From Sutcliffiella horikoshii (GTDB lineage Bacteria; Bacillota; Bacilli; Bacillales; Bacillaceae_I): a stretch of DNA of 64,000 nt. The position numbers and the translations under genes are program-made. Below the pieces are notes generated by a model that saw only the letters and a program-made list of their open reading frames with translations, made no database searches and was not told where the DNA came from. Location: positions 1,964,001 to 2,028,000 of the forward strand of contig NZ_CP082918.1 of assembly GCF_019931755.1 (NCBI RefSeq), written 5' to 3'. Of the stretch, positions 1 to 64,000 are shown one piece after another. The first letter of the stretch is position 1. Every line of letters begins with the position of its first letter.

Positions 1-411
1 ATCGGAGTGGAATTGGCAACGAAGTATAAAGAACATCCAGTTGTCATTAACAGTATTGCTTCCCACCATGGTGATACAGAGCCAACTTCCATCATTGCAG
101 TCTTGGTTGCTGCAGCAGATGCACTATCTGCGGCTAGACCAGGAGCGCGTAGTGAGACGTTGGAAAACTATATCCGCAGACTTGAAAAGTTGGAAGAGAT
201 TTCCGAAAGCTATGAAGGTGTAGAAAAGTCCTTTGCGATTCAAGCAGGACGTGAGGTTCGTATCATGGTGAAACCTGATTCCATTGACGACCTTGAGGCT
301 CATCGATTGGCACGGGATATCCGAAAACGCATTGAAGAAGAACTGGATTATCCAGGACATATTAAAGTGACGGTCATTCGTGAAACAAGAGCCGTTGAGT
401 ATGCAAAATAA
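1..411 (+). CDS. rny: Ribonuclease Y, C-terminal part (5' end outside window)
   Basis: This is the last 136 codons of an open frame that is already open at base 1. The residues match the C-terminal part of RNase Y: the end of the HD domain (ASHHGD near the start, then the [14 protein letters not shown] stretch) and the conserved tail ending VEYAK. RNase Y is the membrane-anchored endoribonuclease that starts bulk mRNA decay in Firmicutes. The membrane anchor, coiled coil and KH domain lie upstream of the window. The gene is followed by a terminator and then ymdB, as in Bacillus subtilis. Confidence 0.95.
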
Positions 412-440
412 AGTGGTGCTTGCACCGCTTTATTTTTTTT
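410..440 (+). terminator. Rho-independent terminator after rny
   Basis: A near-perfect stem (AAGTGGTGC with GCACCGCTT) is followed by a run of eight T residues directly after the rny stop codon. Confidence 0.8.
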
Positions 441-513
441 CGTTCATTTGCATACGGCGCCTACATATGTAAAACTAAAAAGAGAAATTGATTGTAAGAA
501 GGGATTAGTGATT

Positions 514-1308
514 GTGAGAATTTTATTTATCGGAGATGTAGTAGGATCACCAGGACGAAAGATGGTAAGCGAATATCTACCAAAATTAAAAAGTAAATAT
601 AGACCGGCTGTAACCATAGTAAATGGAGAAAACGCAGCGGGTGGAAAAGGAATCACCGAAAAAATCTACCAAGGGTTTTTAAAAGCTGGTGCAAACCTCG
701 TGACCCTTGGAAATCATACATGGGACAACAGGGAGATTTTTGAATTTATTGAAGGTGCAAAGCATATGATCAGGCCGGCAAACTTTCCAAGTTCAAATCC
801 TGGAAAAGGAATTGCCTATCTCCCATTTGAAGGAAAGGAGCTTGCGGTCATCAATCTTCAAGGCCGTACTTTTTTACCGCCAATAGATTGCCCTTTTAAT
901 AAAGTAGATGAGCTTGTAGAAGAAGCAAAGAAGAGAACACCGTTTATCTTTGTGGATTTTCATGCTGAGGCAACGAGTGAAAAGCAAGCAATAGGTTGGT
1001 ATTTGGATGGAAGGGTTACGAGTGTCGTAGGAACACATACACATGTGCAAACAAATGATTATCGTATTCTTCCAGATGGCACGGCATATATTACTGATGT
1101 AGGCATGACAGGGCCTTATGACGGCATTTTAGGTGTGGATAGAGAGGCAGTGCTTAAACGATTCACGACTGCTCTGCCTGTAAGGTTTGAAGTGACAGAA
1201 GGAAGGGCCCAATTAAACGGGGTTCTAATAGACGTAGATATGAAGACAGGTAAGGCCAAGAAAATCCAGCCGCTGATGATTAATGAGGATCACCCTTTCT
1301 TTGACTAA
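514..1308 (+). CDS. ymdB: YmdB-family metallophosphoesterase / 2',3'-cAMP phosphodiesterase
   Basis: A 264-residue protein of the usual YmdB length. The metal ligands of the family are visible: Asp8 in LFIGDVVGS, Glu39-Asn40 in NGENAAGG, Asn67-His68 in LGNHTWDN, and later His residues in DFHAE and GTHTHVQT. Family members hydrolyse 2',3'-cyclic nucleotides and affect biofilm and motility decisions in Bacillus. The GTG at 514 is preferred because an AAGAAGGG ribosome site sits about ten bases upstream. An in-frame GTG at 508 and a longer upstream frame lack good spacing. It lies between rny and spoVS, the standard Bacillus order. Confidence 0.93.
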   Translation: MRILFIGDVVGSPGRKMVSEYLPKLKSKYRPAVTIVNGENAAGGKGITEKIYQGFLKAGANLVTLGNHTWDNREIFEFIEGAKHMIRPANFPSSNPGKGIAYLPFEGKELAVINLQGRTFLPPIDCPFNKVDELVEEAKKRTPFIFVDFHAEATSEKQAIGWYLDGRVTSVVGTHTHVQTNDYRILPDGTAYITDVGMTGPYDGILGVDREAVLKRFTTALPVRFEVTEGRAQLNGVLIDVDMKTGKAKKIQPLMINEDHPFFD

Positions 1309-1347
1309 ACTAGAAGATAGAATATTTTGACGATTAAACAGCAAGTT

Positions 1348-1376
1348 AAGGCATATACAGAGCTCTTCCCGAATAT
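1348..1376 (+). promoter_or_regulatory. Candidate sigma-H promoter of spoVS
   Basis: AAGGCATAT and CCCGAATAT are separated by 11 bases. They resemble the sigma-H consensus RnAGGAWWW / RnnGAATWW with its 11-12 base spacer. B. subtilis spoVS is known to be sigma-H dependent. One or two positions deviate in each box. Confidence 0.55.
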
Positions 1377-1455
1377 AGTAGGAATGAAATTATTAACAAT
1401 TCATTCATCTATGGATCTTTCACCATATACTGTAAATGTTAAGGAGGAGCTAGAA

Positions 1456-1716
1456 ATGGAAATATTAAAGGTTTCAGCTAAGTCAAACCCAAATTCGGTA
1501 GCAGGGGCTTTAGCAGGGGTTTTAAGAGAGCGTGGAGGTGCCGAAATCCAAGCGATTGGGGCAGGTGCGCTTAATCAAGCAGTGAAGGCAGTTGCCATTG
1601 CTCGGGGGTTTGTTGCACCAAGTGGAGTGGATTTAATCTGTATCCCGGCATTTACAGACATTCTGATTGACGGAGAAGAAAGAACGGCGATCAAGCTGAT
1701 AGTGGAGCCGAGATAA
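1456..1716 (+). CDS. spoVS: Stage V sporulation protein S
   Basis: An 86-residue protein with the near-invariant SpoVS sequence (MEILKVSAKSNPNSVAGALA at the N-terminus, IVEPR at the end). SpoVS is a small Alba-like protein needed for stage V of sporulation and for spore coat assembly in B. subtilis. The ATG at 1456 follows an AAGGAGG site at 1441-1447. The frame extends upstream to a TTG at 1327, but that part is not conserved and holds the candidate promoter. Confidence 0.97.
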   Translation: MEILKVSAKSNPNSVAGALAGVLRERGGAEIQAIGAGALNQAVKAVAIARGFVAPSGVDLICIPAFTDILIDGEERTAIKLIVEPR

Positions 1717-1732
1717 AAAATAATCGTTTACT

Positions 1733-1772
1733 AAACCTGTTTGCTTGTACTTGCAAACAGGTTTGTTTTATT
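1733..1772 (+). terminator. Rho-independent terminator after spoVS
   Basis: A 12-bp perfect stem (AAACCTGTTTGC / GCAAACAGGTTT) with an 8-base loop is followed by a T-rich tail. Confidence 0.9.
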
Positions 1773-1823
1773 CTAATTCAATAGTGCAGATACTTGCTGA
1801 TTCAGATAATGGAGGGGCTGTTC

Positions 1824-2747
1824 TTGAGAATTTTTGATGCACATTGTGATGTGCTTTGGAGAATGTGGGAAAATAGGGAGATTTCATTTAAAGATAGTGA
1901 AATTTTGCATGTGACATGGGACGGATTAAAGAAGTCAGCTGCCAAGGTGCAATGTTTCGCTGTATATGTTCCTGAAAAAGTAAGGAAAGAATCTGCTTTT
2001 GATGTTGCTTTGGAAATGATCGATATCTTTTATGAAGAGATTTTGCAGAGGTTTCCTAACATGAAACTTGTTACAACTAAGAAGGATATAGCGGAACTTA
2101 AGGAAGGTCAGATAGGAGCCATTTTGACTTTAGAAGGCTGTGACGCAATAGGAACAGATTTGCAAAAATTGAGAACCTTATATCGATTAGGGATTTCATC
2201 AGTCGGGTTAACTTGGAATCACGCAAATGCTGTTGCAGATGGGATCTTAGAAGAAAGAGGTGCTGGGTTAAGTTCTTTTGGGAAAAGTGTGGTGAAACTG
2301 AACAACGACCATTTTATTTGGACAGATGTTTCCCACTTGTCTGTTAAAGGTTTTTGGGATGTGATGGAATTAGGTGAATATGTGATTGCTTCTCATTCAA
2401 ATTGCAAGGATCTTTGTCATAACCCAAGAAATTTATCCGACGAACAAGTACAAGCACTTATTCAAAAGAATGGTGCAATCGGGGTCACCTTTGTCCCTCA
2501 ATTCTTGTCAAAAAACACACAAGCGAGCATTACGGATATACTTCGTCATGTAGAACACTTTTGTACATTAGGTGCAGTAGATCATATAGGTTTTGGTTCA
2601 GACTTTGATGGAATTGATCAAACGGTTAAGGGTTTAGGGAGAATTGAAGATTATACTAATTTAGTGAATAGCTTATTAAAATACTATTCTGAAACAGAAG
2701 TCAGAGGGTTTTTGTTTGATAATTTTTATAAAAGGTTCCCTAAATGA
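1824..2747 (+). CDS. Membrane dipeptidase family (peptidase M19)
   Basis: A 307-residue protein with the M19 (renal dipeptidase) pattern. The N-terminal FDAHCD supplies the HxD zinc ligands, LTLEGCDAIG carries the bridging Glu, and ASHSNCKDLCHNPRN and GFGSDFDG follow. These enzymes cleave dipeptides, with broad tolerance including D-residues. The TTG at 1824 is chosen because GGAGGGG lies six bases upstream at 1811-1817. An upstream ATG would place the ribosome site inside the gene. No signal peptide is seen, so a cytoplasmic enzyme is likely. The physiological substrate cannot be read from sequence. Confidence 0.85.
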   Translation: MRIFDAHCDVLWRMWENREISFKDSEILHVTWDGLKKSAAKVQCFAVYVPEKVRKESAFDVALEMIDIFYEEILQRFPNMKLVTTKKDIAELKEGQIGAILTLEGCDAIGTDLQKLRTLYRLGISSVGLTWNHANAVADGILEERGAGLSSFGKSVVKLNNDHFIWTDVSHLSVKGFWDVMELGEYVIASHSNCKDLCHNPRNLSDEQVQALIQKNGAIGVTFVPQFLSKNTQASITDILRHVEHFCTLGAVDHIGFGSDFDGIDQTVKGLGRIEDYTNLVNSLLKYYSETEVRGFLFDNFYKRFPK

Positions 2748-2828
2748 CCGGGGATAATGAGGGTTTTCAGCTATGCGTACTATACTGTTAAAATATCCAA
2801 ATTTTTCGAAAGAAATTAATTCAAAGAC

Positions 2829-2870
2829 TTGTATTTTTAAAAAAATAGGTCTACAATGAAAGCGTTTAGT
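2829..2870 (+). promoter_or_regulatory. Sigma-A promoter with overlapping cre-like site upstream of korAB
   Basis: TTGTAT (2829-2834) and TACAAT (2852-2857) are 17 bases apart. A sequence at 2856-2870 matches the CcpA site WTGNAANCGNWNNCW at all but one position (G in place of the final C). It overlaps the -10 and start region, where CcpA binding would repress. A second possible -10 (TATAAT, near 2928) lies downstream. Confidence 0.55.
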
Positions 2871-3002
2871 ACATATTCAGCGTTTTTTTAAGTCTGTTTT
2901 TTTATTTAAATAGGTAACTTCTAGTTATATAATGGGAATAATGCTACAATAAATATTGTACAAAATTCTGAAAACGAACGTAGTTAAAGGGGTGTAAGGC
3001 AC

Positions 3003-4739
3003 ATGATCAATCAACTTTCATGGAAAGTTGGAGGGCAACAAGGGGAAGGTATCGAAAGTACCGGTGAGATATTCTCCATTGCATTAAATCGTTTAGGCTA
3101 TTACTTATATGGTTATCGCCATTTTTCTTCTCGTATTAAAGGTGGACATACGAACAACAAAATTCGTGTGAGTACGACTCAGGTCCGTTCTATTTCTGAC
3201 GACCTTGATATATTAGTAGCGTTTGACCAAGAAACAATCGACGTAAACTATCATGAACTCCGCGAAGGTGGAGTGGTAATTGCAGACGCAAAGTTTAAAC
3301 CAAGCATCCCTGAAGATGGGAAAGCTACATTGTACGCTGTACCATTCACTGAGATTGCAACAGAACTTGGAACATCATTGATGAAGAACATGGTTGCTGT
3401 CGGAGCGTCAAGTGCCATCCTTGATTTAGATGCGGAAGCATTCCGTGAAGTGGTGCAAGAAATTTTCGGACGCAAAGGCGAATCCATTGTTGAGAAAAAC
3501 ATGGAAGCAATCCGAGCAGGTGTTCAGTTCATAAAAGATCAAGCTGAAAATGTAGAAACGATGCAACTTGCAAAAGCAGACGGCAACAAACGACTATTCA
3601 TGATCGGAAATGATGCAATTGCATTGGGTGCTGTAGCGGCAGGGTCTCGCTTTATGCCGGCATACCCAATTACTCCAGCTTCTGAGATCATGGAATACTT
3701 GATCAAAAAGCTTCCAAAATTCGGCGGTACTGTTATTCAAACGGAAGATGAGATTGCTGCTTGTACAATGGCGATTGGTGCCAACTATGCAGGTGTGCGT
3801 ACATTGACTGCTTCTGCTGGTCCTGGACTATCCTTAATGATGGAAGCAATTGGACTTTCCGGCATGACAGAAACACCGCTTGTAGTTGTGGACACGCAAC
3901 GTGGAGGACCAAGTACAGGATTACCGACAAAGATTGAGCAGTCTGATCTTATGGCGATGATCTATGGTACTCACGGAGAGATCCCGAAAGTGGTTATGGC
4001 TCCAAGTACAGTACAAGAGGCTTTCTACGATACAATCGAAGCATTTAACATTGCAGAAGAATATCAAGTACCGGTAATTCTTCTAACTGATCTTCAACTG
4101 TCTCTAGGGAAGCAATCTGTAGAAGCATTGGATTACAAAAACATTGAAATTAGACGCGGAAAGCTGGATATCAACCAGGAGCTTCCTGGAGCTGACGATA
4201 AAGCATATTTCAAACGATATGAAGTAACAGAAGATGGCGTTTCTCCTCGTGTCCTTCCTGGCATGAAGAACGGAATCCATCACGTTACTGGTGTAGAGCA
4301 CGAAGAAACTGGTAAGCCTTCAGAGGTTGCAGCGAACCGTCAGGCTCAAATGGACAAGCGTCTTCGTAAATTGAATAACCTTAAGTTCAATACGCCTGTA
4401 CATGTTAATGCAAAGCATGAAGAAGCAGATGTACTACTTGTTGGATTTAACTCGACACGCGGAACGATCGAAGAGGCGATGGAAAGATTGGAATTGGATG
4501 GAGTTAAAGCTAACCATGCACAAGTCCGCCTGATCCACCCGTTCCCGACAGAAGAAATCGCTCCACTGGTAAAAGCGGCTAAAAAAGTTATTGTTGTGGA
4601 ATACAACGCTACTGGACAACTTGCAAACATCTTGAAAATGAATGTTGGCGAGCATGAAAAGATCCGTAGTCTCTTGAAGTATGATGGGGATCCATTCTTA
4701 CCGAAAGAAATCCACACAAAATGCAAGGAGTTGTTATAA
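3003..4739 (+). CDS. 2-oxoacid:ferredoxin oxidoreductase, fused gamma-alpha subunit
   Basis: A 578-residue protein. Residues 1-190 form the gamma (POR_N-like catalytic) domain, with GGQQGEG and the RHFSSRIKGGHTNNKIRVS stretch. From about residue 195 follows the alpha pyrimidine-binding domain (PAYPITPASEIMEYL, QTEDEIAACTMAIGANYAG) and a C-terminal transketolase-like domain. With the beta subunit it oxidatively decarboxylates a 2-oxoacid (2-oxoglutarate or pyruvate type) and reduces ferredoxin. The fused gamma-alpha layout without a delta ferredoxin subunit is the KorA-type form common in Bacilli. The substrate cannot be fixed from sequence alone. The ATG at 3003 follows an AAGGGGTG site. Confidence 0.9.
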   Translation: MINQLSWKVGGQQGEGIESTGEIFSIALNRLGYYLYGYRHFSSRIKGGHTNNKIRVSTTQVRSISDDLDILVAFDQETIDVNYHELREGGVVIADAKFKPSIPEDGKATLYAVPFTEIATELGTSLMKNMVAVGASSAILDLDAEAFREVVQEIFGRKGESIVEKNMEAIRAGVQFIKDQAENVETMQLAKADGNKRLFMIGNDAIALGAVAAGSRFMPAYPITPASEIMEYLIKKLPKFGGTVIQTEDEIAACTMAIGANYAGVRTLTASAGPGLSLMMEAIGLSGMTETPLVVVDTQRGGPSTGLPTKIEQSDLMAMIYGTHGEIPKVVMAPSTVQEAFYDTIEAFNIAEEYQVPVILLTDLQLSLGKQSVEALDYKNIEIRRGKLDINQELPGADDKAYFKRYEVTEDGVSPRVLPGMKNGIHHVTGVEHEETGKPSEVAANRQAQMDKRLRKLNNLKFNTPVHVNAKHEEADVLLVGFNSTRGTIEEAMERLELDGVKANHAQVRLIHPFPTEEIAPLVKAAKKVIVVEYNATGQLANILKMNVGEHEKIRSLLKYDGDPFLPKEIHTKCKELL

Positions 4740-5606
4740 ATGGCAACGTTTAAAGATTTTCGAAATAATGTAAAACCTAACTGGTGCCCTGGGTGTGGAG
4801 ACTTCTCGGTACAAGCTGCCATTCAACGTGCTGCCGCAAATGTTGGTTTGGAACCAGAAAACCTTGCAGTAGTATCTGGTATAGGGTGTTCTGGACGTAT
4901 TTCCGGTTACATCAATTCCTACGGTTTCCATGGTATCCATGGTCGCTCCCTACCAATCGCACAAGGTGTGAAAATGGCGAATAAAGATCTTACGGTCATC
5001 GCTTCAGGTGGAGATGGAGATGGATTTGCCATCGGTTTAGGGCATACTATCCATGCTATTCGTCGAAATATTGATGTTACATACATCGTGATGGATAACC
5101 AGATTTATGGACTAACTAAAGGACAAACTTCACCACGTAGTGAAGTAGGGTTCAAAACAAAATCAACACCACAAGGTTCCATCGAATCCTCACTGTCTGT
5201 CATGGAAATGGCATTAACGGCAGGAGCGACATTCGTAGCACAAAGTTTCTCTACTGATTTGAAAGACCTTACTTCCTTGATTGAACAAGGAATCAAACAT
5301 AAAGGTTTCTCTCTAATTAACGTGTTTAGCCCGTGTGTTACATATAATAAAGTGAACACATATGACTGGTTTAAAGAAAACTTGACAAAATTGGCTGACA
5401 TTGAAGGTTATGACGCTCACAACAAAGTTTCTGCGATGCAGACTTTAATGGAGCATAATGGTCTTGTAACAGGCCTGATCTATCAGAATAAGGACCAACA
5501 GTCTTATCAAGATTTGGTTCCAAATTATAGTGAAAAGCCTCTTGCAAAAGCAGATCTTCAATTAGATGAAGAACAATTTAACGCTTTAGTGAAAGAATTC
5601 ATGTAA
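4740..5606 (+). CDS. 2-oxoacid:ferredoxin oxidoreductase, beta subunit (TPP-binding)
   Basis: A 288-residue protein. Its N-terminal NWCPGCGDF and later Cys residues fit iron-sulfur ligands of the beta subunit. The thiamine diphosphate motif is GDGDGFAIG, followed by DNQIYGLTKGQTSP. It is the partner of the upstream alpha subunit: the TAA of that gene touches this ATG, and an AAGGAG ribosome site lies in the last codons of the alpha gene, so translation is probably coupled. KorB-type function is favoured over pyruvate-specific PorB by length and two-gene organisation, but this is an inference. Confidence 0.9.
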   Translation: MATFKDFRNNVKPNWCPGCGDFSVQAAIQRAAANVGLEPENLAVVSGIGCSGRISGYINSYGFHGIHGRSLPIAQGVKMANKDLTVIASGGDGDGFAIGLGHTIHAIRRNIDVTYIVMDNQIYGLTKGQTSPRSEVGFKTKSTPQGSIESSLSVMEMALTAGATFVAQSFSTDLKDLTSLIEQGIKHKGFSLINVFSPCVTYNKVNTYDWFKENLTKLADIEGYDAHNKVSAMQTLMEHNGLVTGLIYQNKDQQSYQDLVPNYSEKPLAKADLQLDEEQFNALVKEFM

Positions 5607-5616
5607 TACAAAATGG

Positions 5617-5648
5617 AAGTCCTGGCTTAAATGCCGGGACTTTTCTTT
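5617..5648 (+). terminator. Rho-independent terminator after korB-like gene
   Basis: A stem of AAGTCCTGGC with GCCGGGACTT around a 6-base loop is followed by TTTTCTTT. Confidence 0.85.
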
Positions 5649-5656
5649 GGTATAAG

Positions 5657-5671
5657 TTGTAAACGCTTTCT
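5657..5671 (+). promoter_or_regulatory. Perfect cre (CcpA) consensus upstream of tdh
   Basis: TTGTAAACGCTTTCT matches WTGNAANCGNWNNCW at every constrained position. It lies about 110 bases before the predicted tdh start point and just after the korB terminator, so its target gene is probably tdh-kbl. Confidence 0.65.
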
Positions 5672-5738
5672 TTACAACAAAAAAGTTCTGGTTTTTTATC
5701 TGAGATAACCAATTGTCCTTCTGCAGTGGACACTCCGG

Positions 5739-5767
5739 TTTACACAAACCCTTATAGATGATACACT
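5739..5767 (+). promoter_or_regulatory. Candidate sigma-A promoter of tdh-kbl
   Basis: TTTACA and TACACT are separated by 17 bases, about 50 bases before the tdh ribosome site. Confidence 0.5.
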
Positions 5768-5818
5768 CTTACTAGTATTTAAGATTATAAGTTTTATTTT
5801 TATAAGGGAGTGTTCTCT

Positions 5819-6859
5819 GTGAATGGAAAAATGAAGGCGATCGTGAAGCATCATCGAGGATATGGTGCGGAACTTCAAATGATAGATATACCAATGATTA
5901 AAGAAGATGAAGTTTTAATAAAAGTGAAAGCAACATCCATATGTGGTACGGATGTTCATATTTATACATGGGATGAGTGGTCACAAAGCAGGGTAAACCC
6001 TCCATATGCATTCGGTCATGAATTTGCTGGTGAGATTGTTGAAGTAGGCAGCAAGGTGAACAACGTGCAATTGGGCGACCAGGTTTCCGCTGAAACGCAT
6101 ATCGTTTGCTACAAATGTCCACAATGCCTAAAAGGTGACTACCACATTTGTAAAGATACGAAAATTATTGGGGTAGACACTCAAGGTTGTTTTGCTGAGT
6201 ATGTAGCTCTTCCTGCAGTAAATGTATGGAAAAACCCTAAAGAGATGCCATATGATGTTGCTTCTGTTCAAGAACCGATGGGAAATGCGGTCCATACGGT
6301 ACTTGCAGGTGATGTAACAGGGAAAACTGTAGCAGTTATCGGTTGCGGCCCAATTGGGATTATGGCAGTAGGTGTTGCCAAAGCGGCAGGTGCTTCTCAA
6401 GTAATTGCCATCGATTTAAATGAGTATCGCTTAGATCTTGCAACGAAAATGGGTGCTACAACAGTCATCAATGCTAAAGAAGCTAATCCTGTAGAAGAAG
6501 TCATGAAATTGACAGATGGCCATGGTGTAGAAGTGGTATGTGAGATGTCAGGTCATCCAATTGCCATGAACCAAGGCTTTAAAATGATCACGAACGGCGG
6601 AAGAGTTTCCATCTTGAGCTTACCTGTCCGTCCGGTTGAACTTGACATCACTAACGATATCGTATTCAAAGGTGTTACAGTTCAAGGTATTACAGGAAGA
6701 AAAATGTATTCTACATGGCAGCAAGTATCAAGCCTACTTAAATCAGGTCAGGTTGATGTGAAACCGATGATTACCCATCACTTCCCTCTTGAGGAATTTG
6801 AAAAAGGCTTTGATTTAATGATTTCCGGTCAATGTGGTAAAGTTGTATTACATCCATAA
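5819..6859 (+). CDS. tdh: L-threonine 3-dehydrogenase
   Basis: A 346-residue zinc-dependent medium-chain dehydrogenase. Catalytic zinc ligands lie in TSICGTDVHIY and AFGHEFAG. A structural-zinc loop holds four Cys (CYKCPQCLKGDYHIC). The Rossmann motif is GCGPIG, and GITGRKMYSTW is typical of Tdh. It oxidises L-threonine to 2-amino-3-oxobutyrate with NAD+, the first step of threonine-to-glycine conversion. The GTG at 5819 is preferred: AAGGGAG ends eight bases before it, while a GTG at 5810 overlaps that site. kbl follows 21 bases later. Confidence 0.95.
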   Translation: MNGKMKAIVKHHRGYGAELQMIDIPMIKEDEVLIKVKATSICGTDVHIYTWDEWSQSRVNPPYAFGHEFAGEIVEVGSKVNNVQLGDQVSAETHIVCYKCPQCLKGDYHICKDTKIIGVDTQGCFAEYVALPAVNVWKNPKEMPYDVASVQEPMGNAVHTVLAGDVTGKTVAVIGCGPIGIMAVGVAKAAGASQVIAIDLNEYRLDLATKMGATTVINAKEANPVEEVMKLTDGHGVEVVCEMSGHPIAMNQGFKMITNGGRVSILSLPVRPVELDITNDIVFKGVTVQGITGRKMYSTWQQVSSLLKSGQVDVKPMITHHFPLEEFEKGFDLMISGQCGKVVLHP

Positions 6860-6880
6860 CAGTAAACAGGAGGGGTTAAG

Positions 6881-8059
6881 ATGAAAGGTTTTGAATACCT
6901 GCAAGAAGAGTTAGATCAAATGAAAGAACAAGGTACATTTCGTAAGTTGGTACCTTTAGAGTCCGATCAGGGTTCCAAAGTTGTTATTAACGGCAAAGAA
7001 GTGATTCAGCTTTCTTCCAATAACTATTTAGGATTGACAACCCATCCTCGCTTAGTGAAAGCTGCATTAGAAGCTGTTGAAAAATACGGTGCCGGGACAG
7101 GTTCTGTGCGTACCATTGCCGGGACTTTCACCATGCATGAACAACTAGAAGAAAAGTTAGCAAAGTTTAAACATACAGAAGCAAGTCTAGTGTTCCAATC
7201 TGGATTCACTACAAACCAAGGGGTACTTTCCGCAATTCTTTCCCCAGAAGATGTAGTAATTTCTGATGCATTAAACCATGCTTCCATTATTGATGGTATC
7301 CGATTGACGAAGGCTGCGCGTAAAGTGTACAAGCATGTTGACATGGAAGATTTAGAGCGTGCTTTAAAAGAATCAAGCGAATACCGCAAACGCCTAATTG
7401 TAACGGATGGCGTATTCTCTATGGACGGAAATATTGCACCGCTTGATAAAATTGTGGAGCTTGCTGAAAAGTATGACGCTCTTGTAATGGTGGACGATGC
7501 ACATGCATCTGGTGTACTAGGTGAAAACGGCCGTGGTACCGTAAATCACTTTGGATTGGATGGACGTGTGCATATTCAAGTTGGTACATTAAGTAAAGCT
7601 GTCGGCGTTCTAGGCGGATATGTAGCGAGCTCCCGTTCATTAATCGATTATCTGATTCATAAAGGGCGTCCATTCCTTTTCAGTACTTCCCATCCACCAG
7701 CGGTAACAGCTGCATGTGATGAAGCAATTCAAGTTTTACTTGAAGAGCCTGAACTTATTGAAAAGTTATGGGACAATGCCAAGTTCTTTAAAGATGGACT
7801 TATGAAGCTAGGCTTCAATACCGGCGAAAGTCAAACACCAGTTACACCTGTTATCGTGGGTGATGAAGCACTGTCTCATAAATTCTCTGATAAATTATTG
7901 GAATATGGTGTTTTTGCGCAAGGTATCGCATTCCCAACTGTTGCAAAAGGACTTGCACGTGTTAGAACGATCGTTACTGCACAACATTCTAAAGAAGAGC
8001 TGCAACAAGCACTAGATATCTTCGAAAAAGCAGGCAAAGAGCTAGGAATCATATCGTAA
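6881..8059 (+). CDS. kbl: Glycine C-acetyltransferase (2-amino-3-ketobutyrate CoA ligase)
   Basis: A 392-residue alpha-oxoamine synthase. Visible features are the substrate loop (SSNNYLGL), [13 protein letters not shown], the DDAHASG motif that binds PLP, and the PLP-lysine segment [14 protein letters not shown]. It cleaves the Tdh product with CoA to glycine and acetyl-CoA. It lies directly downstream of tdh with an AGGAGGGG site, forming the standard two-gene threonine-degradation operon. A related acyl-CoA transferase such as BioF is possible by fold, but the tdh linkage makes Kbl much more likely. Confidence 0.95.
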
Positions 8060-8066
8060 TGATGCA

Positions 8067-8100
8067 AAGAGAGACACCTCATAAGTGTCTCTCTTGTTGT
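8067..8100 (+). terminator. Rho-independent terminator after kbl
   Basis: A perfect 11-bp stem (AAGAGAGACAC / GTGTCTCTCTT) is followed by a short T-rich tail. Confidence 0.85.
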
Positions 8101-8167
8101 GTATTCGATATAAATGAGCTTGACTTTCAATTAAATATGTAGATTTATGTAAACTTCTCCATATTTA

Positions 8168-8196
8168 TTGTTTAAGAAGCCATAAAATTATATACT
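8168..8196 (+). promoter_or_regulatory. Candidate sigma-A promoter of miaB-ricA
   Basis: TTGTTT and TATACT are separated by 17 bases, about 50 bases upstream of the chosen miaB start. Confidence 0.6.
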
Positions 8197-8250
8197 ATGT
8201 TAATGTGTAGAGTTTTATGCGCTCTACTTTTCTGGAAAGGAGTTAACACA

Positions 8251-9795
8251 ATGAATGAGAAACAAAGAGTGGAAGCAGGACAAGTAGTCACTGGAAATTC
8301 TTCGGACAAAAAATCCGAAAAGGATTTCAGTAAATACTTTGAGTCTGTTTATGTACCACCTTCCCTGAAAGATGCGAAAAAACGCGGAAAAGAAGAAGTT
8401 GCCTATCAAGATTTTTCTATATCTGATGAATTTAAAAACCTTGGGGACGGCAAGAAATTTTATATTCGTACGTATGGTTGTCAGATGAATGAACATGACA
8501 CGGAAGTAATGGCAGGGATCTTCCTTGCACTAGGTTACGAACCGACCTACACAGTTAATGATGCGGATGTTATCCTTTTAAATACCTGTGCGATCCGGGA
8601 AAATGCAGAGAACAAAGTTTTCGGTGAACTAGGACACTTAAAGACTTTGAAAAAATCAAGACCTGGTTTATTAATCGGTGTTTGTGGCTGTATGTCCCAG
8701 GAAGAATCAGTAGTGAATAAAATCTTGAAAACTTATCAGCAAGTTGACATGATCTTTGGTACTCATAATATTCACCGTCTTCCTAACATTTTAAAAGACG
8801 CATATATGTCTAAAGAAATGGTGATCGAAGTTTGGTCTAAAGAAGGCGACGTTATCGAGAATCTTCCAAAGAACCGCAAAGGTGAAATAAAAGCCTGGGT
8901 AAACATCATGTATGGCTGTGACAAGTTCTGTACGTACTGTATTGTGCCATATACACGAGGTAAAGAGCGTAGCAGACGTCCAGAAGATATTATTCAGGAA
9001 GTGCGTCACTTGGCAGCACAAGGTTATAAAGAGATTACATTGCTTGGACAGAATGTAAATGCGTATGGAAAAGATTTTGAGGATATAAAGTATGGACTTG
9101 GCGATTTAATGGACGAAATCCGTAAAATTGACATTCCTCGAATCCGTTTCACAACAAGTCATCCAAGAGACTTTGATGATCGCTTGGTGGAAGTGCTTGC
9201 TAAAGGCGGCAATCTTCTCGACCATATTCATTTACCAGTTCAGTCAGGTAGTTCTGAAGTATTGAAATTAATGGCGCGTAAATATGATAGAGAACGATAC
9301 CTTGAGTTAGTTGGTAAAATAAAAGCGGCAATGCCAAATGCTTCATTGACGACGGATATCATTGTTGGATTCCCTAATGAAACAGAAGAACAGTTTGAAG
9401 AAACGATGTCTCTGTATCGTGAAGTGGAATTTGATACAGCGTATACTTTCATCTATTCTCCACGTGAAGGTACTCCTGCTGCAAAAATGGTGGATAACGT
9501 TCCACTTGAAGTGAAGAAAGACCGCCTGCAACGACTTAATGCACTTGTAAATGAGATCTCTGCCAAGAAATTAAAAGAGTATGAAGGGCAGATTGTGGAA
9601 GTGTTAGTTGAAGGGGAGAGTAAGAAAAATCCGGAAGTCCTTGCCGGATATACAGATAAAAGTAAACTAGTTAACTTTAGAGCACCAAAATCTGTCATAG
9701 GTAAAATTGTCAAAGTGAAAGTGGTAAAAGCTAAAACTTGGACATTGGATGGAGAATTGGTGGAAGAAGTAGCAGAAGAAGCACTGGAGGTATAA
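8251..9795 (+). CDS. miaB: tRNA-2-methylthio-N6-isopentenyladenosine37 synthase
   Basis: A 514-residue radical-SAM methylthiotransferase. The N-terminal UPF0004 domain carries three cluster Cys ([26 protein letters not shown]). The radical-SAM motif is CDKFCTYC, and a TRAM domain ends the protein. It adds the methylthio group to i6A37 in tRNAs that read UNN codons, acting after MiaA, which is encoded about 6 kb downstream. The ATG at 8251 follows GGAAAGGAG. An in-frame ATG at 8197 overlaps the predicted -10 box and is rejected. The long N-terminal extension is usual in Bacillus MiaB. Confidence 0.96.
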
Positions 9796-9798
9796 AAA

Positions 9799-10236
9799 AT
9801 GGCAAAATATACGAGAGCAGATATAGTAGAAAGAGCAAAAGAATTGGCACAAATGATAGCTGACACAGAAGAAGTGGAATACTTCAAACGTGCAGAAGAA
9901 CAAATCAATGAAAACCAAAAGATCAAAGAAATGGTTGCAAGTGTGAAGAGCTTGCAAAAGCAGGCTGTTAACTTCCAACATTACGGAAAAACTGAAGCCC
10001 TAAAGAAAACAGAAGCGAAGTTAGATGCACTTTTAGCAGAAATGGATGAGATTCCTATTGTGCAAGAATTCAAAACTTCCCAAACAAATGTAAACGACCT
10101 TTTACAATTAGTTTCTTCTTATATCTCCAAAACAGTAACAGACGAGATCATCGTTGCAACTGGAGGAGATGTCCTTCGCGGAGAAACCGGCTCCTACGTT
10201 AAAAACACCACATACGGTGGAGGAAGCTGTTCATAA
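9799..10236 (+). CDS. ymcA: RicA / YmcA, RicAFT complex subunit
   Basis: A 145-residue mostly helical protein of the YlbF/YmcA family, three bases after miaB (stop TAA, then ATG, with GGAGG inside the miaB end). RicA works with RicF (YlbF) and RicT (YaaT) in RNase Y-dependent mRNA maturation and in phosphorelay, biofilm and competence control. The C-terminal tail GGGSCS keeps one Cys, in line with the Cys-bearing tail that binds an iron-sulfur cluster in the characterised complex. RNase Y is encoded at the start of this window. Confidence 0.92.
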   Translation: MAKYTRADIVERAKELAQMIADTEEVEYFKRAEEQINENQKIKEMVASVKSLQKQAVNFQHYGKTEALKKTEAKLDALLAEMDEIPIVQEFKTSQTNVNDLLQLVSSYISKTVTDEIIVATGGDVLRGETGSYVKNTTYGGGSCS

Positions 10237-10246
10237 TTTTGACTAC

Positions 10247-10279
10247 AAAAGCATGGAAGCTAAATTCCATGCTTTTTTT
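10247..10279 (+). terminator. Rho-independent terminator after ymcA
   Basis: A perfect stem (AAAAGCATGGAA / TTCCATGCTTTT) with a 6-base loop ends in a T run. Confidence 0.9.
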
Positions 10280-10318
10280 GTCGTCTGCTGCACCTTGTGA
10301 TTTTTTCAAAAAATAGGC

Positions 10319-10345
10319 ACATATCCAGATAAGCTTGCATACAAT
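10319..10345 (+). promoter_or_regulatory. Candidate sigma-E promoter (P1) of cotE
   Basis: ATAT around 10321 and a full CATACAAT -10 at 10338-10345 are spaced as in sigma-E promoters (ATA, 14 bases, CATACANT). B. subtilis cotE has a sigma-E promoter in this position. Confidence 0.65.
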
Positions 10346-10402
10346 GAACTATACGTTAATGTGTTAGAAATCATGTAGTTATGCAGCAAATTCAATCTAA
10401 TC

Positions 10403-10430
10403 ACAATTGTCATTTAACCCGCATAGGATG
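10403..10430 (+). promoter_or_regulatory. Candidate sigma-K promoter (P2) of cotE
   Basis: AC at 10403-10404, exactly 17 bases, then CATAGGATG. This fits the sigma-K pattern AC-N17-CATANNNTA with one mismatch at the last base. B. subtilis cotE is also read from a sigma-K promoter. Confidence 0.6.
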
Positions 10431-10465
10431 AAATGAAGATTGTAATGAGGAGGGTGTATGCTCGA

Positions 10466-11005
10466 ATGTCTGAATACAGAGAAATTATCACAAGAGCAGT
10501 AACCGGCAAAGGTAGAAAGTTTACGCAGTCCAAACATACGATTAGTCCCTCGCATCGTCCTACAAGCATTTTAGGATGCTGGGTCATTAACCATACGTAT
10601 GATGCGAAAAAAGTGGACGATACCGTAGAAGTAAAAGGGAAATATGATATTAACGTCTGGTATTCACACAGTGATAATACGAAGACGGAAGTTGTGACGG
10701 AAACTGTTTCCTACAAAGATGTCGTGAAGCTAAGGTATAAAGATGAAAACAGCCTTGGTGATGATCATGAAGTAATTGCGCGTGTCCTACAACAGCCTAA
10801 TTGCTTAGAAGCGAGCATCGCGGACAAGGAAGCAAAAGTAGAAGTGCAAGTGGAAAGAGAATTCTTAACTGAAATTATTGGGGAAACCAAGATTACAGTG
10901 GAAGTACATCCAGACACATTAGCGGATGATAATGACTGGGATGTTGATGAGGATGAGTTTGAAGACTTGAATCCAGACTTTATCGTCGACGGATACGAAG
11001 AGTAA
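10466..11005 (+). CDS. cotE: Outer spore coat morphogenetic protein CotE
   Basis: A 179-residue protein. The start [20 protein letters not shown], the core [18 protein letters not shown] and [10 protein letters not shown], and the very acidic C-terminal tail are all typical of CotE. CotE assembles at the forespore surface in the mother cell and recruits the outer coat. The ATG at 10466 follows GAGGAGGGTG and aligns with the known N-terminus. The frame runs upstream to 10433, but that part overlaps the ribosome site. Two sporulation promoters precede it. Confidence 0.96.
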
Positions 11006-11009
11006 AGGA

Positions 11010-11041
11010 AACCGGGGAGCATGATGCTTCCTGGTTTTTTT
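11010..11041 (+). terminator. Rho-independent terminator after cotE
   Basis: A 12-bp stem with G-U pairs (AACCGGGGAGCA / TGCTTCCTGGTT) and a 3-base loop is followed by seven T residues. Confidence 0.85.
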
Positions 11042-11150
11042 GTTGGACCATGATTCTACCAATGATGAATTGAAGGTATACTGCAACCACCCCTGACACA
11101 CCAAAATATGATATAATAAAGCAGCAAAAAACAATAGTTGGGGGATTACG

Positions 11151-13760
11151 ATGGCTTCTTATACGCCGATGATACAGCAATACCTGAGAGTAAAGGCAGA
11201 CTATCAAGATGCCTTTTTATTTTTTCGCCTGGGCGATTTTTATGAAATGTTTTTTGAAGATGCGACTAAAGCATCTCAAGTACTTGAAATTACATTAACC
11301 AGCCGCGACGGTGGGGGAAAAGAACGAATCCCAATGTGTGGGGTACCCTACCATTCGGCTCCTAATTATATAGATCAATTAATTGAAAAAGGTTATAAAG
11401 TAGCTATTTGCGAACAGGTGGAAGACCCGAAACAAACAAAAGGGGTCGTTAAAAGGGAAGTGGTTCAACTGATCACTCCTGGTACCGTCATGGAAACGAA
11501 AGGTTTATCTGACAAACAAAACAACTTTTTGACGTCCATTACCCATTTTGAAGACGAGACATTCGGACTTGCTTATGCGGACCTTTCTACAGGGGAACTG
11601 CATACGACTGTTATAACCGGACCTGTCCAGCAACTTGTAAATGAGGTATATTCCATTGGTGCGAAGGAAATAGTGGTTTCTGAGAATTTCCCACTAGACC
11701 TTGTTCAAATGATTAAAGAAAGAATGGTCACCACATGCTCTTATGAGGAAGCAACAGACATCCCAATGGAATTTAGCCAAATCGTTCAAAATTTGGAACA
11801 AGAGAAGTTGCAGTTATCTGTTGGGCGATTACTTCATTATTTAAAGAGAACGCAAAAGCGCAGTTTAGATCACCTTCAACCAGCAAGGTTTTTTGAATTA
11901 GATCAATCGATGAAAATTGACCTCTTTTCAAAGCGCAATCTTGAGTTGACGGAAACCATTCGTTCAAAAGGGAAAAAAGGTTCCTTGCTTTGGTTGTTAG
12001 ATCAAACTGTTACAGCAATGGGTGGCCGCTTGTTAAAGCAATGGGTGGACAGGCCATTAATCAATCCTGCATTGATTGAACAACGTCATGATATGGTAGA
12101 AACCCTTATCAATGAGTATTTTACAAGACAAGAAATACGAGAGCTTTTAAAAGAAGTCTATGATCTTGAAAGACTTGCGGGAAGAGTAGCGTTTGGAAAT
12201 GTAAATGCAAGAGATCTTGTGCAATTACGGAAATCTCTTTCGCAGATTCCACACCTGAAGTCGATGGTGGAAAAGCTTCCAATAGATAATACTTCCATAC
12301 TGGATAACATGGATGAGTGTGAAGAGTTGACAGCTCTACTTCATGATAGTTTAATTGAGCAGCCTTCCTTGTCGGTTAAAGAAGGCAACATGATGAAAGA
12401 TGGTTTCCATGAGGAGCTGGACAAGTACCGGGATGCTAGAAGAAACGGCAAGACTTGGATAGCTGAATTAGAGAAAAGAGAACGAGATTTAACGGGAATA
12501 CGGTCTCTTAAAATAGGATATAATCGTATTTTTGGTTACTATATTGAAATAACAAAAGCGAATATCTCCTCTCTACCAGAGGGCAGATATGAGAGAAAAC
12601 AGACACTTGCCAACGCAGAACGATACATTACAGAAGAACTAAAAGAAAAAGAGACACTTATTTTAGAAGCGGAAGAAAAGATTGTCGCACTAGAATATGA
12701 ACTTTTCCTGAAACTACGAGAAGAAGTGAAGGCGTTTATTCCCAGACTGCAGAAACTTGCGAAAGCAGTAAGTGAAATCGATGTCCTTCAATGCTTTGCA
12801 ACCATCAGTGAAGATAGATACTATACAAGACCTTCTTTTAATGACGAAAGAAAAGTATATATCACAGAAGGTCGTCATCCAGTAGTGGAAAAAGTGATGG
12901 ATGCGAACGAATATGTACCCAATGACACTTGGATGGATAAGGAGAATGAGATGCTTCTTATCACAGGTCCGAACATGTCCGGTAAAAGTACGTACATGCG
13001 CCAAGTGGCCCTGACAGCGATCCTTGCTCAGATTGGGTGTTTCGTACCGGCAAAAGAGGCGTCCCTTCCCATTTTCGATCAGATTTTTACGAGAATAGGT
13101 GCTGCTGATGACTTAATATCGGGTCAAAGTACGTTTATGGTCGAAATGTTAGAAGCGCGTAACGCCATTGTCTATGCGACACAGAACAGCTTGATTCTAT
13201 TTGATGAGATTGGCCGGGGAACGTCCACCTATGATGGTATGGCCCTTGCCCAGGCATTAATTGAATATATCCATGATAAAATTGGAGCAAAAACCTTGTT
13301 CTCCACTCACTATCATGAATTGACATCTTTGGATAAAGAGCTTAAAAAGCTAAAAAATATTCACGTTAGCGTCGTTGAACAAAATGGGAAAGTGGTATTT
13401 CTTCATAAAATGAAAGAAGGACCTGCAGATAAAAGCTATGGTATTCATGTGGCAGAATTAGCGGAACTTCCAAAAGAATTAATAACACGAGCCCAAACCA
13501 TCCTTGAAAAATTAGAAAGTCAACCGAAGAGTGAACCTGTCGAAGTTGCTGCTGCAAAAGAGGTAGATATAGTACAAGATCCTTTAACACAACTATCCTT
13601 CTTTGAAGAGACAAAAGAGAACAAGCAATCTGAGAAGCAGAGCCGAAGTGAAAAAGCAGCACTTGAAAAACTGAGAAAAATAGAGTTGCTTGAAACCACA
13701 CCGCTAGAAGCGTTAAATAAACTGCACGAAATTCTGAAGTTATTAAAAGTAAAATCTTAA
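11151..13760 (+). CDS. mutS: DNA mismatch repair protein MutS
   Basis: An 869-residue MutS of normal length. The mismatch-reading Phe motif is [15 protein letters not shown] (F-x-E). The ATPase domain has Walker [27 protein letters not shown] as Walker B, and FSTHYHEL. It recognises mismatches and recruits MutL. It is followed 18 bases later by mutL in one operon. A TATAAT at 11112-11117 is a likely -10 box, but no clear -35 box is seen at the right distance. Confidence 0.98.
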
Positions 13761-13778
13761 AAGGGAGGAGGGAATAGA

Positions 13779-15668
13779 ATGGGAAAGATTGTCCAGTTAG
13801 ATGAGAGTTTAGCAAACAAAATAGCTGCCGGGGAAGTGGTAGAGCGTCCTGCTTCGGTGGTAAAAGAGCTCGTGGAGAATGCCATTGACGCAAACTCCAC
13901 CATCATCGAAATCGAGCTTGAGGAAGCCGGTCTATCTAAAATTCGTGTGCTCGACAATGGAGATGGCATAGAGCAGGAAGATTGTCTGACAGCATTCCAA
14001 CGGCACGCAACAAGTAAGATTAAAAATGAAAATGATTTGTTCCGCATCCGTACGCTTGGTTTTAGGGGTGAGGCACTGCCTAGTATTGCTTCCGTCTCCC
14101 TTTTTGACATTACCACAAGTACCGGGGAAGGTCCGGGTACACATCTGAGCTTTAAAGGTGGAGTGTTGGAAACCCAGGAGCTATCGAGCAGTCGAAAAGG
14201 AACCGATATCGTCGTGCAACACTTATTTTTCAATACGCCAGCAAGATTAAAGTATATGAAAACAATCCACACAGAATTAGGCAATATATCTGATATGTTG
14301 AATCGACTTGCATTAGCCCATCCTTCTATTTCCTTCCGTCTTAGCCATAATGGAAAAAGGATGCTCGCAACAAATGGGAATGGTGACAGCCTGCATGTTT
14401 TAGCAGCCATTTATGGGATGAATATCGCCAAGAAAATGGTTCCCATCCACTTTACTTCGTTAGACTTTGAAGTGAAAGGTTATATTGCCATGCCTGAAGT
14501 GACACGGGCATCCAAAAATTATATCTCTACCATTATTAATGGTCGCTATGTGAAGAACTATACAGTGGTAAGAGCAATTCAAGAGGGATATCACACACTC
14601 CTGCCAATCGGAAGATATCCAATTGTTTATATAGAAGTCATGATGGACCCTCTTTTAGTGGACGTTAATGTACACCCGGCAAAGTTAGAAGTAAGGCTGA
14701 GTAAAGAAGATGAGCTTTATAGGCTTGTAGCCGAAGGGATAAAAGACGTATTTGGTCAAAAGCAACTTATTCCTTCCAATAGCCCAAGAAAGCAGACAAG
14801 CTATATGGAAGAACCGAAACCTACCCAGCAAACCTTTACACTTGATGAGAGACTTACGGTTGAACGTCCCGTACAAAGACAAGAACAAACTTCTAACAAC
14901 CAGAAGGAAGAAGAAAATAGATCGTTTCAGATTAATGAATCATCTAAACCCTGGGGAGATACCGACAATAACGGTGCTGATCAAAATAATCAGCATGAGG
15001 AGTATGTAGAAAGTTCTTTTGACGAGGTAGAGGAAATTCCTCAAGAAAAGCAACCTGAACCTTCTCGTGAAGAAAAGAGGGAATCACGTATTCCTGCTCT
15101 ATATCCTATAGGTCAGATGCATGGTACCTACATCGTAGCGCAAAATGAAAATGGATTATACCTAATTGACCAGCATGCTGCACAAGAGCGGATAAACTAT
15201 GAATATTTTTATAAAAAACTCGGCCGGGAAGAAAGAAATTTACAAGAACTTCTTGTTCCTTTGACCATTGAATGTTCTTTAGACGAGTATTTGTTTCTTG
15301 AAGAGCATGCGGACGTTTTCGAAGAGGTAGGAATCATGCTTGAACCTTTCGGCCACCAAACATTCATCGTGAAGGCTCATCCGGTTTGGTTTCCTAAAGG
15401 AGAAGAAAGAGAAACGATTGATGAAATGATCAATTTATGTTTGGAAAAGAAAAAAATAAACATCTCTGACTTAAGAGAAGAAGCAGCAATTATGATGAGC
15501 TGTAAAGCGGCTATTAAAGCCAATCATCATCTTAGACAAGATGAGATAACTGCCCTTCTAAACACGTTAAGAGAAGCTGAAAACCCATTTACATGTCCTC
15601 ATGGAAGACCGATTCTCATTCATTTTTCGTCCTATGAATTGGAAAAGATGTTTAAGCGGGTCATGTGA
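13779..15668 (+). CDS. mutL: DNA mismatch repair protein MutL
   Basis: A 629-residue GHKL ATPase. N-terminal motifs are [28 protein letters not shown] and [13 protein letters not shown] Gln/Glu-rich linker follows (about residues 325-440). The C-terminal dimerisation and endonuclease domain holds [12 protein letters not shown] and a CPHGRP segment, as in MutL of bacteria without MutH. It acts with MutS to nick the new strand. The ATG at 13779 follows GGGAGGAGGG. Confidence 0.98.
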
Positions 15669-15762
15669 AAATAAGAAATTTTTTATCAATTAGATTGAGC
15701 TCGATGGAAAATGGGTATAATGATATCTTGTGATAAAGAATAATTGAGAGAGTGAGTGAGCG

Positions 15763-16713
15763 TTGGGAGAGAAGCAAAAAGTTATTGTGATAATTGGTCC
15801 AACAGCAGTAGGAAAAACAAAAACTAGCGTGGAATTGGCAAAAAGGCTGAATGGTGAAATCATCAGCGGAGATTCCATGCAAATCTACAAGACAATGGAT
15901 ATTGGGACTGCCAAAGTTAAAAAGGAAGAAATGCAGGGTATTCCGCACTTCCTCATTGATATTAAAGAGCCTAAAGAAGCTTATTCGGTCGCAGAATTCC
16001 AACAGGATGTCCGGAATAAGATCGACGAAATAACTTCAAGAGGTCGTATTCCTATCATTGTTGGCGGAACGGGTCTTTATATTCAATCTGTCCTATATGA
16101 CTATCAATTTTCAGAAAGTGGGAAAGATGAGGAAATTCGTCTCCGCCTTGAAAAAAGAAGTCAAGAAATAGGAGTAGAAAAGTTGCATCAAGAACTTAAT
16201 GAAATTGATCCGAAAAGTGCTGCCAATATTCATCCCAATAATGTGAGAAGAGTAATCCGTGCGTTGGAAATATTCTATACTACCGGAAAAACCATGTCAG
16301 AGTACCAGGATACCCAGCAACCTGAACCATTGTACGACATTGCCTTAATCGGTCTCACCATGGAAAGAGAAAGGTTATATGAAAGAATCAATCTCAGAGT
16401 GGACCTGATGATGGAGGAAGGTTTGCTAAAAGAAGTGCAAACTCTCTATAATAATGAGATCCGAGATTGCCAGTCCATTCAAGCAATCGGCTATAAGGAG
16501 TTGTATGCTTACTTTGATGGTAAGGTAACGTTAGAGCAGGCTGTGAATGACTTAAAGCAAAATTCAAGAAGGTATGCAAAAAGACAGCACACTTGGTTCC
16601 GTAATAAAATGGATGTCACTTGGTTTGACATGACAGATGCAGATTTTGAGCAAAAGTTATCACAAATTTTCACGGTTATAGCAGGAAAGCTTCGACTTGG
16701 AGCGAATAAGTAA
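15763..16713 (+). CDS. miaA: tRNA dimethylallyltransferase
   Basis: A 316-residue P-loop transferase with GPTAVGKT, the substrate motif SGDSMQIYKTMDIGTAK, GGTGLY, and a C-terminal KRQHTWFRN segment. It prenylates A37 of tRNAs to i6A, the substrate of MiaB. The TTG at 15763 is the only plausible start before the P-loop. Its ribosome site is weak (a purine-rich GAGAGAGTGAGTGAG). hfq follows 30 bases downstream, as in Bacillus and many other bacteria. Confidence 0.97.
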   Translation: MGEKQKVIVIIGPTAVGKTKTSVELAKRLNGEIISGDSMQIYKTMDIGTAKVKKEEMQGIPHFLIDIKEPKEAYSVAEFQQDVRNKIDEITSRGRIPIIVGGTGLYIQSVLYDYQFSESGKDEEIRLRLEKRSQEIGVEKLHQELNEIDPKSAANIHPNNVRRVIRALEIFYTTGKTMSEYQDTQQPEPLYDIALIGLTMERERLYERINLRVDLMMEEGLLKEVQTLYNNEIRDCQSIQAIGYKELYAYFDGKVTLEQAVNDLKQNSRRYAKRQHTWFRNKMDVTWFDMTDADFEQKLSQIFTVIAGKLRLGANK

Positions 16714-16743
16714 GGAAGATAGAGATAAGAGGAGGAAGAAAAG

Positions 16744-16971
16744 ATGAAGCAATCAATCAATATCCAAGACCAAGTTCTTAACCAATTAAGAAAAGATGGA
16801 ACAAGCGTAACGGTTTTCTTGCTGAATGGGTTTCAACTTCGTGGATTAATAAAAGGGTTTGATAATTTCACTGTGCTTTTAGAAACAGAAGGGAAGCAAC
16901 AGTTGATTTATAAACATGCCATCTCTACTTTTTCTCCATCAAAGAACGTACAAATCGAAACAGAAGCTTAA
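16744..16971 (+). CDS. hfq: RNA chaperone Hfq
   Basis: A 75-residue Sm-like protein. Sm1 is seen as [23 protein letters not shown] and Sm2 as LIYKHAIST, followed by a short tail typical of Gram-positive Hfq. It forms a hexamer that binds small RNAs and A-rich mRNA. It has an AAGAGGAGG site and its own terminator. Confidence 0.97.
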
Positions 16972-16998
16972 AACCAGCTATATGCTGGTTTTTTATTT
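16971..16998 (+). terminator. Rho-independent terminator after hfq
   Basis: AAACCAGC / GCTGGTTT stem with a 5-base loop and a T-rich tail. It begins at the last base of the stop codon. Confidence 0.88.
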
Positions 16999-17046
16999 TG
17001 CCTAAAATAAACATATAGCTCTTTAATTATCATATATTTAGTTAAT

Positions 17047-17075
17047 AAATGGAGAATTTCTCTCCATTTGTTTTA
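17047..17075 (+). terminator. Second hairpin with T tail downstream of hfq
   Basis: A perfect 9-bp stem (AAATGGAGA / TCTCCATTT) with loop ATTTC and a tail TTTTATT. The rest of the roughly 300-base gap up to spoVK holds a weak sigma-E-like -10 (CATAATAT, 17125-17132) and nothing else I can support. Confidence 0.6.
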
Positions 17076-17278
17076 TTGCGGAAATAATGGGCTCGAAAAG
17101 CGGTAATTATTTCTCGGGAAAGCGCATAATATGACAAGTTTGTCAATAGTTTGATGAAAATATATGAAAGTTGTAGAAGAGAATCGAAAAAGTGCAGATT
17201 TAAGGGAACTATTGTGTAGGTAATTGTGTACTGCATCAGGATATGTCGGATTTTGGCGTGGAAATGAGGTGGACATTC

Positions 17279-18211
17279 TTGGATCAACCCATGAAAAACC
17301 AGAATGGGAAAATAAATATCGTCTTAAATGGGCAAAAAAAGCCGTTGAGAGTCACCCATGTTCATACATTAGAGGAGCCGCTTACGCCTACCAACCATGC
17401 AATCTTGCAGGAAATAGAGCGGGAAATGGGGGAATTGATAGGATTACAGGAAATGAAAAAAGTGGTTAAGGAAATATATGCATGGATTTATGTGAATAAA
17501 AAGCGGGAAGAAGTCGGGTTGAAAACAGAGAGGCAAGTGCTTCATATGATGTTCAAAGGCAACCCTGGTACAGGAAAGACGACTGTTGCCAGGTTGATTG
17601 GAAAGTTGTTTTGTGACATGAATGTCCTATCAAAAGGACACCTGATTGAGGCGGAAAGAGCAGATCTTGTCGGGGAATATATTGGGCATACTGCTCAGAA
17701 GACAAGGGATTTGGTAAAAAAAGCGTTAGGAGGCATTTTGTTTGTGGATGAAGCCTATTCGCTTGCAAGGGGAGGAGAAAAGGATTTCGGGAAAGAAGCA
17801 ATTGATACCCTGGTGAAACACATGGAAGATAAGCAGCATGATTTTATTTTGATACTTGCTGGTTATCAGCGGGAGATGGAAGAGTTTTTGAGGACGAATC
17901 CCGGTCTTATTTCCCGTTTTCCGATTATCGTTGATTTTCCCGATTATTCTGTTGAAGAGTTGATGGAGATCTGTCAGCGGATGCTGAAAGAACGGGAATA
18001 TATTATGAGTAAAGAGGCGGAATGGAAAATGCGTGAGCACCTCAATCAAATGAAAAGTGTCTTATTGCCATCAGCTTTCAGCAACGGCCGCTATATTAGA
18101 AATGTTTTGGAAAAATCAATAAGGACTCAAGCGATGCGCCTTTTAATGTATGACAGTTTTCATAAAAATGAATTGATGACGATTGAAGCAAGAGATCTTC
18201 TCTTGAAATAA
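17279..18211 (+). CDS. spoVK: Stage V sporulation protein K, AAA+ ATPase (CbbX-like)
   Basis: A 310-residue AAA+ protein (from this start). Key segments are GNPGTGKTTVARL (Walker A), GGILFVDEAYSLARGG (Walker B), the arginine-finger region NPGLISRFP, and FSNGRYIRNVLEKSIR. It closely follows B. subtilis SpoVK, which is needed for late spore maturation. The TTG at 17279 is chosen because GAGGTGG ends six bases upstream. An in-frame ATG at 17243 would add 12 residues but has a poor ribosome site. Expected mother-cell expression is inferred from the family. Confidence 0.93.
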   Translation: MDQPMKNQNGKINIVLNGQKKPLRVTHVHTLEEPLTPTNHAILQEIEREMGELIGLQEMKKVVKEIYAWIYVNKKREEVGLKTERQVLHMMFKGNPGTGKTTVARLIGKLFCDMNVLSKGHLIEAERADLVGEYIGHTAQKTRDLVKKALGGILFVDEAYSLARGGEKDFGKEAIDTLVKHMEDKQHDFILILAGYQREMEEFLRTNPGLISRFPIIVDFPDYSVEELMEICQRMLKEREYIMSKEAEWKMREHLNQMKSVLLPSAFSNGRYIRNVLEKSIRTQAMRLLMYDSFHKNELMTIEARDLLLK

Positions 18212-18244
18212 CAAAAATAGCAGCCTGCCTGGCTGCTATTTTTG
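18212..18244. terminator. Bidirectional terminator between spoVK and the convergent oxidoreductase gene
   Basis: A perfect 13-bp stem (AAAAATAGCAGCC / GGCTGCTATTTTT) with A and T flanks serves both converging genes. Confidence 0.9.
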
Positions 18245-18246
18245 TG

Positions 18247-19752
18247 TTACCCGATACTTTTATTAACTTGTTCCCAATCTTCGTTAATGGCATCTGCAGT
18301 CAGTTGGCCGGATAATGTCACCATCGGTACTCCACCGCCTGGGTGAGTAGAACCTCCTGTGAAGTATAGATTATCAAGCAGTTTACTTCTGCAAGGGATT
18401 TTAAATCCGCCATTCTTTTTGCGGTCTGTCACGACTCCATAGATGGAGCCTCCGTTTGCTCCGTATAAATTCATTAAATCGTTAGGAGTAAAACAATATT
18501 CAAACTCAATGGATGAGGATAACCCGTCTAGACCCATTCTTTCTAATTTTGAAAGAACTTTTTCGCGGTAAATATCTTTATATTCATCCCATGATTCCCC
18601 TTCTTTTAATGGTGGTACGTGGGTGAGGACAAATAGGTTATCTTTGCCTTGTGGAGCTTGAGTTGTATCAGTTTTGGATGATACCCCAATATAGATTGTG
18701 GGATCCAGTGCCGGCTTACCTTCGTTGAAGATGGTGTGAAACTCCAATTCAGGGTCTTCTGAGAAGAAAAAGTTATGATGTGCCAGTTCGTCATATTTTT
18801 TGTTCACGCCAAGTAGTAATACAAGGCCGGAAACAGTTGGAGAAAACTTTTCTAAATCTTCAGCGGCTCTATTTGCCATTGGAATATCTTTTAACAATGT
18901 TTTATAGGTAGGAATCGCTTCAAGGTTTGATACAACCAGATCTGCACGGATTTCTTCCCCATTCTCTAAGATAATCCCTGTTGCTTTCTTTCCTTCCGTT
19001 GTAATTTTACGAACGGAGGTATTCAAGCTGTACGTAACACCCATTTCATCCAACAGGGCCTGCATGGCTTCGGCGATTTTGTACATCCCGCCCTTTACAT
19101 AGTAAATGCCAAGGCCAAGTTGAACATGAGTTAATTGGGACAGGACAGCTGGCGCATGATAAGGAGAAGAACCGATATACATAATCATGAAATTAAAAAG
19201 TTGTTGGAGATGTTTGTCTTCAAAATACTTTTTTGTAATTTGATCCATCGATTTCATCGGATCCATCCCGATAAGTTCCTTCAGATTGTGCAGTGCTCGA
19301 AGTTCGCCTAATCCAGAGAGGCTCTTCTTGTAAAAACTCTTCATGCTATACTCGTACATTTTGCTGCAATAATTCAAATACTCGAAAAAGCCGTTCGCAT
19401 CTTTGGATGAGTGTTCTCTAATTTGCTCTAACATTTTTGGGAGATCGCTGGTTACGTCAATTTTCGTTCCATCCTCAAAAAAGGTTCGCCATTGAGGCTC
19501 TACTCTTTCAATGGTAATATAATCATGTAAATTTCTTTTTGCGCTTGCAAACAATTGTTCCAACACCCATGGCATCGTCAGGATAGATGGACCGGTATCA
19601 AAAGTAAATCCCTTGCCTGAACGAATGTTTAACTTACCTCCAAGACGCTCTCCTTTTTCAATTACATGTACATTGTAACCATCAGCGGACAGTCGGATAG
19701 CAGCCGATAAACCACCAAGGCCACCACCAATCACTACTACTTTCTTTTTCAT
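18247..19752 (-). CDS. Phytoene desaturase-family carotenoid oxidoreductase (CrtN/CrtP type)
   Basis: A 501-residue FAD-dependent amine-oxidase-fold protein. The dinucleotide motif is VVVIGGGLGGLSAAIRL, followed by GERLGGK and GFTFDTGPSIL. The C-terminal carotenoid desaturase signature is NLYFTGGSTHPGGGVPM. Such enzymes desaturate or terminally oxidise C30 carotenoids in Firmicutes. The divergent neighbour resembles CrtQ-type glycosyltransferases, which favours a role in a glycosylated C30 carotenoid, perhaps as the CrtP-like oxidase. No dehydrosqualene synthase (crtM) lies in the window, so the pathway is split or partial. An AAGGAGG site precedes the ATG at 19752. Confidence 0.85.
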   Translation of the reverse strand: MKKKVVVIGGGLGGLSAAIRLSADGYNVHVIEKGERLGGKLNIRSGKGFTFDTGPSILTMPWVLEQLFASAKRNLHDYITIERVEPQWRTFFEDGTKIDVTSDLPKMLEQIREHSSKDANGFFEYLNYCSKMYEYSMKSFYKKSLSGLGELRALHNLKELIGMDPMKSMDQITKKYFEDKHLQQLFNFMIMYIGSSPYHAPAVLSQLTHVQLGLGIYYVKGGMYKIAEAMQALLDEMGVTYSLNTSVRKITTEGKKATGIILENGEEIRADLVVSNLEAIPTYKTLLKDIPMANRAAEDLEKFSPTVSGLVLLLGVNKKYDELAHHNFFFSEDPELEFHTIFNEGKPALDPTIYIGVSSKTDTTQAPQGKDNLFVLTHVPPLKEGESWDEYKDIYREKVLSKLERMGLDGLSSSIEFEYCFTPNDLMNLYGANGGSIYGVVTDRKKNGGFKIPCRSKLLDNLYFTGGSTHPGGGVPMVTLSGQLTADAINEDWEQVNKSIG

Positions 19753-19785
19753 TCTTATTCCTCCTTATGAAAACTAATGAGTTTG

Positions 19786-19800
19786 ACTAGACTGTCTAGT
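19786..19800. promoter_or_regulatory. Perfect 15-bp palindrome, candidate TetR-type operator
   Basis: ACTAGAC-T-GTCTAGT is a perfect 7-1-7 inverted repeat in the divergent region between the two carotenoid-type genes. It lies about 35 bases upstream of the oxidoreductase start. TAGACnGTCTA motifs are typical of TetR-family operators. No TetR gene is seen nearby. Confidence 0.6.
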
Positions 19801-19892
19801 AGGTAGAAGTAAAAATTAAGTGTATACAACTTTTTATTTTACCCTTTTTTTCTATTTTCAAACTAAAATAGAAGTATATGGAGGAGTTCATA

Positions 19893-20966
19893 TTGACGGC
19901 ATTAATATTAATTATGACATTATTACTAGGGAGAGTACTGTTTTTTCATATTCCGAGCTTGTCTTTTGCGCGAGAGAAGACTACTTTACTGAAAAAGGTT
20001 TCCGTAATCATCCCCGCAAGAAACGAAGAAGGAAATCTTCCTGTTTTATTAAAATCGTTGCAGGGTTATCACGGTAAGGTAAAAGAGATTATTGTGGTAG
20101 ACGATCATTCAACCGACGAAACGGTAAAGGTTGCAAGAACTTTTGGCGCCCGTGTTGTCAAATTAGAGGATCTTCCTGCAGGATGGTTTGGAAAATCCTT
20201 TGGGTGTTGGAACGGGGCAAAACATGCCACCGGAGATATATTTTTATTTTTAGATGCGGACACAATTATCTCGGAAAATGGCTTAGAAAATATGCTTACG
20301 GCATACAAGGGAGAGGGTGACGTGCTTTCTGTTCAACCTTATCACAAGATAAAAGAAAAATATGAAAGCTTATCGTCCTTCTTTCATCTAGTGGTGATGG
20401 GATCCCTTGGCGCCTTTCATATTTTGCAAAAATGGCTGCCGGTTAAGGGGGCGTTCGGGGCGTGTCTTCTGATCGGCCGGCAAGATTATTTTAAGTATGG
20501 TGGCCATCAAGCAATTCAGGGAGAATTAATGGAGAACATGGCGTTTGGCTTTCAGGTTCAAAAGCACGGCGGAAAAGTTAGGTGCTATAGCGGAATGGGA
20601 GCAATAGAAATGAGGATGTACCCAGAAGGTTTTGGTTCGCTATGGAATGGATGGAGCAAAAGCTTTGCAACAGGAGCATCAAGAACAAATATTTGGTATT
20701 TGATGTTGGTTTGTGTATGGCTTGGAGGTTTGATGACATTTCTAACAAGCTATCAAACCCTTCCTTTAGAACTTTATGTTACTGGATATGTGTTAATCGC
20801 TTTGCATATTAAGAGGACGCTAGCAATTATCGGAAACTTCGGGTGGGGAACCGCATTATTATTTCCTTTTCATCTAATATTCTTCTTTATCTTGTTTGGC
20901 TACTCTTGTGTACAAACCTTTTTCAAAAAGAATGTAACTTGGAAAGGGCGGAAAATTGACCTGTGA
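19893..20966 (+). CDS. Membrane glycosyltransferase family 2 (CrtQ-like)
   Basis: A 357-residue protein. A TM segment lies at residues 1-20. The GT-A domain follows with VSVIIPARNEEGNLP, VDDHSTDET, the DADT metal motif, and an LMENMAFGFQV acceptor region. Three hydrophobic spans make up the C-terminus. The layout and sequence resemble 4,4'-diaponeurosporenoate glycosyltransferase (CrtQ). The TTG at 19893 is preferred, since GGAGGAG sits six bases before it. An ATG at 19878 would put that site inside the gene. The neighbouring carotenoid oxidoreductase supports a pigment role. Another polyprenyl or lipid acceptor cannot be excluded. Confidence 0.8.
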   Translation: MTALILIMTLLLGRVLFFHIPSLSFAREKTTLLKKVSVIIPARNEEGNLPVLLKSLQGYHGKVKEIIVVDDHSTDETVKVARTFGARVVKLEDLPAGWFGKSFGCWNGAKHATGDIFLFLDADTIISENGLENMLTAYKGEGDVLSVQPYHKIKEKYESLSSFFHLVVMGSLGAFHILQKWLPVKGAFGACLLIGRQDYFKYGGHQAIQGELMENMAFGFQVQKHGGKVRCYSGMGAIEMRMYPEGFGSLWNGWSKSFATGASRTNIWYLMLVCVWLGGLMTFLTSYQTLPLELYVTGYVLIALHIKRTLAIIGNFGWGTALLFPFHLIFFFILFGYSCVQTFFKKNVTWKGRKIDL

Positions 20967-20970
20967 AATT

Positions 20971-21008
20971 TGTAAAAAAACAGGAGGCAGATTCACCTCC
21001 TGAAAAAA
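20971..21008 (-). terminator. Rho-independent terminator for the TRIC-type gene
   Basis: CAGGAGG / CCTCCTG stem with an 8-base loop. On the minus strand it is followed by seven T residues, and on the plus strand by A residues. Confidence 0.75.
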
Positions 21009-21029
21009 TGTTCTAAATACACCAGGAAT

Positions 21030-21638
21030 CTATGCAGCACTTTGTAAACTTCGGTTAGGTAACCTCCATTTGTACGTGTAAGAAAGGACACGCAAAGAGA
21101 CAATTCCTACAAAGAGGATATAAAGTTGAACCGGGGAGCTGGCAATTCCAAAGCCGATGATTAAGCCGGCGAGGATTGCCCAAGCTGCATATATTTCCGC
21201 TCTTAATACAAGCGGCCTTCTGCCTGCAAGTAGGTCGCGGATGATACCGCCCCCGCTACCTGTCAATACTGCAGCGACTACTACTGCACTAATTGGGTGA
21301 TTCATGCCTGTAGCAAACAAAGCCCCTTGGATGGCAAAGGCGGCAAGGCCGATTGCATCAAAGAAATTGCCCCACTTCCTCCAGTGCTTTAACAAATTAT
21401 TTGGAAACAGGAAGACTGTTGTCATTGCGACCAGAGCAACTTGAAACAGCATTCCTTGCTCCCAAAGAGCGGAGATTGGAACTCCGATGAGGAGGTTTCG
21501 AACGGCTCCGCCCCCAAAAGCTGTGACTATTCCTAATATATAAACGCCGAGTATATCATACTCTTCTTCCATCGCTACAATCGCTCCGCTTATAGCGAAT
21601 GCAATGGTTCCGATGATGCTGAAAACTTCCCAAGTCAT
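21030..21638 (-). CDS. TRIC-family cation channel (UPF0126 / YvgT-like)
   Basis: A 202-residue membrane protein with about seven hydrophobic spans and two related halves. Each half carries the family's glycine-rich motif: GIVTAFGGGAVRNLLIG and AVLTGSGGGIIRDLLAGRRPLV. Bacterial homologues form trimeric cation channels. B. subtilis YvgT belongs to this family. Its role here is unknown. It is a monocistronic gene between the glycosyltransferase and hflX. Confidence 0.88.
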   Translation of the reverse strand: MTWEVFSIIGTIAFAISGAIVAMEEEYDILGVYILGIVTAFGGGAVRNLLIGVPISALWEQGMLFQVALVAMTTVFLFPNNLLKHWRKWGNFFDAIGLAAFAIQGALFATGMNHPISAVVVAAVLTGSGGGIIRDLLAGRRPLVLRAEIYAAWAILAGLIIGFGIASSPVQLYILFVGIVSLRVLSYTYKWRLPNRSLQSAA

Positions 21639-21815
21639 GCGATCTCACTCCATCAAAATAATACAAGATACATAAAGCCTTCCTGATTTTATATAGAAAA
21701 CCAGCTGAATGCAATAGTTTTAGAGGATTTAATAGAGAAAAAACGGATATTTTGATATGATTAAGGGACTTATTCAACAATAACTAATTATATTTTAGAA
21801 AAAGGGGTTACGCAT

Positions 21816-23084
21816 TTGAACGAAACGCAAAAGAAAGAAAAAGAAAGGGTCATCCTGGTTGGTTGTCAATTGCCAAAAGTTGATGATCAAGCATTCTTCT
21901 ATTCCATGGATGAATTAGCATCCTTGACCAAAACAGCCAATGGTGAAGTTCTCGTTACCTTAACACAGAAGAGGGAGCGAGTTCACCCTGCTACATACAT
22001 AGGTAAAGGGAAATTAGAGGAGTTGGTCCAACTTGAAGAAGAATTGGAACCGGAAATTATAATCTTTAATGGAGAACTGGCACCAAGTCAAAACAGGAAC
22101 CTTTCCAAAATCCTAAATGCCAGAATTATTGATCGTACACAGTTAATCCTGGATATATTTGCTCAACGTGCAAAATCAAAAGAAGGTAAGCTCCAAGTGG
22201 AGTTGGCTCAGCTTCAGTACCTTTTACCCCGTCTAGGCGGAAAAGGTGTGGAACTGTCCCGTCTTGGAGGCGGTATCGGAACAAGAGGGCCTGGTGAAAC
22301 AAAGCTAGAGTCAGATCGCAGACATATTAATAGAAGAATTGTGGATATCAAAACACAGTTAACTTCTATTGTCAGTCATCGAGAAAGATATCGTGAGCGC
22401 AGAAAAAGAAATCAAGCATTTCAACTTTCATTGGTCGGTTACACGAATGCGGGGAAATCAACTATTTTTAATCGTTTAACGGAAGCTGGTACGTTTGAGG
22501 AGAACCTATTATTCGCAACGCTTGACCCGACAACAAGAAAGGTCATGATGCCATCTGGGTTCAATGCCCTTCTGACTGACACGGTAGGGTTTATCCAAGA
22601 CCTGCCGACCTCACTTGTAGCGGCATTCCGTTCTACACTTGAAGAAGTGACAGAAGCTGATCTGATTTTACATGTGGTCGATAGCTCAAGTCCCGATCAC
22701 GTCAACCATGAACAAACGGTAGACAAATTGTTAAAGGAACTTGGAGTGGAAGGTGTTCCGGTATTAACGGTTTATAATAAGAAGGATCAAACTACAGAAG
22801 GTTTTACACCTGCGTATAATGAAGAAATGTTGCATATCAGTGCACTGGACATGGATGACATTTCGAAATTGATGAATAAAATAGAATCGCTCATCAAGGT
22901 GCAAATGCAGCCATATCATATTGTTGTGCCGTCTTCTGAAGGGAAAATTATTTCTCAATTAAAACAAGAAACCATCCTTTCAAAAACGGATTTCACAGAA
23001 GAGACAGAAAGCTATGAATTAGAAGGCTATTATTTTGATAACTCAAAATTGGCATCTGTTATTCAGCAAAGAATGAAGAAATAG
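21816..23084 (+). CDS. hflX: GTPase HflX
   Basis: A 422-residue GTPase. The N-terminal HflX domain is followed by the RGPGETKLESDRRHI segment and then the G domain: GYTNAGKST (G1), DTVGFIQDLP (G3), NKKD (G4). HflX binds ribosomes and splits or rescues stalled 70S particles under stress. The start is TTG at 21816 with an AAAGGGG site. It lies 12 bases before ynbB, the same order as in B. subtilis (ynbA-ynbB). Confidence 0.96.
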   Translation: MNETQKKEKERVILVGCQLPKVDDQAFFYSMDELASLTKTANGEVLVTLTQKRERVHPATYIGKGKLEELVQLEEELEPEIIIFNGELAPSQNRNLSKILNARIIDRTQLILDIFAQRAKSKEGKLQVELAQLQYLLPRLGGKGVELSRLGGGIGTRGPGETKLESDRRHINRRIVDIKTQLTSIVSHRERYRERRKRNQAFQLSLVGYTNAGKSTIFNRLTEAGTFEENLLFATLDPTTRKVMMPSGFNALLTDTVGFIQDLPTSLVAAFRSTLEEVTEADLILHVVDSSSPDHVNHEQTVDKLLKELGVEGVPVLTVYNKKDQTTEGFTPAYNEEMLHISALDMDDISKLMNKIESLIKVQMQPYHIVVPSSEGKIISQLKQETILSKTDFTEETESYELEGYYFDNSKLASVIQQRMKK

Positions 23085-23096
23085 AGGAGAATACAA

Positions 23097-24365
23097 ATGT
23101 TCCATTTATTACAGCATGGGGAAGTCATTGAACCGATTGTACGTAAAATAGAAGAAAAGCTTCAAGAAGGTTTTCAACAGGTTGATGCTAATGTGGAAAC
23201 CAATCAATTCCGTGTATTAAAAAGCTTCCAGGAGAATCGTGTAAGTGATTCTCATTTCAACCCGTCTACTGGATATGGATATGATGATATTGGCAGGGAT
23301 ACGCTTGAGAAAATTTATGCAGAAGTATTGGGCGGGGAAGCGGGGCTTGTGCGTCCGCAAATCATCTCAGGCACACATGCCATCTCGATTGCGCTGTTTG
23401 GTGTGTTAAGACCAGGAGATGAACTACTTTATATCACTGGAAAGCCCTATGATACTTTAGAAGAGATCGTGGGAATTCGCGGAACTGGCGTGGGCTCTTT
23501 AAAAGAGTACAACATCGGTTACAAAACAATTGACCTTAAAAATAACCGCGGAATTGACTGGGAGGCTGTCAGCAATGCAATTACGCCTTCTACCAAAATG
23601 ATTGGGATCCAACGTTCCAAAGGTTATGCAACCAGACCATCTTTTACTATAGAAGAAATAAAAGAAATGATTCGCTTCGTAAAAGAAATTAAACCGGACG
23701 TAGTCGTGTTTGTCGACAACTGTTACGGGGAATTTGTGGAGCTTGAAGAACCATGCCATGTTGGGGCAGATTTAATGGCCGGTTCTTTAATTAAGAATCC
23801 TGGTGGTGGTATCGCTAAAACAGGCGGATACATTGTTGGGAAAAAAGAATTGGTGGAAGCTTGTTCCTACCGGATGACCTCCCCTGGAATCGGGGCAGAG
23901 GCCGGTGCAAGTCTATACAGCCTGCAAGAAATGTATCAAGGTTTCTTTCTTGCTCCCCATGTGGTTGGACAGGCATTAAAAGGAGCCATGTTCACTGCTG
24001 CGTTTTTAGAAGAGCTCGGGATGAATACCTCCCCAAGCTGGGATTCGCACCGGACGGATTTGATCCAATCCGTGCAATTTGACGATAAAGAAAAAATGAT
24101 TGCCTTTTGTCAGGCGATCCAATATGCATCACCTGTCAATTCCCATGTGACCCCGTATGCAAACTATATGCCTGGTTATGAAGATGACGTCATCATGGCA
24201 GCGGGAACGTTTATTCAGGGTGCGAGTATTGAACTTACGGCTGACGGTCCGATCAGAGCGCCGTATGTCGCGTATGTTCAAGGCGGCTTAACGTATTCGC
24301 ATGTCAAGATTGCGGTATGCAGTGCAGTGGATCATTTGATTAGTAAAGGGTTATTGGATAGTTGA
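23097..24365 (+). CDS. ynbB: Methionine gamma-lyase family / aluminium resistance-type PLP protein YnbB
   Basis: A 422-residue PLP enzyme. The cofactor pocket shows the SGTHA loop, VFVDNCYGEFVE, and the Lys segment SLIKNPGGGIAKTGGY. It belongs to the family labelled aluminium resistance protein or methionine gamma-lyase family, whose reaction in Bacillus is not settled. It is conserved between hflX and glnR in Bacilli and probably shares the hflX transcript. The gene is followed by the repeat array. Confidence 0.9.
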   Translation: MFHLLQHGEVIEPIVRKIEEKLQEGFQQVDANVETNQFRVLKSFQENRVSDSHFNPSTGYGYDDIGRDTLEKIYAEVLGGEAGLVRPQIISGTHAISIALFGVLRPGDELLYITGKPYDTLEEIVGIRGTGVGSLKEYNIGYKTIDLKNNRGIDWEAVSNAITPSTKMIGIQRSKGYATRPSFTIEEIKEMIRFVKEIKPDVVVFVDNCYGEFVELEEPCHVGADLMAGSLIKNPGGGIAKTGGYIVGKKELVEACSYRMTSPGIGAEAGASLYSLQEMYQGFFLAPHVVGQALKGAMFTAAFLEELGMNTSPSWDSHRTDLIQSVQFDDKEKMIAFCQAIQYASPVNSHVTPYANYMPGYEDDVIMAAGTFIQGASIELTADGPIRAPYVAYVQGGLTYSHVKIAVCSAVDHLISKGLLDS

Positions 24366-24427
24366 ATTTTTTGTGAGCCTGGGGGTGAGCCCTGGGCTTT
24401 ATTTGTTGTTATGAAATTTTTGGAAGA

Positions 24428-24660
24428 TGAAGACCTGAGTGAAGCGAAATACGGTCGGGAGAGGTCTTCATAGAGCGAATGAAGACCTGAGTTAAGCGAG
24501 AACTGGTCTGGAGAGGTCCTCATGGGGTGGATGAAGACCTGAGTTAAGTGAAAAATGGTCTGGAGAGGTCTTCAAGGTGCGGATGAAGACCTGAGCTAGG
24601 CGAGAAACGATCAAGAGAAGTCTTCATGAAGCCGATGGAGATCTAAGTGAGATGAAATTA
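24428..24660. repeat. Four-and-a-half tandem 52-bp units with inverted-repeat ends
   Basis: Units start at 24428, 24480, 24532 and 24584 with an exact 52-base period. A decayed fifth unit starts at 24636. Each has a 43-base body beginning TGAAGACCT and ending AGGTCTTCA (one mismatch in units 2 and 4), so each unit can fold on its ends, plus a 9-base spacer. The period is not a multiple of three and no supported ORF crosses it. The array lies in the roughly 500-base gap between ynbB and glnR. It is not a CRISPR array: the spacers are too short and too similar. Confidence 0.85.
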
Positions 24661-24775
24661 GTCATTATGTTTTCAATTGTATGTAAGTGGTTATATATAA
24701 AGGGGACCCAAATCCCTATTACATATAGCTGCAATCCTCATTTCGAATGATTATTCATAGAAAATGCAAAAATCA

Positions 24776-24826
24776 TGTCAGAAAACCTAACATGTTCTTG
24801 ACAGATTATCTAACATCGCATAAACT
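24776..24826 (+). promoter_or_regulatory. glnRA promoter with two GlnR/TnrA boxes
   Basis: A perfect GlnR box (TGTNA-N7-TNACA) lies at 24776-24792. A second with one mismatch (TGACA-N7-TAACA) lies at 24799-24815. The second overlaps a -35 TTGACA at 24798-24803, which is 17 bases from TAAACT. Two boxes at the glnRA promoter match the arrangement known in B. subtilis, where GlnR represses its own operon under nitrogen excess. Confidence 0.85.
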
Positions 24827-24866
24827 AAGAGTAACTTCATAGGAAATGATGAAAGGAGGATTTGTA

Positions 24867-25271
24867 GTGAGTGACAATATTAGACGTTCGATGCCATTGT
24901 TTCCAATAGGAATTGTCATGCAACTAACGGAATTGTCAGCTCGACAAATCCGATATTATGAAGAAAATGAGCTTGTATTTCCGGCTCGTTCAGAAGGCAA
25001 CCGCCGACTTTTTTCCTTTAATGATGTAGATACTCTATTAGAGATCAAAAACCTCATTGAACAAAAAGTGAACATAGCTGGCATCAAACAGTTGATGGCA
25101 GTCAAGCAACAGCGCGATGAAGTTCCTTCAGAAGAAGTGACCAAAGAGGCTGCTAAGCCAGAACTGTCAGATGATCAACTGCGCAAACTATTGCGTGCCG
25201 AAATGATGCAAGCGGGAAGATATAATCGAACAAGTCTCCGTCAAGGAGATATGTCCCGATTTTTCCATTAA
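24867..25271 (+). CDS. glnR: Transcriptional repressor GlnR (MerR family)
   Basis: A 134-residue MerR-family regulator. The N-terminal winged helix contains [20 protein letters not shown] and [13 protein letters not shown]. The C-terminal tail ends [10 protein letters not shown], the segment through which feedback-inhibited glutamine synthetase activates GlnR. It represses glnRA and other nitrogen genes. The GTG at 24867 follows GAAAGGAGG and matches the known N-terminus ([12 protein letters not shown]). It is co-transcribed with glnA. Confidence 0.97.
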
Positions 25272-25340
25272 TTTTTTTGAGTTTTTTGGTAAGTTTTTAT
25301 TAAAACTATAATAGTAAAAATTTTGAGGAGGAACTTTATT

Positions 25341-26675
25341 ATGGCTAAGTACACACACGAGGACATCAAACGTATCGTCCAGGAGGAAAATGTAAAATAC
25401 ATCCGTCTACAATTCACGGATATTCTTGGAACTATCAAAAACGTAGAAATCCCTGTAAGTCAATTAGAAAAAGCGTTGGATAACAAAATGATGTTTGACG
25501 GATCTTCTATCGAAGGTTTCGTACGTATTGAAGAATCTGATATGAACTTATACCCTGATCTTGACACATTTGTAGTTTTCCCTTGGACTTCTGAAAAAGG
25601 TAAAGTTGCCCGCTTTATTTGTGACATTTACAACCCAGATGGAACTCCATTTGAGGGAGACCCTCGTGCAAACTTAAAGCGTATGTTGAAGGAAATGGAA
25701 GACTTAGGATTTTCTGATTTCAACGTTGGTCCTGAGCCAGAATTCTTCCTATTCAAATTAGATGAAAAAGGTGAACCTACTTTAGAATTGAATGATAAAG
25801 GTGGATATTTCGACTTGGCTCCAACGGACCTTGGTGAAAACTGCCGCCGTGATATCGTTCTTGAGCTAGAAGAAATGGGCTTTGAAATTGAAGCTTCCCA
25901 CCATGAGGTAGCTCCAGGACAACATGAAATTGATTTCAAATATGCAAACGCAATTCAAGCTTGTGATGACATCCAAACATTTAAACTGGTTGTTAAAACG
26001 ATTGCTCGTAAACACGGATTGCACGCAACATTCATGCCAAAACCATTGTTCGGTGTGAACGGTTCCGGTATGCACTGTAACCTTTCCTTATTCCAAAATG
26101 GCGAAAATGCGTTCTATGATGCAAACGGCGACCTTGAATTGAGTGATAATGCAAGACACTTCATCGCAGGTATCATCAAGCACGCTACGGCGTTCACAGC
26201 GGTGACGAACCCTACTGTAAACTCTTATAAGCGTCTTGTACCTGGATACGAAGCACCTTGTTATGTTGCTTGGTCCGCTCGTAACCGTAGCCCATTAATC
26301 CGTATCCCTGCTTCCCGTGGAATCTCTACTCGTGTAGAAGTTCGTAGTGTTGACCCTGCAGCTAACCCGTACCTTGCAATGGCTGTATTACTGCAAGCTG
26401 GCCTTGACGGAATCAAGAATAAATTGGAAGCTCCAAAACCAATCGACCGCAACATCTATGTGATGAACAAAGAAGAGCGTGTGGCTGCTGGTATCGCTGA
26501 CCTTCCTGCAACACTTTATGCTGCACTTGAAGAATTAAAATCAAATGAAGTAATTCAAGCTGCTCTAGGTGAGCATTTACTTGAGCACTTCATCGAAGCA
26601 AAAGAAATCGAGTGGGATATGTTCCGTACACAGGTTCACCCATGGGAGAGAGATCAATATTTAACTCAATACTAA
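25341..26675 (+). CDS. glnA: Glutamine synthetase type I-alpha
   Basis: A 444-residue GS-I. Signatures include [18 protein letters not shown], the [11 protein letters not shown]-site segment, and the catalytic loop [17 protein letters not shown]. It condenses glutamate and ammonia to glutamine. The length and lack of an adenylylation-site insertion indicate the feedback-regulated alpha type of Firmicutes, which signals to GlnR and TnrA. The ATG at 25341 follows GAGGAGG. A terminator follows. Confidence 0.98.
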
Positions 26676-26684
26676 GATATTCAA

Positions 26685-26718
26685 AAACCTTCGCACATAA
26701 CGTGCGGAGGTTTTTTTT
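26685..26718 (+). terminator. Rho-independent terminator after glnA
   Basis: Long stem AAAACCTTCGCAC / GTGCGGAGGTTTT with eight T residues. Confidence 0.92.
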
Positions 26719-26800
26719 GCGGAATTGAGATTTTTGTCCTGTCATAATATCCACTTCAAACAAATAAGCTTTACTAGTAAGTGTACAAGGGAGTGGCTAT

Positions 26801-27202
26801 ATGGCAAAAGTGAACCATCCTACTGTAACAGCGGAAATGATTGAAAAGTATTATGAGTGTAATAAGCAAAAAAGAGAAATAGAGAAACAGATGGAAGAAT
26901 TAAAGGAGCGATTTCATCTTTATTTTGACAAAAGCTTTGGAGAAGATGAAAAAGCAGAGGTTGTGATGGGAGGATACAAGCTGCAAAGACAGGTTAGAAA
27001 ATCGGAAAAATACTCCGATGAAACCATTTCAAAGCTTGAGGCTTTAAAAATGACTGACCTGATAAAAACAGTCAAGAAGCCTGATGATGCAAAAATAAAA
27101 GCCGCCATTCAACTTAATCTGATTAATGAAAAGGACCTGGAAGGTTGTTTAGTAACCAGTTCATCGTTAGCGATTTCAGTAAAGCCACTTACACCAAAAT
27201 AA
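26801..27202 (+). CDS. Hypothetical charged protein upstream of holin
   Basis: A 133-residue protein I do not recognise. Residues 15-50 are highly charged and likely helical or coiled (KQKREIEKQMEELKERF). The C-terminal half is a small mixed domain. An AAGGGAG site precedes the ATG. It is 20 bases from a holin-like gene, so the pair is probably one transcript. Such a pair may be a remnant of phage or a chromosomal holin module, but nothing phage-like surrounds it. Confidence 0.75.
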   Translation: MAKVNHPTVTAEMIEKYYECNKQKREIEKQMEELKERFHLYFDKSFGEDEKAEVVMGGYKLQRQVRKSEKYSDETISKLEALKMTDLIKTVKKPDDAKIKAAIQLNLINEKDLEGCLVTSSSLAISVKPLTPK

Positions 27203-27221
27203 TTTAAGAGGGGGTTGTGTT

Positions 27222-27455
27222 ATGTCAGAGCAGAAACAGATTAGACCGGTTTCCAAAGGCGCGTGGTTCCGAATCGTGTTTCTTGCATTTGCTCTTGTAA
27301 ATCAGCTACTCGTAGTTTATGGGAAATCGCCTTTACCTTTTACAGAAGCACAGCTGGAGCAATTATTCAGTTTAATTTGGACTGCCGTTGCAGCACTCGT
27401 TGCTTGGTGGAAGGATAATGATTGGTCAGAGAAAGCTAGAAGTAGAGTTAAGTGA
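27222..27455 (+). CDS. Small holin, SPP1 family-like
   Basis: A 77-residue protein. The N-terminus KGAWFRIVFLAFALVNQLL, the middle LPFTEAQLEQLFSLIWTAVAALVAWWKDN, and a basic tail are typical of SPP1-type/XhlB-like holins with two membrane spans. Phage holins open the membrane for endolysin. No endolysin gene is next to it, so it is an orphan in this window. AGAGGGGG ribosome site. Confidence 0.82.
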   Translation: MSEQKQIRPVSKGAWFRIVFLAFALVNQLLVVYGKSPLPFTEAQLEQLFSLIWTAVAALVAWWKDNDWSEKARSRVK

Positions 27456-27465
27456 TCAATAAAAA

Positions 27466-27493
27466 GACCGAGGTCCCATGCCTTGGTTTTTTT
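27466..27493 (+). terminator. Rho-independent terminator after holin gene
   Basis: GACCGAGG / CCTTGGTT stem with a 7-base loop and T run. Confidence 0.75.
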
Positions 27494-27532
27494 CCATTTT
27501 AGAAATCTAATGCTTAGTGGAGAGTGGAGAAT

Positions 27533-28471
27533 ATGAAAATATTGCTTTTCGCAGATCCCGGAATTGACGACTCTTTAGCAATTATCTATGCATTGCTTCA
27601 TCCTGAAATTGAGCTGATGGGAATAGTTACAGGATATGGGAATGTTTCTGTATATGATGCAACACGAAATGCCTCCTTCCTTTTGGCGCTTGCAGGAAGA
27701 TCAGATATTCCGGTTATGAGGGGAACTTCACAGCCTTTAAGTGGCATCCACACGGTTTTTTATCCCGAGATACATGGACCACAAGGATTAGGCCCGATAA
27801 TACCCCCTGAAGACTTCAAAGCAGAGGTAAGTCCCTTTGAGTTAATGTTTGAGATTATCGAAAAAAATATAGATGACATCATAATTGTTGATGTGGGTAG
27901 ACAGACATCTCTTGTTTTCGCCTACAATCTCCGGCCTGAACTTATGGACCAGGTTAAAGAGGTATATCTTATGGGAGGAGCATTCATGGTTCCTGGTAAC
28001 GTAACAGATGTTGCGGAAGCCAACTTTTGGGGAGACCCAATTGCTACTTCTGTAATCTTGAATAAAGCGCAAAAAGTATATATAACCCCACTAAATGTAA
28101 CAAACAGGGCTATAATTACTAGGGATATTGCGACATTCATTTTCAATCAAACTAGTAGTCCGTACAAATATCTAATTCCAACTGTCACCAATTATTATGC
28201 TACATTTTACGACCAGGTGATGCCTGGTATAGATGGTTCACCAGTGCATGATGTATTCACCCTATATTATCTATTGAATAAGGATAAAACATATACAATT
28301 CAAAGAGATGTAAGGGTTGCAGTTGTTGACGGAAACAGAGGGCAAAGCATAGCGGACTTAAGGATGGTTTACAAAGAGCCTGAACGGAAACATTTTATAG
28401 TGATGGATTTTGATTATAACGATTTTATTGCTGACTTTACAAGGGTGAATTTGAGAGACGCAAGCCGATAA
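27533..28471 (+). CDS. Nucleoside hydrolase family protein
   Basis: A 312-residue protein of the inosine-uridine nucleoside N-ribohydrolase fold. The N-terminal Asp cluster reads LLFADPGIDDSLA (DPGxDD, calcium site). IHGPQGLGP, LMGGAFMVPGN, AEANFWGDPIA and the SPVHDVFTL His-Asp pair also fit. The family cleaves the N-glycosidic bond of nucleosides, but substrate choice cannot be read here. The ATG at 27533 is used. A GTG at 27524 in frame is an alternative. Confidence 0.85.
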   Translation: MKILLFADPGIDDSLAIIYALLHPEIELMGIVTGYGNVSVYDATRNASFLLALAGRSDIPVMRGTSQPLSGIHTVFYPEIHGPQGLGPIIPPEDFKAEVSPFELMFEIIEKNIDDIIIVDVGRQTSLVFAYNLRPELMDQVKEVYLMGGAFMVPGNVTDVAEANFWGDPIATSVILNKAQKVYITPLNVTNRAIITRDIATFIFNQTSSPYKYLIPTVTNYYATFYDQVMPGIDGSPVHDVFTLYYLLNKDKTYTIQRDVRVAVVDGNRGQSIADLRMVYKEPERKHFIVMDFDYNDFIADFTRVNLRDASR

Positions 28472-28571
28472 ATATTTAAAATTACTGCTAGCCCCAATTT
28501 TCTAATTGCTGAATAAAAAACAGTGATGTGATTATTATAAAAACATAGTAGTTAGATGGGGTGATGAGTTA

Positions 28572-29195
28572 ATGGATCTGAATTGGATTTGGAAAGCGGT
28601 TTTAATAACTATAATAGGAACGTTTTTACTAAGAATTGCAGGAAGAAAGTCCATTTCACAGATGACTTTAGCTCAAGTGGTAATAATGATTGGTATCGGT
28701 TCTCTGTTAATTCAACCTTTAGCAGGTAAAAGTATTTGGGTAACGTTTGGTGTAGGTATCACTCTTGTAGTAACACTGGTTTTAATGGAGTTCTTACAAC
28801 TAAAATCCGACATCTTTGAAAAGTTGATTACGGGAAAATCCAAGATACTAATAGAAAATGGAAAATTAAATGAAAAAACATTAAAGAAATTAAGATTTAC
28901 CATTGACCAATTGGAGATGAAACTTAGACAGAATAGTATATCTAGTATAAGTGATGTTAAGTGGGCCACTCTAGAGCCGAACGGGCAATTAGGATTTGAG
29001 TTAAACGAACAAGCTAAGCCGATAACCAGGAAAGAATGGAATCTCCTCTATCAAGAAATTCAACTTTTAAAAATAATGATTAATCCTTCAAGCAAACCAA
29101 GCCGTCTTGATAATGAGAAAGAAGGAAATCTATTTACCGAAGTTAAGAATGGAAAACATAAATTAAAAGAAAGTCCAGATGAGAAACTGGATTAA
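28572..29195 (+). CDS. DUF421 membrane protein (YetF/YrbG-like)
   Basis: A 207-residue protein. Residues 1-75 hold about three hydrophobic spans with the family motif RIAGRKSISQMTLAQVVIMIGIGSLL. A cytoplasmic DUF421 domain follows (KLRFTIDQLEMKLRQNSISSISDVKWATLEPNGQLGFEL is its core, about residues 97-138). Members have been tied to spore germination and stress in Bacillus, but the biochemical role is not defined. The C-terminal 40 residues are charged and likely disordered. Terminator shared with the convergent lexA. Confidence 0.85.
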   Translation: MDLNWIWKAVLITIIGTFLLRIAGRKSISQMTLAQVVIMIGIGSLLIQPLAGKSIWVTFGVGITLVVTLVLMEFLQLKSDIFEKLITGKSKILIENGKLNEKTLKKLRFTIDQLEMKLRQNSISSISDVKWATLEPNGQLGFELNEQAKPITRKEWNLLYQEIQLLKIMINPSSKPSRLDNEKEGNLFTEVKNGKHKLKESPDEKLD

Positions 29196-29203
29196 TGACC
29201 AAC

Positions 29204-29230
29204 AAAAAAAGCCGGTATACGGCTTTTTTT
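29204..29230. terminator. Bidirectional terminator between DUF421 gene and lexA
   Basis: A7-GCCG, loop GTATA, CGGC-T7, a stem with A and T flanks that works in both directions. Confidence 0.88.
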
Positions 29231-29840
29231 AATGGATATTACGATATACACCGATAACTTTACCAAGAATGCTCACATTTCGGACAATGATAGGTTCTAA
29301 TGTAGAGTTTTCCGGCTGCAGTCGGATATAATCCTTTTCTTTAAAGAAACGTTTGACTGTAGCTTCATCTTCTTCAGTCATGGCAACAACGATGTCTCCG
29401 TTATTAGCGGATTGTTGCTGACGAACGATAACATAGTCCCCATCAAGGATTCCGGCTTCGATCATACTGTCCCCCATAACCTCAAGCATGAAAACTTGCT
29501 CGTCTGGTGCAACATAGCGATCAGGAAGTGGAAAGTAGTCCTCTACGTTTTCAATGGCTGTAATTGGTTGACCCGCGGTTACTTTACCGATGATCGGAAC
29601 ATTGACGGCAGAAATCTTAGGGATAAGTTCATCTTCCATAATTTCGATGGCTCTCGGTTTAGTGGGATCTCGGCGAATAAGACCTTTGCTTTCAAGTCGA
29701 GCAAGATGCCCGTGTACAGTGGAGCTAGAAGCTAGTCCAACCGCTTCCCCGATTTCACGGACGGAAGGTGGATATCCTTTAGCTTGGACTTCTTTTTTTA
29801 TGTAATCTAATATGTCCTGTTGCCTTTTTGATAGTTTCAT
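29229..29840 (-). CDS. lexA: SOS repressor LexA
   Basis: A 203-residue LexA. It has a winged-helix N-terminus ([35 protein letters not shown]), the Ala-Gly autocleavage site in VTAGQP, catalytic Ser in GDSM, and Lys in ATVKRF. It represses DNA-damage genes until RecA filaments stimulate its cleavage. The ATG at 29840 follows GAGGTG. The frame could extend six residues upstream, but those overlap the ribosome site. It is divergent from yneB, with SOS boxes in between. Confidence 0.97.
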
Positions 29841-29871
29841 ATTCCGCACCTCTATCATTTATATTAGTGAT

Positions 29872-30653
<782 letters not shown>

Positions 30654-30698
30654 TAAGATAAAAGCATATCTTCACAAGGAAGAAAGAAGGAGTTTTCT

Positions 30699-30929
30699 AT
30701 GTTATCAAAAGAAAAAATAGCAAGAATTAATGCACTGTCAAAAAAGGCCAAAAGCGAAGGCCTTACAAAGGAAGAAACAGTTGAACAACAAAAGCTTCGT
30801 CAAGAGTATATCAAGACTTTCCGAGCTTCCATGGAAAATACTTTGCAAGGTGTCACAATCGTGGATCCGGAAGGAAATGATGTCACTCCGGAAAAATTAA
30901 AGGATACTAAAAAGAATTTAAAGCATTAA
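30699..30929 (+). CDS. ynzC: DUF896 protein YnzC
   Basis: A 76-residue helical protein with the DUF896 pattern: [42 protein letters not shown], then [16 protein letters not shown]. YnzC forms a helical-hairpin and is part of the SOS-linked yne operon. The molecular role is unknown. AGAAAGAAGGAG ribosome site, 45 bases after yneB. Confidence 0.93.
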
Positions 30930-30940
30930 TTGCTTTTTTT
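30920..30940 (+). terminator. Probable terminator after ynzC
   Basis: Short stem AAGCA / TTGCTT with loop TTAA-type bases and seven T residues, overlapping the ynzC stop. The stem is weak. Confidence 0.5.
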
Positions 30941-31020
30941 CAGAACATTGGAACATACTATCTATGATAAAATAGAATCTTTCCAATAAAAATAAGTTAA
31001 AGAGAGAAAGGGTGGAAAAG

Positions 31021-33027
31021 ATGACACAACATATTGATCAACTTTCCATTAACACAATTCGTACACTATCTATCGATGCAATTGAAAAAGCTAACTCAGG
31101 GCATCCAGGAATGCCAATGGGTGCTGCACCTATGGGCTATTCTTTATGGACAAGATTTATGAATCACAACCCTAAGAATCCGAACTGGTTCAATAGAGAC
31201 CGCTTTGTACTGTCTGCAGGTCACGGTTCTATGTTACTTTATAGCCTTTTACATTTAGGTGGATATGACGTTTCTATGAATGATTTAAAAGAATTCCGTC
31301 AATGGGGAAGTAAAACTCCTGGACATCCTGAATTCGGTCATACTCCTGGTGTAGATGCAACAACTGGTCCACTTGGACAAGGAATTGCAATGGGTGTCGG
31401 AATGGCAATGGCAGAACGCCACTTGGCAGCTACATACAATAAAGAAGATATGGAATTAGTAAATCACTTTACATACAGTATTTGTGGAGATGGAGACTTG
31501 ATGGAAGGTGTATCTGGAGAAGCTGCTTCTCTTGCATCTCACTTGAAATTGGGCCGTTTTATCGTTCTTTACGATTCTAATGATATCTCACTTGATGGGG
31601 ACCTTGATCGTTCTTTCTCTGAAAGCATTGAAACGCGTTTCAAAGGATACGGCTGGCAATATATCCGAGTGGAAGATGGAAACAATTTAGAAGAAATTGC
31701 TGCTGCAGTGGAAGAAGCACAGAGTGATTTGTCCCGTCCAACAATGATTGAGGTGAAGACCACTATCGGTTATGGTTCACCAAACCGTGCAGGTAAATCG
31801 GACGTTCATGGTGCTCCTCTAGGTTCAGATGAGTTGAAATTAACTAAAGAAGCATATAAATGGACATTTGAGAACGACTTCCATGTTCCGGAAGAAGTGT
31901 ACACGCATTTCCGTGAAACGGTTGCAGATAAAGGTGCAAAAGTGGAAGCGGAATGGAATGAGCTATTTGATGCTTATAAAACAAAATACCCAGAGCTTGG
32001 AAAACAGCTTGAAGCAGCAATGAAAGGTGAACTTCCTGAAGGATGGGATTCCGAGATTCCTGTTTATGAAGAAGGAAAAAGCTTAGCTTCCCGTGCTTCT
32101 TCTGGTGAGGTTCTGAACGCTATTGCCAAACAAGTACCTTACTTCTTTGGTGGATCTGCTGACTTGGCTGGATCAAACAAAACGAATATTAAAAACGAAG
32201 CTGACTTCACAGCTGAAGATTACAGCGGACGTAATATTTGGTTTGGTGTTCGTGAATTCGGAATGGGTGCAGCTATGAACGGTATGGCGTTACATGGTGG
32301 TCTGAAAGTATACGGCGGAACTTTCTTTGTATTCTCTGATTACTTGCGTCCTGCAATCCGATTAGCAGCGCTTCAAGGGCTGCCTGTGACATATGTGTTT
32401 ACACATGACTCCATCGCAGTTGGAGAAGATGGACCTACACATGAGCCGATTGAACAGCTACCATCATTGCGTGCAATGCCAAACCTATGTGTTATTCGTC
32501 CAGCAGACGGTAACGAGACGGCTGCAGCATGGAAAGTGGCGTTAGAATCCGAAAAAACACCAACGGCACTTGTGTTAACACGTCAAAATCTACCTACTAT
32601 TAAAGGAACAGATGAGACTGCACTTGAAGGTGTGCGTAAAGGTGCTTATGTTATTTCCAAAGCTGGAAAAGAAACTGCGGATGCACTTATCCTTGCAACA
32701 GGATCTGAAGTTGGTCTTGCTGTAGATGCTCAAAAGGCGTTACAACAAGATGGCATTCATGTTTCTGTCGTGAGTATGCCTTCATGGGATCGTTTTGAAC
32801 AACAATCTCAAGAATACAAAAACTCTGTATTACCGAAAGATGTGAAGAAACGCCTTGGAATTGAGATGGCTACTCCACTAGGCTGGGAGCGCTATACTGG
32901 AGATGAAGGGGATATCCTTGCAATCAACGGATTCGGCGCATCAGCACCAGGAGAGCGAATCATGAAAGAATACGGATTTACTACGGAAAATGTAGTTGCA
33001 CGTGTTAAAGCGTTATTAGATAAATAA
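31021..33027 (+). CDS. tkt: Transketolase
   Basis: A 668-residue transketolase. TPP-domain motifs include [39 protein letters not shown] and DSNDISLDG. The pyrimidine domain has [19 protein letters not shown]. It moves two-carbon ketol groups between sugars of the pentose phosphate pathway. The ATG at 31021 follows an AAAGGGTGG site. A GTG at 31012 in frame overlaps that site. It lies in the usual place after ynzC. Confidence 0.98.
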
Positions 33028-33040
33028 GCAATTAACTGGA

Positions 33041-33079
33041 GTGAGCATTGCCTAATTTAGGGGTAATGCTCATTTTTTT
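33041..33079 (+). terminator. Rho-independent terminator after tkt
   Basis: GTGAGCATTGCC pairs imperfectly with GGGTAATGCTCAT around an 8-base loop, then seven T residues. Confidence 0.8.
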
Positions 33080-33084
33080 ATAGA

Positions 33085-33092
33085 TTCGACAA
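33085..33092 (-). promoter_or_regulatory. Candidate Spo0A box upstream of sirA
   Basis: TTCGACAA is the reverse complement of TTGTCGAA and contains the full 0A core TGTCGAA. It lies about 70 bases upstream of a TATAAT (33156-33161) preceding sirA. B. subtilis sirA is a direct Spo0A target. Confidence 0.6.
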
Positions 33093-33191
33093 TATATGCT
33101 AAAAATAGCCCCTTGCCAACTACACTATAAGACAAAACTCTTCTCTATCATTCTCTATAATAAAAGAAAAGAAGTGATAGGAGGGTTTCGT

Positions 33192-33623
33192 TTGCGCGAA
33201 TATATGATTTATCTGATAGAGGAAGAAGTAGCTAAACATTACTCAGGTAATGAGTTAAAACTTTTCCAGCTTTTTCAGCAATACGAACAAGAGGAACCAC
33301 TTCGTTCAATTATTAAACGGCAAGTGGATTATGTTACGTTACCAGTCCCGACCTTCCCACTTCAACAATCATTAGAGCAGGCCTTAAAGAATAAGGAAGG
33401 TTACAAACGAGTAGCCTATCAGCATAAAATAGAGAAAGAAGATTCCACAGCGAAGCTATCCATTTTCGAAAAGTACTTAAAGCTTTCTTCGACGGGATCA
33501 TTTGAAGCAGAGGCAATCTTCTTCGAAATTATACGTAAACAAGCACCATACTTCCTTGCGATAGACGCTACCTCGAATCGCTATGGCTGGCTCCAACCAA
33601 TCAAACAGAGAAAATTTGTTTAA
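33192..33623 (+). CDS. sirA: Sporulation inhibitor of replication SirA
   Basis: A 143-residue protein resembling B. subtilis YneE/SirA: the start REYMIYLIEEEVAKHYSGNE, middle RQVDYVTLPVPTFPLQQSL, and end EAIFFEIIRK ... FLAIDATSNRYGWLQPIKQRKFV. SirA binds the DnaA domain I and blocks new rounds of replication at sporulation onset. The TTG at 33192 follows AGGAGGG by six bases and aligns with the known N-terminus. The frame continues 32 codons upstream through the promoter, which I reject. It sits between tkt and yneF as in B. subtilis. Confidence 0.92.
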   Translation: MREYMIYLIEEEVAKHYSGNELKLFQLFQQYEQEEPLRSIIKRQVDYVTLPVPTFPLQQSLEQALKNKEGYKRVAYQHKIEKEDSTAKLSIFEKYLKLSSTGSFEAEAIFFEIIRKQAPYFLAIDATSNRYGWLQPIKQRKFV

Positions 33624-33715
33624 TTGGTGGAGAAATCTATCGGAAAATGTTGTATAATAGGTTTTAGTTTAGTACACTACATTGGTAGACCTAGTTTTGA
33701 GGAGGAAATTTTTTA

Positions 33716-33934
33716 ATGGAAACATGGATTTGGATTCTTATTGTAGTTCTAGCATTGATTGCTGGGGTTGCACTAGGATTTTTCATCGCTCGTAAGTACA
33801 TGATGACTTACTTAAAGAAAAATCCACCAATTAATGAGCAAATGCTTCGCGTGATGATGATGCAAATGGGAATGAAACCATCCCAAAAGAAAATTAATCA
33901 GATGATGTCTGCGATGAATAAGCAAATGAAATAA
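33716..33934 (+). CDS. yneF: UPF0154 membrane protein YneF
   Basis: A 72-residue protein. One N-terminal membrane span ([22 protein letters not shown]) is followed by the conserved cytoplasmic part [20 protein letters not shown] and a Met/Gln-rich tail. It belongs to UPF0154, universal in Bacilli, function unknown. GAGGAGG ribosome site and its own terminator. Confidence 0.95.
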
Positions 33935-33937
33935 ATG

Positions 33938-33966
33938 AAAAAGCACTCACTATGGGTGCTTTTTCT
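33938..33966 (+). terminator. Rho-independent terminator after yneF
   Basis: Perfect stem AAAAAGCAC / GTGCTTTTT with a 9-base loop and T-rich tail. Confidence 0.88.
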
Positions 33967-34064
33967 TTTTGAGAAAAAACACTACAAAAAGTATCTTCCT
34001 AAAAATTTGAATATTTGCTAAACTGTTATAGTTGAACATAGATAGAAAAATCGGGGGAAAGACG

Positions 34065-35813
34065 ATGAGTATTTTTAAGGACCTTTGGTGGTTTTTTAAA
34101 CAAGAAAGAAGGTCATACATTCCTGGGGTGCTGCTGCTTGCATTTGTAGCGTTCCTTGAAATGATTCCACCAAGAATAGTAGGAATGACGGTCGATCATA
34201 TTGTAGAAGGTACCCTTACGAGGGAAACCATCCTTACACTAATGCTTGTACTCCTTGGTACAGCTATCATCGTCTACATATTACGGTATCTTTGGAGAAT
34301 CATGATTTTTGGCCCGGCGGTGAGGCTGGCCAGATTACTCCGTAACAATTTATATGAGCATTTTACAAAAATGTCCGCCGGTTTTTATCAACGGAGACGT
34401 GTTGGGGATTTAATGGCACATTCTACGAATGATCTCCAAGCAATCCAACAGACTGCGGGAGCGGGGGTTTTAACTCTTGTTGATTCCCTAATGACTGGAG
34501 GGTTTGTTCTAATCGCCATGGCAGCAACAATCAGTTGGAAATTGACATTGATTTGTCTTATTCCATTGCCAATCATGGCTATTGCAACAAACTACTACGG
34601 TACACTGCTTCACAAAACATTTCATAAAGCACAAGCAGCCTTTTCATCCTTAAATGATAAAGTACAAGAAAGTGTTAATGGAATAAAAGTGGTCAAAACC
34701 TTCGGGCAGGAAAAAGAGGAAATAGTTGAGTTTGAAAAACAGGCAGAAGATGTGGTGAAAAAGAATGTGACAGTGGCAAAAATAGACTCCCTTTTTGACC
34801 CTACTATTGGCTTGGTTATTGGTGTCTCCTTTTTCCTTGCAATCGCTTTTGGCTCTAGATATGTCATGACAGGAGAACTGACGATTGGGGAATTGATTGC
34901 ATTCACTACCTATCTCGGTCTATTGATCTGGCCAATGCTTGCATTTGGTTGGCTCTTCAACATTGTAGAACGCGGTAGGGCTTCTTACGACCGTGTAACA
35001 GCACTGATGAAAGAGGAAGTAGATATAAAAGATACAGAAGGAGCAATCGAAACAGTTCCGACAGGTGATATTGTATACAATGTCCAAACCTTTACCTATC
35101 CAACAGAGGAAGAAGCTTTGCTAAAAGATATTCATGTACATTTAAAACAAGGGCAGACACTAGGTGTGGTCGGAAAGACAGGTAGTGGAAAGACCACATT
35201 ACTGAAAATGCTGATAAGGGAATTTGATGGCATTCATGGAGATATCCTGATTGGTGAAACATCAATAAAAAATTACACGTTAGAAGCTTTGCGAAAAGCA
35301 ATCGGATATGTACCTCAGGATCATTTCCTTTTCTCTGCCACCATTGCTGATAATATTGCTTTCGCAGTACCAGATGCGAAATTTGAAGAAATCATTCAAG
35401 CGGCCAAACTCGCAAACATCCATGAGGATATTATTCAATTTACGGACGGTTATCAGACAATGGTTGGAGAGCGTGGGGTTTCCTTGTCGGGCGGGCAAAA
35501 GCAACGTTTATCCATTGCTAGAGCTTTGTTAATGGATCCGGAAATTTTAATATTGGACGATTCACTTTCCGCGGTGGATGCAAAGACAGAGGAAAGCATC
35601 CTGCATGCTCTAAAGGAAAATCGTCAAGGGAAAACAACGATTATTACCTCTCATCGATTAAGTGCCATCCAGCATGCACAAACAATTATCGTTTTGGAAA
35701 ATGGGCACATCGTGCAGAAGGGTACACATGGGAAGCTGATGGATGAGGATGGTTGGTATAAGGAAATGTACCACCGGCAGGCTTTAGAATCCCTTGTGGA
35801 GCATGGGGGTTAA
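34065..35813 (+). CDS. ABC exporter half-transporter with degenerate Walker B (BmrC/YheI-like)
   Basis: A 582-residue protein: about six membrane spans (residues 15-300) then a nucleotide-binding domain with Walker A GKTGSGKTT, signature LSGGQKQR, Walker B ILILDDS and TSHRLS. The catalytic Glu after Walker B is replaced by Asp, the mark of the degenerate-site partner in heterodimeric exporters such as BmrC. The N-terminal sequence resembles YheI. It pairs with the next gene, whose ATG touches this stop codon. Multidrug export is the family role, but the substrate is unknown. The ATG at 34065 follows GGGGGAAAG. Confidence 0.9.
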   Translation: MSIFKDLWWFFKQERRSYIPGVLLLAFVAFLEMIPPRIVGMTVDHIVEGTLTRETILTLMLVLLGTAIIVYILRYLWRIMIFGPAVRLARLLRNNLYEHFTKMSAGFYQRRRVGDLMAHSTNDLQAIQQTAGAGVLTLVDSLMTGGFVLIAMAATISWKLTLICLIPLPIMAIATNYYGTLLHKTFHKAQAAFSSLNDKVQESVNGIKVVKTFGQEKEEIVEFEKQAEDVVKKNVTVAKIDSLFDPTIGLVIGVSFFLAIAFGSRYVMTGELTIGELIAFTTYLGLLIWPMLAFGWLFNIVERGRASYDRVTALMKEEVDIKDTEGAIETVPTGDIVYNVQTFTYPTEEEALLKDIHVHLKQGQTLGVVGKTGSGKTTLLKMLIREFDGIHGDILIGETSIKNYTLEALRKAIGYVPQDHFLFSATIADNIAFAVPDAKFEEIIQAAKLANIHEDIIQFTDGYQTMVGERGVSLSGGQKQRLSIARALLMDPEILILDDSLSAVDAKTEESILHALKENRQGKTTIITSHRLSAIQHAQTIIVLENGHIVQKGTHGKLMDEDGWYKEMYHRQALESLVEHGG

Positions 35814-37616
35814 ATGATGAACAATCAGACCATTACAGCAAAAGAGCAAAGACAGGTATTAAAGAGATTATTGGGGTATGCCAAACCGCATACGCGACAA
35901 TTCATATTTGCATTCAGCTTACTCGTCCTTGCGACTATCGGGGAAATAGTGGGACCTTTAATCATCAAAGTGTTCATTGATGATTATTTAACACCACAAG
36001 TGATGGAAACGGGTCCTATTGTTACCCTTGCCTCTCTTTATATCGGAATATTGATTGCAAAAGTGATCATTACTTATTTTCAACTGTTAAAATTTCAGGA
36101 GATATCATTAAAGATTATACAAGAACTGCGGATTGACATTTTTGCGAAGGTACAAAAACTAGGATTGAAGTTTTTTGATAAAACCCCTGGAGGCAGCATC
36201 GTTTCAAGAGTCACTAATGATACTGAAGCGATCAAAGACATGTTTGTAAGTGTTATCTCAACATTCGTTCAAAATGGAGTTTTCTTGATTGGTATCTTCA
36301 TTGCGATGTTTCTTTTGAATGTTCAACTGGCTATCTTCTGCTTGCTTATCATTCCGATCATTTTGGCGATAATGGCGACGTACCGACATTTCAGCTCCAG
36401 ATTTTATGCAGATATGAGGGAAAGACTCAGTCAGTTGAATGCCAAACTGAATGAATCCTTACAAGGGATGTCTATCATTCAAGTATTCAGACAAGAGAAG
36501 CGCCTTCGCAAGGAATTTGCAGAAATTAATGAAGCGCACTACCAGGCTGGAGTGAAAAATATTAAGCTTGACGGGCTCTTGCTTCGCCCAGCTATTGATT
36601 TTGTCTATGTACTTTCGTTAATTTTGGTATTGAGTTATTTTGGAATATCATCGATTGGTAACGTAATAGAAATAGGTGTCCTTTATGCATTTGTCAATTA
36701 CTTGGGGAGATTCTTTGAACCAGTGAATCAAATGATGATGAGGCTGTCTATGTACCAACAGGCTATTGTCTCCGCCTCAAGGGTCTTCCAACTACTTGAT
36801 GAAAAGGAATTAGCACCAACAGCGGAGCAGTCACTCAGCTCACCTTCCATTACATCAGGGGAAATTGAATTTAAGAACGTAACTTTTTCTTATGATGGAA
36901 AACGTGATGTATTAAAGAATATATCTTTTACAGCAAAACCGGGTGAAACAGTAGCGTTGGTTGGTCACACTGGAAGCGGAAAAAGTTCCATTATCAATCT
37001 TTTAATGAGGTTCTATCAAATTGAAAAAGGGGAAATACTTATTGATGGGTTCCCGCTGAAGTATTTTGAAGATCAGGAACTTCGTGAAAATATGGGCCTA
37101 GTACTCCAAGACCCATTCCTTTTCTATGGTACAATCAATCATAATATCCGCTTGCATGATCCGTCCATATCAGATCAAGAGATAAAAGCAGCGGCCGAAT
37201 TTGTTCAGGCGGACACTTTTATTAAGAAATTACCTAACCAATATGAGCAGTTAGTAGTCGAAAGAGGAGCGACCTTCTCTAGTGGTCAAAGGCAGCTGGT
37301 GGCATTTGCGAGGACGATCGCAACAAAACCTAAGATTCTGGTTCTTGATGAGGCAACGGCAAACATTGATACCGAAACAGAGGAAGCAATCCAGACAGCT
37401 CTTGAAAAAATGAGAAAAGGACGAACGACCATCGCGATTGCCCATCGACTTTCTACAATCCAAGACGCCGATCAAATTCTAGTTTTGCATCAAGGGGAAA
37501 TTGTCGAGAGGGGAACACATCAAGAATTATTGAATGTAGAAGGTTTGTATTACAAAATGTATCTTCTTCAAAACGGTAATCCTGAAAAGGTGGAAGATGC
37601 GGTGATTCACCCTTAA
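35814..37616 (+). CDS. ABC exporter half-transporter, catalytic partner (BmrD/YheH-like)
   Basis: A 600-residue protein with about six membrane spans and a C-terminal nucleotide-binding domain. It has Walker A GHTGSGKSS, Walker B ILVLDEATANID with the catalytic Glu, and IAHRLST. The signature is altered (FSSGQRQ in place of LSGGQ). This complements the upstream protein, which keeps LSGGQ but lacks the Glu, so one consensus ATP site forms between them. It starts directly at the upstream stop (TAAATG), giving coupled translation. Length is shorter than B. subtilis YheH. Confidence 0.9.
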   Translation: MMNNQTITAKEQRQVLKRLLGYAKPHTRQFIFAFSLLVLATIGEIVGPLIIKVFIDDYLTPQVMETGPIVTLASLYIGILIAKVIITYFQLLKFQEISLKIIQELRIDIFAKVQKLGLKFFDKTPGGSIVSRVTNDTEAIKDMFVSVISTFVQNGVFLIGIFIAMFLLNVQLAIFCLLIIPIILAIMATYRHFSSRFYADMRERLSQLNAKLNESLQGMSIIQVFRQEKRLRKEFAEINEAHYQAGVKNIKLDGLLLRPAIDFVYVLSLILVLSYFGISSIGNVIEIGVLYAFVNYLGRFFEPVNQMMMRLSMYQQAIVSASRVFQLLDEKELAPTAEQSLSSPSITSGEIEFKNVTFSYDGKRDVLKNISFTAKPGETVALVGHTGSGKSSIINLLMRFYQIEKGEILIDGFPLKYFEDQELRENMGLVLQDPFLFYGTINHNIRLHDPSISDQEIKAAAEFVQADTFIKKLPNQYEQLVVERGATFSSGQRQLVAFARTIATKPKILVLDEATANIDTETEEAIQTALEKMRKGRTTIAIAHRLSTIQDADQILVLHQGEIVERGTHQELLNVEGLYYKMYLLQNGNPEKVEDAVIHP

Positions 37617-37686
37617 TTTAAAATAAACACAATTGACCTAAAGTACCATCCGGGAAGAAAAATAAACTATAGGTGAGGTTACAATT

Positions 37687-38565
37687 ATGTTCACTTTTGC
37701 TATTGCGAAATTACTACGCCTCCTCCCTAATAAAGCTATAAAAACGCCGATGATTCCTTTGCAAGATGTGAAAATGAAAAAAGATATGATAATTGAAACA
37801 TCTGTTTGCCGCACTAAAATATCTTTCTATTATCCATTGAAAGAGAATCAGAAGAAATACCCTGTCTACATTAACTTCCATGGTGGAGCATTTATTATGA
37901 ATGAAAAGGAAATGGATGATCCTTATTGTCGTTTCCTTTCTAATCAGGCAGGGTGCGTTATTCTTAATGTTGATTATGCAAAGGCACCGGAGTACCCGTT
38001 TCCGAAACCGATTCAACAGGGTTATGACATTATTCAATGGCTGAAAAGAGAAGCAGATGAGTTGAATATTGATGCAGAAAAAATCATCCTTGGTGGACAA
38101 AGTTCAGGTGCAAATATCGCAGCTGCGCTCTGTCTTTACCTTGAAGAGAAAGGGGACAATCAGCCACTACTTCAAGTCCTATCTTGTCCGATGCTGGATT
38201 TTGTCACCTCGCACGCAGATAAACCAGAACCTGATAGGTGGCGTGCTCGATATCCTCAAGTAGCAAATTTTATAAATATGTGTTATTTACCTGATAATGA
38301 ACAAGCCCGCAATCCTCTTGCATCCCCTATTCATGCAGAGGTTAACGACCGCTTAGCTTCTGCGCTTATGATCGTTGCCGAGTACGACGCATTTAGACCA
38401 GAAGCTGAATGTTATGCGGAGAAATTAAAAGCATCAGGGGTAAACGTTCAATATAGGTTATACAAAGACTGTTACCATGCGTTTACCCATCTAGGCCCAA
38501 AGGAAAAGGCGGAAGAGGCCTGGTCGTTGATAGCAAGGGAAATCAAAGTAGTAGCCGAATCCTAA
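37687..38565 (+). CDS. Alpha/beta hydrolase, HSL-family esterase
   Basis: A 292-residue alpha/beta hydrolase. The oxyanion motif is HGGAF (NFHGGAFIM), the nucleophile elbow is GGQSSGAN, the acid is likely Asp in IVAEYDAFRPE, and the His is in CYHAFTH. This is the hormone-sensitive lipase type, acting on short to medium acyl esters. The N-terminal 25 residues are hydrophobic/basic and may be a membrane contact. It stands alone 70 bases after the ABC pair. Confidence 0.88.
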   Translation: MFTFAIAKLLRLLPNKAIKTPMIPLQDVKMKKDMIIETSVCRTKISFYYPLKENQKKYPVYINFHGGAFIMNEKEMDDPYCRFLSNQAGCVILNVDYAKAPEYPFPKPIQQGYDIIQWLKREADELNIDAEKIILGGQSSGANIAAALCLYLEEKGDNQPLLQVLSCPMLDFVTSHADKPEPDRWRARYPQVANFINMCYLPDNEQARNPLASPIHAEVNDRLASALMIVAEYDAFRPEAECYAEKLKASGVNVQYRLYKDCYHAFTHLGPKEKAEEAWSLIAREIKVVAES

Positions 38566-38595
38566 GATAGTTGAGAGTTTTTTTGTTTAAAAAAA

Positions 38596-38625
38596 GAACC
38601 CCTTCTCAAATTTGAGAAGGGGTTT
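38596..38625 (-). terminator. Perfect-stem terminator of the spo0E-like gene
   Basis: GAACCCCTTCTCAAA and TTTGAGAAGGGGTTTC form a near-perfect palindrome. The T-rich side is on the minus strand (T7), so it serves mainly the minus-strand gene, and perhaps the convergent esterase gene. Confidence 0.85.
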
Positions 38626-38648
38626 CATGCTGCTAGAAGCTCTATGTA

Positions 38649-38810
38649 TTATTTAGGTACAATGATATGGTTATACTTGTTTAGTAGAGTATCCAGTTCC
38701 TGGCTGAGCTTTAGTGTTTTAGAAGAGGACATTCCATACTTTGCGACAATATCAATTAGTTCGGTTCGCTTTTTTTCAATTAGTTCTATTAGTTCGTGTT
38801 TAGTAGCCAA
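38649..38810 (-). CDS. Spo0E-like aspartyl-phosphate phosphatase
   Basis: A 53-residue protein read on the minus strand, starting TTG at 38810. Residues 36-44 are the family signature SQELDTLLNKY, preceded by two amphipathic helices (ELIELIEKKRTELIDIVAKYG). Spo0E, YnzD and YisI dephosphorylate Spo0A~P and delay sporulation. An AAGGAAGGA site lies about eight bases before the TTG. The gene is short and easily missed. It has a strong terminator. It sits inside the yne sporulation cluster where B. subtilis has no such gene at this spot. Confidence 0.88.
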   Translation of the reverse strand: MATKHELIELIEKKRTELIDIVAKYGMSSSKTLKLSQELDTLLNKYNHIIVPK

Positions 38811-39037
38811 TGTTGAGTATCCTTCCTTCTTCCAATTCGTAACATCATTATACTAGAATTTAGGAGGCAATACAAAGAAAAACTTCAAGTTAATGGGACT
38901 TTAATAATTGTTAAACTAGTGAAAAATAACTAGGCAATACTGTCACGGTTTCGTCATAGATTATTAAAAAGCGGCTGTATGTTTCTCTGCTTTTTCTGTT
39001 ACTATATTAATTATAATTGAATAGGAGTAGTGATATT

Positions 39038-39748
39038 ATGTCTGCAGATGTTACGCTGTTTTTAGCGTTTGGAGCGGGGTTTTTATCGTTCATCTCCCCT
39101 TGTACGCTTCCAATTTATCCTGCGTTTCTTTCCTATATAACCGGTGTTTCGGTAGGGGAATTGAAAGATGATAAAGGGATGTTTCGTAGTAGAAGTATTT
39201 TACATACAGTATTTTTCTTGCTAGGGTTTTCTATTATTTTTATTTGGTTGGGCTTCAGCGCATCGTTTCTTGGCCAAATTTTTGTACAGTATAATGATTT
39301 AATACGCCAGATCGGTGCGATATTGATCATCTTTTTTGGACTAGTCATTCTTGGAGTTTTCCAACCGAAATTCTTAATGACCGATAAAAAAATGACTTTT
39401 AAGAATAGACCCACCGGTTATATTGGAACTGTATTAATCGGAATGGCTTTTGCCGCTGGATGGACACCGTGTACGGGACCAATCCTTGTTTCTGTCATGG
39501 CATTGGCCGCAGCAAACCCTGGTTCTGGAGTCATGTACATGACTGCGTATGTTCTTGGATTCGCCATCCCATTTTTCATCCTTTCTTTTTTCATTGGAAA
39601 ATTATCATGGATCAGACGCAACCATGTGCCAATCATGAAGGTTGGAGGATATATTATGATTTTCATGGGGATCCTTCTTTTCTTTGATTGGTTAACAAAA
39701 ATAATTGTTTGGCTGACTGCTATTACTGGAGGATTCAAAGGATTTTAA
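39038..39748 (+). CDS. ccdA: Cytochrome c biogenesis thiol transporter CcdA
   Basis: A 236-residue six-span membrane protein. The two membrane Cys lie in [14 protein letters not shown] and [11 protein letters not shown]. It carries reducing power from cytosolic thioredoxin across the membrane for cytochrome c maturation and for spore cortex formation in B. subtilis. The ATG at 39038 follows AGGAG by ten bases. It is the first gene of a ccdA-yneI-yneJ series. Confidence 0.95.
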
Positions 39749-39853
39749 ATTGTGCGATATTTTAGTTGATTCTTCTGTCCGAAAAGAGTAAAGTTAAAAT
39801 TGGGAATAAAGGAAAATTACAACTTTTTTATAGGACATAAGGAGGACTCTGCG

Positions 39854-40213
39854 GTGGCTAACGTTTTAGTAGTGGATGATGCAAAGTTTATGAGACTAAC
39901 AATTGGGAACATTTTAACTAAATCCAACCACACTGTTATCGGTGAAGCAGAGAATGGAAAAGATGCGGTTTCACTCTATCGAGATCATCAGCCTGATCTA
40001 GTAACGATGGATATTACCATGCCTGAAATGAACGGTATTGAAGCAGTTCGTGAAATAGTGAAAGAGTATCCAAAAGCTAAAATTATCATGTGCTCAGCCA
40101 TGGGGCAGCAGCGCCTGATTGTGGAAGCGATTGAAGCAGGGGCCAAAGATTTCATTGTCAAGCCATTTGATGAAGGCAGGGTTTTGGAAGCTGTTAAGAG
40201 AGTTTTAGGGTAA
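39854..40213 (+). CDS. yneI: CheY-like single-domain response regulator YneI
   Basis: A 119-residue receiver domain alone: acidic pocket VVDDAKFM, phospho-acceptor Asp in LVTMDITMPEMNG, CSAMG switch residues, and Lys in IVKPF. No output domain. The cognate kinase is not in the window. It is conserved between ccdA and ccdC. The GTG at 39854 follows AAGGAGG and matches B. subtilis YneI. The upstream in-frame part from 39800 is not conserved. Confidence 0.94.
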   Translation: MANVLVVDDAKFMRLTIGNILTKSNHTVIGEAENGKDAVSLYRDHQPDLVTMDITMPEMNGIEAVREIVKEYPKAKIIMCSAMGQQRLIVEAIEAGAKDFIVKPFDEGRVLEAVKRVLG

Positions 40214-40217
40214 TTGT

Positions 40218-40252
40218 AAAAACTATCGTCTACATGTACGATAGTTTTTTTC
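40218..40252 (+). terminator. Rho-independent terminator after yneI
   Basis: Perfect 12-bp stem AAAAACTATCGT / ACGATAGTTTTT with T tail. Confidence 0.9.
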
Positions 40253-40373
40253 GTGAGATAAGTGATTTTCAACCATGTTTTAAACACTTAAATCTTAGAT
40301 ATCACTTTTAAAATTTTTCTTTTTCGGTATAATAGTAAGAGGTTAAAAGTTGTGAATACAGAGGATGATTAAT

Positions 40374-40859
40374 GTGTATACAGTACTATCTACGATTTTC
40401 GCAGTATGTATGGCACTTCTGGTATTATTTATCAGAATGAAGGCTGCGAAAAAACCTTCATCAGTGAAGAAAATTGTATTACCTCCCATTTTCATGAGTA
40501 CCGGGGCATTGATGTTCTTATTCCCCGAATTTCGGGTCTCCTCGTTTCAAATACTGGAAGCTCTGACAGTTGGAGCGATATTTTCCATATTCCTGATTAA
40601 AACATCCAAATTTGAGATGAAGGATAATGATATATACTTAAAACGTTCGAAGGCGTTTGTCTTCATATTGCTTGGATTATTGGCGATTAGAGTTGTCATG
40701 AAGCTGGTACTAAGTACACAGATTGATATTGGTGAACTGACAGGGATGTTTTGGCTGCTCGCTTTCGGCATGATTGTACCATGGAGAATTGCGATGTATA
40801 TCAAATATAAGAAGATAGAGAGTGGTTCCATTCCACCAACGATAAAAACCTCGGTATAA
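40374..40859 (+). CDS. ccdC: CcdC family membrane protein YneJ
   Basis: A 161-residue membrane protein with about four to five hydrophobic spans, matching CcdC/YneJ in motifs (LPPIFMSTGALMFLFPEFRV, EMKDNDIYLKRSKAFVFILLGLL). It is named for its place next to ccdA, but B. subtilis CcdC is not essential for cytochrome c maturation. The GTG at 40374 is chosen because AGAGGATG lies at proper spacing. An ATG at 40365 would overlap that site. Confidence 0.9.
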   Translation: MYTVLSTIFAVCMALLVLFIRMKAAKKPSSVKKIVLPPIFMSTGALMFLFPEFRVSSFQILEALTVGAIFSIFLIKTSKFEMKDNDIYLKRSKAFVFILLGLLAIRVVMKLVLSTQIDIGELTGMFWLLAFGMIVPWRIAMYIKYKKIESGSIPPTIKTSV

Positions 40860-40873
40860 CAACCGAGGTTTTT
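40844..40873. terminator. Bidirectional terminator between yneJ and yneK
   Basis: Perfect stem AAAAACCTCGG / CCGAGGTTTTT that overlaps the yneJ stop and serves the convergent yneK as well. Confidence 0.9.
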
Positions 40874-40876
40874 CCT

Positions 40877-41302
40877 TTAAAATAGGTGTTGATACGGGGT
40901 GTGATCAATCTTAAGGTGTTCCAATTTCTTTATCAGGAACTTGTGATCCCGTTTAGGTGTAGCGAGAATATATCCACGTATGACATGTTCTCTTGTTATT
41001 TCCTTCGCTCTTTCTTTATAGGCAATTTCGCCAATTTTTCCTGCGATTTTTTGTCTCGCAATATCACGGAAAAGTTCCGGTACAGGTGAAACTAGCTCTT
41101 CTAATAGCTGTTTCAAATCATCGGGCCAGAGGTGACGGGTTTTTTCTAAATAGAAGTCCTGCCAATCCAATTCCGATTTGCCATCTTCTTTAGGCATCCT
41201 TTTAAGAAATTTACGAAACATAAAGAATCCGCCAATGGCCAATAATCCAACCATTGCCACGACCCAAAATAAAATTAACCATAAAAACCATCCGGTTAAC
41301 AT
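40877..41302 (-). CDS. yneK: DUF2621 membrane protein YneK
   Basis: A 141-residue protein. One N-terminal membrane span (LTGWFLWLILFWVVAMVGLLAIGGFFMF) is followed by a cytoplasmic domain with LDWQDFYLEKTRHLWP, PVPELFRDIARQKIAGKIGEIA and a TPKRDH segment. It matches YneK/DUF2621, conserved in spore formers, function unknown. It is convergent to yneJ. Confidence 0.9.
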   Translation of the reverse strand: MLTGWFLWLILFWVVAMVGLLAIGGFFMFRKFLKRMPKEDGKSELDWQDFYLEKTRHLWPDDLKQLLEELVSPVPELFRDIARQKIAGKIGEIAYKERAKEITREHVIRGYILATPKRDHKFLIKKLEHLKIDHTPYQHLF

Positions 41303-41435
41303 GTTCTTTTTCCCTCCGAACTCGTTAACATTCTTGTATTATTATAACCGAAACTATTATAATTGCACTAGTAAATGAAAAATCCAACATAATTCATATA
41401 GAAAAAATGACAAAGTTTTGACGGAGGTGGCGACG

Positions 41436-42227
41436 ATGAAAAAGATTGGTGCCGTAATAGGCAGCATGGGGAAAACCGAAATACTTTCCCAAAGAGTCTG
41501 CCCTAAATGTAATAGAGAAGTAAAACGCGTTCGAATGCAAATCATCGGTGGAGAAAATAAAGGTCAATGGCAAGAATATGAAAATGAATGTGATTGTCGA
41601 TTGGCTGCAGAGACAATGCAAGCAGAAAAACGTAGAAAACATAAGTACTTTGAACAGTTTTGTATCATTCCGCGGGAGCTTGAGGATGCTACTCTCGAGA
41701 ACTTTAAAGTGGAATATTCCAGCCAAGGTGAGGCACTGGCAAGCACAATAGACTTTTTTGACCAGTTCACCGGAAAAGAAAATTTATACTATTTTGGCCG
41801 AACAGGCAGAGGTAAAACACATTTAGCAGTAGGATTGTATAAATACTTCAAGGATAATAATATTACCGCGATGTTTTTTGATGTGCCGAAACTGATGGAT
41901 ACCATCGTTGCTTCTTGGGATAATGATTCAGGTTATTCGGAGAGTAAGTTTATGAAGGCCATCGCGGAAGTGGATGTTCTTATTCTTGATGACCTTGGAG
42001 TAGAGAGGGTAAGTGAGTGGGTGGATCAGACCATTTATTCCATCTTGAACCAAAGGCAAGGAAAGAGTATCGTGTTTACATCTAATATCCATCCAGGGGA
42101 TTTGACGAAACGGTATGGAGAACGGATTGCGGATCGTATAAAAAATAAAATGAGTCAAAATCAGTTGATTTCTATTGTGACTCCGGAGAGTCATAGAACT
42201 AAAGATTTAACGATGTATAAAGATTAA
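41436..42227 (+). CDS. DnaC/DnaI-like AAA+ ATP-binding protein
   Basis: A 263-residue protein. The N-terminal Zn-binding region is CPKCNREV ... ENECDC. The AAA+ core follows with Walker A FGRTGRGKTHLAVG, Walker B DVLILDDLGVER, and an arginine-finger region RYGERIADRI. Homologues load replicative helicase (DnaC, DnaI) or assist IS transposases (IstB). With no transposase gene next to it and the Zn motif, it resembles the stand-alone ATP-binding proteins of Bacilli rather than primosomal DnaI, which is usually coded with dnaB. The ATG at 41436 follows GGAGGTGG. Confidence 0.85.
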   Translation: MKKIGAVIGSMGKTEILSQRVCPKCNREVKRVRMQIIGGENKGQWQEYENECDCRLAAETMQAEKRRKHKYFEQFCIIPRELEDATLENFKVEYSSQGEALASTIDFFDQFTGKENLYYFGRTGRGKTHLAVGLYKYFKDNNITAMFFDVPKLMDTIVASWDNDSGYSESKFMKAIAEVDVLILDDLGVERVSEWVDQTIYSILNQRQGKSIVFTSNIHPGDLTKRYGERIADRIKNKMSQNQLISIVTPESHRTKDLTMYKD

Positions 42228-42374
42228 TATAGCCCCCTAATTTAGCCCATAGCAAATCATTGCTGCGGGTTTTTCGTATTGCGAAATAATTGCTGAAATT
42301 TGTCTATTTTTTCAAGTGAAATAATGGTAAAATAATTCTAAATAGAATGAAAAATATAAAAGGGGTGCCTTATA

Positions 42375-43310
42375 TTGAAACAAATACAACATTTAAAGCA
42401 AGAAATGTCTAAAGTAATTATCGGAAAAGACGATGTAGTAGAACTGTTATTTATCTCGTTACTTAATAAAGGGCATGTGTTGTTAGAAAGTGTTCCAGGA
42501 ACGGGTAAAACTATGTTGGCAAAAAGTTTTGCCAAGACAATGGATGCAAGCTTCAAGAGAATTCAATTTACTCCTGATGTGCTGCCAAGTGATGTAACAG
42601 GGATTCAGTTTTTTAATCCGAAGGAACAAAATTTTGAATTAAGACCCGGACCAATCATGACAAATATTCTGTTGGCGGATGAGATTAACCGTGCCACTCC
42701 AAGAACACAATCAAGTTTACTTGAGGTAATGGAGGAACGACAAGTAACCATTGATGGGGAAACATTATCTATTCCAGGACCATTCATGGTGCTTGCAACA
42801 CAGAATCCAATTGAATCTCAGCAAGGGACGTTTCCTTTGCCGGAAGCACAGATGGACCGGTTCTTTATTCAAATAGATTTAGGGTATCCAACGAAGGAAG
42901 AAGAGAAGGAAATCATGAATAAATATCGGTTAGGCGAGCCGATTAAACAAATGACATCCTTCTTTAGCAAAGAAGAAGTCATGGAATTGCAGGAACAGGT
43001 CAAACAGGTGAAAGTATCTTCTGTAGTAGAGGATTACATACTTGAAATTGTCCAGATGACAAGAAATCATGAGGAAATAGAGCTAGGGGTAAGTCCTCGT
43101 GGGACATTGGCGTTGATGCGTGCGGCACAAGGGGCAGCATTTGTGAATGGACGAGAATACGTTACACCCGAAGATGTAAAGAAAATGGCTCCATATGTGT
43201 TAAGTCACCGATTAGTACTTACGATGGAAGGGTCGCTGAAGAAGACAAATAAACAAGTTGTAACAGAAGTGTTGGCAAGAGTTGTGGTGCCTGTGGAGGC
43301 GACATTATAG
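42375..43310 (+). CDS. MoxR family AAA+ ATPase
   Basis: A 311-residue MoxR/RavA-type ATPase: Walker A ESVPGTGKTMLAKS, Walker B NILLADEINRATPRTQSSLLEVMEE, sensor ATQNP, and the C-terminal lid GVSPRGTLALMRAA. It is followed by a DUF58 protein and a membrane protein, the usual MoxR cluster (yeaC-yeaD-yebA in B. subtilis). Such AAA proteins are thought to act as chaperones in metal insertion or complex assembly. TTG start behind AGGGGTG. Confidence 0.9.
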   Translation: MKQIQHLKQEMSKVIIGKDDVVELLFISLLNKGHVLLESVPGTGKTMLAKSFAKTMDASFKRIQFTPDVLPSDVTGIQFFNPKEQNFELRPGPIMTNILLADEINRATPRTQSSLLEVMEERQVTIDGETLSIPGPFMVLATQNPIESQQGTFPLPEAQMDRFFIQIDLGYPTKEEEKEIMNKYRLGEPIKQMTSFFSKEEVMELQEQVKQVKVSSVVEDYILEIVQMTRNHEEIELGVSPRGTLALMRAAQGAAFVNGREYVTPEDVKKMAPYVLSHRLVLTMEGSLKKTNKQVVTEVLARVVVPVEATL

Positions 43311-43312
43311 GA

Positions 43313-44485
43313 ATGACTAGGTGGAATCAACAAGTAGATAACCTGACTCACCATATTTATTTCCGGGCATGCGCATTTGTCATTATTGCCATCGGCTTCT
43401 TTACAGGACATCCCATTTTATTTTTTATGGGTAGCTTGTATTTTGTATATTTCGTTGTTTCTTACTATTATTTAGCCAATGTAGGAAAGAAACTTAAGCT
43501 TACAATTGTAGACGGGCAAGTGAAAGTTTTTCCCGGAGAAACAGGGATCATCAAACTAAAGATCGAACAACCATCCAGGTTGCCTGTTTTCTCAGGACGG
43601 ATCCAACTTGTTGCAGATAATAACATTGAGTTTCAAAACGGAGACAGGAGAACGCGGATCAGCCAAATAAGTCTGCCGTTTTCTTTAATGGGTAAAAGTG
43701 AATTAGTCATTGACATTCCTTTTACTGCAGTAGAACGAGGAGTGGCTAAATTACATCATATTGAGTTGCAAATCTCACATTTTATTGATTTTGGGAAAGT
43801 GTATTTGCAAAAGAACGATCTAACGAAATTTGAAGCGCTGGTTTACTCAGAGCAGGTTCCAGTAACCGGTCTTGAAAGAATCATGCCAAGGAATCAGGGC
43901 ACCTATCCAACTCGGTCGTCTCTTTTTGAAGATGTTAGCACGATTATAGGGACCCGTGATTATGCAGCCGGGGATTCATTTAATAGAATTCATTGGAAAG
44001 CTTCTGCAAAAGTCACAGCCCTCCAAACAAAAATGTATGAAAAGACTTCTCAATTTTCCTGGTTAATTGTTTTTGATATAAGATCCGGTAATTTAGAAGA
44101 GAGAATCAAGGGGATTACCCATTTGTTACATCATGCGACCAAATTCAACATCCCGTATTCCTTACTTGTCAACATTAAAAGGGTGGGCACACCAAGTTAT
44201 TTTGAACTGCCTTACGGGGAAGGGAAACGCCATCTGCAAACTGCGTTGACTATGTTGGCTAGATTGCAAGGAAACAGTGTGTCGATTGGCATGACTACTT
44301 TTGAAAGAATAACCTTTCAACATGCTGCACATGTCCCATATGTGATTCTTTGCGGCGAGGAAGAGCGTTTGCGGGGGTGGAGGATGCCTACTGGGACTAA
44401 TGTGAACCTCCTTGATGTGAAAGATGATAGTTGTACGTTAATACCATGGCGTTCAGAAGCAAGGAAGGAGGCTGTAAATGGGTAA
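43313..44485 (+). CDS. DUF58 protein (YeaD-like)
   Basis: A 390-residue protein. Two membrane spans lie near the N-terminus (residues 15-55). A beta-rich region follows, and then the DUF58 core (IGTRDYAAGDSFNRIHWKASAKVTALQTKMYE) with a von Willebrand-like tail (WLIVFDIRSGN). It starts two bases after the MoxR stop and overlaps the next gene by eight bases. DUF58 proteins are the regular partners of MoxR ATPases, exact role unknown. Confidence 0.9.
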   Translation: MTRWNQQVDNLTHHIYFRACAFVIIAIGFFTGHPILFFMGSLYFVYFVVSYYYLANVGKKLKLTIVDGQVKVFPGETGIIKLKIEQPSRLPVFSGRIQLVADNNIEFQNGDRRTRISQISLPFSLMGKSELVIDIPFTAVERGVAKLHHIELQISHFIDFGKVYLQKNDLTKFEALVYSEQVPVTGLERIMPRNQGTYPTRSSLFEDVSTIIGTRDYAAGDSFNRIHWKASAKVTALQTKMYEKTSQFSWLIVFDIRSGNLEERIKGITHLLHHATKFNIPYSLLVNIKRVGTPSYFELPYGEGKRHLQTALTMLARLQGNSVSIGMTTFERITFQHAAHVPYVILCGEEERLRGWRMPTGTNVNLLDVKDDSCTLIPWRSEARKEAVNG

Positions 44486-45689
44486 TCTTTGGAGGAACAG
44501 CATTCACTTATTGCTCGAGCTCAATATACTCTATTTTTTCATCTTGCTCTTGTACTTAGATTCCGGAAATCTGCCTTCTTTTGCAGGGATCTTGTTGCCA
44601 TATGGTTTTGCCATCGCAATTTTTGGCTTTTTAAACAACAAACTCCCAAGTAGTTATGTATCCATCATGTTAGTGGCACCTATATTAGCGCTTTTTGCTT
44701 ATCTTTCATCCTATAGCATCGGGCTTTCTCTTATTATAGGATCTATTATTAGTTTCCGTGCATTCTTGTATTTTGTGGAGGAAAGGTTCATTTCCACCTT
44801 TGCGTTATTGATCATGTCATTCATTTGGATGCCATTTGTATACGGCGCAGGAACGTTGGTAGACTATCCTCATGGCCTTACATTAATGATATTATTTGGT
44901 GCACAGTTGGCCCTTGTCATTTTATTGTATAGTGGAAATGCTGTCATTCAATTAAATGGGAACAGCTACATGCAAAAAAAGGTGGTTAGTGCGACAGCGG
45001 CTGTTTTTATTAGCATCGTCGCTGTTTCTGCAGTCTTTGCAACAATGGGTAAATATTTGATAACAGCGGGGCTTTCGGTATTCGGGTTAGGAGTTAGCTA
45101 TGTTTTCGATTTTTTCGCAAGACCTGTAATTGCTTTGTTGGGAATGCTCGATTGGACACCCAAAAGCAGTGGGCCTCAGGATGCTGGGGGAATTGGAATG
45201 GAGGAGGAAGAAGAAGCGGAAACTGCCGAGCTCTTACCACCATCAGAAAGCCTTCTCGATAATCCTGTAGTAGTGGCAGTTGGTGTCATTCTTTTTCTTT
45301 CCATTCTGTATCTCCTATTAAATAAGAAAAAAGTGAACAACCAAAAACGAGAGATTCAGACTGAACAGCAATTTACTTCTACGATGACTAAAAAGAGTGG
45401 CGATGGATTCTTTGCAGGTAGAAGAAAACAAAAGCCACCCGAAGATGAAGTAAGGAAGCTTATGTTTGATTTGGAGCAATTGGCTATGAAAAAGAACCGT
45501 GGACGTCTTCCAAACGAAACATTGGAGGATTGGTTGAAGCGGGAAACCACATTTAAGGAAAGCTTTATGGAGCTGTATGCCAAAGTGCGATATGGCGAAA
45601 TGAAACTATCCCCTTCGGAAGTAGAAACCTGCAGGACGATGGCAGAGGAAATTCGAAAAGTAATGAAGCAGTGGAAAAAAGCGAGTTGA
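44478..45689 (+). CDS. Multi-span membrane protein with C-terminal DUF4129-like region
   Basis: A 403-residue protein. About eight hydrophobic segments (residues 10-225) precede an acidic Glu-rich linker (around residue 240), one more span near 265-285, and a basic C-terminal domain (PPEDEVRKLMFDLEQLAMKKNRGRLPNETLEDWLKR) that resembles DUF4129. It takes the place of YebA, the transglutaminase-like third member of the MoxR cluster. I see no transglutaminase Cys-His-Asp core, so the protein is shorter than YebA and may lack that domain. Confidence 0.78.
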   Translation: MGNLWRNSIHLLLELNILYFFILLLYLDSGNLPSFAGILLPYGFAIAIFGFLNNKLPSSYVSIMLVAPILALFAYLSSYSIGLSLIIGSIISFRAFLYFVEERFISTFALLIMSFIWMPFVYGAGTLVDYPHGLTLMILFGAQLALVILLYSGNAVIQLNGNSYMQKKVVSATAAVFISIVAVSAVFATMGKYLITAGLSVFGLGVSYVFDFFARPVIALLGMLDWTPKSSGPQDAGGIGMEEEEEAETAELLPPSESLLDNPVVVAVGVILFLSILYLLLNKKKVNNQKREIQTEQQFTSTMTKKSGDGFFAGRRKQKPPEDEVRKLMFDLEQLAMKKNRGRLPNETLEDWLKRETTFKESFMELYAKVRYGEMKLSPSEVETCRTMAEEIRKVMKQWKKAS

Positions 45690-45703
45690 ATAATGATTTT
45701 TGC

Positions 45704-45735
45704 AGTGTATCCAACTATGGGTACACTTTTTTTTG
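45704..45735 (+). terminator. Rho-independent terminator after the MoxR cluster
   Basis: AGTGTATCC / GGGTACACT stem followed by eight T residues. The remaining gap up to proC (to 45993) holds a promoter and no ORF that I can support. Confidence 0.82.
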
Positions 45736-45922
45736 TTTGTGAAAACCCATTGGAATGAATGGTTTAATCGGTGTTTCCATAATTATCCTCCATCATATTT
45801 CGCCGTATTTCTCCATTTTCAGCGATTATTCCGCTTCTGATGGAATTACACGAAGGTCGATATTATTGGTAACGCTTACACTCACTATCTGGCTTTCATA
45901 CGGACTAATTGCCCAAACACCC

Positions 45923-45950
45923 TTGATATACATCCTCTACATGTTACGAT
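45923..45950 (+). promoter_or_regulatory. Candidate sigma-A promoter of proI-proB-proA
   Basis: TTGATA and TACGAT are separated by 16 bases, about 45 bases before the reductase start. No T-box leader (no AGGGTGGNACCGCG motif) is seen, unlike some Bacillus proline operons. Confidence 0.45.
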
Positions 45951-45993
45951 TATAAACGTTGTTAAAAACGAACGGACAGACGGGAGCGATTAG

Positions 45994-46836
45994 ATGCTGA
46001 AAGAAAAAGTGATTGGATTTATTGGAGCAGGATCAATGGCAGAAGCGATGATTTCAGGAATTGTAGCAAGTGAAATTATCCCTGCTAATAATGTAGTAGT
46101 AAGTAACAGATCAAACATCAACAGATTAATGGAACTTGAGAATAAATACGGTGTTCGTGGCGTTATGAAGCAGGACTTAAATATGAATGAACTAGACATT
46201 ATCGTACTTGCCATGAAGCCGAAAGATATAGAAATTGCATTAGCTTCATTAAAAGATCAATTAAACTCTTCACAATTATTGCTTTCCGTATTAGCAGGCG
46301 TATCCACTAGCTATATGGAAGAGGGGTTAAACCCAGGGCAACCCGTTATTCGCGTGATGCCTAACACATCAAGCATGATTGGCGAATCGGCAACAGCAAT
46401 TTCAGCCGGGAAGCATGTTGCGATGGATCATATAGTAGACACAAAAGTCATTTTGGAAACAATCGGAAAAGTATACACCATTGAAGAAGAACAAATGGAC
46501 GTTTTCACAGGAGTAGCCGGTAGTGGTCCAGCATATTTCTATTATTTAATGGAACATATGGAGAAAACAGCGAAAGATGCCGGGTTAGATGAAGAGGTAA
46601 CACGCGATGTGGTTGCACAGACAATTCTTGGAGCAGCAAAAATGATGCAAACCAATAATGAAGAACCTGCTTCGCTTCGTAAAAAAGTTACTTCTCCTAA
46701 TGGGACCACGGCAGCAGGATTAGAGGCGTTAAGTGAAAATGGTGGCGGTAAAGCGATCTCAGCAGCCATAAAAGGTGCAGCTGAACGTTCCAAAGAGATC
46801 AGTGCAGAAAAAGAAAAAGAATTGGTATTGCAGTAA
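45994..46836 (+). CDS. proC: Pyrroline-5-carboxylate reductase
   Basis: A 280-residue reductase. The Rossmann motif is IGFIGAGSMAEAMISG, then VMPNTSS and the P5CR signature VAGSGPAYFYYLMEHM with VTSPNGTTAAGLE. It reduces pyrroline-5-carboxylate to proline with NADPH. It is the first gene of a proC-proB-proA cluster that gives the full path from glutamate. In B. subtilis terms this would be ProI. The exact paralogue name cannot be decided here. Confidence 0.96.
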   Translation: MLKEKVIGFIGAGSMAEAMISGIVASEIIPANNVVVSNRSNINRLMELENKYGVRGVMKQDLNMNELDIIVLAMKPKDIEIALASLKDQLNSSQLLLSVLAGVSTSYMEEGLNPGQPVIRVMPNTSSMIGESATAISAGKHVAMDHIVDTKVILETIGKVYTIEEEQMDVFTGVAGSGPAYFYYLMEHMEKTAKDAGLDEEVTRDVVAQTILGAAKMMQTNNEEPASLRKKVTSPNGTTAAGLEALSENGGGKAISAAIKGAAERSKEISAEKEKELVLQ

Positions 46837-46870
46837 GCTTTACAACTATGTTTATAACAGGAGTGATTGA

Positions 46871-47989
46871 ATGACCCCCGATAATAAGACAAAACGGGTA
46901 GTAATAAAAATTGGAAGCAGCTCATTGACAAGTTCACACGGTGAAATAAGCAGAAGAAAACTAGAAAGGCTTGTTGATGAAGTTGCTCAACTGAAGGATC
47001 AGGGCTATGAAGTCTTATTGGTATCTTCAGGTGCAGTAGCAGCCGGATACAGAAAGCTAGGCTGTCTAAATAGACCAACAAGTTTACCGGAAAAGCAAGC
47101 AGCAGCGTCCATTGGGCAAGGCTTGTTGATGGAGGCATACAGCGAACTGCTTTTATCTAACGGTTACGTTGCCTCTCAAATCCTTATTACAAGAGAAGAT
47201 TTTTCGGATGAAAATCGCTACAATAACGCGCGTAACACCGCGAATGTTCTCTTAGAGCGTGGTATTGTACCGATCGTCAATGAAAATGACACCGTCACGG
47301 TAAACCGTCTAAAATTTGGGGATAACGACACACTTTCCGCTAAAGTGGCAGGACTTGTAGATGCAGATATGCTGTTAATTTTATCTGATATCGATGGTTT
47401 GTATAATGCGGATCCGCGCAAAGATCCGGATGCCACTCTTTTACGAAAAGTGGAAGAAATCACACCTGAAATTGAAGCGGCAGCTGGAGATCCAGGAAGC
47501 TCTGTCGGTACTGGCGGAATGAAGTCGAAAATTGATGCTGTGAAGATTGCTATGGCATCTGGAATCCCTGCGTTTTTAGGAAAAGCAGGAGTACCAAACA
47601 TTTTACTTCAAGCAGTGGAAAAAGAAGCAACTGGCACGTATTTTGAATCGAAGGATTCTGCAGTAAACTTAAACCACAAAAAGCAATGGATTGCGTTCAA
47701 CTCAGGTCCAGAGGGCGAAGTAGTACTTGCAGAAGGTGCCGACATTTCCATGCTGGGCAAAAAGAGATTATTGCCGTCAAGCATCTGTAAAGTGAAAGGA
47801 TACTTCCAAGAAGGTTCCGTCGTAAGAATTCTGGACTTTGAAGGAAACAGAATTGGTCTTGGAGTCGTAAACTACTCCTCTGAACAACTAAGAGAGTATG
47901 ATCAAACTCAAGACAAATACGCAGAAGAAGTCGTAAAAAATGACGACTTAGTATGTCACTTAGAAGCATCCATTCCGGTTGGAATCTAA
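46871..47989 (+). CDS. proB: Glutamate 5-kinase
   Basis: A 372-residue protein: N-terminal amino-acid kinase domain (VVIKIGSSSLT, VSSGAVAAGYRKL, NENDTVTV, GTGGMKSKIDAVKIA) and a C-terminal PUA domain (from about residue 280). It phosphorylates glutamate in the first, feedback-controlled step to proline. CAGGAG ribosome site, 34 bases after proC. Confidence 0.97.
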   Translation: MTPDNKTKRVVIKIGSSSLTSSHGEISRRKLERLVDEVAQLKDQGYEVLLVSSGAVAAGYRKLGCLNRPTSLPEKQAAASIGQGLLMEAYSELLLSNGYVASQILITREDFSDENRYNNARNTANVLLERGIVPIVNENDTVTVNRLKFGDNDTLSAKVAGLVDADMLLILSDIDGLYNADPRKDPDATLLRKVEEITPEIEAAAGDPGSSVGTGGMKSKIDAVKIAMASGIPAFLGKAGVPNILLQAVEKEATGTYFESKDSAVNLNHKKQWIAFNSGPEGEVVLAEGADISMLGKKRLLPSSICKVKGYFQEGSVVRILDFEGNRIGLGVVNYSSEQLREYDQTQDKYAEEVVKNDDLVCHLEASIPVGI

Positions 47990-48035
47990 TAAACATTATT
48001 AAAAAATATATAAAATAAATTCTAGGAGGAATTTG

Positions 48036-49295
48036 ATGTCTTTATTAGTAGAGACAAATGTTGAAACCCAAGTAAAAGAAGCAAAGAAAGCGGCAAAGGT
48101 TGTCGGCCTATTAACAACAGAAGAAAAGAACAGTATTCTTAAGCATATCGCTAACACCCTTGAAAGCAATGTGTCCCATATCCTTGAAGCCAACAATAAA
48201 GATTTGGACCAAGGACGCGAAAAAGGCTATACAGAAGCATATATGGACCGATTGGCACTATCTGAAGACCGCATTGCAGATTTTGCAAATGGCCTAAGAG
48301 AAGTTGCTGAATTAGAAGATCCTGTTGGGGACATCCTTTCAGATTGGACATTGGAAAACGGCCTTCAAGTAGAAAAAGTCCGCGTTCCACTTGGAGTTAT
48401 CGGTATGATCTACGAAGCACGTCCAAACGTGACAGTTGATGCGACTGGACTAGCGTTGAAATCTGGCAATGCGATTGTATTAAAAGGCGGTTCTTCTGCC
48501 ATCAACTCCAACCAGGCGATTGTAGATGTTATTCATAAAGCGTTAAAGACAACATCTATTCCAGAACAAGCTGTGCAATTTATTGCAAGTACGGACCGCA
48601 AGGCAACACAAGAGCTTTTCACGATGAAGGAGCATATCGATGTCTTGATTCCACGTGGAGGAGCATCTTTAATTAATGCAGTCGTAGAAAATGCGACAGT
48701 ACCTGTCCTTGAGACTGGTGTTGGGAATTGCCACCTTTATATTGACAAAGATGCAGATATCGAGAAAGCATTATCCATTGTCGTCAATGCCAAAACGGAC
48801 CGTCCAGCGGTTTGTAACGCAGCAGAAACATTGATTGTTCATGAGGCTTGGTTCCACGCTAATAAAGAAGCTTTAATTAACATGTTCAAGGAAAACGGTA
48901 TTACAGTGCATGGAGATGACACAGTTGTTGAAACGATTCCAGGAGCTGTAAAAGCAGGCCATGAAGATTGGACGAATGAGTATTTAAGCTTGGATATCGC
49001 GGTGAAAGTGGTTGCTGACATGGATGAGGCAATCGACCATATAGACGAGTTTGGCACAAAACATTCCGAAGCAATCATTACGGAAAACAAAGAAACTGCC
49101 AGCAAGTTCGTGAAACTTGTAGATGCGGCAGCCGTATATCATAATGCATCGACACGTTTCACTGATGGTGGCGCTTTAGGATTCGGTGCAGAAATCGGAA
49201 TCTCCACTCAAAAACTTCATGCTCGTGGTCCTATGGGATTACCTGCATTAACAACAGTTAAATTCCAGATGACTGGTAATGGTCAAATTAGATAA
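48036..49295 (+). CDS. proA: Gamma-glutamyl phosphate reductase
   Basis: A 419-residue aldehyde-dehydrogenase-fold enzyme. Visible are PLGVIGMIYEARPNVTVDA, LKGGSSAINSN, and the catalytic Cys region KTDRPAVCNAAETLIVH. It reduces gamma-glutamyl phosphate to glutamate semialdehyde. The ATG at 48036 follows AGGAGGA. The TTG just before is in frame but too close. Last gene of the proline cluster. Confidence 0.97.
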   Translation: MSLLVETNVETQVKEAKKAAKVVGLLTTEEKNSILKHIANTLESNVSHILEANNKDLDQGREKGYTEAYMDRLALSEDRIADFANGLREVAELEDPVGDILSDWTLENGLQVEKVRVPLGVIGMIYEARPNVTVDATGLALKSGNAIVLKGGSSAINSNQAIVDVIHKALKTTSIPEQAVQFIASTDRKATQELFTMKEHIDVLIPRGGASLINAVVENATVPVLETGVGNCHLYIDKDADIEKALSIVVNAKTDRPAVCNAAETLIVHEAWFHANKEALINMFKENGITVHGDDTVVETIPGAVKAGHEDWTNEYLSLDIAVKVVADMDEAIDHIDEFGTKHSEAIITENKETASKFVKLVDAAAVYHNASTRFTDGGALGFGAEIGISTQKLHARGPMGLPALTTVKFQMTGNGQIR

Positions 49296-49308
49296 TGATT
49301 TTTTGATG

Positions 49309-49340
49309 AGTCTTGCCTATTTATGGGGCAGGGCTCTTTT
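49309..49340 (+). terminator. Rho-independent terminator after proA
   Basis: GAGTCTTGCC / GGCAGGGCTC stem (with G-U pairs) and TTTTT. Confidence 0.8.
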
Positions 49341-49418
49341 TAATAAACATATTTAGTAAAAAGAGGATTTTTTTGTCGAAAGTGGAATACATATTGTAGA
49401 GAGAAAAGGGGAGATATG

Positions 49419-49907
49419 ATGCAAAACCAAATTGGCGCAGTACTTAAGGTAGTAGGTGGAATAGTAATAGCCCTAGGATTCTTTTTAGGCATTATCGGTG
49501 GGGCCCAAACACAAAGCTTTTTATTTTTTGTTACCACTCTTTTAGGGGCACTAGTGACAGGGATGGTTTTGATTGGTTTATCAGAAATTATTCGAATCTT
49601 AGAAATGATAAACGAGAACATACCTAAAAGACGTAAAAAAATTGCTGTAAGTTCAAACGACACACTTATTAATGAAACCCCTCAGCCTTTGAACACTAAA
49701 GAACAGGAGGATATAAAATCTTTCCTCCAAAAACATAATGTTGAGATAGAAAAAATTATCCCGACTCCTATGGAAGATTTCTTTTTTATAAAGACTTCTG
49801 CAAGGTATATGTTGATTGAGATGGGTGGATATACACCTAAGATCGTCGATGCGGAAAAATGGCCAGAAGAATTGGTAGGATGGTTGGAACACTATAAACA
49901 GAATTAA
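49419..49907 (+). CDS. Hypothetical membrane protein with two spans
   Basis: A 162-residue protein I do not recognise. Two N-terminal membrane spans (about residues 8-28 and 36-58) precede a cytoplasmic part with a basic stretch (PKRRKKIAV) and a small C-terminal domain. The ATG at 49419 is preferred over the ATG at 49416 for spacing from GGGGAG. It is flanked by terminators on both sides, so it is monocistronic. Confidence 0.75.
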   Translation: MQNQIGAVLKVVGGIVIALGFFLGIIGGAQTQSFLFFVTTLLGALVTGMVLIGLSEIIRILEMINENIPKRRKKIAVSSNDTLINETPQPLNTKEQEDIKSFLQKHNVEIEKIIPTPMEDFFFIKTSARYMLIEMGGYTPKIVDAEKWPEELVGWLEHYKQN

Positions 49908-49912
49908 ATAAA

Positions 49913-49963
49913 GAAACACCGTGGTATTCTCAAGTTAGAATGCAACGGTGTTCTTTTTATTTT
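49913..49963 (+). terminator. Long-stem terminator after hypothetical membrane gene
   Basis: An imperfect stem of about 17 bp (AAACACCGTGGTATTCT with AGAATGCAACGGTGTTC) ends in a T-rich tract. Confidence 0.82.
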
Positions 49964-50057
49964 TCTGAATTTGATAGATTTGACTATTATACTTACCCTA
50001 TCAATTTGGAATTACTAGAATACTATAAAGTAACTCCATGAAAAAGGGGGTGAAAGT

Positions 50058-50417
50058 ATGGCAGAAAAAACGTTTAACAATCGTAGTGCCGCTAGCTTGC
50101 AAATGGTTCTCCTTGTTCGCCAGGGAAGCAACCCAGCAAACTACGCCGGAGAAGTGGTATTCACCTTGCGTCCAGGACAGACAAGAACTATTTTCTACGG
50201 AAGTGAAGAAAATCCGTTCTTGAATGGGATTGTGATGTCGACCAATTTCAATGGAGATATTTACAGTAAAACTCAAATCGTTACAGTAAGAGGAACTCAG
50301 TTTGATAATCTATTGAACTTTAATAGCATTATCGATATTTTACCGATTTCCACAGACTATGTAATGTTTGGGCGTAATCCTGAAATGGATATGCAGGGTG
50401 GGAACATGACCCCGTAG
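50058..50417 (+). CDS. Hypothetical beta-rich protein, strong ribosome site
   Basis: A 119-residue protein with no recognised family. It has no signal peptide or membrane span. It alternates polar and hydrophobic residues as in beta sandwiches (MVLLVRQGSN, GEVVFTLRPGQTRTIFYG, PFLNGIVM). A strong AAAGGGGGTG site precedes it and a terminator follows. The pattern is that of a small structural protein, perhaps of the spore surface, but that is a guess. Confidence 0.75.
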   Translation: MAEKTFNNRSAASLQMVLLVRQGSNPANYAGEVVFTLRPGQTRTIFYGSEENPFLNGIVMSTNFNGDIYSKTQIVTVRGTQFDNLLNFNSIIDILPISTDYVMFGRNPEMDMQGGNMTP

Positions 50418-50423
50418 AAAAAA

Positions 50424-50459
50424 TGAATGGTAGGACCTGTTTCTACCATTCACTTTATT
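50424..50459. terminator. Terminator between the hypothetical gene and the DUF2817 pseudogene
   Basis: Perfect TGAATGGTAG / CTACCATTCA stem with a 9-base loop. Mainly AT-rich on the plus-strand side (CACTTTATTAATT). Confidence 0.7.
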
Positions 50460-50468
50460 AATTCTTTG

Positions 50469-51706
50469 CTAATCGATGATTTTATTAAATTTCATGACGC
50501 CCTCCATCGCCTGTATGAAATCTTCTTTTGCCTTATCTCGCCATTTCCGCTCAGAGGGGTAAAACATCTCTCGATAACGGGAATCTAAAATTTTCTTTGT
50601 CGTGTCATTATCACTGCCATACTGTATCAGTTGGTTCTCCATTACCGTTCTTTTGACCGAATCAATGGAAGCCCACAATCCATCACCCATTGTTCCGAAT
50701 TCAAAAGTAGTGGAATATAGACTTTTGGAAGGAGCTATTTCGTCTTTAAGCATTGCAAAATACTCCGGTACGTCGCCATTGGTTACATAGAATTCATCTG
50801 AGTCAGGAGTAAAAACAAGCGGATAATCAAATGCCCTTTGTGCTTCTTCTTGGGTCATTGTTTCTTTAGCTGAACTGAATATACTCATCTGATACCGCGG
50901 ACCATAACCTGTATGCAGATCGACGTGAAGTATATTTGCGTATTCAGTTAACAAGATTTCCTCAAACAAGCCCTTTGTGAATTTAGTAGAGGGCTCATCT
51001 TCTTGGCCACCGTAGTATACACCTTTTGGCTGCATATATTGACCGCTTAATAAAGCTTTCTCTATTTTAGTACTTCCATCCGTTAGAACCGTCTTTACAA
51101 TTTCCCCGTAGAACCCAAGATCCCTCCAGGTTATGTTGCCGATTTCCTTTTCAGGTTGGAGAAATCCTTTTAAGTCCTCATAGTCTGGGTTCATATCCTT
51201 ATCAAAAGAGTCCCAATCATAGATGAAATTGCGGTTTAGATCGACATTGTTTTCATTGTACCTTCGCATTTCCTTCATTCCCACAGGGTTTACTGAGTGT
51301 ACGATGATAAGACCAGTGTTTTCTATATTTAATTTAGGTGAAAACTGTTCCAGGAAAATATCGAGCATTGCCGACCCAACGTATCCCTCGACTCCATGTA
51401 CCCCAGAGGTAATGACAATTAAGTTGGTCTTTTCTTGATTTGCATCTGCCCACCAAAGATCGATGGTTGCATCATCATCTACTTTAAATGAATCACTTCT
51501 TACTGTATTCCAGTTTTCTATTAAGTCATCCTCGTACCTTAAAAACGTGTTTTTGATTCTTCATATGTGTTGATAAAATGACCGGAAGTTGCAGGTGGTT
51601 TTTCTAAGTTTGCTAGAATGAGGAGGGGAACAATAAATTGAAGAAATAGAAAAATAACTAAAAAAGCAAAACCGAACTTAATCCATTTACTTTTCAACAT
51701 AGACAA
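50469..51706 (-). pseudogene. DUF2817 (M14-like) metallopeptidase gene, frameshifted
   Basis: Two minus-strand frames together give one protein of about 412 residues. Frame 1 (51706 down to a stop at 51539-51541) codes a signal-anchor segment (KFGFAFLVIFLFLQFIVPLLILANL) and ends EESKTRF-stop. Frame 2 runs on from RYEDDLIENWN through SGVHGVEGYVGSAML, with VDLNRNF, LHVDLHTGYGP and TFEFGT as metallopeptidase motifs, to 50469. The switch falls at a run of five T (plus 51541-51545 is AAAAA). One extra T would restore the frame. No start codon opens frame 2 before the conserved motif. A true mutation and a homopolymer read error are both possible. The TTG at 51706 follows GGAGG. Confidence 0.82.
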
Positions 51707-51800
51707 GGCATCAGCCTCCAATATTCAGATTGGATGATTAGTTGTGTAGTTTCTTTGAGGTAGGTAAAAAGTGTAGTTGAGGATATGTGAAGGATATGTA

Positions 51801-51897
51801 TGGCGGGACTGCGTGGGAATCGAACCCACCTGAGACGGCACGCGCCTCACAAGCGGTTTTGAAGACCGAGACAAGCACCAGCATTGCAATCAGCCCC
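51801..51897 (-). tRNA. selC: tRNA-Sec (anticodon UCA)
   Basis: On the minus strand a 97-base tRNA ends in an encoded CCA. The acceptor GGGGCTG pairs with CAGTCCC, the T arm is GTGGG-TTCGATT-CCCAC, and the anticodon arm CGGT-CTTCAAA-ACCG gives anticodon TCA (plus 51860-51862). A long variable arm (TGAG...CTCA) and an extended acceptor/D arm are typical of selenocysteine tRNA. It reads UGA as selenocysteine with SelB. The gene is 8.8 kb from selB. Confidence 0.95.
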
Positions 51898-51906
51898 ATA
51901 CATTGG

Positions 51907-51935
51907 ATAGTACCATTTTACTTATAGCAATGGAA
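51907..51935 (-). promoter_or_regulatory. Candidate promoter of tRNA-Sec
   Basis: On the minus strand, TTCCAT and an extended -10 (TGGTACTAT) are spaced 17 bases apart. The predicted start point lies within a few bases of the tRNA 5' end. Confidence 0.55.
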
Positions 51936-51973
51936 GAATGCAATAGAATTATCGCTTAAAAATGTAGAAACGT

Positions 51974-52002
51974 TTGTTCGGTTGTGGTACATTACTTACC
52001 AT
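51974..52002 (+). promoter_or_regulatory. Candidate promoter of AAA ATPase gene
   Basis: TTGTTC and TACCAT are separated by 17 bases, just before an AAAGGAGGG site. Confidence 0.4.
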
Positions 52003-52026
52003 AAGAGTAAAAGGAGGGAGAAAAAG

Positions 52027-52788
52027 TTGAAATTAGAGAAAGAAACCCAATACATAAGAGGAATCACATTAAAAAGAGAAACCATTCCCACATTCGATCA
52101 ATTTCCTTTCAACCTACCCGTAATAAAAAACTTAAATACACTCCACCTGCATCCTAATGTCACCTACATCATTGGGGAAAATGGGATGGGTAAATCCACG
52201 TTACTTGAGGGGATAGCTATTGCGTTAGGCTTTAATCCTGAGGGTGGAACGCTGAATTTCAACTTTACAAGCTACGACTCCCACTCTGAATTAGACAACC
52301 ATTTACGCGTTATAAAAGGTGCAGAGAGACCAGAGGATAGCTTTTTCTTTAGAGCAGAGACCTTCTATAATGTTGCAACCAATATTGAGGAAATGGATAG
52401 GGAACAAGGCGGCGGAAGAAGGATCATTGATTCTTTTGGAGGGAAATCTCTACATCAACAATCCCATGGAGAGTCCTTTTTCGCAGCTTTTGTGGAAAGG
52501 TTTCAAGGGAAAGGGTTATATATTTTGGATGAGCCGGAAGCTGCTTTATCTCCGCTTAGGCAAATGTCCATGCTTGCCAGAATTAATGAGCTGGTGCAAG
52601 ATGGATCGCAGTTCATCATTTCTACCCACTCACCCATCGTCATGGCTTACCCTGACGCAAAAATTCTGGAGCTTACGGAAGAAGGAATGTTTGAAACATC
52701 CCTCGAAGAGACACCACACCATAGTATTATGAAGCAGTTTTTTGATGATAGGGAAAGAATGCTGTATCACCTGTTTCAGCCTGAATGA
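52027..52788 (+). CDS. ABC/SMC-type AAA ATPase
   Basis: A 253-residue protein: Walker A GENGMGKSTL, signature-like QSHGESFFAAF, Walker B GLYILDEPEAALSP, and the switch His in ISTHSPI. This is the AAA_21/AAA_23-type stand-alone ATPase related to RecF/SMC heads. No partner nuclease or toxin is seen, and the downstream DUF429 gene is 20 bases away. The TTG at 52027 follows AAAGGAGGG. Function is unknown. The family is common in accessory regions. Confidence 0.82.
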   Translation: MKLEKETQYIRGITLKRETIPTFDQFPFNLPVIKNLNTLHLHPNVTYIIGENGMGKSTLLEGIAIALGFNPEGGTLNFNFTSYDSHSELDNHLRVIKGAERPEDSFFFRAETFYNVATNIEEMDREQGGGRRIIDSFGGKSLHQQSHGESFFAAFVERFQGKGLYILDEPEAALSPLRQMSMLARINELVQDGSQFIISTHSPIVMAYPDAKILELTEEGMFETSLEETPHHSIMKQFFDDRERMLYHLFQPE

Positions 52789-52808
52789 ATGATTAAGGAG
52801 GTAGTAAC

Positions 52809-53468
52809 ATGATTGTAATCGGGCTGGATTTGGCAGGTCCAAGTAATCATAAGGATACCGTGCTTACCGTCTTTAAACAGAATGAGAATTATTTAACGTT
52901 CAAAAAAATGATTTCAAACATCAGCGATGAAGAAATAATAAACGAAATTATTGACTTAAGTAAATTAGATGAGCTCGTCATAGGAATAGATGCTCCATTA
53001 TCCTATCAGGATGGTGGTGGAGACAGAATAAGTGATAAACAGTTAAGAAAATTTATCGTTTCCTTTGGGATGAAGCCAGGTTCCATTATGCCGCCGACAT
53101 TTACTAGAATGGTATATCTAACGTTAAGAGGGATAAAACTCACGAGAGAGATAGAGAAACTCCAAACGAATTTTCCAGTTTCTATAGTTGAAGTGCATCC
53201 TGGAGCGGCGATGGGGGCGAGAGTAACGGAAAAAGAATTAGAATATGTTCTTACATACAAGCAAAATCTTTCAACACGAAAATATCTTAAGAAATGGTTT
53301 GAACAACAAAATGTTATCGGGTTGCCAAATGCTGTAGAAAATGAGAGCCACTCTATTGATTCTTGTGCAGCAGCATTGGCAGCGTGGCACTGGGCTGATG
53401 AAAAGTTAGAACCGAAATGGATATTTACAGCACAGCCTCCCCTTCATCCATTTGATTATTGTTGTTAA
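52809..53468 (+). CDS. DUF429 protein (predicted RNase H-like fold)
   Basis: A 219-residue protein of the DUF429 family. The N-terminal acidic motif GLDLAGPSNHKDT, the middle IGIDAPLS, EVHPGAA, and the C-terminal DSCAAALAAWHWAD fit its predicted RNase H-like active site. It is 20 bases after the AAA ATPase gene with AAGGAGG, so it may be co-transcribed. No enzymatic role has been settled for the family. Confidence 0.85.
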   Translation: MIVIGLDLAGPSNHKDTVLTVFKQNENYLTFKKMISNISDEEIINEIIDLSKLDELVIGIDAPLSYQDGGGDRISDKQLRKFIVSFGMKPGSIMPPTFTRMVYLTLRGIKLTREIEKLQTNFPVSIVEVHPGAAMGARVTEKELEYVLTYKQNLSTRKYLKKWFEQQNVIGLPNAVENESHSIDSCAAALAAWHWADEKLEPKWIFTAQPPLHPFDYCC

Positions 53469-53548
53469 ATGCAAAAACTAAAAAAGGATATTTATCATTA
53501 ATCTCGAAATCAATTATTGGTGAATATATCCAAAAGGAGGGTGTTTGT

Positions 53549-54025
53549 ATGATTCAGAATTCCATTGCAACATTCAAATGTGAAGTCGTTCAAAAAAAAC
53601 TTCAGTTAGTTGGTCAATGTGCCACAGGTAATTTTCCAAAGTCCTTTCCTGAAGTTGCCATGAATGTACAACAAGAATTTGAGAATAGAAGAGACGAAGT
53701 GAGGCATGCGGTAAATCGTGATGTGATTTATAGTCCGTACCTTGCAAACAGTCTGGTTGCTACTTATTTTGCCTGTGTGGAAGTGCAGGAATATGAAGAT
53801 ATTCCTAAAGGGATGATGGCATTAAATATCCCCCTCACAACTTATGCAAAAATAAGCTGCTCAAACAAAACAGTTGATATAGGTTATGACAGAATCTTCT
53901 CTTGGATGAAGGAAAATGGACACAGGCAAGAAAGTCTAGAGAAAGCTTTTCCTATCGAAGTTTTTTATTTTGAAGACAATGTAGAGGAAGAAATCGTAGA
54001 ATTATATATTCCTATAGTCGAATAG
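53549..54025 (+). CDS. GyrI-like / effector-binding domain protein
   Basis: A 158-residue protein. The C-terminal part (DIPKGMMALNIPLTTYAKISCSNKTVDIGYDRIFSWMKENGH ... VELYIPI) is typical of the GyrI-like or AraC effector-binding small-molecule fold. The N-terminal part is less clear. No DNA-binding domain is present, so it is a stand-alone ligand-binding protein. The ATG at 53549 follows AAGGAGGG. The frame could extend upstream to 53459 but without a ribosome site. Confidence 0.8.
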   Translation: MIQNSIATFKCEVVQKKLQLVGQCATGNFPKSFPEVAMNVQQEFENRRDEVRHAVNRDVIYSPYLANSLVATYFACVEVQEYEDIPKGMMALNIPLTTYAKISCSNKTVDIGYDRIFSWMKENGHRQESLEKAFPIEVFYFEDNVEEEIVELYIPIVE

Positions 54026-54036
54026 GGGGTTATGAT

Positions 54037-54528
54037 ATGAAAACATTAGTTGGTGAAATAGTAACTATTCCTTCTTATCGGGCAATGGGGGTAAAGTGGG
54101 AAGGTGCCTATGCAGAGGTGCCACAATTAAAAGAAGTGATTTTACAGATGAGTAAAAGGGTTGGTGAGTTTGCTTTTGCAAAAGAACCTGAAACGCAATT
54201 AGGGTTATCTTATCATCTAAGATTTGATGGGTTTGTTCATTATTCTGTTTTTGAAGTAGGTGAACAACAGGAGATACTGCCTGGAATGATAGAAATCATT
54301 GTTCCTGAGATGACCTATTTAATAGTAAAGCACCCTAAAGGAAAAGATATTGGCGTGACCTATACGGGAATTTATCAATGGTTTAAAGAGTGTGACTATC
54401 AACCGTTAAAAGAAAAAGGTATAGAATATTTCGATGATCTTCCAATAAAGCATGAGAGATATCCTGTTGATAGAGATTTAGAAGATCCCCATTTTGATAT
54501 CCTTATTCCAATTGAATTAAAATCATGA
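54037..54528 (+). CDS. GyrI-like / effector-binding domain protein, second copy
   Basis: A 163-residue stand-alone effector-binding domain: VTIPSYRAMGVKWEGAYAEVPQLKEV at the start, MTYLIVKHPKGKDIGVTYTGIYQWFKE, and DILIPIELK at the end. It lies 11 bases after the first copy and shares the pattern of its C-terminal half, so the two may be a diverged tandem duplication and act on one ligand class. AGGGGG-type ribosome site. Confidence 0.83.
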   Translation: MKTLVGEIVTIPSYRAMGVKWEGAYAEVPQLKEVILQMSKRVGEFAFAKEPETQLGLSYHLRFDGFVHYSVFEVGEQQEILPGMIEIIVPEMTYLIVKHPKGKDIGVTYTGIYQWFKECDYQPLKEKGIEYFDDLPIKHERYPVDRDLEDPHFDILIPIELKS

Positions 54529-54532
54529 ACAT

Positions 54533-54564
54533 AAAACGATGCCACTAGCTGGTGTCGTTTTTTT
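54533..54564 (+). terminator. Rho-independent terminator after the GyrI-like pair
   Basis: AAAACGATGCCA / TGGTGTCGTTTT stem with loop CTAGC and a T run. Confidence 0.88.
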
Positions 54565-54589
54565 GTGTAAAAAATTTCCTCAATAGCCG

Positions 54590-54637
54590 TTGCATTATTT
54601 TGGTAATTATAATATACTACATTACAACACTAATGCA
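54590..54637 (+). promoter_or_regulatory. Promoter and candidate operator of the YtrA-type operon
   Basis: TTGCAT and TATACT are 17 bases apart (54590-54618). An inverted repeat TACATTA-N6-TAATGCA (54618-54637, one mismatch) follows at the start point, a fitting place for autorepression by the GntR protein coded just downstream. Confidence 0.6.
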
Positions 54638-54661
54638 CTATGGTTGGATGGAGGTGGAACA

Positions 54662-55042
54662 TTGATCTTAAACACGGATGGTACAAAACCGATTTATGTG
54701 CAAATTGCCGAATGGCTTGAGACAGAGATCCTGAACGGGAATTTTCTACAGGATCAAAAAGTGTATTCTCAATATCAATTAGCTGAAATCTTTAATATAA
54801 ACCCTGCAACTGCTGCAAAGGGCCTTACATTATTGGTAGAAGATGATGTCTTATATAAAAAGAGGGGGCTCGGCATGTTTGTAACAGAAGCAGCACAAGC
54901 TATCATCCTGACGAAAAGGCGGGAACATACGTTGAAAAGACTGGTTACTGAACTCGTCTCAGAGGCTGAACAATTAAATGTAGGGATGGATGAACTGCTT
55001 GAGATGGTAAGAAAGGAAAGTAAACAGAGCAAGGGGGAGTAA
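54662..55042 (+). CDS. GntR family regulator, YtrA type
   Basis: A 126-residue protein: N-terminal winged helix (KPIYVQIAEWLETEILNGNF, YSQYQLAEIFNINPATAAKGLTLL, GLGMFV) and a short C-terminal helical dimerisation region. The lack of a large effector domain puts it in the YtrA subfamily, whose members control adjacent ABC operons induced by cell-wall antibiotics. The TTG at 54662 follows GGAGGTGG. It is 3 bases before the ABC ATPase gene. Confidence 0.9.
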   Translation: MILNTDGTKPIYVQIAEWLETEILNGNFLQDQKVYSQYQLAEIFNINPATAAKGLTLLVEDDVLYKKRGLGMFVTEAAQAIILTKRREHTLKRLVTELVSEAEQLNVGMDELLEMVRKESKQSKGE

Positions 55043-55045
55043 TGG

Positions 55046-55942
55046 ATGAAAGTAGTGAATTGTGAGGGCTTGGTTAAGAAATACGGTCGATCAAAGGCAC
55101 TTAATGACCTGAGTTTCCAAATTAGTGAAAATAAGATAACAGGGTTGATTGGGAGAAACGGTGCAGGAAAAACGACTCTTTTGAAAATAATGGCTGGTTT
55201 TCAGAGACAGACATCCGGGGAGATGAAAGTCTTTAATGAAGAGCCATATAACAGTTTACTTGTTTCTGCCAACAGTATACTTGTGGATGATCAGATGGCA
55301 TTTCCAGTCTCATTAAGCCTTGGAGAGATTCTGCATGCATCTGCTTCATTTTATTCAAATTGGGATGCAGAGCTTGCTAGAAAACTATTTGATTACTTTT
55401 CTTTTCGTGATGAATATCGTCATAGTGAATTATCTAAGGGGATGAAGAGCACTTTCAATATGATTGTCGGCTTAGCATCACGTTGTGTGCTGACTATGTT
55501 TGATGAACCAACAACTGGAATGGACGCATCCGTTCGCAAAGATTTCTATCGTGCCCTCCAAAAAGATTACATCGCATACCCACGTACCATCCTCATCTCC
55601 AGTCATCATTTGGAAGAGATAGAGGACCTTTTAGAGGACATTATTCTTTTGAAAAATGGAGAAAAGCTATTACACCTCCCTGTTTCCGATATCAAGGATT
55701 ATGCAATAGGCATCCAGGGAAAGAAGAGTGTTCTCAACGAATGGCTGGAGGATAAAGAGGTGCTATATAGGAGATCGATTGGTACAGAAGGAACCTATGT
55801 CGTTATTGAAAATCACTTTAAAGCTAAAATCATTCAAGATGCAAGAATACATGGATTTGAACTTTCCTCTGTTTCTTCCAGTGATGTCTGCATCTATTTG
55901 ACTAGTAAAGGAAGAGGTGGAATTGATGCTGTCTTTGAATAA
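55046..55942 (+). CDS. ABC transporter ATP-binding protein (YtrB-like)
   Basis: A 298-residue ABC ATPase: Walker A GRNGAGKTTLL, signature SELSKGMKS (degenerate LSGGQ, usual in this subfamily), Walker B LTMFDEPTTGMD, and ISSHHLEEIE. A C-terminal extension of about 80 residues follows. It pairs with the next gene's membrane protein and is controlled by the GntR protein upstream. It overlaps the permease gene by 17 bases. Confidence 0.88.
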   Translation: MKVVNCEGLVKKYGRSKALNDLSFQISENKITGLIGRNGAGKTTLLKIMAGFQRQTSGEMKVFNEEPYNSLLVSANSILVDDQMAFPVSLSLGEILHASASFYSNWDAELARKLFDYFSFRDEYRHSELSKGMKSTFNMIVGLASRCVLTMFDEPTTGMDASVRKDFYRALQKDYIAYPRTILISSHHLEEIEDLLEDIILLKNGEKLLHLPVSDIKDYAIGIQGKKSVLNEWLEDKEVLYRRSIGTEGTYVVIENHFKAKIIQDARIHGFELSSVSSSDVCIYLTSKGRGGIDAVFE

Positions 55943-56681
55943 AGTGACACTTGATCAAGTTGTAAAGAGACAATTTTTATACAAAATAACTGCCTATTCT
56001 GGTGTTTATATATCGTTAATCATTCTACAAGTAATCGCAGTCTTGTTCTCCTTAAATGGAGTAGGCAACTCAACTGGTGGATCCGAACGAATCAGCTTGA
56101 ATATTCATTATTATTCTGGAAATCTGATTTTCGTATTTACTATGTTATGGGTGTTTATCGTATCCATCATCATCACTTCAAAAGCTTACAGAGACGAGGA
56201 TTTTTCTTTTGTAACAAACAGGTTGAGCAGTGATCTGTCCAATGTTTTCTTTGTGTTAGTTGTAAGTGTTATCGGCACTATAACAGCCCTTATGGCCAAA
56301 TACCTACTGCAAGTAATCGTGCTATTCTTACCTAAATTTGATTCCTTTTATCATTCGCCGATTTCTATGAACATAGGCAGCTTCCTAATCTTGGGTACGT
56401 TGACTGCCTTTTTATATATTTTGTTATGTGGTGCTGCAGGATACTTTGTAGGGACTTTGGTTAGGATTTCAAGCCTGTTCAAAATCCTTGTTCCTGTCCT
56501 TTTTGTTGGGTATCTATTTTTTGGAGGCTTCATCAACCAGGTCAGTGGCCTTGCTTCCATTGTGGAATTCTTCTACTTGGAAACATCATTTATTACATTC
56601 GTTCTAAAAGTGCTCGTAACGGTGTTCGTTCTCTTCGCAGGATCCGTAGCAATATTCAATAGAATGGGGGTTAGACAATGA
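55926..56681 (+). CDS. ABC-2-type permease of the YtrA-like operon
   Basis: A 251-residue protein with about six membrane spans (near residues 20-40, 70-90, 110-130, 150-175, 185-200, 215-240). It is the membrane partner of the preceding ATPase. The ATG at 55926 follows AAGAGGTGG, which lies inside the ATPase gene. The substrate is unknown. YtrA-type operons respond to cell-wall stress. Confidence 0.85.
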   Translation: MLSLNKVTLDQVVKRQFLYKITAYSGVYISLIILQVIAVLFSLNGVGNSTGGSERISLNIHYYSGNLIFVFTMLWVFIVSIIITSKAYRDEDFSFVTNRLSSDLSNVFFVLVVSVIGTITALMAKYLLQVIVLFLPKFDSFYHSPISMNIGSFLILGTLTAFLYILLCGAAGYFVGTLVRISSLFKILVPVLFVGYLFFGGFINQVSGLASIVEFFYLETSFITFVLKVLVTVFVLFAGSVAIFNRMGVRQ

Positions 56682-57370
56682 GCCCAATGGCAGGAGTCAT
56701 CAATTTAATCATTTTTCTCGGGATTATCATTTTTGTCTTTCTCCTACTTACAAGAGGTGTTAAGTTCACTACTTCCATTAAGAAAAACAGCTTGATTTTA
56801 AGTGGATATATAATCATATTACTTTGTTCCATGGTGATATATTTCCTGATGCCTGAAGCTGAGCATATGGAATGGAAGGGTGAGGGCGCAGAGGAAAGTT
56901 CCTCTCTCCTTTATGAAAGACTGATGAATAAAGAAGATATCGAGGAAGACTATTTATCTAGTAAGAAATTGTATGAACTCTCTGGACAGGAGCTTGAGAT
57001 TAAGGTTCAAGATAATTATACACCAGAATATATGGTAATGTTTGAAAGAACGCCAGATTTAGAGGGTGAAATAGAAGTCATATTGTACAAAGGTCTATTA
57101 TTTATTGAAGAGTTTGACCTCTCAAATGAATTGCCACCCCCAACTATGGAGTTTTCAAACGATTTGTTAGAGATTGTGCACCCTACATTCTTTGAAAAGA
57201 ATATGGCGTATACAGCACCGGAGTTTCCCTTTACACAGTTCAGTGGAGAACGCTCCAGTATGCAAGGATACGGTCGTTCATCGAGAGATGCTATTATTTA
57301 TGTGAAAGTCCCTGAAGATGTAGAAGTTATATGGAACGAGGAATACCACAATATATTAGAAGTTAAATAG
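56678..57370 (+). CDS. Hypothetical membrane-anchored protein, last gene of the ABC operon
   Basis: A 230-residue protein overlapping the permease by four bases (ATGA). Two membrane spans (residues 5-25 and 40-60) precede a roughly 165-residue soluble domain, probably outside the cell, rich in acidic residues. No family recognised. Its tight position points to a role with the transporter. Confidence 0.8.
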   Translation: MSPMAGVINLIIFLGIIIFVFLLLTRGVKFTTSIKKNSLILSGYIIILLCSMVIYFLMPEAEHMEWKGEGAEESSSLLYERLMNKEDIEEDYLSSKKLYELSGQELEIKVQDNYTPEYMVMFERTPDLEGEIEVILYKGLLFIEEFDLSNELPPPTMEFSNDLLEIVHPTFFEKNMAYTAPEFPFTQFSGERSSMQGYGRSSRDAIIYVKVPEDVEVIWNEEYHNILEVK

Positions 57371-57386
57371 ATTTGATGCAGAAGAA

Positions 57387-57421
57387 AAACCAAGCATGAA
57401 AAGAGTATTCATGCTTGGTTA
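57387..57421. terminator. Bidirectional terminator between the ABC operon and a small minus-strand gene
   Basis: Stem AACCAAGCATGAA / TTCATGCTTGGTT with a short loop, overlapping the stop of the minus-strand small gene. Confidence 0.8.
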
Positions 57422-57589
57422 TCTGTTTTTCTCATCTGTTTTCTTTTTCGCGATATAAAAAGCCAGTATAACCAAAGGAATGGCGATAAAGAACGGAATA
57501 TTGATGTGGCTTTGTGTCACGATGGCTAATAAAAATAATACCCCGATGCCAATAATGACATATAAACAACCTCTACCGAAAGTCTCCAA
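57419..57589 (-). CDS. Small membrane protein (56 residues)
   Basis: A minus-strand ORF starting TTG at 57589 behind AAGGGGG. It codes two hydrophobic segments (CLYVIIGIGVLFLLAIV and IPFFIAIPLVILAFYIA) with a basic/charged tail (KKKTDEKNR). No family recognised. The ribosome site, terminator and coherent two-span topology favour a real gene. A palindrome that may be its operator lies 24 bases upstream. Confidence 0.65.
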   Translation of the reverse strand: METFGRGCLYVIIGIGVLFLLAIVTQSHINIPFFIAIPLVILAFYIAKKKTDEKNR

Positions 57590-57612
57590 ATAATATTCCC
57601 CCTTAGATTACG

Positions 57613-57627
57613 ATGTTAGTCTAACAT
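57613..57627. promoter_or_regulatory. Perfect 15-bp palindrome, candidate operator
   Basis: ATGTTAG-T-CTAACAT is a perfect 7-1-7 inverted repeat between the divergent small membrane gene and the secreted protein gene. Confidence 0.55.
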
Positions 57628-57658
57628 ATGCAGTTTGGTCGTAGGTACAACCTAGAAA

Positions 57659-57676
57659 AAAATTCCTAGGAATTTT
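57659..57676. repeat. Perfect 18-bp palindrome
   Basis: AAAATTCCTAGGAATTTT has perfect dyad symmetry without a loop, so protein binding is more likely than a hairpin. It lies in the same divergent intergenic region. Confidence 0.6.
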
Positions 57677-57802
57677 CAAACCGGAAAAGCCTCGAAAATT
57701 CTTCATTTTCTAACAATTTTCCTAGATAACCGACAAAAAATAATACCTTTTGAGGAATATTATAGTAGTTATGTGCGTTACATAAGGAAAGGAGGTGAAG
57801 CG

Positions 57803-58636
57803 ATGAATGTGCGTAACAGTTTGATTTTTTCACTTGCCTTTCTGTTTTTACTGCTTTTACCTACAATCGGATTTGCTGAAAAAGGGGCAAATCAAGCTGA
57901 CGGGAATGGAAAACCTGCTGTAAATAAGACTTCCAAGATAGCTGAGTCTAAAGGGAATGGTAAATCTGTGTCTTCTCGCAACGAGAACGCTAAAGTGACT
58001 ACCAGCAAGGCTGAAAGTCCGAAGGCTGATCATTCAAAGAAGCCGGAGTTAGTTTTACCACACAAAGAAAAGCAACCTGAACCGTCAAAAAAGCTACCTG
58101 ATCAGGCAAACGAGAAAGCAAAAGAAGCTCGGATGATGAAAACGGAAAAAGGGAAGAAATCGAATCCAAATCGGCCTATACATAAAGTGTCTAAACCTAA
58201 GGAATCATCCGAAACTGTAATGATAAGTGGAGGTTTTGAGCCGGTTGAACAGGTTCAAATAGAGCAACTACACGAAAAATCGGCAAATAGATCAGATAAT
58301 AGTTCTGCAGAAGAACCGTCAAAAAATCAGGAGATAAACTCTATAACCATAGAGGACAATGACGATATACCGATAGAGAATCTCCCAGAGCAATTTCCTA
58401 AAAAAGAGTCTCAGGAATTTTTTATATCTCAGACTAAACCTTCAGGAAGTAACTCGAAAGGGCATTCTTCTGATCAGAAAGTATCATCAAAATCTATCGT
58501 TGATCTTATAGCAAATTCCTTAGAGGAAATACGAGTGAATTTCCTGCAACCTTATGTGATGAGGCAACATATTTATCGGGACCAATGGGTTAATGCGCCA
58601 CCAGCACCACCACCGGAAAATGCTCTTTTTTTCTAA
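57803..58636 (+). CDS. Secreted low-complexity basic protein
   Basis: A 277-residue protein. Signal peptide at residues 1-25 (SLIFSLAFLFLLLLPTIGFAEK, Sec type). The mature part is rich in Lys, Ser, Glu and Pro with no folded domain seen. Motifs such as ANEKAKEA recur and are shared with the downstream protein. The C-terminus ends with a short hydrophobic/proline tail (NAPPAPPPENALFF). AAAGGAGGTGA is a very strong ribosome site. Function unknown. Wall or matrix binding is possible. Confidence 0.8.
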   Translation: MNVRNSLIFSLAFLFLLLLPTIGFAEKGANQADGNGKPAVNKTSKIAESKGNGKSVSSRNENAKVTTSKAESPKADHSKKPELVLPHKEKQPEPSKKLPDQANEKAKEARMMKTEKGKKSNPNRPIHKVSKPKESSETVMISGGFEPVEQVQIEQLHEKSANRSDNSSAEEPSKNQEINSITIEDNDDIPIENLPEQFPKKESQEFFISQTKPSGSNSKGHSSDQKVSSKSIVDLIANSLEEIRVNFLQPYVMRQHIYRDQWVNAPPAPPPENALFF

Positions 58637-58680
58637 TAATATATAAAACTATATGAAATGGAAAAGGGAGCGAATTAATA

Positions 58681-59481
58681 ATGAAAATCAACTTTTTAAA
58701 CGGTAAAACAGTCGTAAAATCTTTAGTTTTAGCAGGTGTACTTTCTTTAGGATTCGGAGTTGGAATGAGTGAGGCTGCTGGAAAAGAAAACAAGCCAAAT
58801 GCAGCACAAAAGGTTGAAGTCCAAGCGAAATCTGTAAAAGAGGAGAAAGTGAATCCTTCCGCTGAAAATAAAGCAAAGTCAAAAGCAAGCGAAAATGCTA
58901 GCGATCAGGCGAAAGCTAATGCTTCTGCTAACTCTCCGGTACATCATTCCAAGGAAGAAAAAATGGAAGAGCCTAAAGAAGCACAACCGGTTATGGATGA
59001 AGTTCAGGAAGAACCTGTAACGGAAGAATCGGTAGAAGTAGAAAAGAAGCAAAAAGTAAACAAAGGCCGTTCCATGGCAAGTGAAAAAGCCAATGAACAA
59101 GCGAAACTGAATGCTGCGCCAAATGCTGCTGTACACGGTAAAGCTGATGAAGTTGTGGAAGAAGAAGCAACAGAAGAAGTGACCGAGGAAACTACAGAAG
59201 AAGCAACAGAAGAAGTGACTGAGGAAACTACAGAAGAAGCAACGGAAGAAGCAACAGAAGAAGTGACTGAAGAAACGACGGAAGAAGCAGCAGAAGAAGT
59301 AACGGAGGAAACGACGGAAGAAACTACTGAAAAGGTAAGTCCTTCTGTTGAGAACAAACAAAACGCCAACGGTAGCAAAAATGCTAACGAAAAAGCGAAA
59401 GAACATGCTGCACTTCAATCTGCCGTTCGTATTACGGTAGAGGAAGAAACAGCTGAAGAAGATGAAACTGAAGTAGAATAA
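58681..59481 (+). CDS. Secreted acidic repeat protein (TEEATEEV repeats)
   Basis: A 266-residue protein. Signal peptide at residues 1-32, ending around MSEAAGKE. Three copies of an Asn/Ala/Lys motif (NASDQAKANASANSPVH, KANEQAKLNAAPNAAVH, NANEKAKEHAALQSAV) are spread over the protein. Residues 155-220 hold a run of E-E-[AT]-T-E-E-[VA] repeats. It probably forms a two-gene operon with the upstream secreted protein. Role unknown. Confidence 0.82.
   Translation: MKINFLNGKTVVKSLVLAGVLSLGFGVGMSEAAGKENKPNAAQKVEVQAKSVKEEKVNPSAENKAKSKASENASDQAKANASANSPVHHSKEEKMEEPKEAQPVMDEVQEEPVTEESVEVEKKQKVNKGRSMASEKANEQAKLNAAPNAAVHGKADEVVEEEATEEVTEETTEEATEEVTEETTEEATEEATEEVTEETTEEAAEEVTEETTEETTEKVSPSVENKQNANGSKNANEKAKEHAALQSAVRITVEEETAEEDETEVE
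59152..59330 (+). repeat. Coding minisatellite (GAAGAAGCAACAGAAGAAGTG-type units)
   Basis: Imperfect tandem repeats of Glu-Glu-Ala/Thr-Thr-Glu-Glu-Val codons. The repeats open long false frames on both strands. Replication slippage can change its length between strains. Confidence 0.75.
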
Positions 59482-59491
59482 TTAAGTAGTA

Positions 59492-59526
59492 GACTCCAGG
59501 GTTTTTATGAGCCCTGGAGTTTTTTT
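59492..59526 (+). terminator. Rho-independent terminator after the secreted-protein pair
   Basis: Stem ACTCCAGGG / CCCTGGAGT and seven T residues. Confidence 0.9.
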
Positions 59527-59649
59527 GAATTTCGGTTGTTACCAGCATGTTAATAGACCAACCCATTTTTACACTTCCTTGTCACATTTTTTCACAAAGC
59601 GCATATACTTTCCATTGTGTGATAAAAATTTCGAAAGGAAGTATGATCT

Positions 59650-59799
59650 ATGAAAGAACTAATTTTAAGAGACGGAAAAGAATTTGCAGAATACAAATTG
59701 GAGACTTTTGCAACTGACTTTAAAGTAGTCGAAGTAAATGTATCTGATGCAACTGAAACACTACCAGCTTTAGTAAATCCAATAAAACTAAACTACTAA
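59650..59799 (+). CDS. Small hypothetical protein (49 residues)
   Basis: A 49-residue ORF beginning MKELILRDGKEFAEYKLE behind AAAGGAAG, with an acidic middle and a short C-terminus (ALVNPIKLNY). It has no family I recognise. The ribosome site at good spacing, the hairpin at 59851-59882 and Bacillus-like codon use support it. Confidence 0.6.
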   Translation: MKELILRDGKEFAEYKLETFATDFKVVEVNVSDATETLPALVNPIKLNY

Positions 59800-59850
59800 C
59801 GTTCAAATTAATGATCTTGCAATCCTACATAATGGAAAAGCAAGAAGGGG

Positions 59851-59882
59851 GAAGCGTACCGACTATTGGTGACGCTTCTTTT
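59851..59882 (+). terminator. Terminator after the 49-residue ORF
   Basis: GAAGCGTACC / GGTGACGCTTC stem with TTTT. Confidence 0.75.
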
Positions 59883-59901
59883 GCATTCTACCGTAGAATA
59901 T

Positions 59902-59930
59902 TTTAAGTTTACCCAATTGATTGGTATAAT
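59902..59930 (+). promoter_or_regulatory. Candidate sigma-A promoter with extended -10
   Basis: TTTAAG and TGGTATAAT spaced 17 bases apart upstream of the zinc-ribbon membrane protein gene. Confidence 0.5.
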
Positions 59931-59963
59931 CATGGATAAAGACAGTTTTAATGGAGGAACGAT

Positions 59964-60455
59964 TTGGACTTATATTGTACAAAGCATAAAAAGGTACTTG
60001 TGGAGCGATATAACAGGGCCACCCAAGAGATTGAACCATATTGTGTGGACTGTGAAATCGAAAATAAATACGAAACCCAAGTGCAAAACAGCAGTCAGGT
60101 TAGTAGGAAAATAATGAAGAACTTGAGCGGCAAAATCTGGACAGTTTTGGTGTTTTTCGCTCTAATTGTGTTTTTCTTACCGATACATACTTTCGTAAAG
60201 GTTATCCTCTGTTTCTTGTTAATACTTATGGTATTGAAGTTAATATTTGATCCTTTTCTTTCACTGCCGCCGGGAGATCGAAAACCTGATTGGGACGATA
60301 TCCGGGCTAAAGCGCTTAATCAGAGCAGTATCCAGGCAAATGAGGTTGCAAATGTCAAAAGGCAATGGAAAAAGGGTTTTTTACAGGAAAAAAGGCACAC
60401 ATCTTGGACAGAAGAAGAGTGGCAACAATACTTGAAACAACATTATAAAAAATAG
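59964..60455 (+). CDS. Membrane protein with N-terminal zinc-ribbon-like motif
   Basis: A 163-residue protein. The N-terminal 35 residues hold CTKH ... CVDC, a B-box/zinc-ribbon-like Cys/His set. Two hydrophobic spans follow (about residues 58-75 and 78-95), and then a charged cytoplasmic domain (PDWDDIRAKALNQSS, TSWTEEEWQQYLKQHYKK). Family not recognised. The TTG at 59964 follows GGAGGAAC. Confidence 0.75.
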   Translation: MDLYCTKHKKVLVERYNRATQEIEPYCVDCEIENKYETQVQNSSQVSRKIMKNLSGKIWTVLVFFALIVFFLPIHTFVKVILCFLLILMVLKLIFDPFLSLPPGDRKPDWDDIRAKALNQSSIQANEVANVKRQWKKGFLQEKRHTSWTEEEWQQYLKQHYKK

Positions 60456-60468
60456 GACGTCCACCTAT

Positions 60469-60496
60469 ACAAGCACAAACATGCTATCATACGCTA
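60469..60496 (+). promoter_or_regulatory. Candidate sigma-K promoter of gerP-like gene and selB
   Basis: AC (60469-60470), exactly 17 bases, then CATACGCTA (60488-60496). This is a full match to the sigma-K pattern AC-N17-CATANNNTA. It lies 20 bases before the gerP-like start. Confidence 0.65.
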
Positions 60497-60515
60497 TCAA
60501 AAAGGGGTGGCGGAG

Positions 60516-60743
60516 ATGGGTTGTTTTATTAACAAAGTTGTAATAAAGAATGTAAATGGTGGGGTCGTAAACTTCGGAAATATATTTAAAGCTTGTCCGA
60601 TAGCCGAGGAAACTGGTGTTACAGGCTCTGGTTCCGGAAATCTTGGACAATGTATCAAAACATTTACAAAGATTAGTGTGGTGAATGTTTGCGGTAAGAA
60701 AAAAGTAGAAATAAATGACGAAATAGGTGAGGGGTTTGAGTAG
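60516..60743 (+). CDS. GerPA/GerPF-family spore germination protein
   Basis: A 75-residue protein. The pattern VVIKNVNGGVVNFGNIFKACPIAEE ... GSGSGNLGQCI is that of the GerPA/GerPF family, small proteins that help germinants cross the spore coat. Unlike the classical members it carries four Cys. ATG at 60516 with AAAGGGGTGG. The usual gerPABCDEF operon is not here, so this is a solitary paralogue. Its end overlaps selB by eight bases. Confidence 0.85.
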   Translation: MGCFINKVVIKNVNGGVVNFGNIFKACPIAEETGVTGSGSGNLGQCIKTFTKISVVNVCGKKKVEINDEIGEGFE

Positions 60744-62616
60744 TAAACACTATACAATCGGAATGGCAGGGCATATCGATCACGGCAAAACCACGTTGAC
60801 AAAAGCGTTGACTGGTGTGGATACGGATCGACTCAAAGAAGAGAAGGAGAGAAAAATATCCATTGAACTCGGGTATGCGCCGTTAAAAATGGATGACGGT
60901 TCTCTTTTATCCATTATAGATGTGCCTGGCCATGAACGGTTCATTCGTCAGATGATTGCAGGGGTTTCAGGAATCGACCTGGTCATTTTGGTCGTCGCTG
61001 CAGATGAAGGGGTAATGCCACAGACGAAAGAACATCTGGAAATAGTAAAGTTTCTCCAAATCCAGAAAGGAATCATTGCCATTACGAAAAAAGATAAGGT
61101 GGAAGATGATTTATTGGATTTGGTGAAAGAGGAAATAATGGACGAGTTAGAGGATTCCGTATTTCATCATGCACCAGTTGTCTTCTTGGACAGCACTAAA
61201 AATATTGGCATAGATGATTTAAAGGAAACGCTACTTGGACAATTAGAGGACATACAACATAAGCAAGAATCCGGAGATTTCCGTTTGCCGATTGATCAGG
61301 TATTTACCATTAAAGGACAAGGGACGGTTGTCCGGGGAACGATTATGGAGGGGATGGTTCATACTGATGATGAGCTTCAAATTCTTCCTGCTGGAATAAC
61401 GGTAAAAGCAAGGCAGCTGCAAGTACATAATAAAATGGTTAATAATGCAAAGGCTGGTCAGCGGGTTGCCGTTAATCTTCCCAATATTAGTGCGGAGGAT
61501 ATCAACAGAGGGGATGTACTCGTTCTTTCCGAGACATATGAAACAACAGATACCATTGATGTCAGTTTAAAATTCATTAAGAAGCTGCAATATCCGATTA
61601 AGCAAAGAAGTGTATTGAAAGTACATATCGGTACAGCCGAAGTGATGGGGAAAATCATCTTTTTTGATCGAAATGAATATCAAGATTCAAATGAAGAAGT
61701 CTTGTGTCAGCTGCGTTTAGAGGAACAAATAACAGCAAAAAGAGGAGACAAGTTCATCGTCAGAAGACCTACTCCAGTCGAAACAGTGGGCGGTGGCTGG
61801 GTGATTCAAGCAAAAGGCTCCAAATATAAGTTTGGAGAAAACACAATTCGAACACTACAAAAAGTGAAGGAAGGGAGTCCAGAAGAAAGGGTCACTCAAG
61901 CTTTCAGTAAAAATAAGCTGTTAGAATCTAAAGATTTACAGGAAGAAACAGGATTGACCAAAATGGAGCTGGATTCTTTACTGGAAGTCGGGAAACTGAT
62001 TAAGATCATGGATAAATTCTATACAGGTTCAGAAAATGTAAAAGCCACTTTGCATCAAGTAACCAGCTACATCCATGCTTTCCATGAGGCCAATCCATTA
62101 AAAGCAGGAGTGGCAAAGGCTGAAATACTTTCAAACTTTTCAAATTCGGTACCTAAGAATTTAGTAGAACATGTCATTCAATCACTACAAGACGACGGAA
62201 AAATAATGCGAGATGAAAGTTTATTATATGATGCCAGCTTTGAACCGCATTATCCTGTTTCTTGGAAAAAAAGAATGGAACAGGTTGTGTCTGGTATTGA
62301 GGGGGACGGTCTTACTCCTAAACCTTTTGAGCAGTATGGACGAGAGACGGGACTTCCTGAAAAAGAACTGCGTGATCTTCAGCATTATTTAATCAGGCAG
62401 GAAAAAGTATACGTGTTGGATGATAAGCATTTAGTCAGTGTAAAAATCATAGAAAGTTCTGTCTCTAAACTAAAGAGGAAGTATTCACAGGAATTAGAGC
62501 TGAGCGGAGTAAAAGAGGAACTCGGATTATCCAGAAAGTATTTGATCCCTTATATGGAATTGCTAGATGCCTTACAGATTACGAAAAGAGAAGATTCTGT
62601 TCGGTATTGGAGATAA
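60736..62616 (+). CDS. selB: Selenocysteine-specific elongation factor SelB
   Basis: A 626-residue translational GTPase. G domain: GHIDHGKTTL (G1), DVPGHE (G3), TKKDK (G4). Domains II and III follow (TIKGQGTVVRGTI, RRPTPVETVGGG). The C-terminal third holds winged-helix repeats that read the SECIS hairpin. It brings Sec-tRNA to UGA codons. The TTG at 60736 follows AGGTG with six bases. An in-frame GTG at 60727 is possible but has no better site. It overlaps the gerP-like gene by eight bases. selA does not accompany it. Confidence 0.95.
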   Translation: MSSKHYTIGMAGHIDHGKTTLTKALTGVDTDRLKEEKERKISIELGYAPLKMDDGSLLSIIDVPGHERFIRQMIAGVSGIDLVILVVAADEGVMPQTKEHLEIVKFLQIQKGIIAITKKDKVEDDLLDLVKEEIMDELEDSVFHHAPVVFLDSTKNIGIDDLKETLLGQLEDIQHKQESGDFRLPIDQVFTIKGQGTVVRGTIMEGMVHTDDELQILPAGITVKARQLQVHNKMVNNAKAGQRVAVNLPNISAEDINRGDVLVLSETYETTDTIDVSLKFIKKLQYPIKQRSVLKVHIGTAEVMGKIIFFDRNEYQDSNEEVLCQLRLEEQITAKRGDKFIVRRPTPVETVGGGWVIQAKGSKYKFGENTIRTLQKVKEGSPEERVTQAFSKNKLLESKDLQEETGLTKMELDSLLEVGKLIKIMDKFYTGSENVKATLHQVTSYIHAFHEANPLKAGVAKAEILSNFSNSVPKNLVEHVIQSLQDDGKIMRDESLLYDASFEPHYPVSWKKRMEQVVSGIEGDGLTPKPFEQYGRETGLPEKELRDLQHYLIRQEKVYVLDDKHLVSVKIIESSVSKLKRKYSQELELSGVKEELGLSRKYLIPYMELLDALQITKREDSVRYWR

Positions 62617-62618
62617 TG

Positions 62619-62658
62619 AAAACGGTGCTACTGAAAGTAATCAGTTGGCACCGTTTTT
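62619..62658. terminator. Bidirectional terminator between selB and selD
   Basis: Stem GAAAACGGTGC / GCACCGTTTTT enclosing a second small stem. It covers the selD stop codon. Confidence 0.82.
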
Positions 62659-63705
62659 GCTTACATAAATGCATTTTTCTCTTTTTTCTGTGACAGATCC
62701 AATGACAGCAGCATGCACATTTCTTTCTTTTAGCTTGCTTACATACTGATACGCTTCCGTTTTAGGCATGCTGACTAGCATGCCTCCAGATGTGATAGCG
62801 TCACACAACACCAGCTGCTCATGAAAAGAGATGGAATCAGGGTAATAAACCTCATTCTCTAACCATTGATGGTTGGACTTAGATCCACCAGGCACTACGC
62901 CTGCTTCTGCCAACTCATATGTTCCCGATAAAACAGGAACTTTCTTCAGGTCGATATGTAAGCTTACGCCGCTTCCACGTGCGATTTCACTTGCATGTCC
63001 GAGCAGTCCAAAACCAGTAACGTCTGTAACGGCATTCGGATTGTATTCTTTCAATGTTTCAGCTGCATGTTTGTTTAAGGAAGCCATTGTCTGCGTTACG
63101 AGAGTAATTTGTTCATCTGTAGCTTTTCCTCGTTTTATGGCGGTAGTGATGATCCCTACCCCAATAGGCTTTGTTAATACAAGTGCATCCCCAGTGCGAG
63201 CACCAATATTTTTCCATATATGATTTGGATGGGCAAACCCTGTAACAGATAAGCCGAATTTAGGTTCCTGGTCATCAATGGAATGTCCACCGACAATGAC
63301 TGCTCCTGCTTCCTTCACTTTATCCAACGCCCCTGAAAGGATAGAGTGGAGAATTTCGGGTCCCAATTTCTTTATTGGATATCCGACAATATTTAGTGCT
63401 GTTTTTGGGGTGCCACCCATTGCATAAACGTCACTCAATGCATTCGCAGCAGCTATTTGTCCAAACATGTAAGGGTCATCCACAACTGGTGTAAAATAAT
63501 CGAGCGTCTGGATCATCGCAATGTCATCAGTGATTTTATATACTCCGGCATCATCAGAAGTGCTAAAGCCTACTAACAAATTAGGATCGTGGTTATTCGC
63601 AGGTAAATCACGCAAAACTTGCGCGAGGTCGCTAGGACCAAGTTTGCAGCCTCAACCAGCTTTCGTAGATAGTGATGTTAAACGAATTTTTTCGTGTTCA
63701 CTCAT
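62641..63705 (-). CDS. selD: Selenide, water dikinase SelD, itself a selenoprotein (in-frame UGA = Sec18)
   Basis: A 354-residue SelD when one UGA (plus 63652-63654) is read as Sec. The N-terminus MSEHEKIRLTSLSTKAG-Sec-GCKLGPSDL follows the SelD pattern (C/U)-G-C-K, with Sec at the catalytic position held by Cys17 in E. coli SelD. GFSTSDDAGVYK, the Asp metal residues and GGHSIDD also fit. It makes selenophosphate from selenide and ATP. An AGGAGGTG site precedes the ATG at 63705. Standard gene calling would cut it to an internal TTG at 63615 and lose the active site. A candidate SECIS hairpin follows the UGA. Confidence 0.95.
63620..63654 (-). promoter_or_regulatory. Candidate bacterial SECIS element in selD
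   Basis: On the minus strand, AAACTTG (a few bases after UGA) pairs with CAAGTTT. Inside, GTC-CTAGC-GAC forms an upper stem with a G in the loop. Position directly 3' of UGA is as expected for bacterial SECIS. The fold was read by eye, not computed. Confidence 0.6.
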
Positions 63706-63776
63706 TAGGGCACCTCCTGTCATGTACTAAGTATATTCGTCCAATGAGTGGTTTACCAGTGATAAAGATTTGAATT

Positions 63777-63805
63777 TTGCGAAAAGGTAATAGATGTACT
63801 ATGAT
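63777..63805 (+). promoter_or_regulatory. Candidate promoter of the SelW-like gene
   Basis: TTGCGA and TATGAT spaced 17 bases apart, about 65 bases before the start codon. Confidence 0.5.
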
Positions 63806-63870
63806 AATATTAATGACTGGGAAGGAATATCTTGGTCATCGTAGTAAAAACTTGCATAGGAGGAAAACTC

Positions 63871-64000
63871 ATGAGCAATTTCAAAGTATCTATCGAATTT
63901 TGCATGCAGTGAAACTACGCGCCAAAAGCCGCGAGTTTCGCGGAATTACTATTCAGCCACTTCCGAACGGATATCTCCTCTATGGAGCTGATCCCAAGCT
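63871..64000 (+). CDS. SelW/Rdx-family selenoprotein with CxxU motif (3' end outside window)
   Basis: ATG at 63871 behind AGGAGG (63860-63865). Reading the UGA at 63910-63912 as Sec gives MSNFKVSIEFCMQ-Sec-NYAPKAASFAELLF..., the thioredoxin-like Rdx pattern: beta strand, CxxU, N-Y-x-P-x-A, helix, then MELIPS where family members continue with a GG-V-F segment. 43 codons are in the window. SelW-type proteins are small redox proteins. The UGA is followed by a hairpin. A conventional caller would see only a 13-residue ORF. Confidence 0.88.
63929..63943 (+). promoter_or_regulatory. Candidate bacterial SECIS hairpin in the SelW-like gene
   Basis: CCGCGA-GTT-TCGCGG, a perfect 6-bp GC-rich stem with a G-bearing loop, begins 16 bases after the UGA, the distance range of bacterial SECIS elements. 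Confidence 0.7.

Follow-up and report, generated by a model that had tools for sequence, protein, structure and literature searches.

The window analyzed here, a 64,000-nucleotide stretch of Sutcliffiella horikoshii DNA (contig positions 1964001-2028000), ends inside a gene predicted to encode a selenocysteine (Sec)-containing protein of the SelW-like, Rdx family. Beyond the window edge the gene was read in the organism's own genome, on stretch L003 (2022001-2036000), where a position equals the window position minus 58000. The locus comprises the following features.

51805..51897, minus strand: tRNA-Sec (selC), anticodon UCA, from a tRNA search
60727..62616, plus strand: selB, Sec-specific elongation factor, from the open reading frame (ORF) and profile matches
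62641..63705, minus strand: selD, selenide water dikinase with an in-frame UGA, divergent from selW with 165 nt between them, from profile matches
63607..63627, minus strand: predicted SECIS hairpin region of selD, apical GCAAGUUUUGC, its loop 11 nt farther from the UGA than that of selW
63652..63654, minus strand: UGA (Sec) codon of selD, from the sequence
63777..63805, plus strand: promoter-like TTGCGA-17-TATGAT, 9/12 consensus matches, not above chance
63858..63863, plus strand: Shine-Dalgarno AGGAGG, 7 nt upstream of the ATG, from the sequence
63871..64000, plus strand: predicted selW-like (Rdx family) selenoprotein gene, 79 aa; first 43 codons and one base in the window, gene end at 64110 beyond the edge
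63910..63912, plus strand: in-frame UGA read as Sec, codon 14, CxxU motif; 61 of the 62 related loci have UGA and one has Cys
63929..63943, plus strand: predicted bacterial SECIS hairpin with a 6 bp stem and a GUU loop that lies 22 nt downstream of the UGA, from folding, covariation and synonymous constraint

The selW gene sits between selD and selA and near selB, with tRNA-Sec 12 kb off on the other strand; selA, recognized by profile matches, lies downstream and outside the window at L003:6189-7586 (64189-65586). A sequence-only reading of the window had suggested a compact selenium locus in which the user gene stands beside the factor genes, close to and divergent from selD, and the order selB, selD, selW and then selA bears this out. 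Among the 34 Bacilli loci L004-L037, selA follows no more than 1.5 kb downstream in the same orientation in 32, selD is divergent and at most 400 nt from selW in 27, and selB is inside the fetched stretch in 31. Wherever the selD motif was found in loci L003-L037 (31 of 35), selD contains a UGA (31/31). The stretches of the distant loci L038-L065 contain no SelA match. One further locus (L114, genome G117) has a second, divergent SelD-like frame with a UGA and a SECIS-type hairpin.

The selW frame (L003:5871-6110) has 79 codons, a single in-frame UGA at codon 14 and a TAA stop at 64108-64110. The AGGAGG, the ATG at 63871, the 13 sense codons and the UGA that ends them all stand where the sequence-only reading had placed them, and taking the UGA as Sec gives the C-M-Q-U-N-Y-A-P-K-A that it had predicted. 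The full predicted translation is MSNFKVSIEFCMQUNYAPKAASFAELLFSHFRTDISSMELIPSSGGKFEVTVNGETIFSKKETGVFPKAEDIIAQLEGK, with the redox motif C11-x-x-U14 near the N terminus. A GG-x-F segment and a stop had been expected beyond 64000; the core SSGGKFEV is encoded there, and the frame, rather than closing soon after the edge, ends after 79 residues. The gene had been described as invisible to ORF callers, and it is indeed missing from standard-code ORF listings at minimum lengths of 80 aa and 60 aa. The promoter proposed for it fared worse, as the sole sigma-70-like candidate upstream of selW is no better than shuffled sequence (1 found versus a mean of 1.5 in shuffles).

Family membership and selection on the frame

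The predicted protein passes the cut-offs of both Pfam Rdx (PF10262; 81.3 bits, cut-off 22.6) and TIGR02174 (67.9 bits, cut-off 34.2), in line with the Rdx family first suggested for it from the motif. Its best NCBIfam profile is NF041051 (SelTWH_Campy), where 85.6 bits falls below the equivalog cut-off of 88, and the protein is not filed there. A Pfam Rdx search of the whole genome finds one place only, selW, with its one TGA inside. The best relative of solved structure, by sequence, is 2fa8 (E 2.1e-13), with 3dex and 2p0g also matching; 2npb, whose chain is named plainly selenoprotein W, matches at E 0.021 only. The Rdx family has a thioredoxin-like fold, and the chemistry of its CxxU motif is thiol redox. 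By analogy with the family, the 79-residue SelW would act as a small oxidoreductase of the thioredoxin type, with a selenenylsulfide arising between Cys11 and Sec14 in the course of thiol redox exchange.

Scanning species genomes yielded 62 loci with SelW relatives, in which the codon at the Sec site is TGA in 61, TGT in 1 (L036, Cytobacillus eiseniae) and TGG in 0. A plain stop codon never replaced by Cys had been named as the pattern that would speak against selenocysteine, and the homologues instead present 61 UGA codons and one Cys. Judged by the SelW protein, the nearest named relatives belong to Sutcliffiella horikoshii (96% identity), and the wider set, going by record titles, spans Bacillus-type genera, Melghirimyces and Marinithermofilum (Thermoactinomycetaceae), Chloroflexi, Planctomycetota, Latescibacterota, one Desulfuromonadales contig and Campylobacter. 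The SelW on that Desulfuromonadales contig, a 5-kb MAG contig (L040), has 53% identity and is nearer the Bacilli type than the Chloroflexi and Planctomycetota matches (33-48%); it may reflect either transfer or contamination. Both CxxU columns are invariant across 33 aligned SelW proteins (with U displayed as C). Downstream of the UGA, pN/pS is 0.07-0.15 in eight comparisons of the window's selW with L004-L011, and the post-UGA sequence is, on this measure, under purifying selection.

The hairpin downstream of the UGA

The perfect hairpin that had been noticed 16 bases 3' of the UGA was found at 63929-63943, as CCGCGA-GUU-UCGCGG with exactly 16 bases from the UGA to the stem. PMC13188914 describes bacterial SECIS elements (bSECIS) by 1) a loop of 3-9 nt on a stem of 4-16 bp; 2) a G at loop position 1 or 2, commonly with a G or U next; 3) a UGA-to-loop distance of 16-37 nt; and 4) a free energy of at most -7.5 kcal/mol. 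The selW hairpin falls within all four, with a 3 nt loop and a 6 bp stem, a GUU loop, 22 nt from UGA to loop, and -8.0 kcal/mol as a 15-mer or -9.3 once the flanks are included. Three variant 15-mers of selW from relatives reach just -6.0 to -6.5 kcal/mol, and the selD 15-mer core -4.9.

Conservation of the pairing was assessed in 62 UGA sequences, comprising 37 of Bacilli type (L003-L035, L037-L039 and L042, with L003 the window's own) and 25 other or distant ones. All six pairs form in 33 of the Bacilli-type sequences and at least five in all 37; at the distant loci the corresponding counts are 15 and 19 of 25, while 6 of the 25 pair at fewer than five of six positions at the exact hairpin columns. 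The two stem pairs that lie at third codon positions vary without a single break in the Bacilli-type set, one between CG (26) and UA (11) and the other between GC (29), AU (5) and CG (3). Over 30 distinct rows the covariation score is 0.330 versus 0.151 in shuffles, with 0 of 500 shuffles as high (the shuffles do not keep relatedness), and 97.8% of stem cells are paired versus 88.8%. Two of the five covariation measures, the count of doubly changed pairs and that of further pair types, are not above the shuffles. Sliding the partners by -2 columns gives a score of 0.290 with only 63.3% of cells paired. The loop opens with GU in 56 of 56 aligned hairpins (31 from selD and 25 from selW, the latter a selection from the 62 UGA sequences).

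Synonymous change is also depressed at the hairpin. Summed over the eight comparisons, codons 15-25 show 2.0 synonymous changes in 56.0 sites (pS 0.036), against 15.5 in 43.0 upstream of the UGA (0.360) and 149.5 in 280.5 after codon 25 (0.533), a level around the hairpin 15-fold below that of the later codons in counts that take no account of relatedness. The selW hairpin is thus a predicted SECIS element, evidently under RNA-level selection, to which SelB and Sec-tRNA would bind for Sec to be inserted at codon 14.

A competing structure was weighed against it. In the window's species the lowest-energy free-RNA fold is another hairpin that starts within the UGA itself; as a free RNA this long hairpin comes out best in 14 of the 37 Bacilli-type sequences (our species and 13 of the 36 others), the SECIS hairpin in 21, and neither in 2. 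With the first 6 nt omitted, the SECIS hairpin becomes the best fold in 34 of 37. We rejected the UGA-starting hairpin as the SECIS element because its pairing (86.0% of cells, the same as in shuffles) is at shuffle level and its covariation (0.130 versus 0.132) does not rise above it, whereas the shorter hairpin covaries.

The Cys-containing relative in Cytobacillus eiseniae presents the converse case. Its selW hairpin pairs at only 4 of 6 positions and does not fold alone, while its selD retains both UGA and an intact hairpin and its genome carries tRNA-Sec at 54.8 bits. We read this as a selW that probably lost its Sec codon and hairpin together while Sec decoding continued. The frame and its family, the exchange of Sec for Cys, RNA-level selection on the SECIS hairpin and the Sec-decoding genes close at hand all point the same way, and selW is almost certainly a genuine SelW-like selenoprotein gene of the Rdx family with a CxxU motif.

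The interval between selW and selA and other readings of the UGA

Between selW and selA lies a terminator-like hairpin (L003:6107-6138, 64107-64138; z -3.53) with the selW stop inside its 5' arm, and this arm overlaps the stop codon in all eight loci L003-L010. A terminator-like hairpin follows selW in 25 of 35 loci, starting at -11 to +19 relative to the stop codon's first base, and 10 of the 25 overlap the stop. In all eight Fictibacillus loci (L015, L016, L024, L025, L027, L029, L030 and L034), where 45-51 nt separate the selW stop from the selA Shine-Dalgarno, a CCUCC arm located 12-14 nt downstream of that stop pairs with the Shine-Dalgarno (z -1.50 to -4.78); these loci are close relatives and may represent a single event.

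Such arrangements make it possible, as a lead only, that selW translation is coupled to selA. In an extended form of this idea, selW would be a main Sec user in the order and would also report the selenium supply to selA. A ribosome would get to the selW stop codon only after inserting Sec, and there it would mask the terminator arm in the window's group or alter access to the selA ribosome site in Fictibacillus, so that Sec supply would set selA output. We hold this proposal to be improbable. More doubtful still, and very unlikely in our estimate, is that selW serves mainly as a selenium-sensing leader for selA; arrival at its stop, which needs Sec, would then open or close a terminator or the selA ribosome site, and the protein would be of secondary importance. 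The sequestered selA Shine-Dalgarno in 8/8 Fictibacillus loci and the overlapped stop in 8/8 loci L003-L010 speak for such a leader, but the SelW protein is strongly constrained along its whole length, selA is not nearby in 2 of the 34 Bacilli loci L004-L037 and has no match in L038-L065, just 10 of the 25 terminator-like hairpins overlap the stop, and the two clades would use two unlike devices. Terminators beside stop codons are, moreover, common.

Compared with the selenoprotein reading, decoding of the UGA as tryptophan or by general read-through has next to no chance of being correct. It draws on the protein records, in which 44 homologues show Trp at the Sec site in 35 (five of them starting at an inner Met), Cys in 3 (one of them the Cytobacillus eiseniae protein), a start downstream of the site in 6 and Sec in 0. 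At the DNA level, however, TGG occurs in none of the 62 loci against 61 TGA and one TGT; tRNA-Sec, selA, selB and selD lie near selW; and the hairpin is under selection and is broken in the Cys relative. The Trp residues would instead stem from gene calls made with a code in which UGA is Trp, and selW adds a selenoprotein that is absent from ORF lists and mostly displayed with Trp in the protein collection. That the UGA is a real stop, leaving a 13-residue peptide or a pseudogene before an unrelated frame, accords with the absence of selW from standard-code ORFs at both length floors and is nonetheless vanishingly improbable given the purifying selection past the UGA, the UGA kept in 61/62 loci from several phyla and the Cys replacement in other homologues.

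Selenocysteine use in the genome and the order, and known systems

Other Sec users were sought in the same genome. Formate dehydrogenase was rejected in this role: neither molybdopterin oxidoreductase PF00384 (which matches 11 of 14 controls) nor TIGR01591 has a match in this genome, and the absence of a molybdopterin oxidoreductase match would therefore mean that it has no Mo-type formate dehydrogenase. Peroxiredoxin-type users were likewise rejected, as none of 14 AhpC/TSA matches has an inner stop. A SECIS model search (942 candidates, 150 scored) places selW first at 31.0 bits and selD second at 26.6, and the next two matches are weak and lack a sensible UGA frame; this search is no census because the model was built from selW and selD, the window's own copies included.

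Within the family, selW occurs in 14 of 18 genomes, and tRNA-Sec exceeds the Rfam cut-off in exactly those 14. At E 0.001 all 18 return a tRNA-Sec match, and those under the cut-off we take for ordinary tRNAs. Across 397 genomes of the order, Rdx is found in 164 and tRNA-Sec in 179: both in 163, Rdx only in 1, tRNA-Sec only in 16 and neither in 217 (Fisher p 1.8e-91, uncorrected for kinship). The single Rdx-only genome (G048) gave no tRNA-Sec match on a repeat search either. Each Rdx match, among the matches listed, contains exactly one TGA. Five genomes (G066, G086, G148, G353 and G399) each have two tRNA-Sec matches that exceed the search threshold.

Matches resembling the formate dehydrogenase alpha subunit (FDH-alpha) occur in 143 of 179 genomes with tRNA-Sec versus 156 of 218 without (p 0.06), with a model that at E 1e-40 picks up further Mo enzymes as well; of the 299 genomes with a match, 237 have one above its own cut-off. 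Among the best matches listed none has an inner stop; lower-scoring Sec-containing enzymes of this type could exist in other genomes. At E 1e-40, 36 tRNA-Sec genomes are without an FDH-alpha-like match, and 34 of these have selW. In the order, the distribution of Rdx thus matches that of tRNA-Sec much better than does the distribution of formate-dehydrogenase-like genes, which points to a small redox protein as a main correlate of Sec decoding there. It is not the sole reason for Sec decoding, because 16 genomes have tRNA-Sec without Rdx; by the SECIS model 13 of these have a UGA-containing selD, one (G196) has a match that is not selD, and two (G139 and G312) have no match. Two genomes (G025 and G070) combine tRNA-Sec and a UGA-containing selD with neither an Rdx match nor an FDH-alpha-like match at E 1e-40, and have no AhpC/TSA match with an inner stop. 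From the co-occurrence we infer that selW, together with selD itself, is one of the chief reasons why this lineage has kept its Sec machinery. Genomes like the present one, where no molybdopterin oxidoreductase matches, would provide a small Sec economy with named relatives in culture collections, and removal of a single gene could test the function of SelW-like proteins there.

In Zhang et al. 2006 (PMC1794560), FdhA is present in 67 of 75 Sec users, every selenoproteome contains FdhA or SelD, and three selenoproteins of three families are counted for Bacillales; in that scheme, the genome studied here belongs with those that have SelD. SelW-like proteins are counted in 35 organisms in PMC5029168, and PMC1088965 calls their function unclear and probably redox. 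Searches of an open-licence library for SelW in Bacillus, Bacillales or Bacillaceae and for bSECIS and Rdx brought up, judging by titles and abstract openings, no paper on this branch; members of the branch may nevertheless be in the sets counted in PMC1794560 and PMC5029168, and the example record of the reviews (AOH51717.1) may come from a near relative. The selA-selB-selC clusters with neighboring fdhA described for some Proteobacteria (PMC1794560) likewise place a user gene beside the Sec machinery, whereas here the user is selW, not fdhA, and selC is 12 kb away. With the prokaryotic SELENOW-like (SelW-like) selenoproteins of PF10262, as outlined in PMC13188914 and PMC9312934, the present protein shares the profile, the CxxU motif, the SSGG-x-FEV core and a bSECIS after the UGA; it differs from those listed there in its Bacillaceae branch, its selB-selD-selW-selA neighborhood and a genome with no molybdopterin oxidoreductase match. 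SelW is, as far as sequence can tell, an ordinary further member of a known family and a predicted selenium-containing redox protein.
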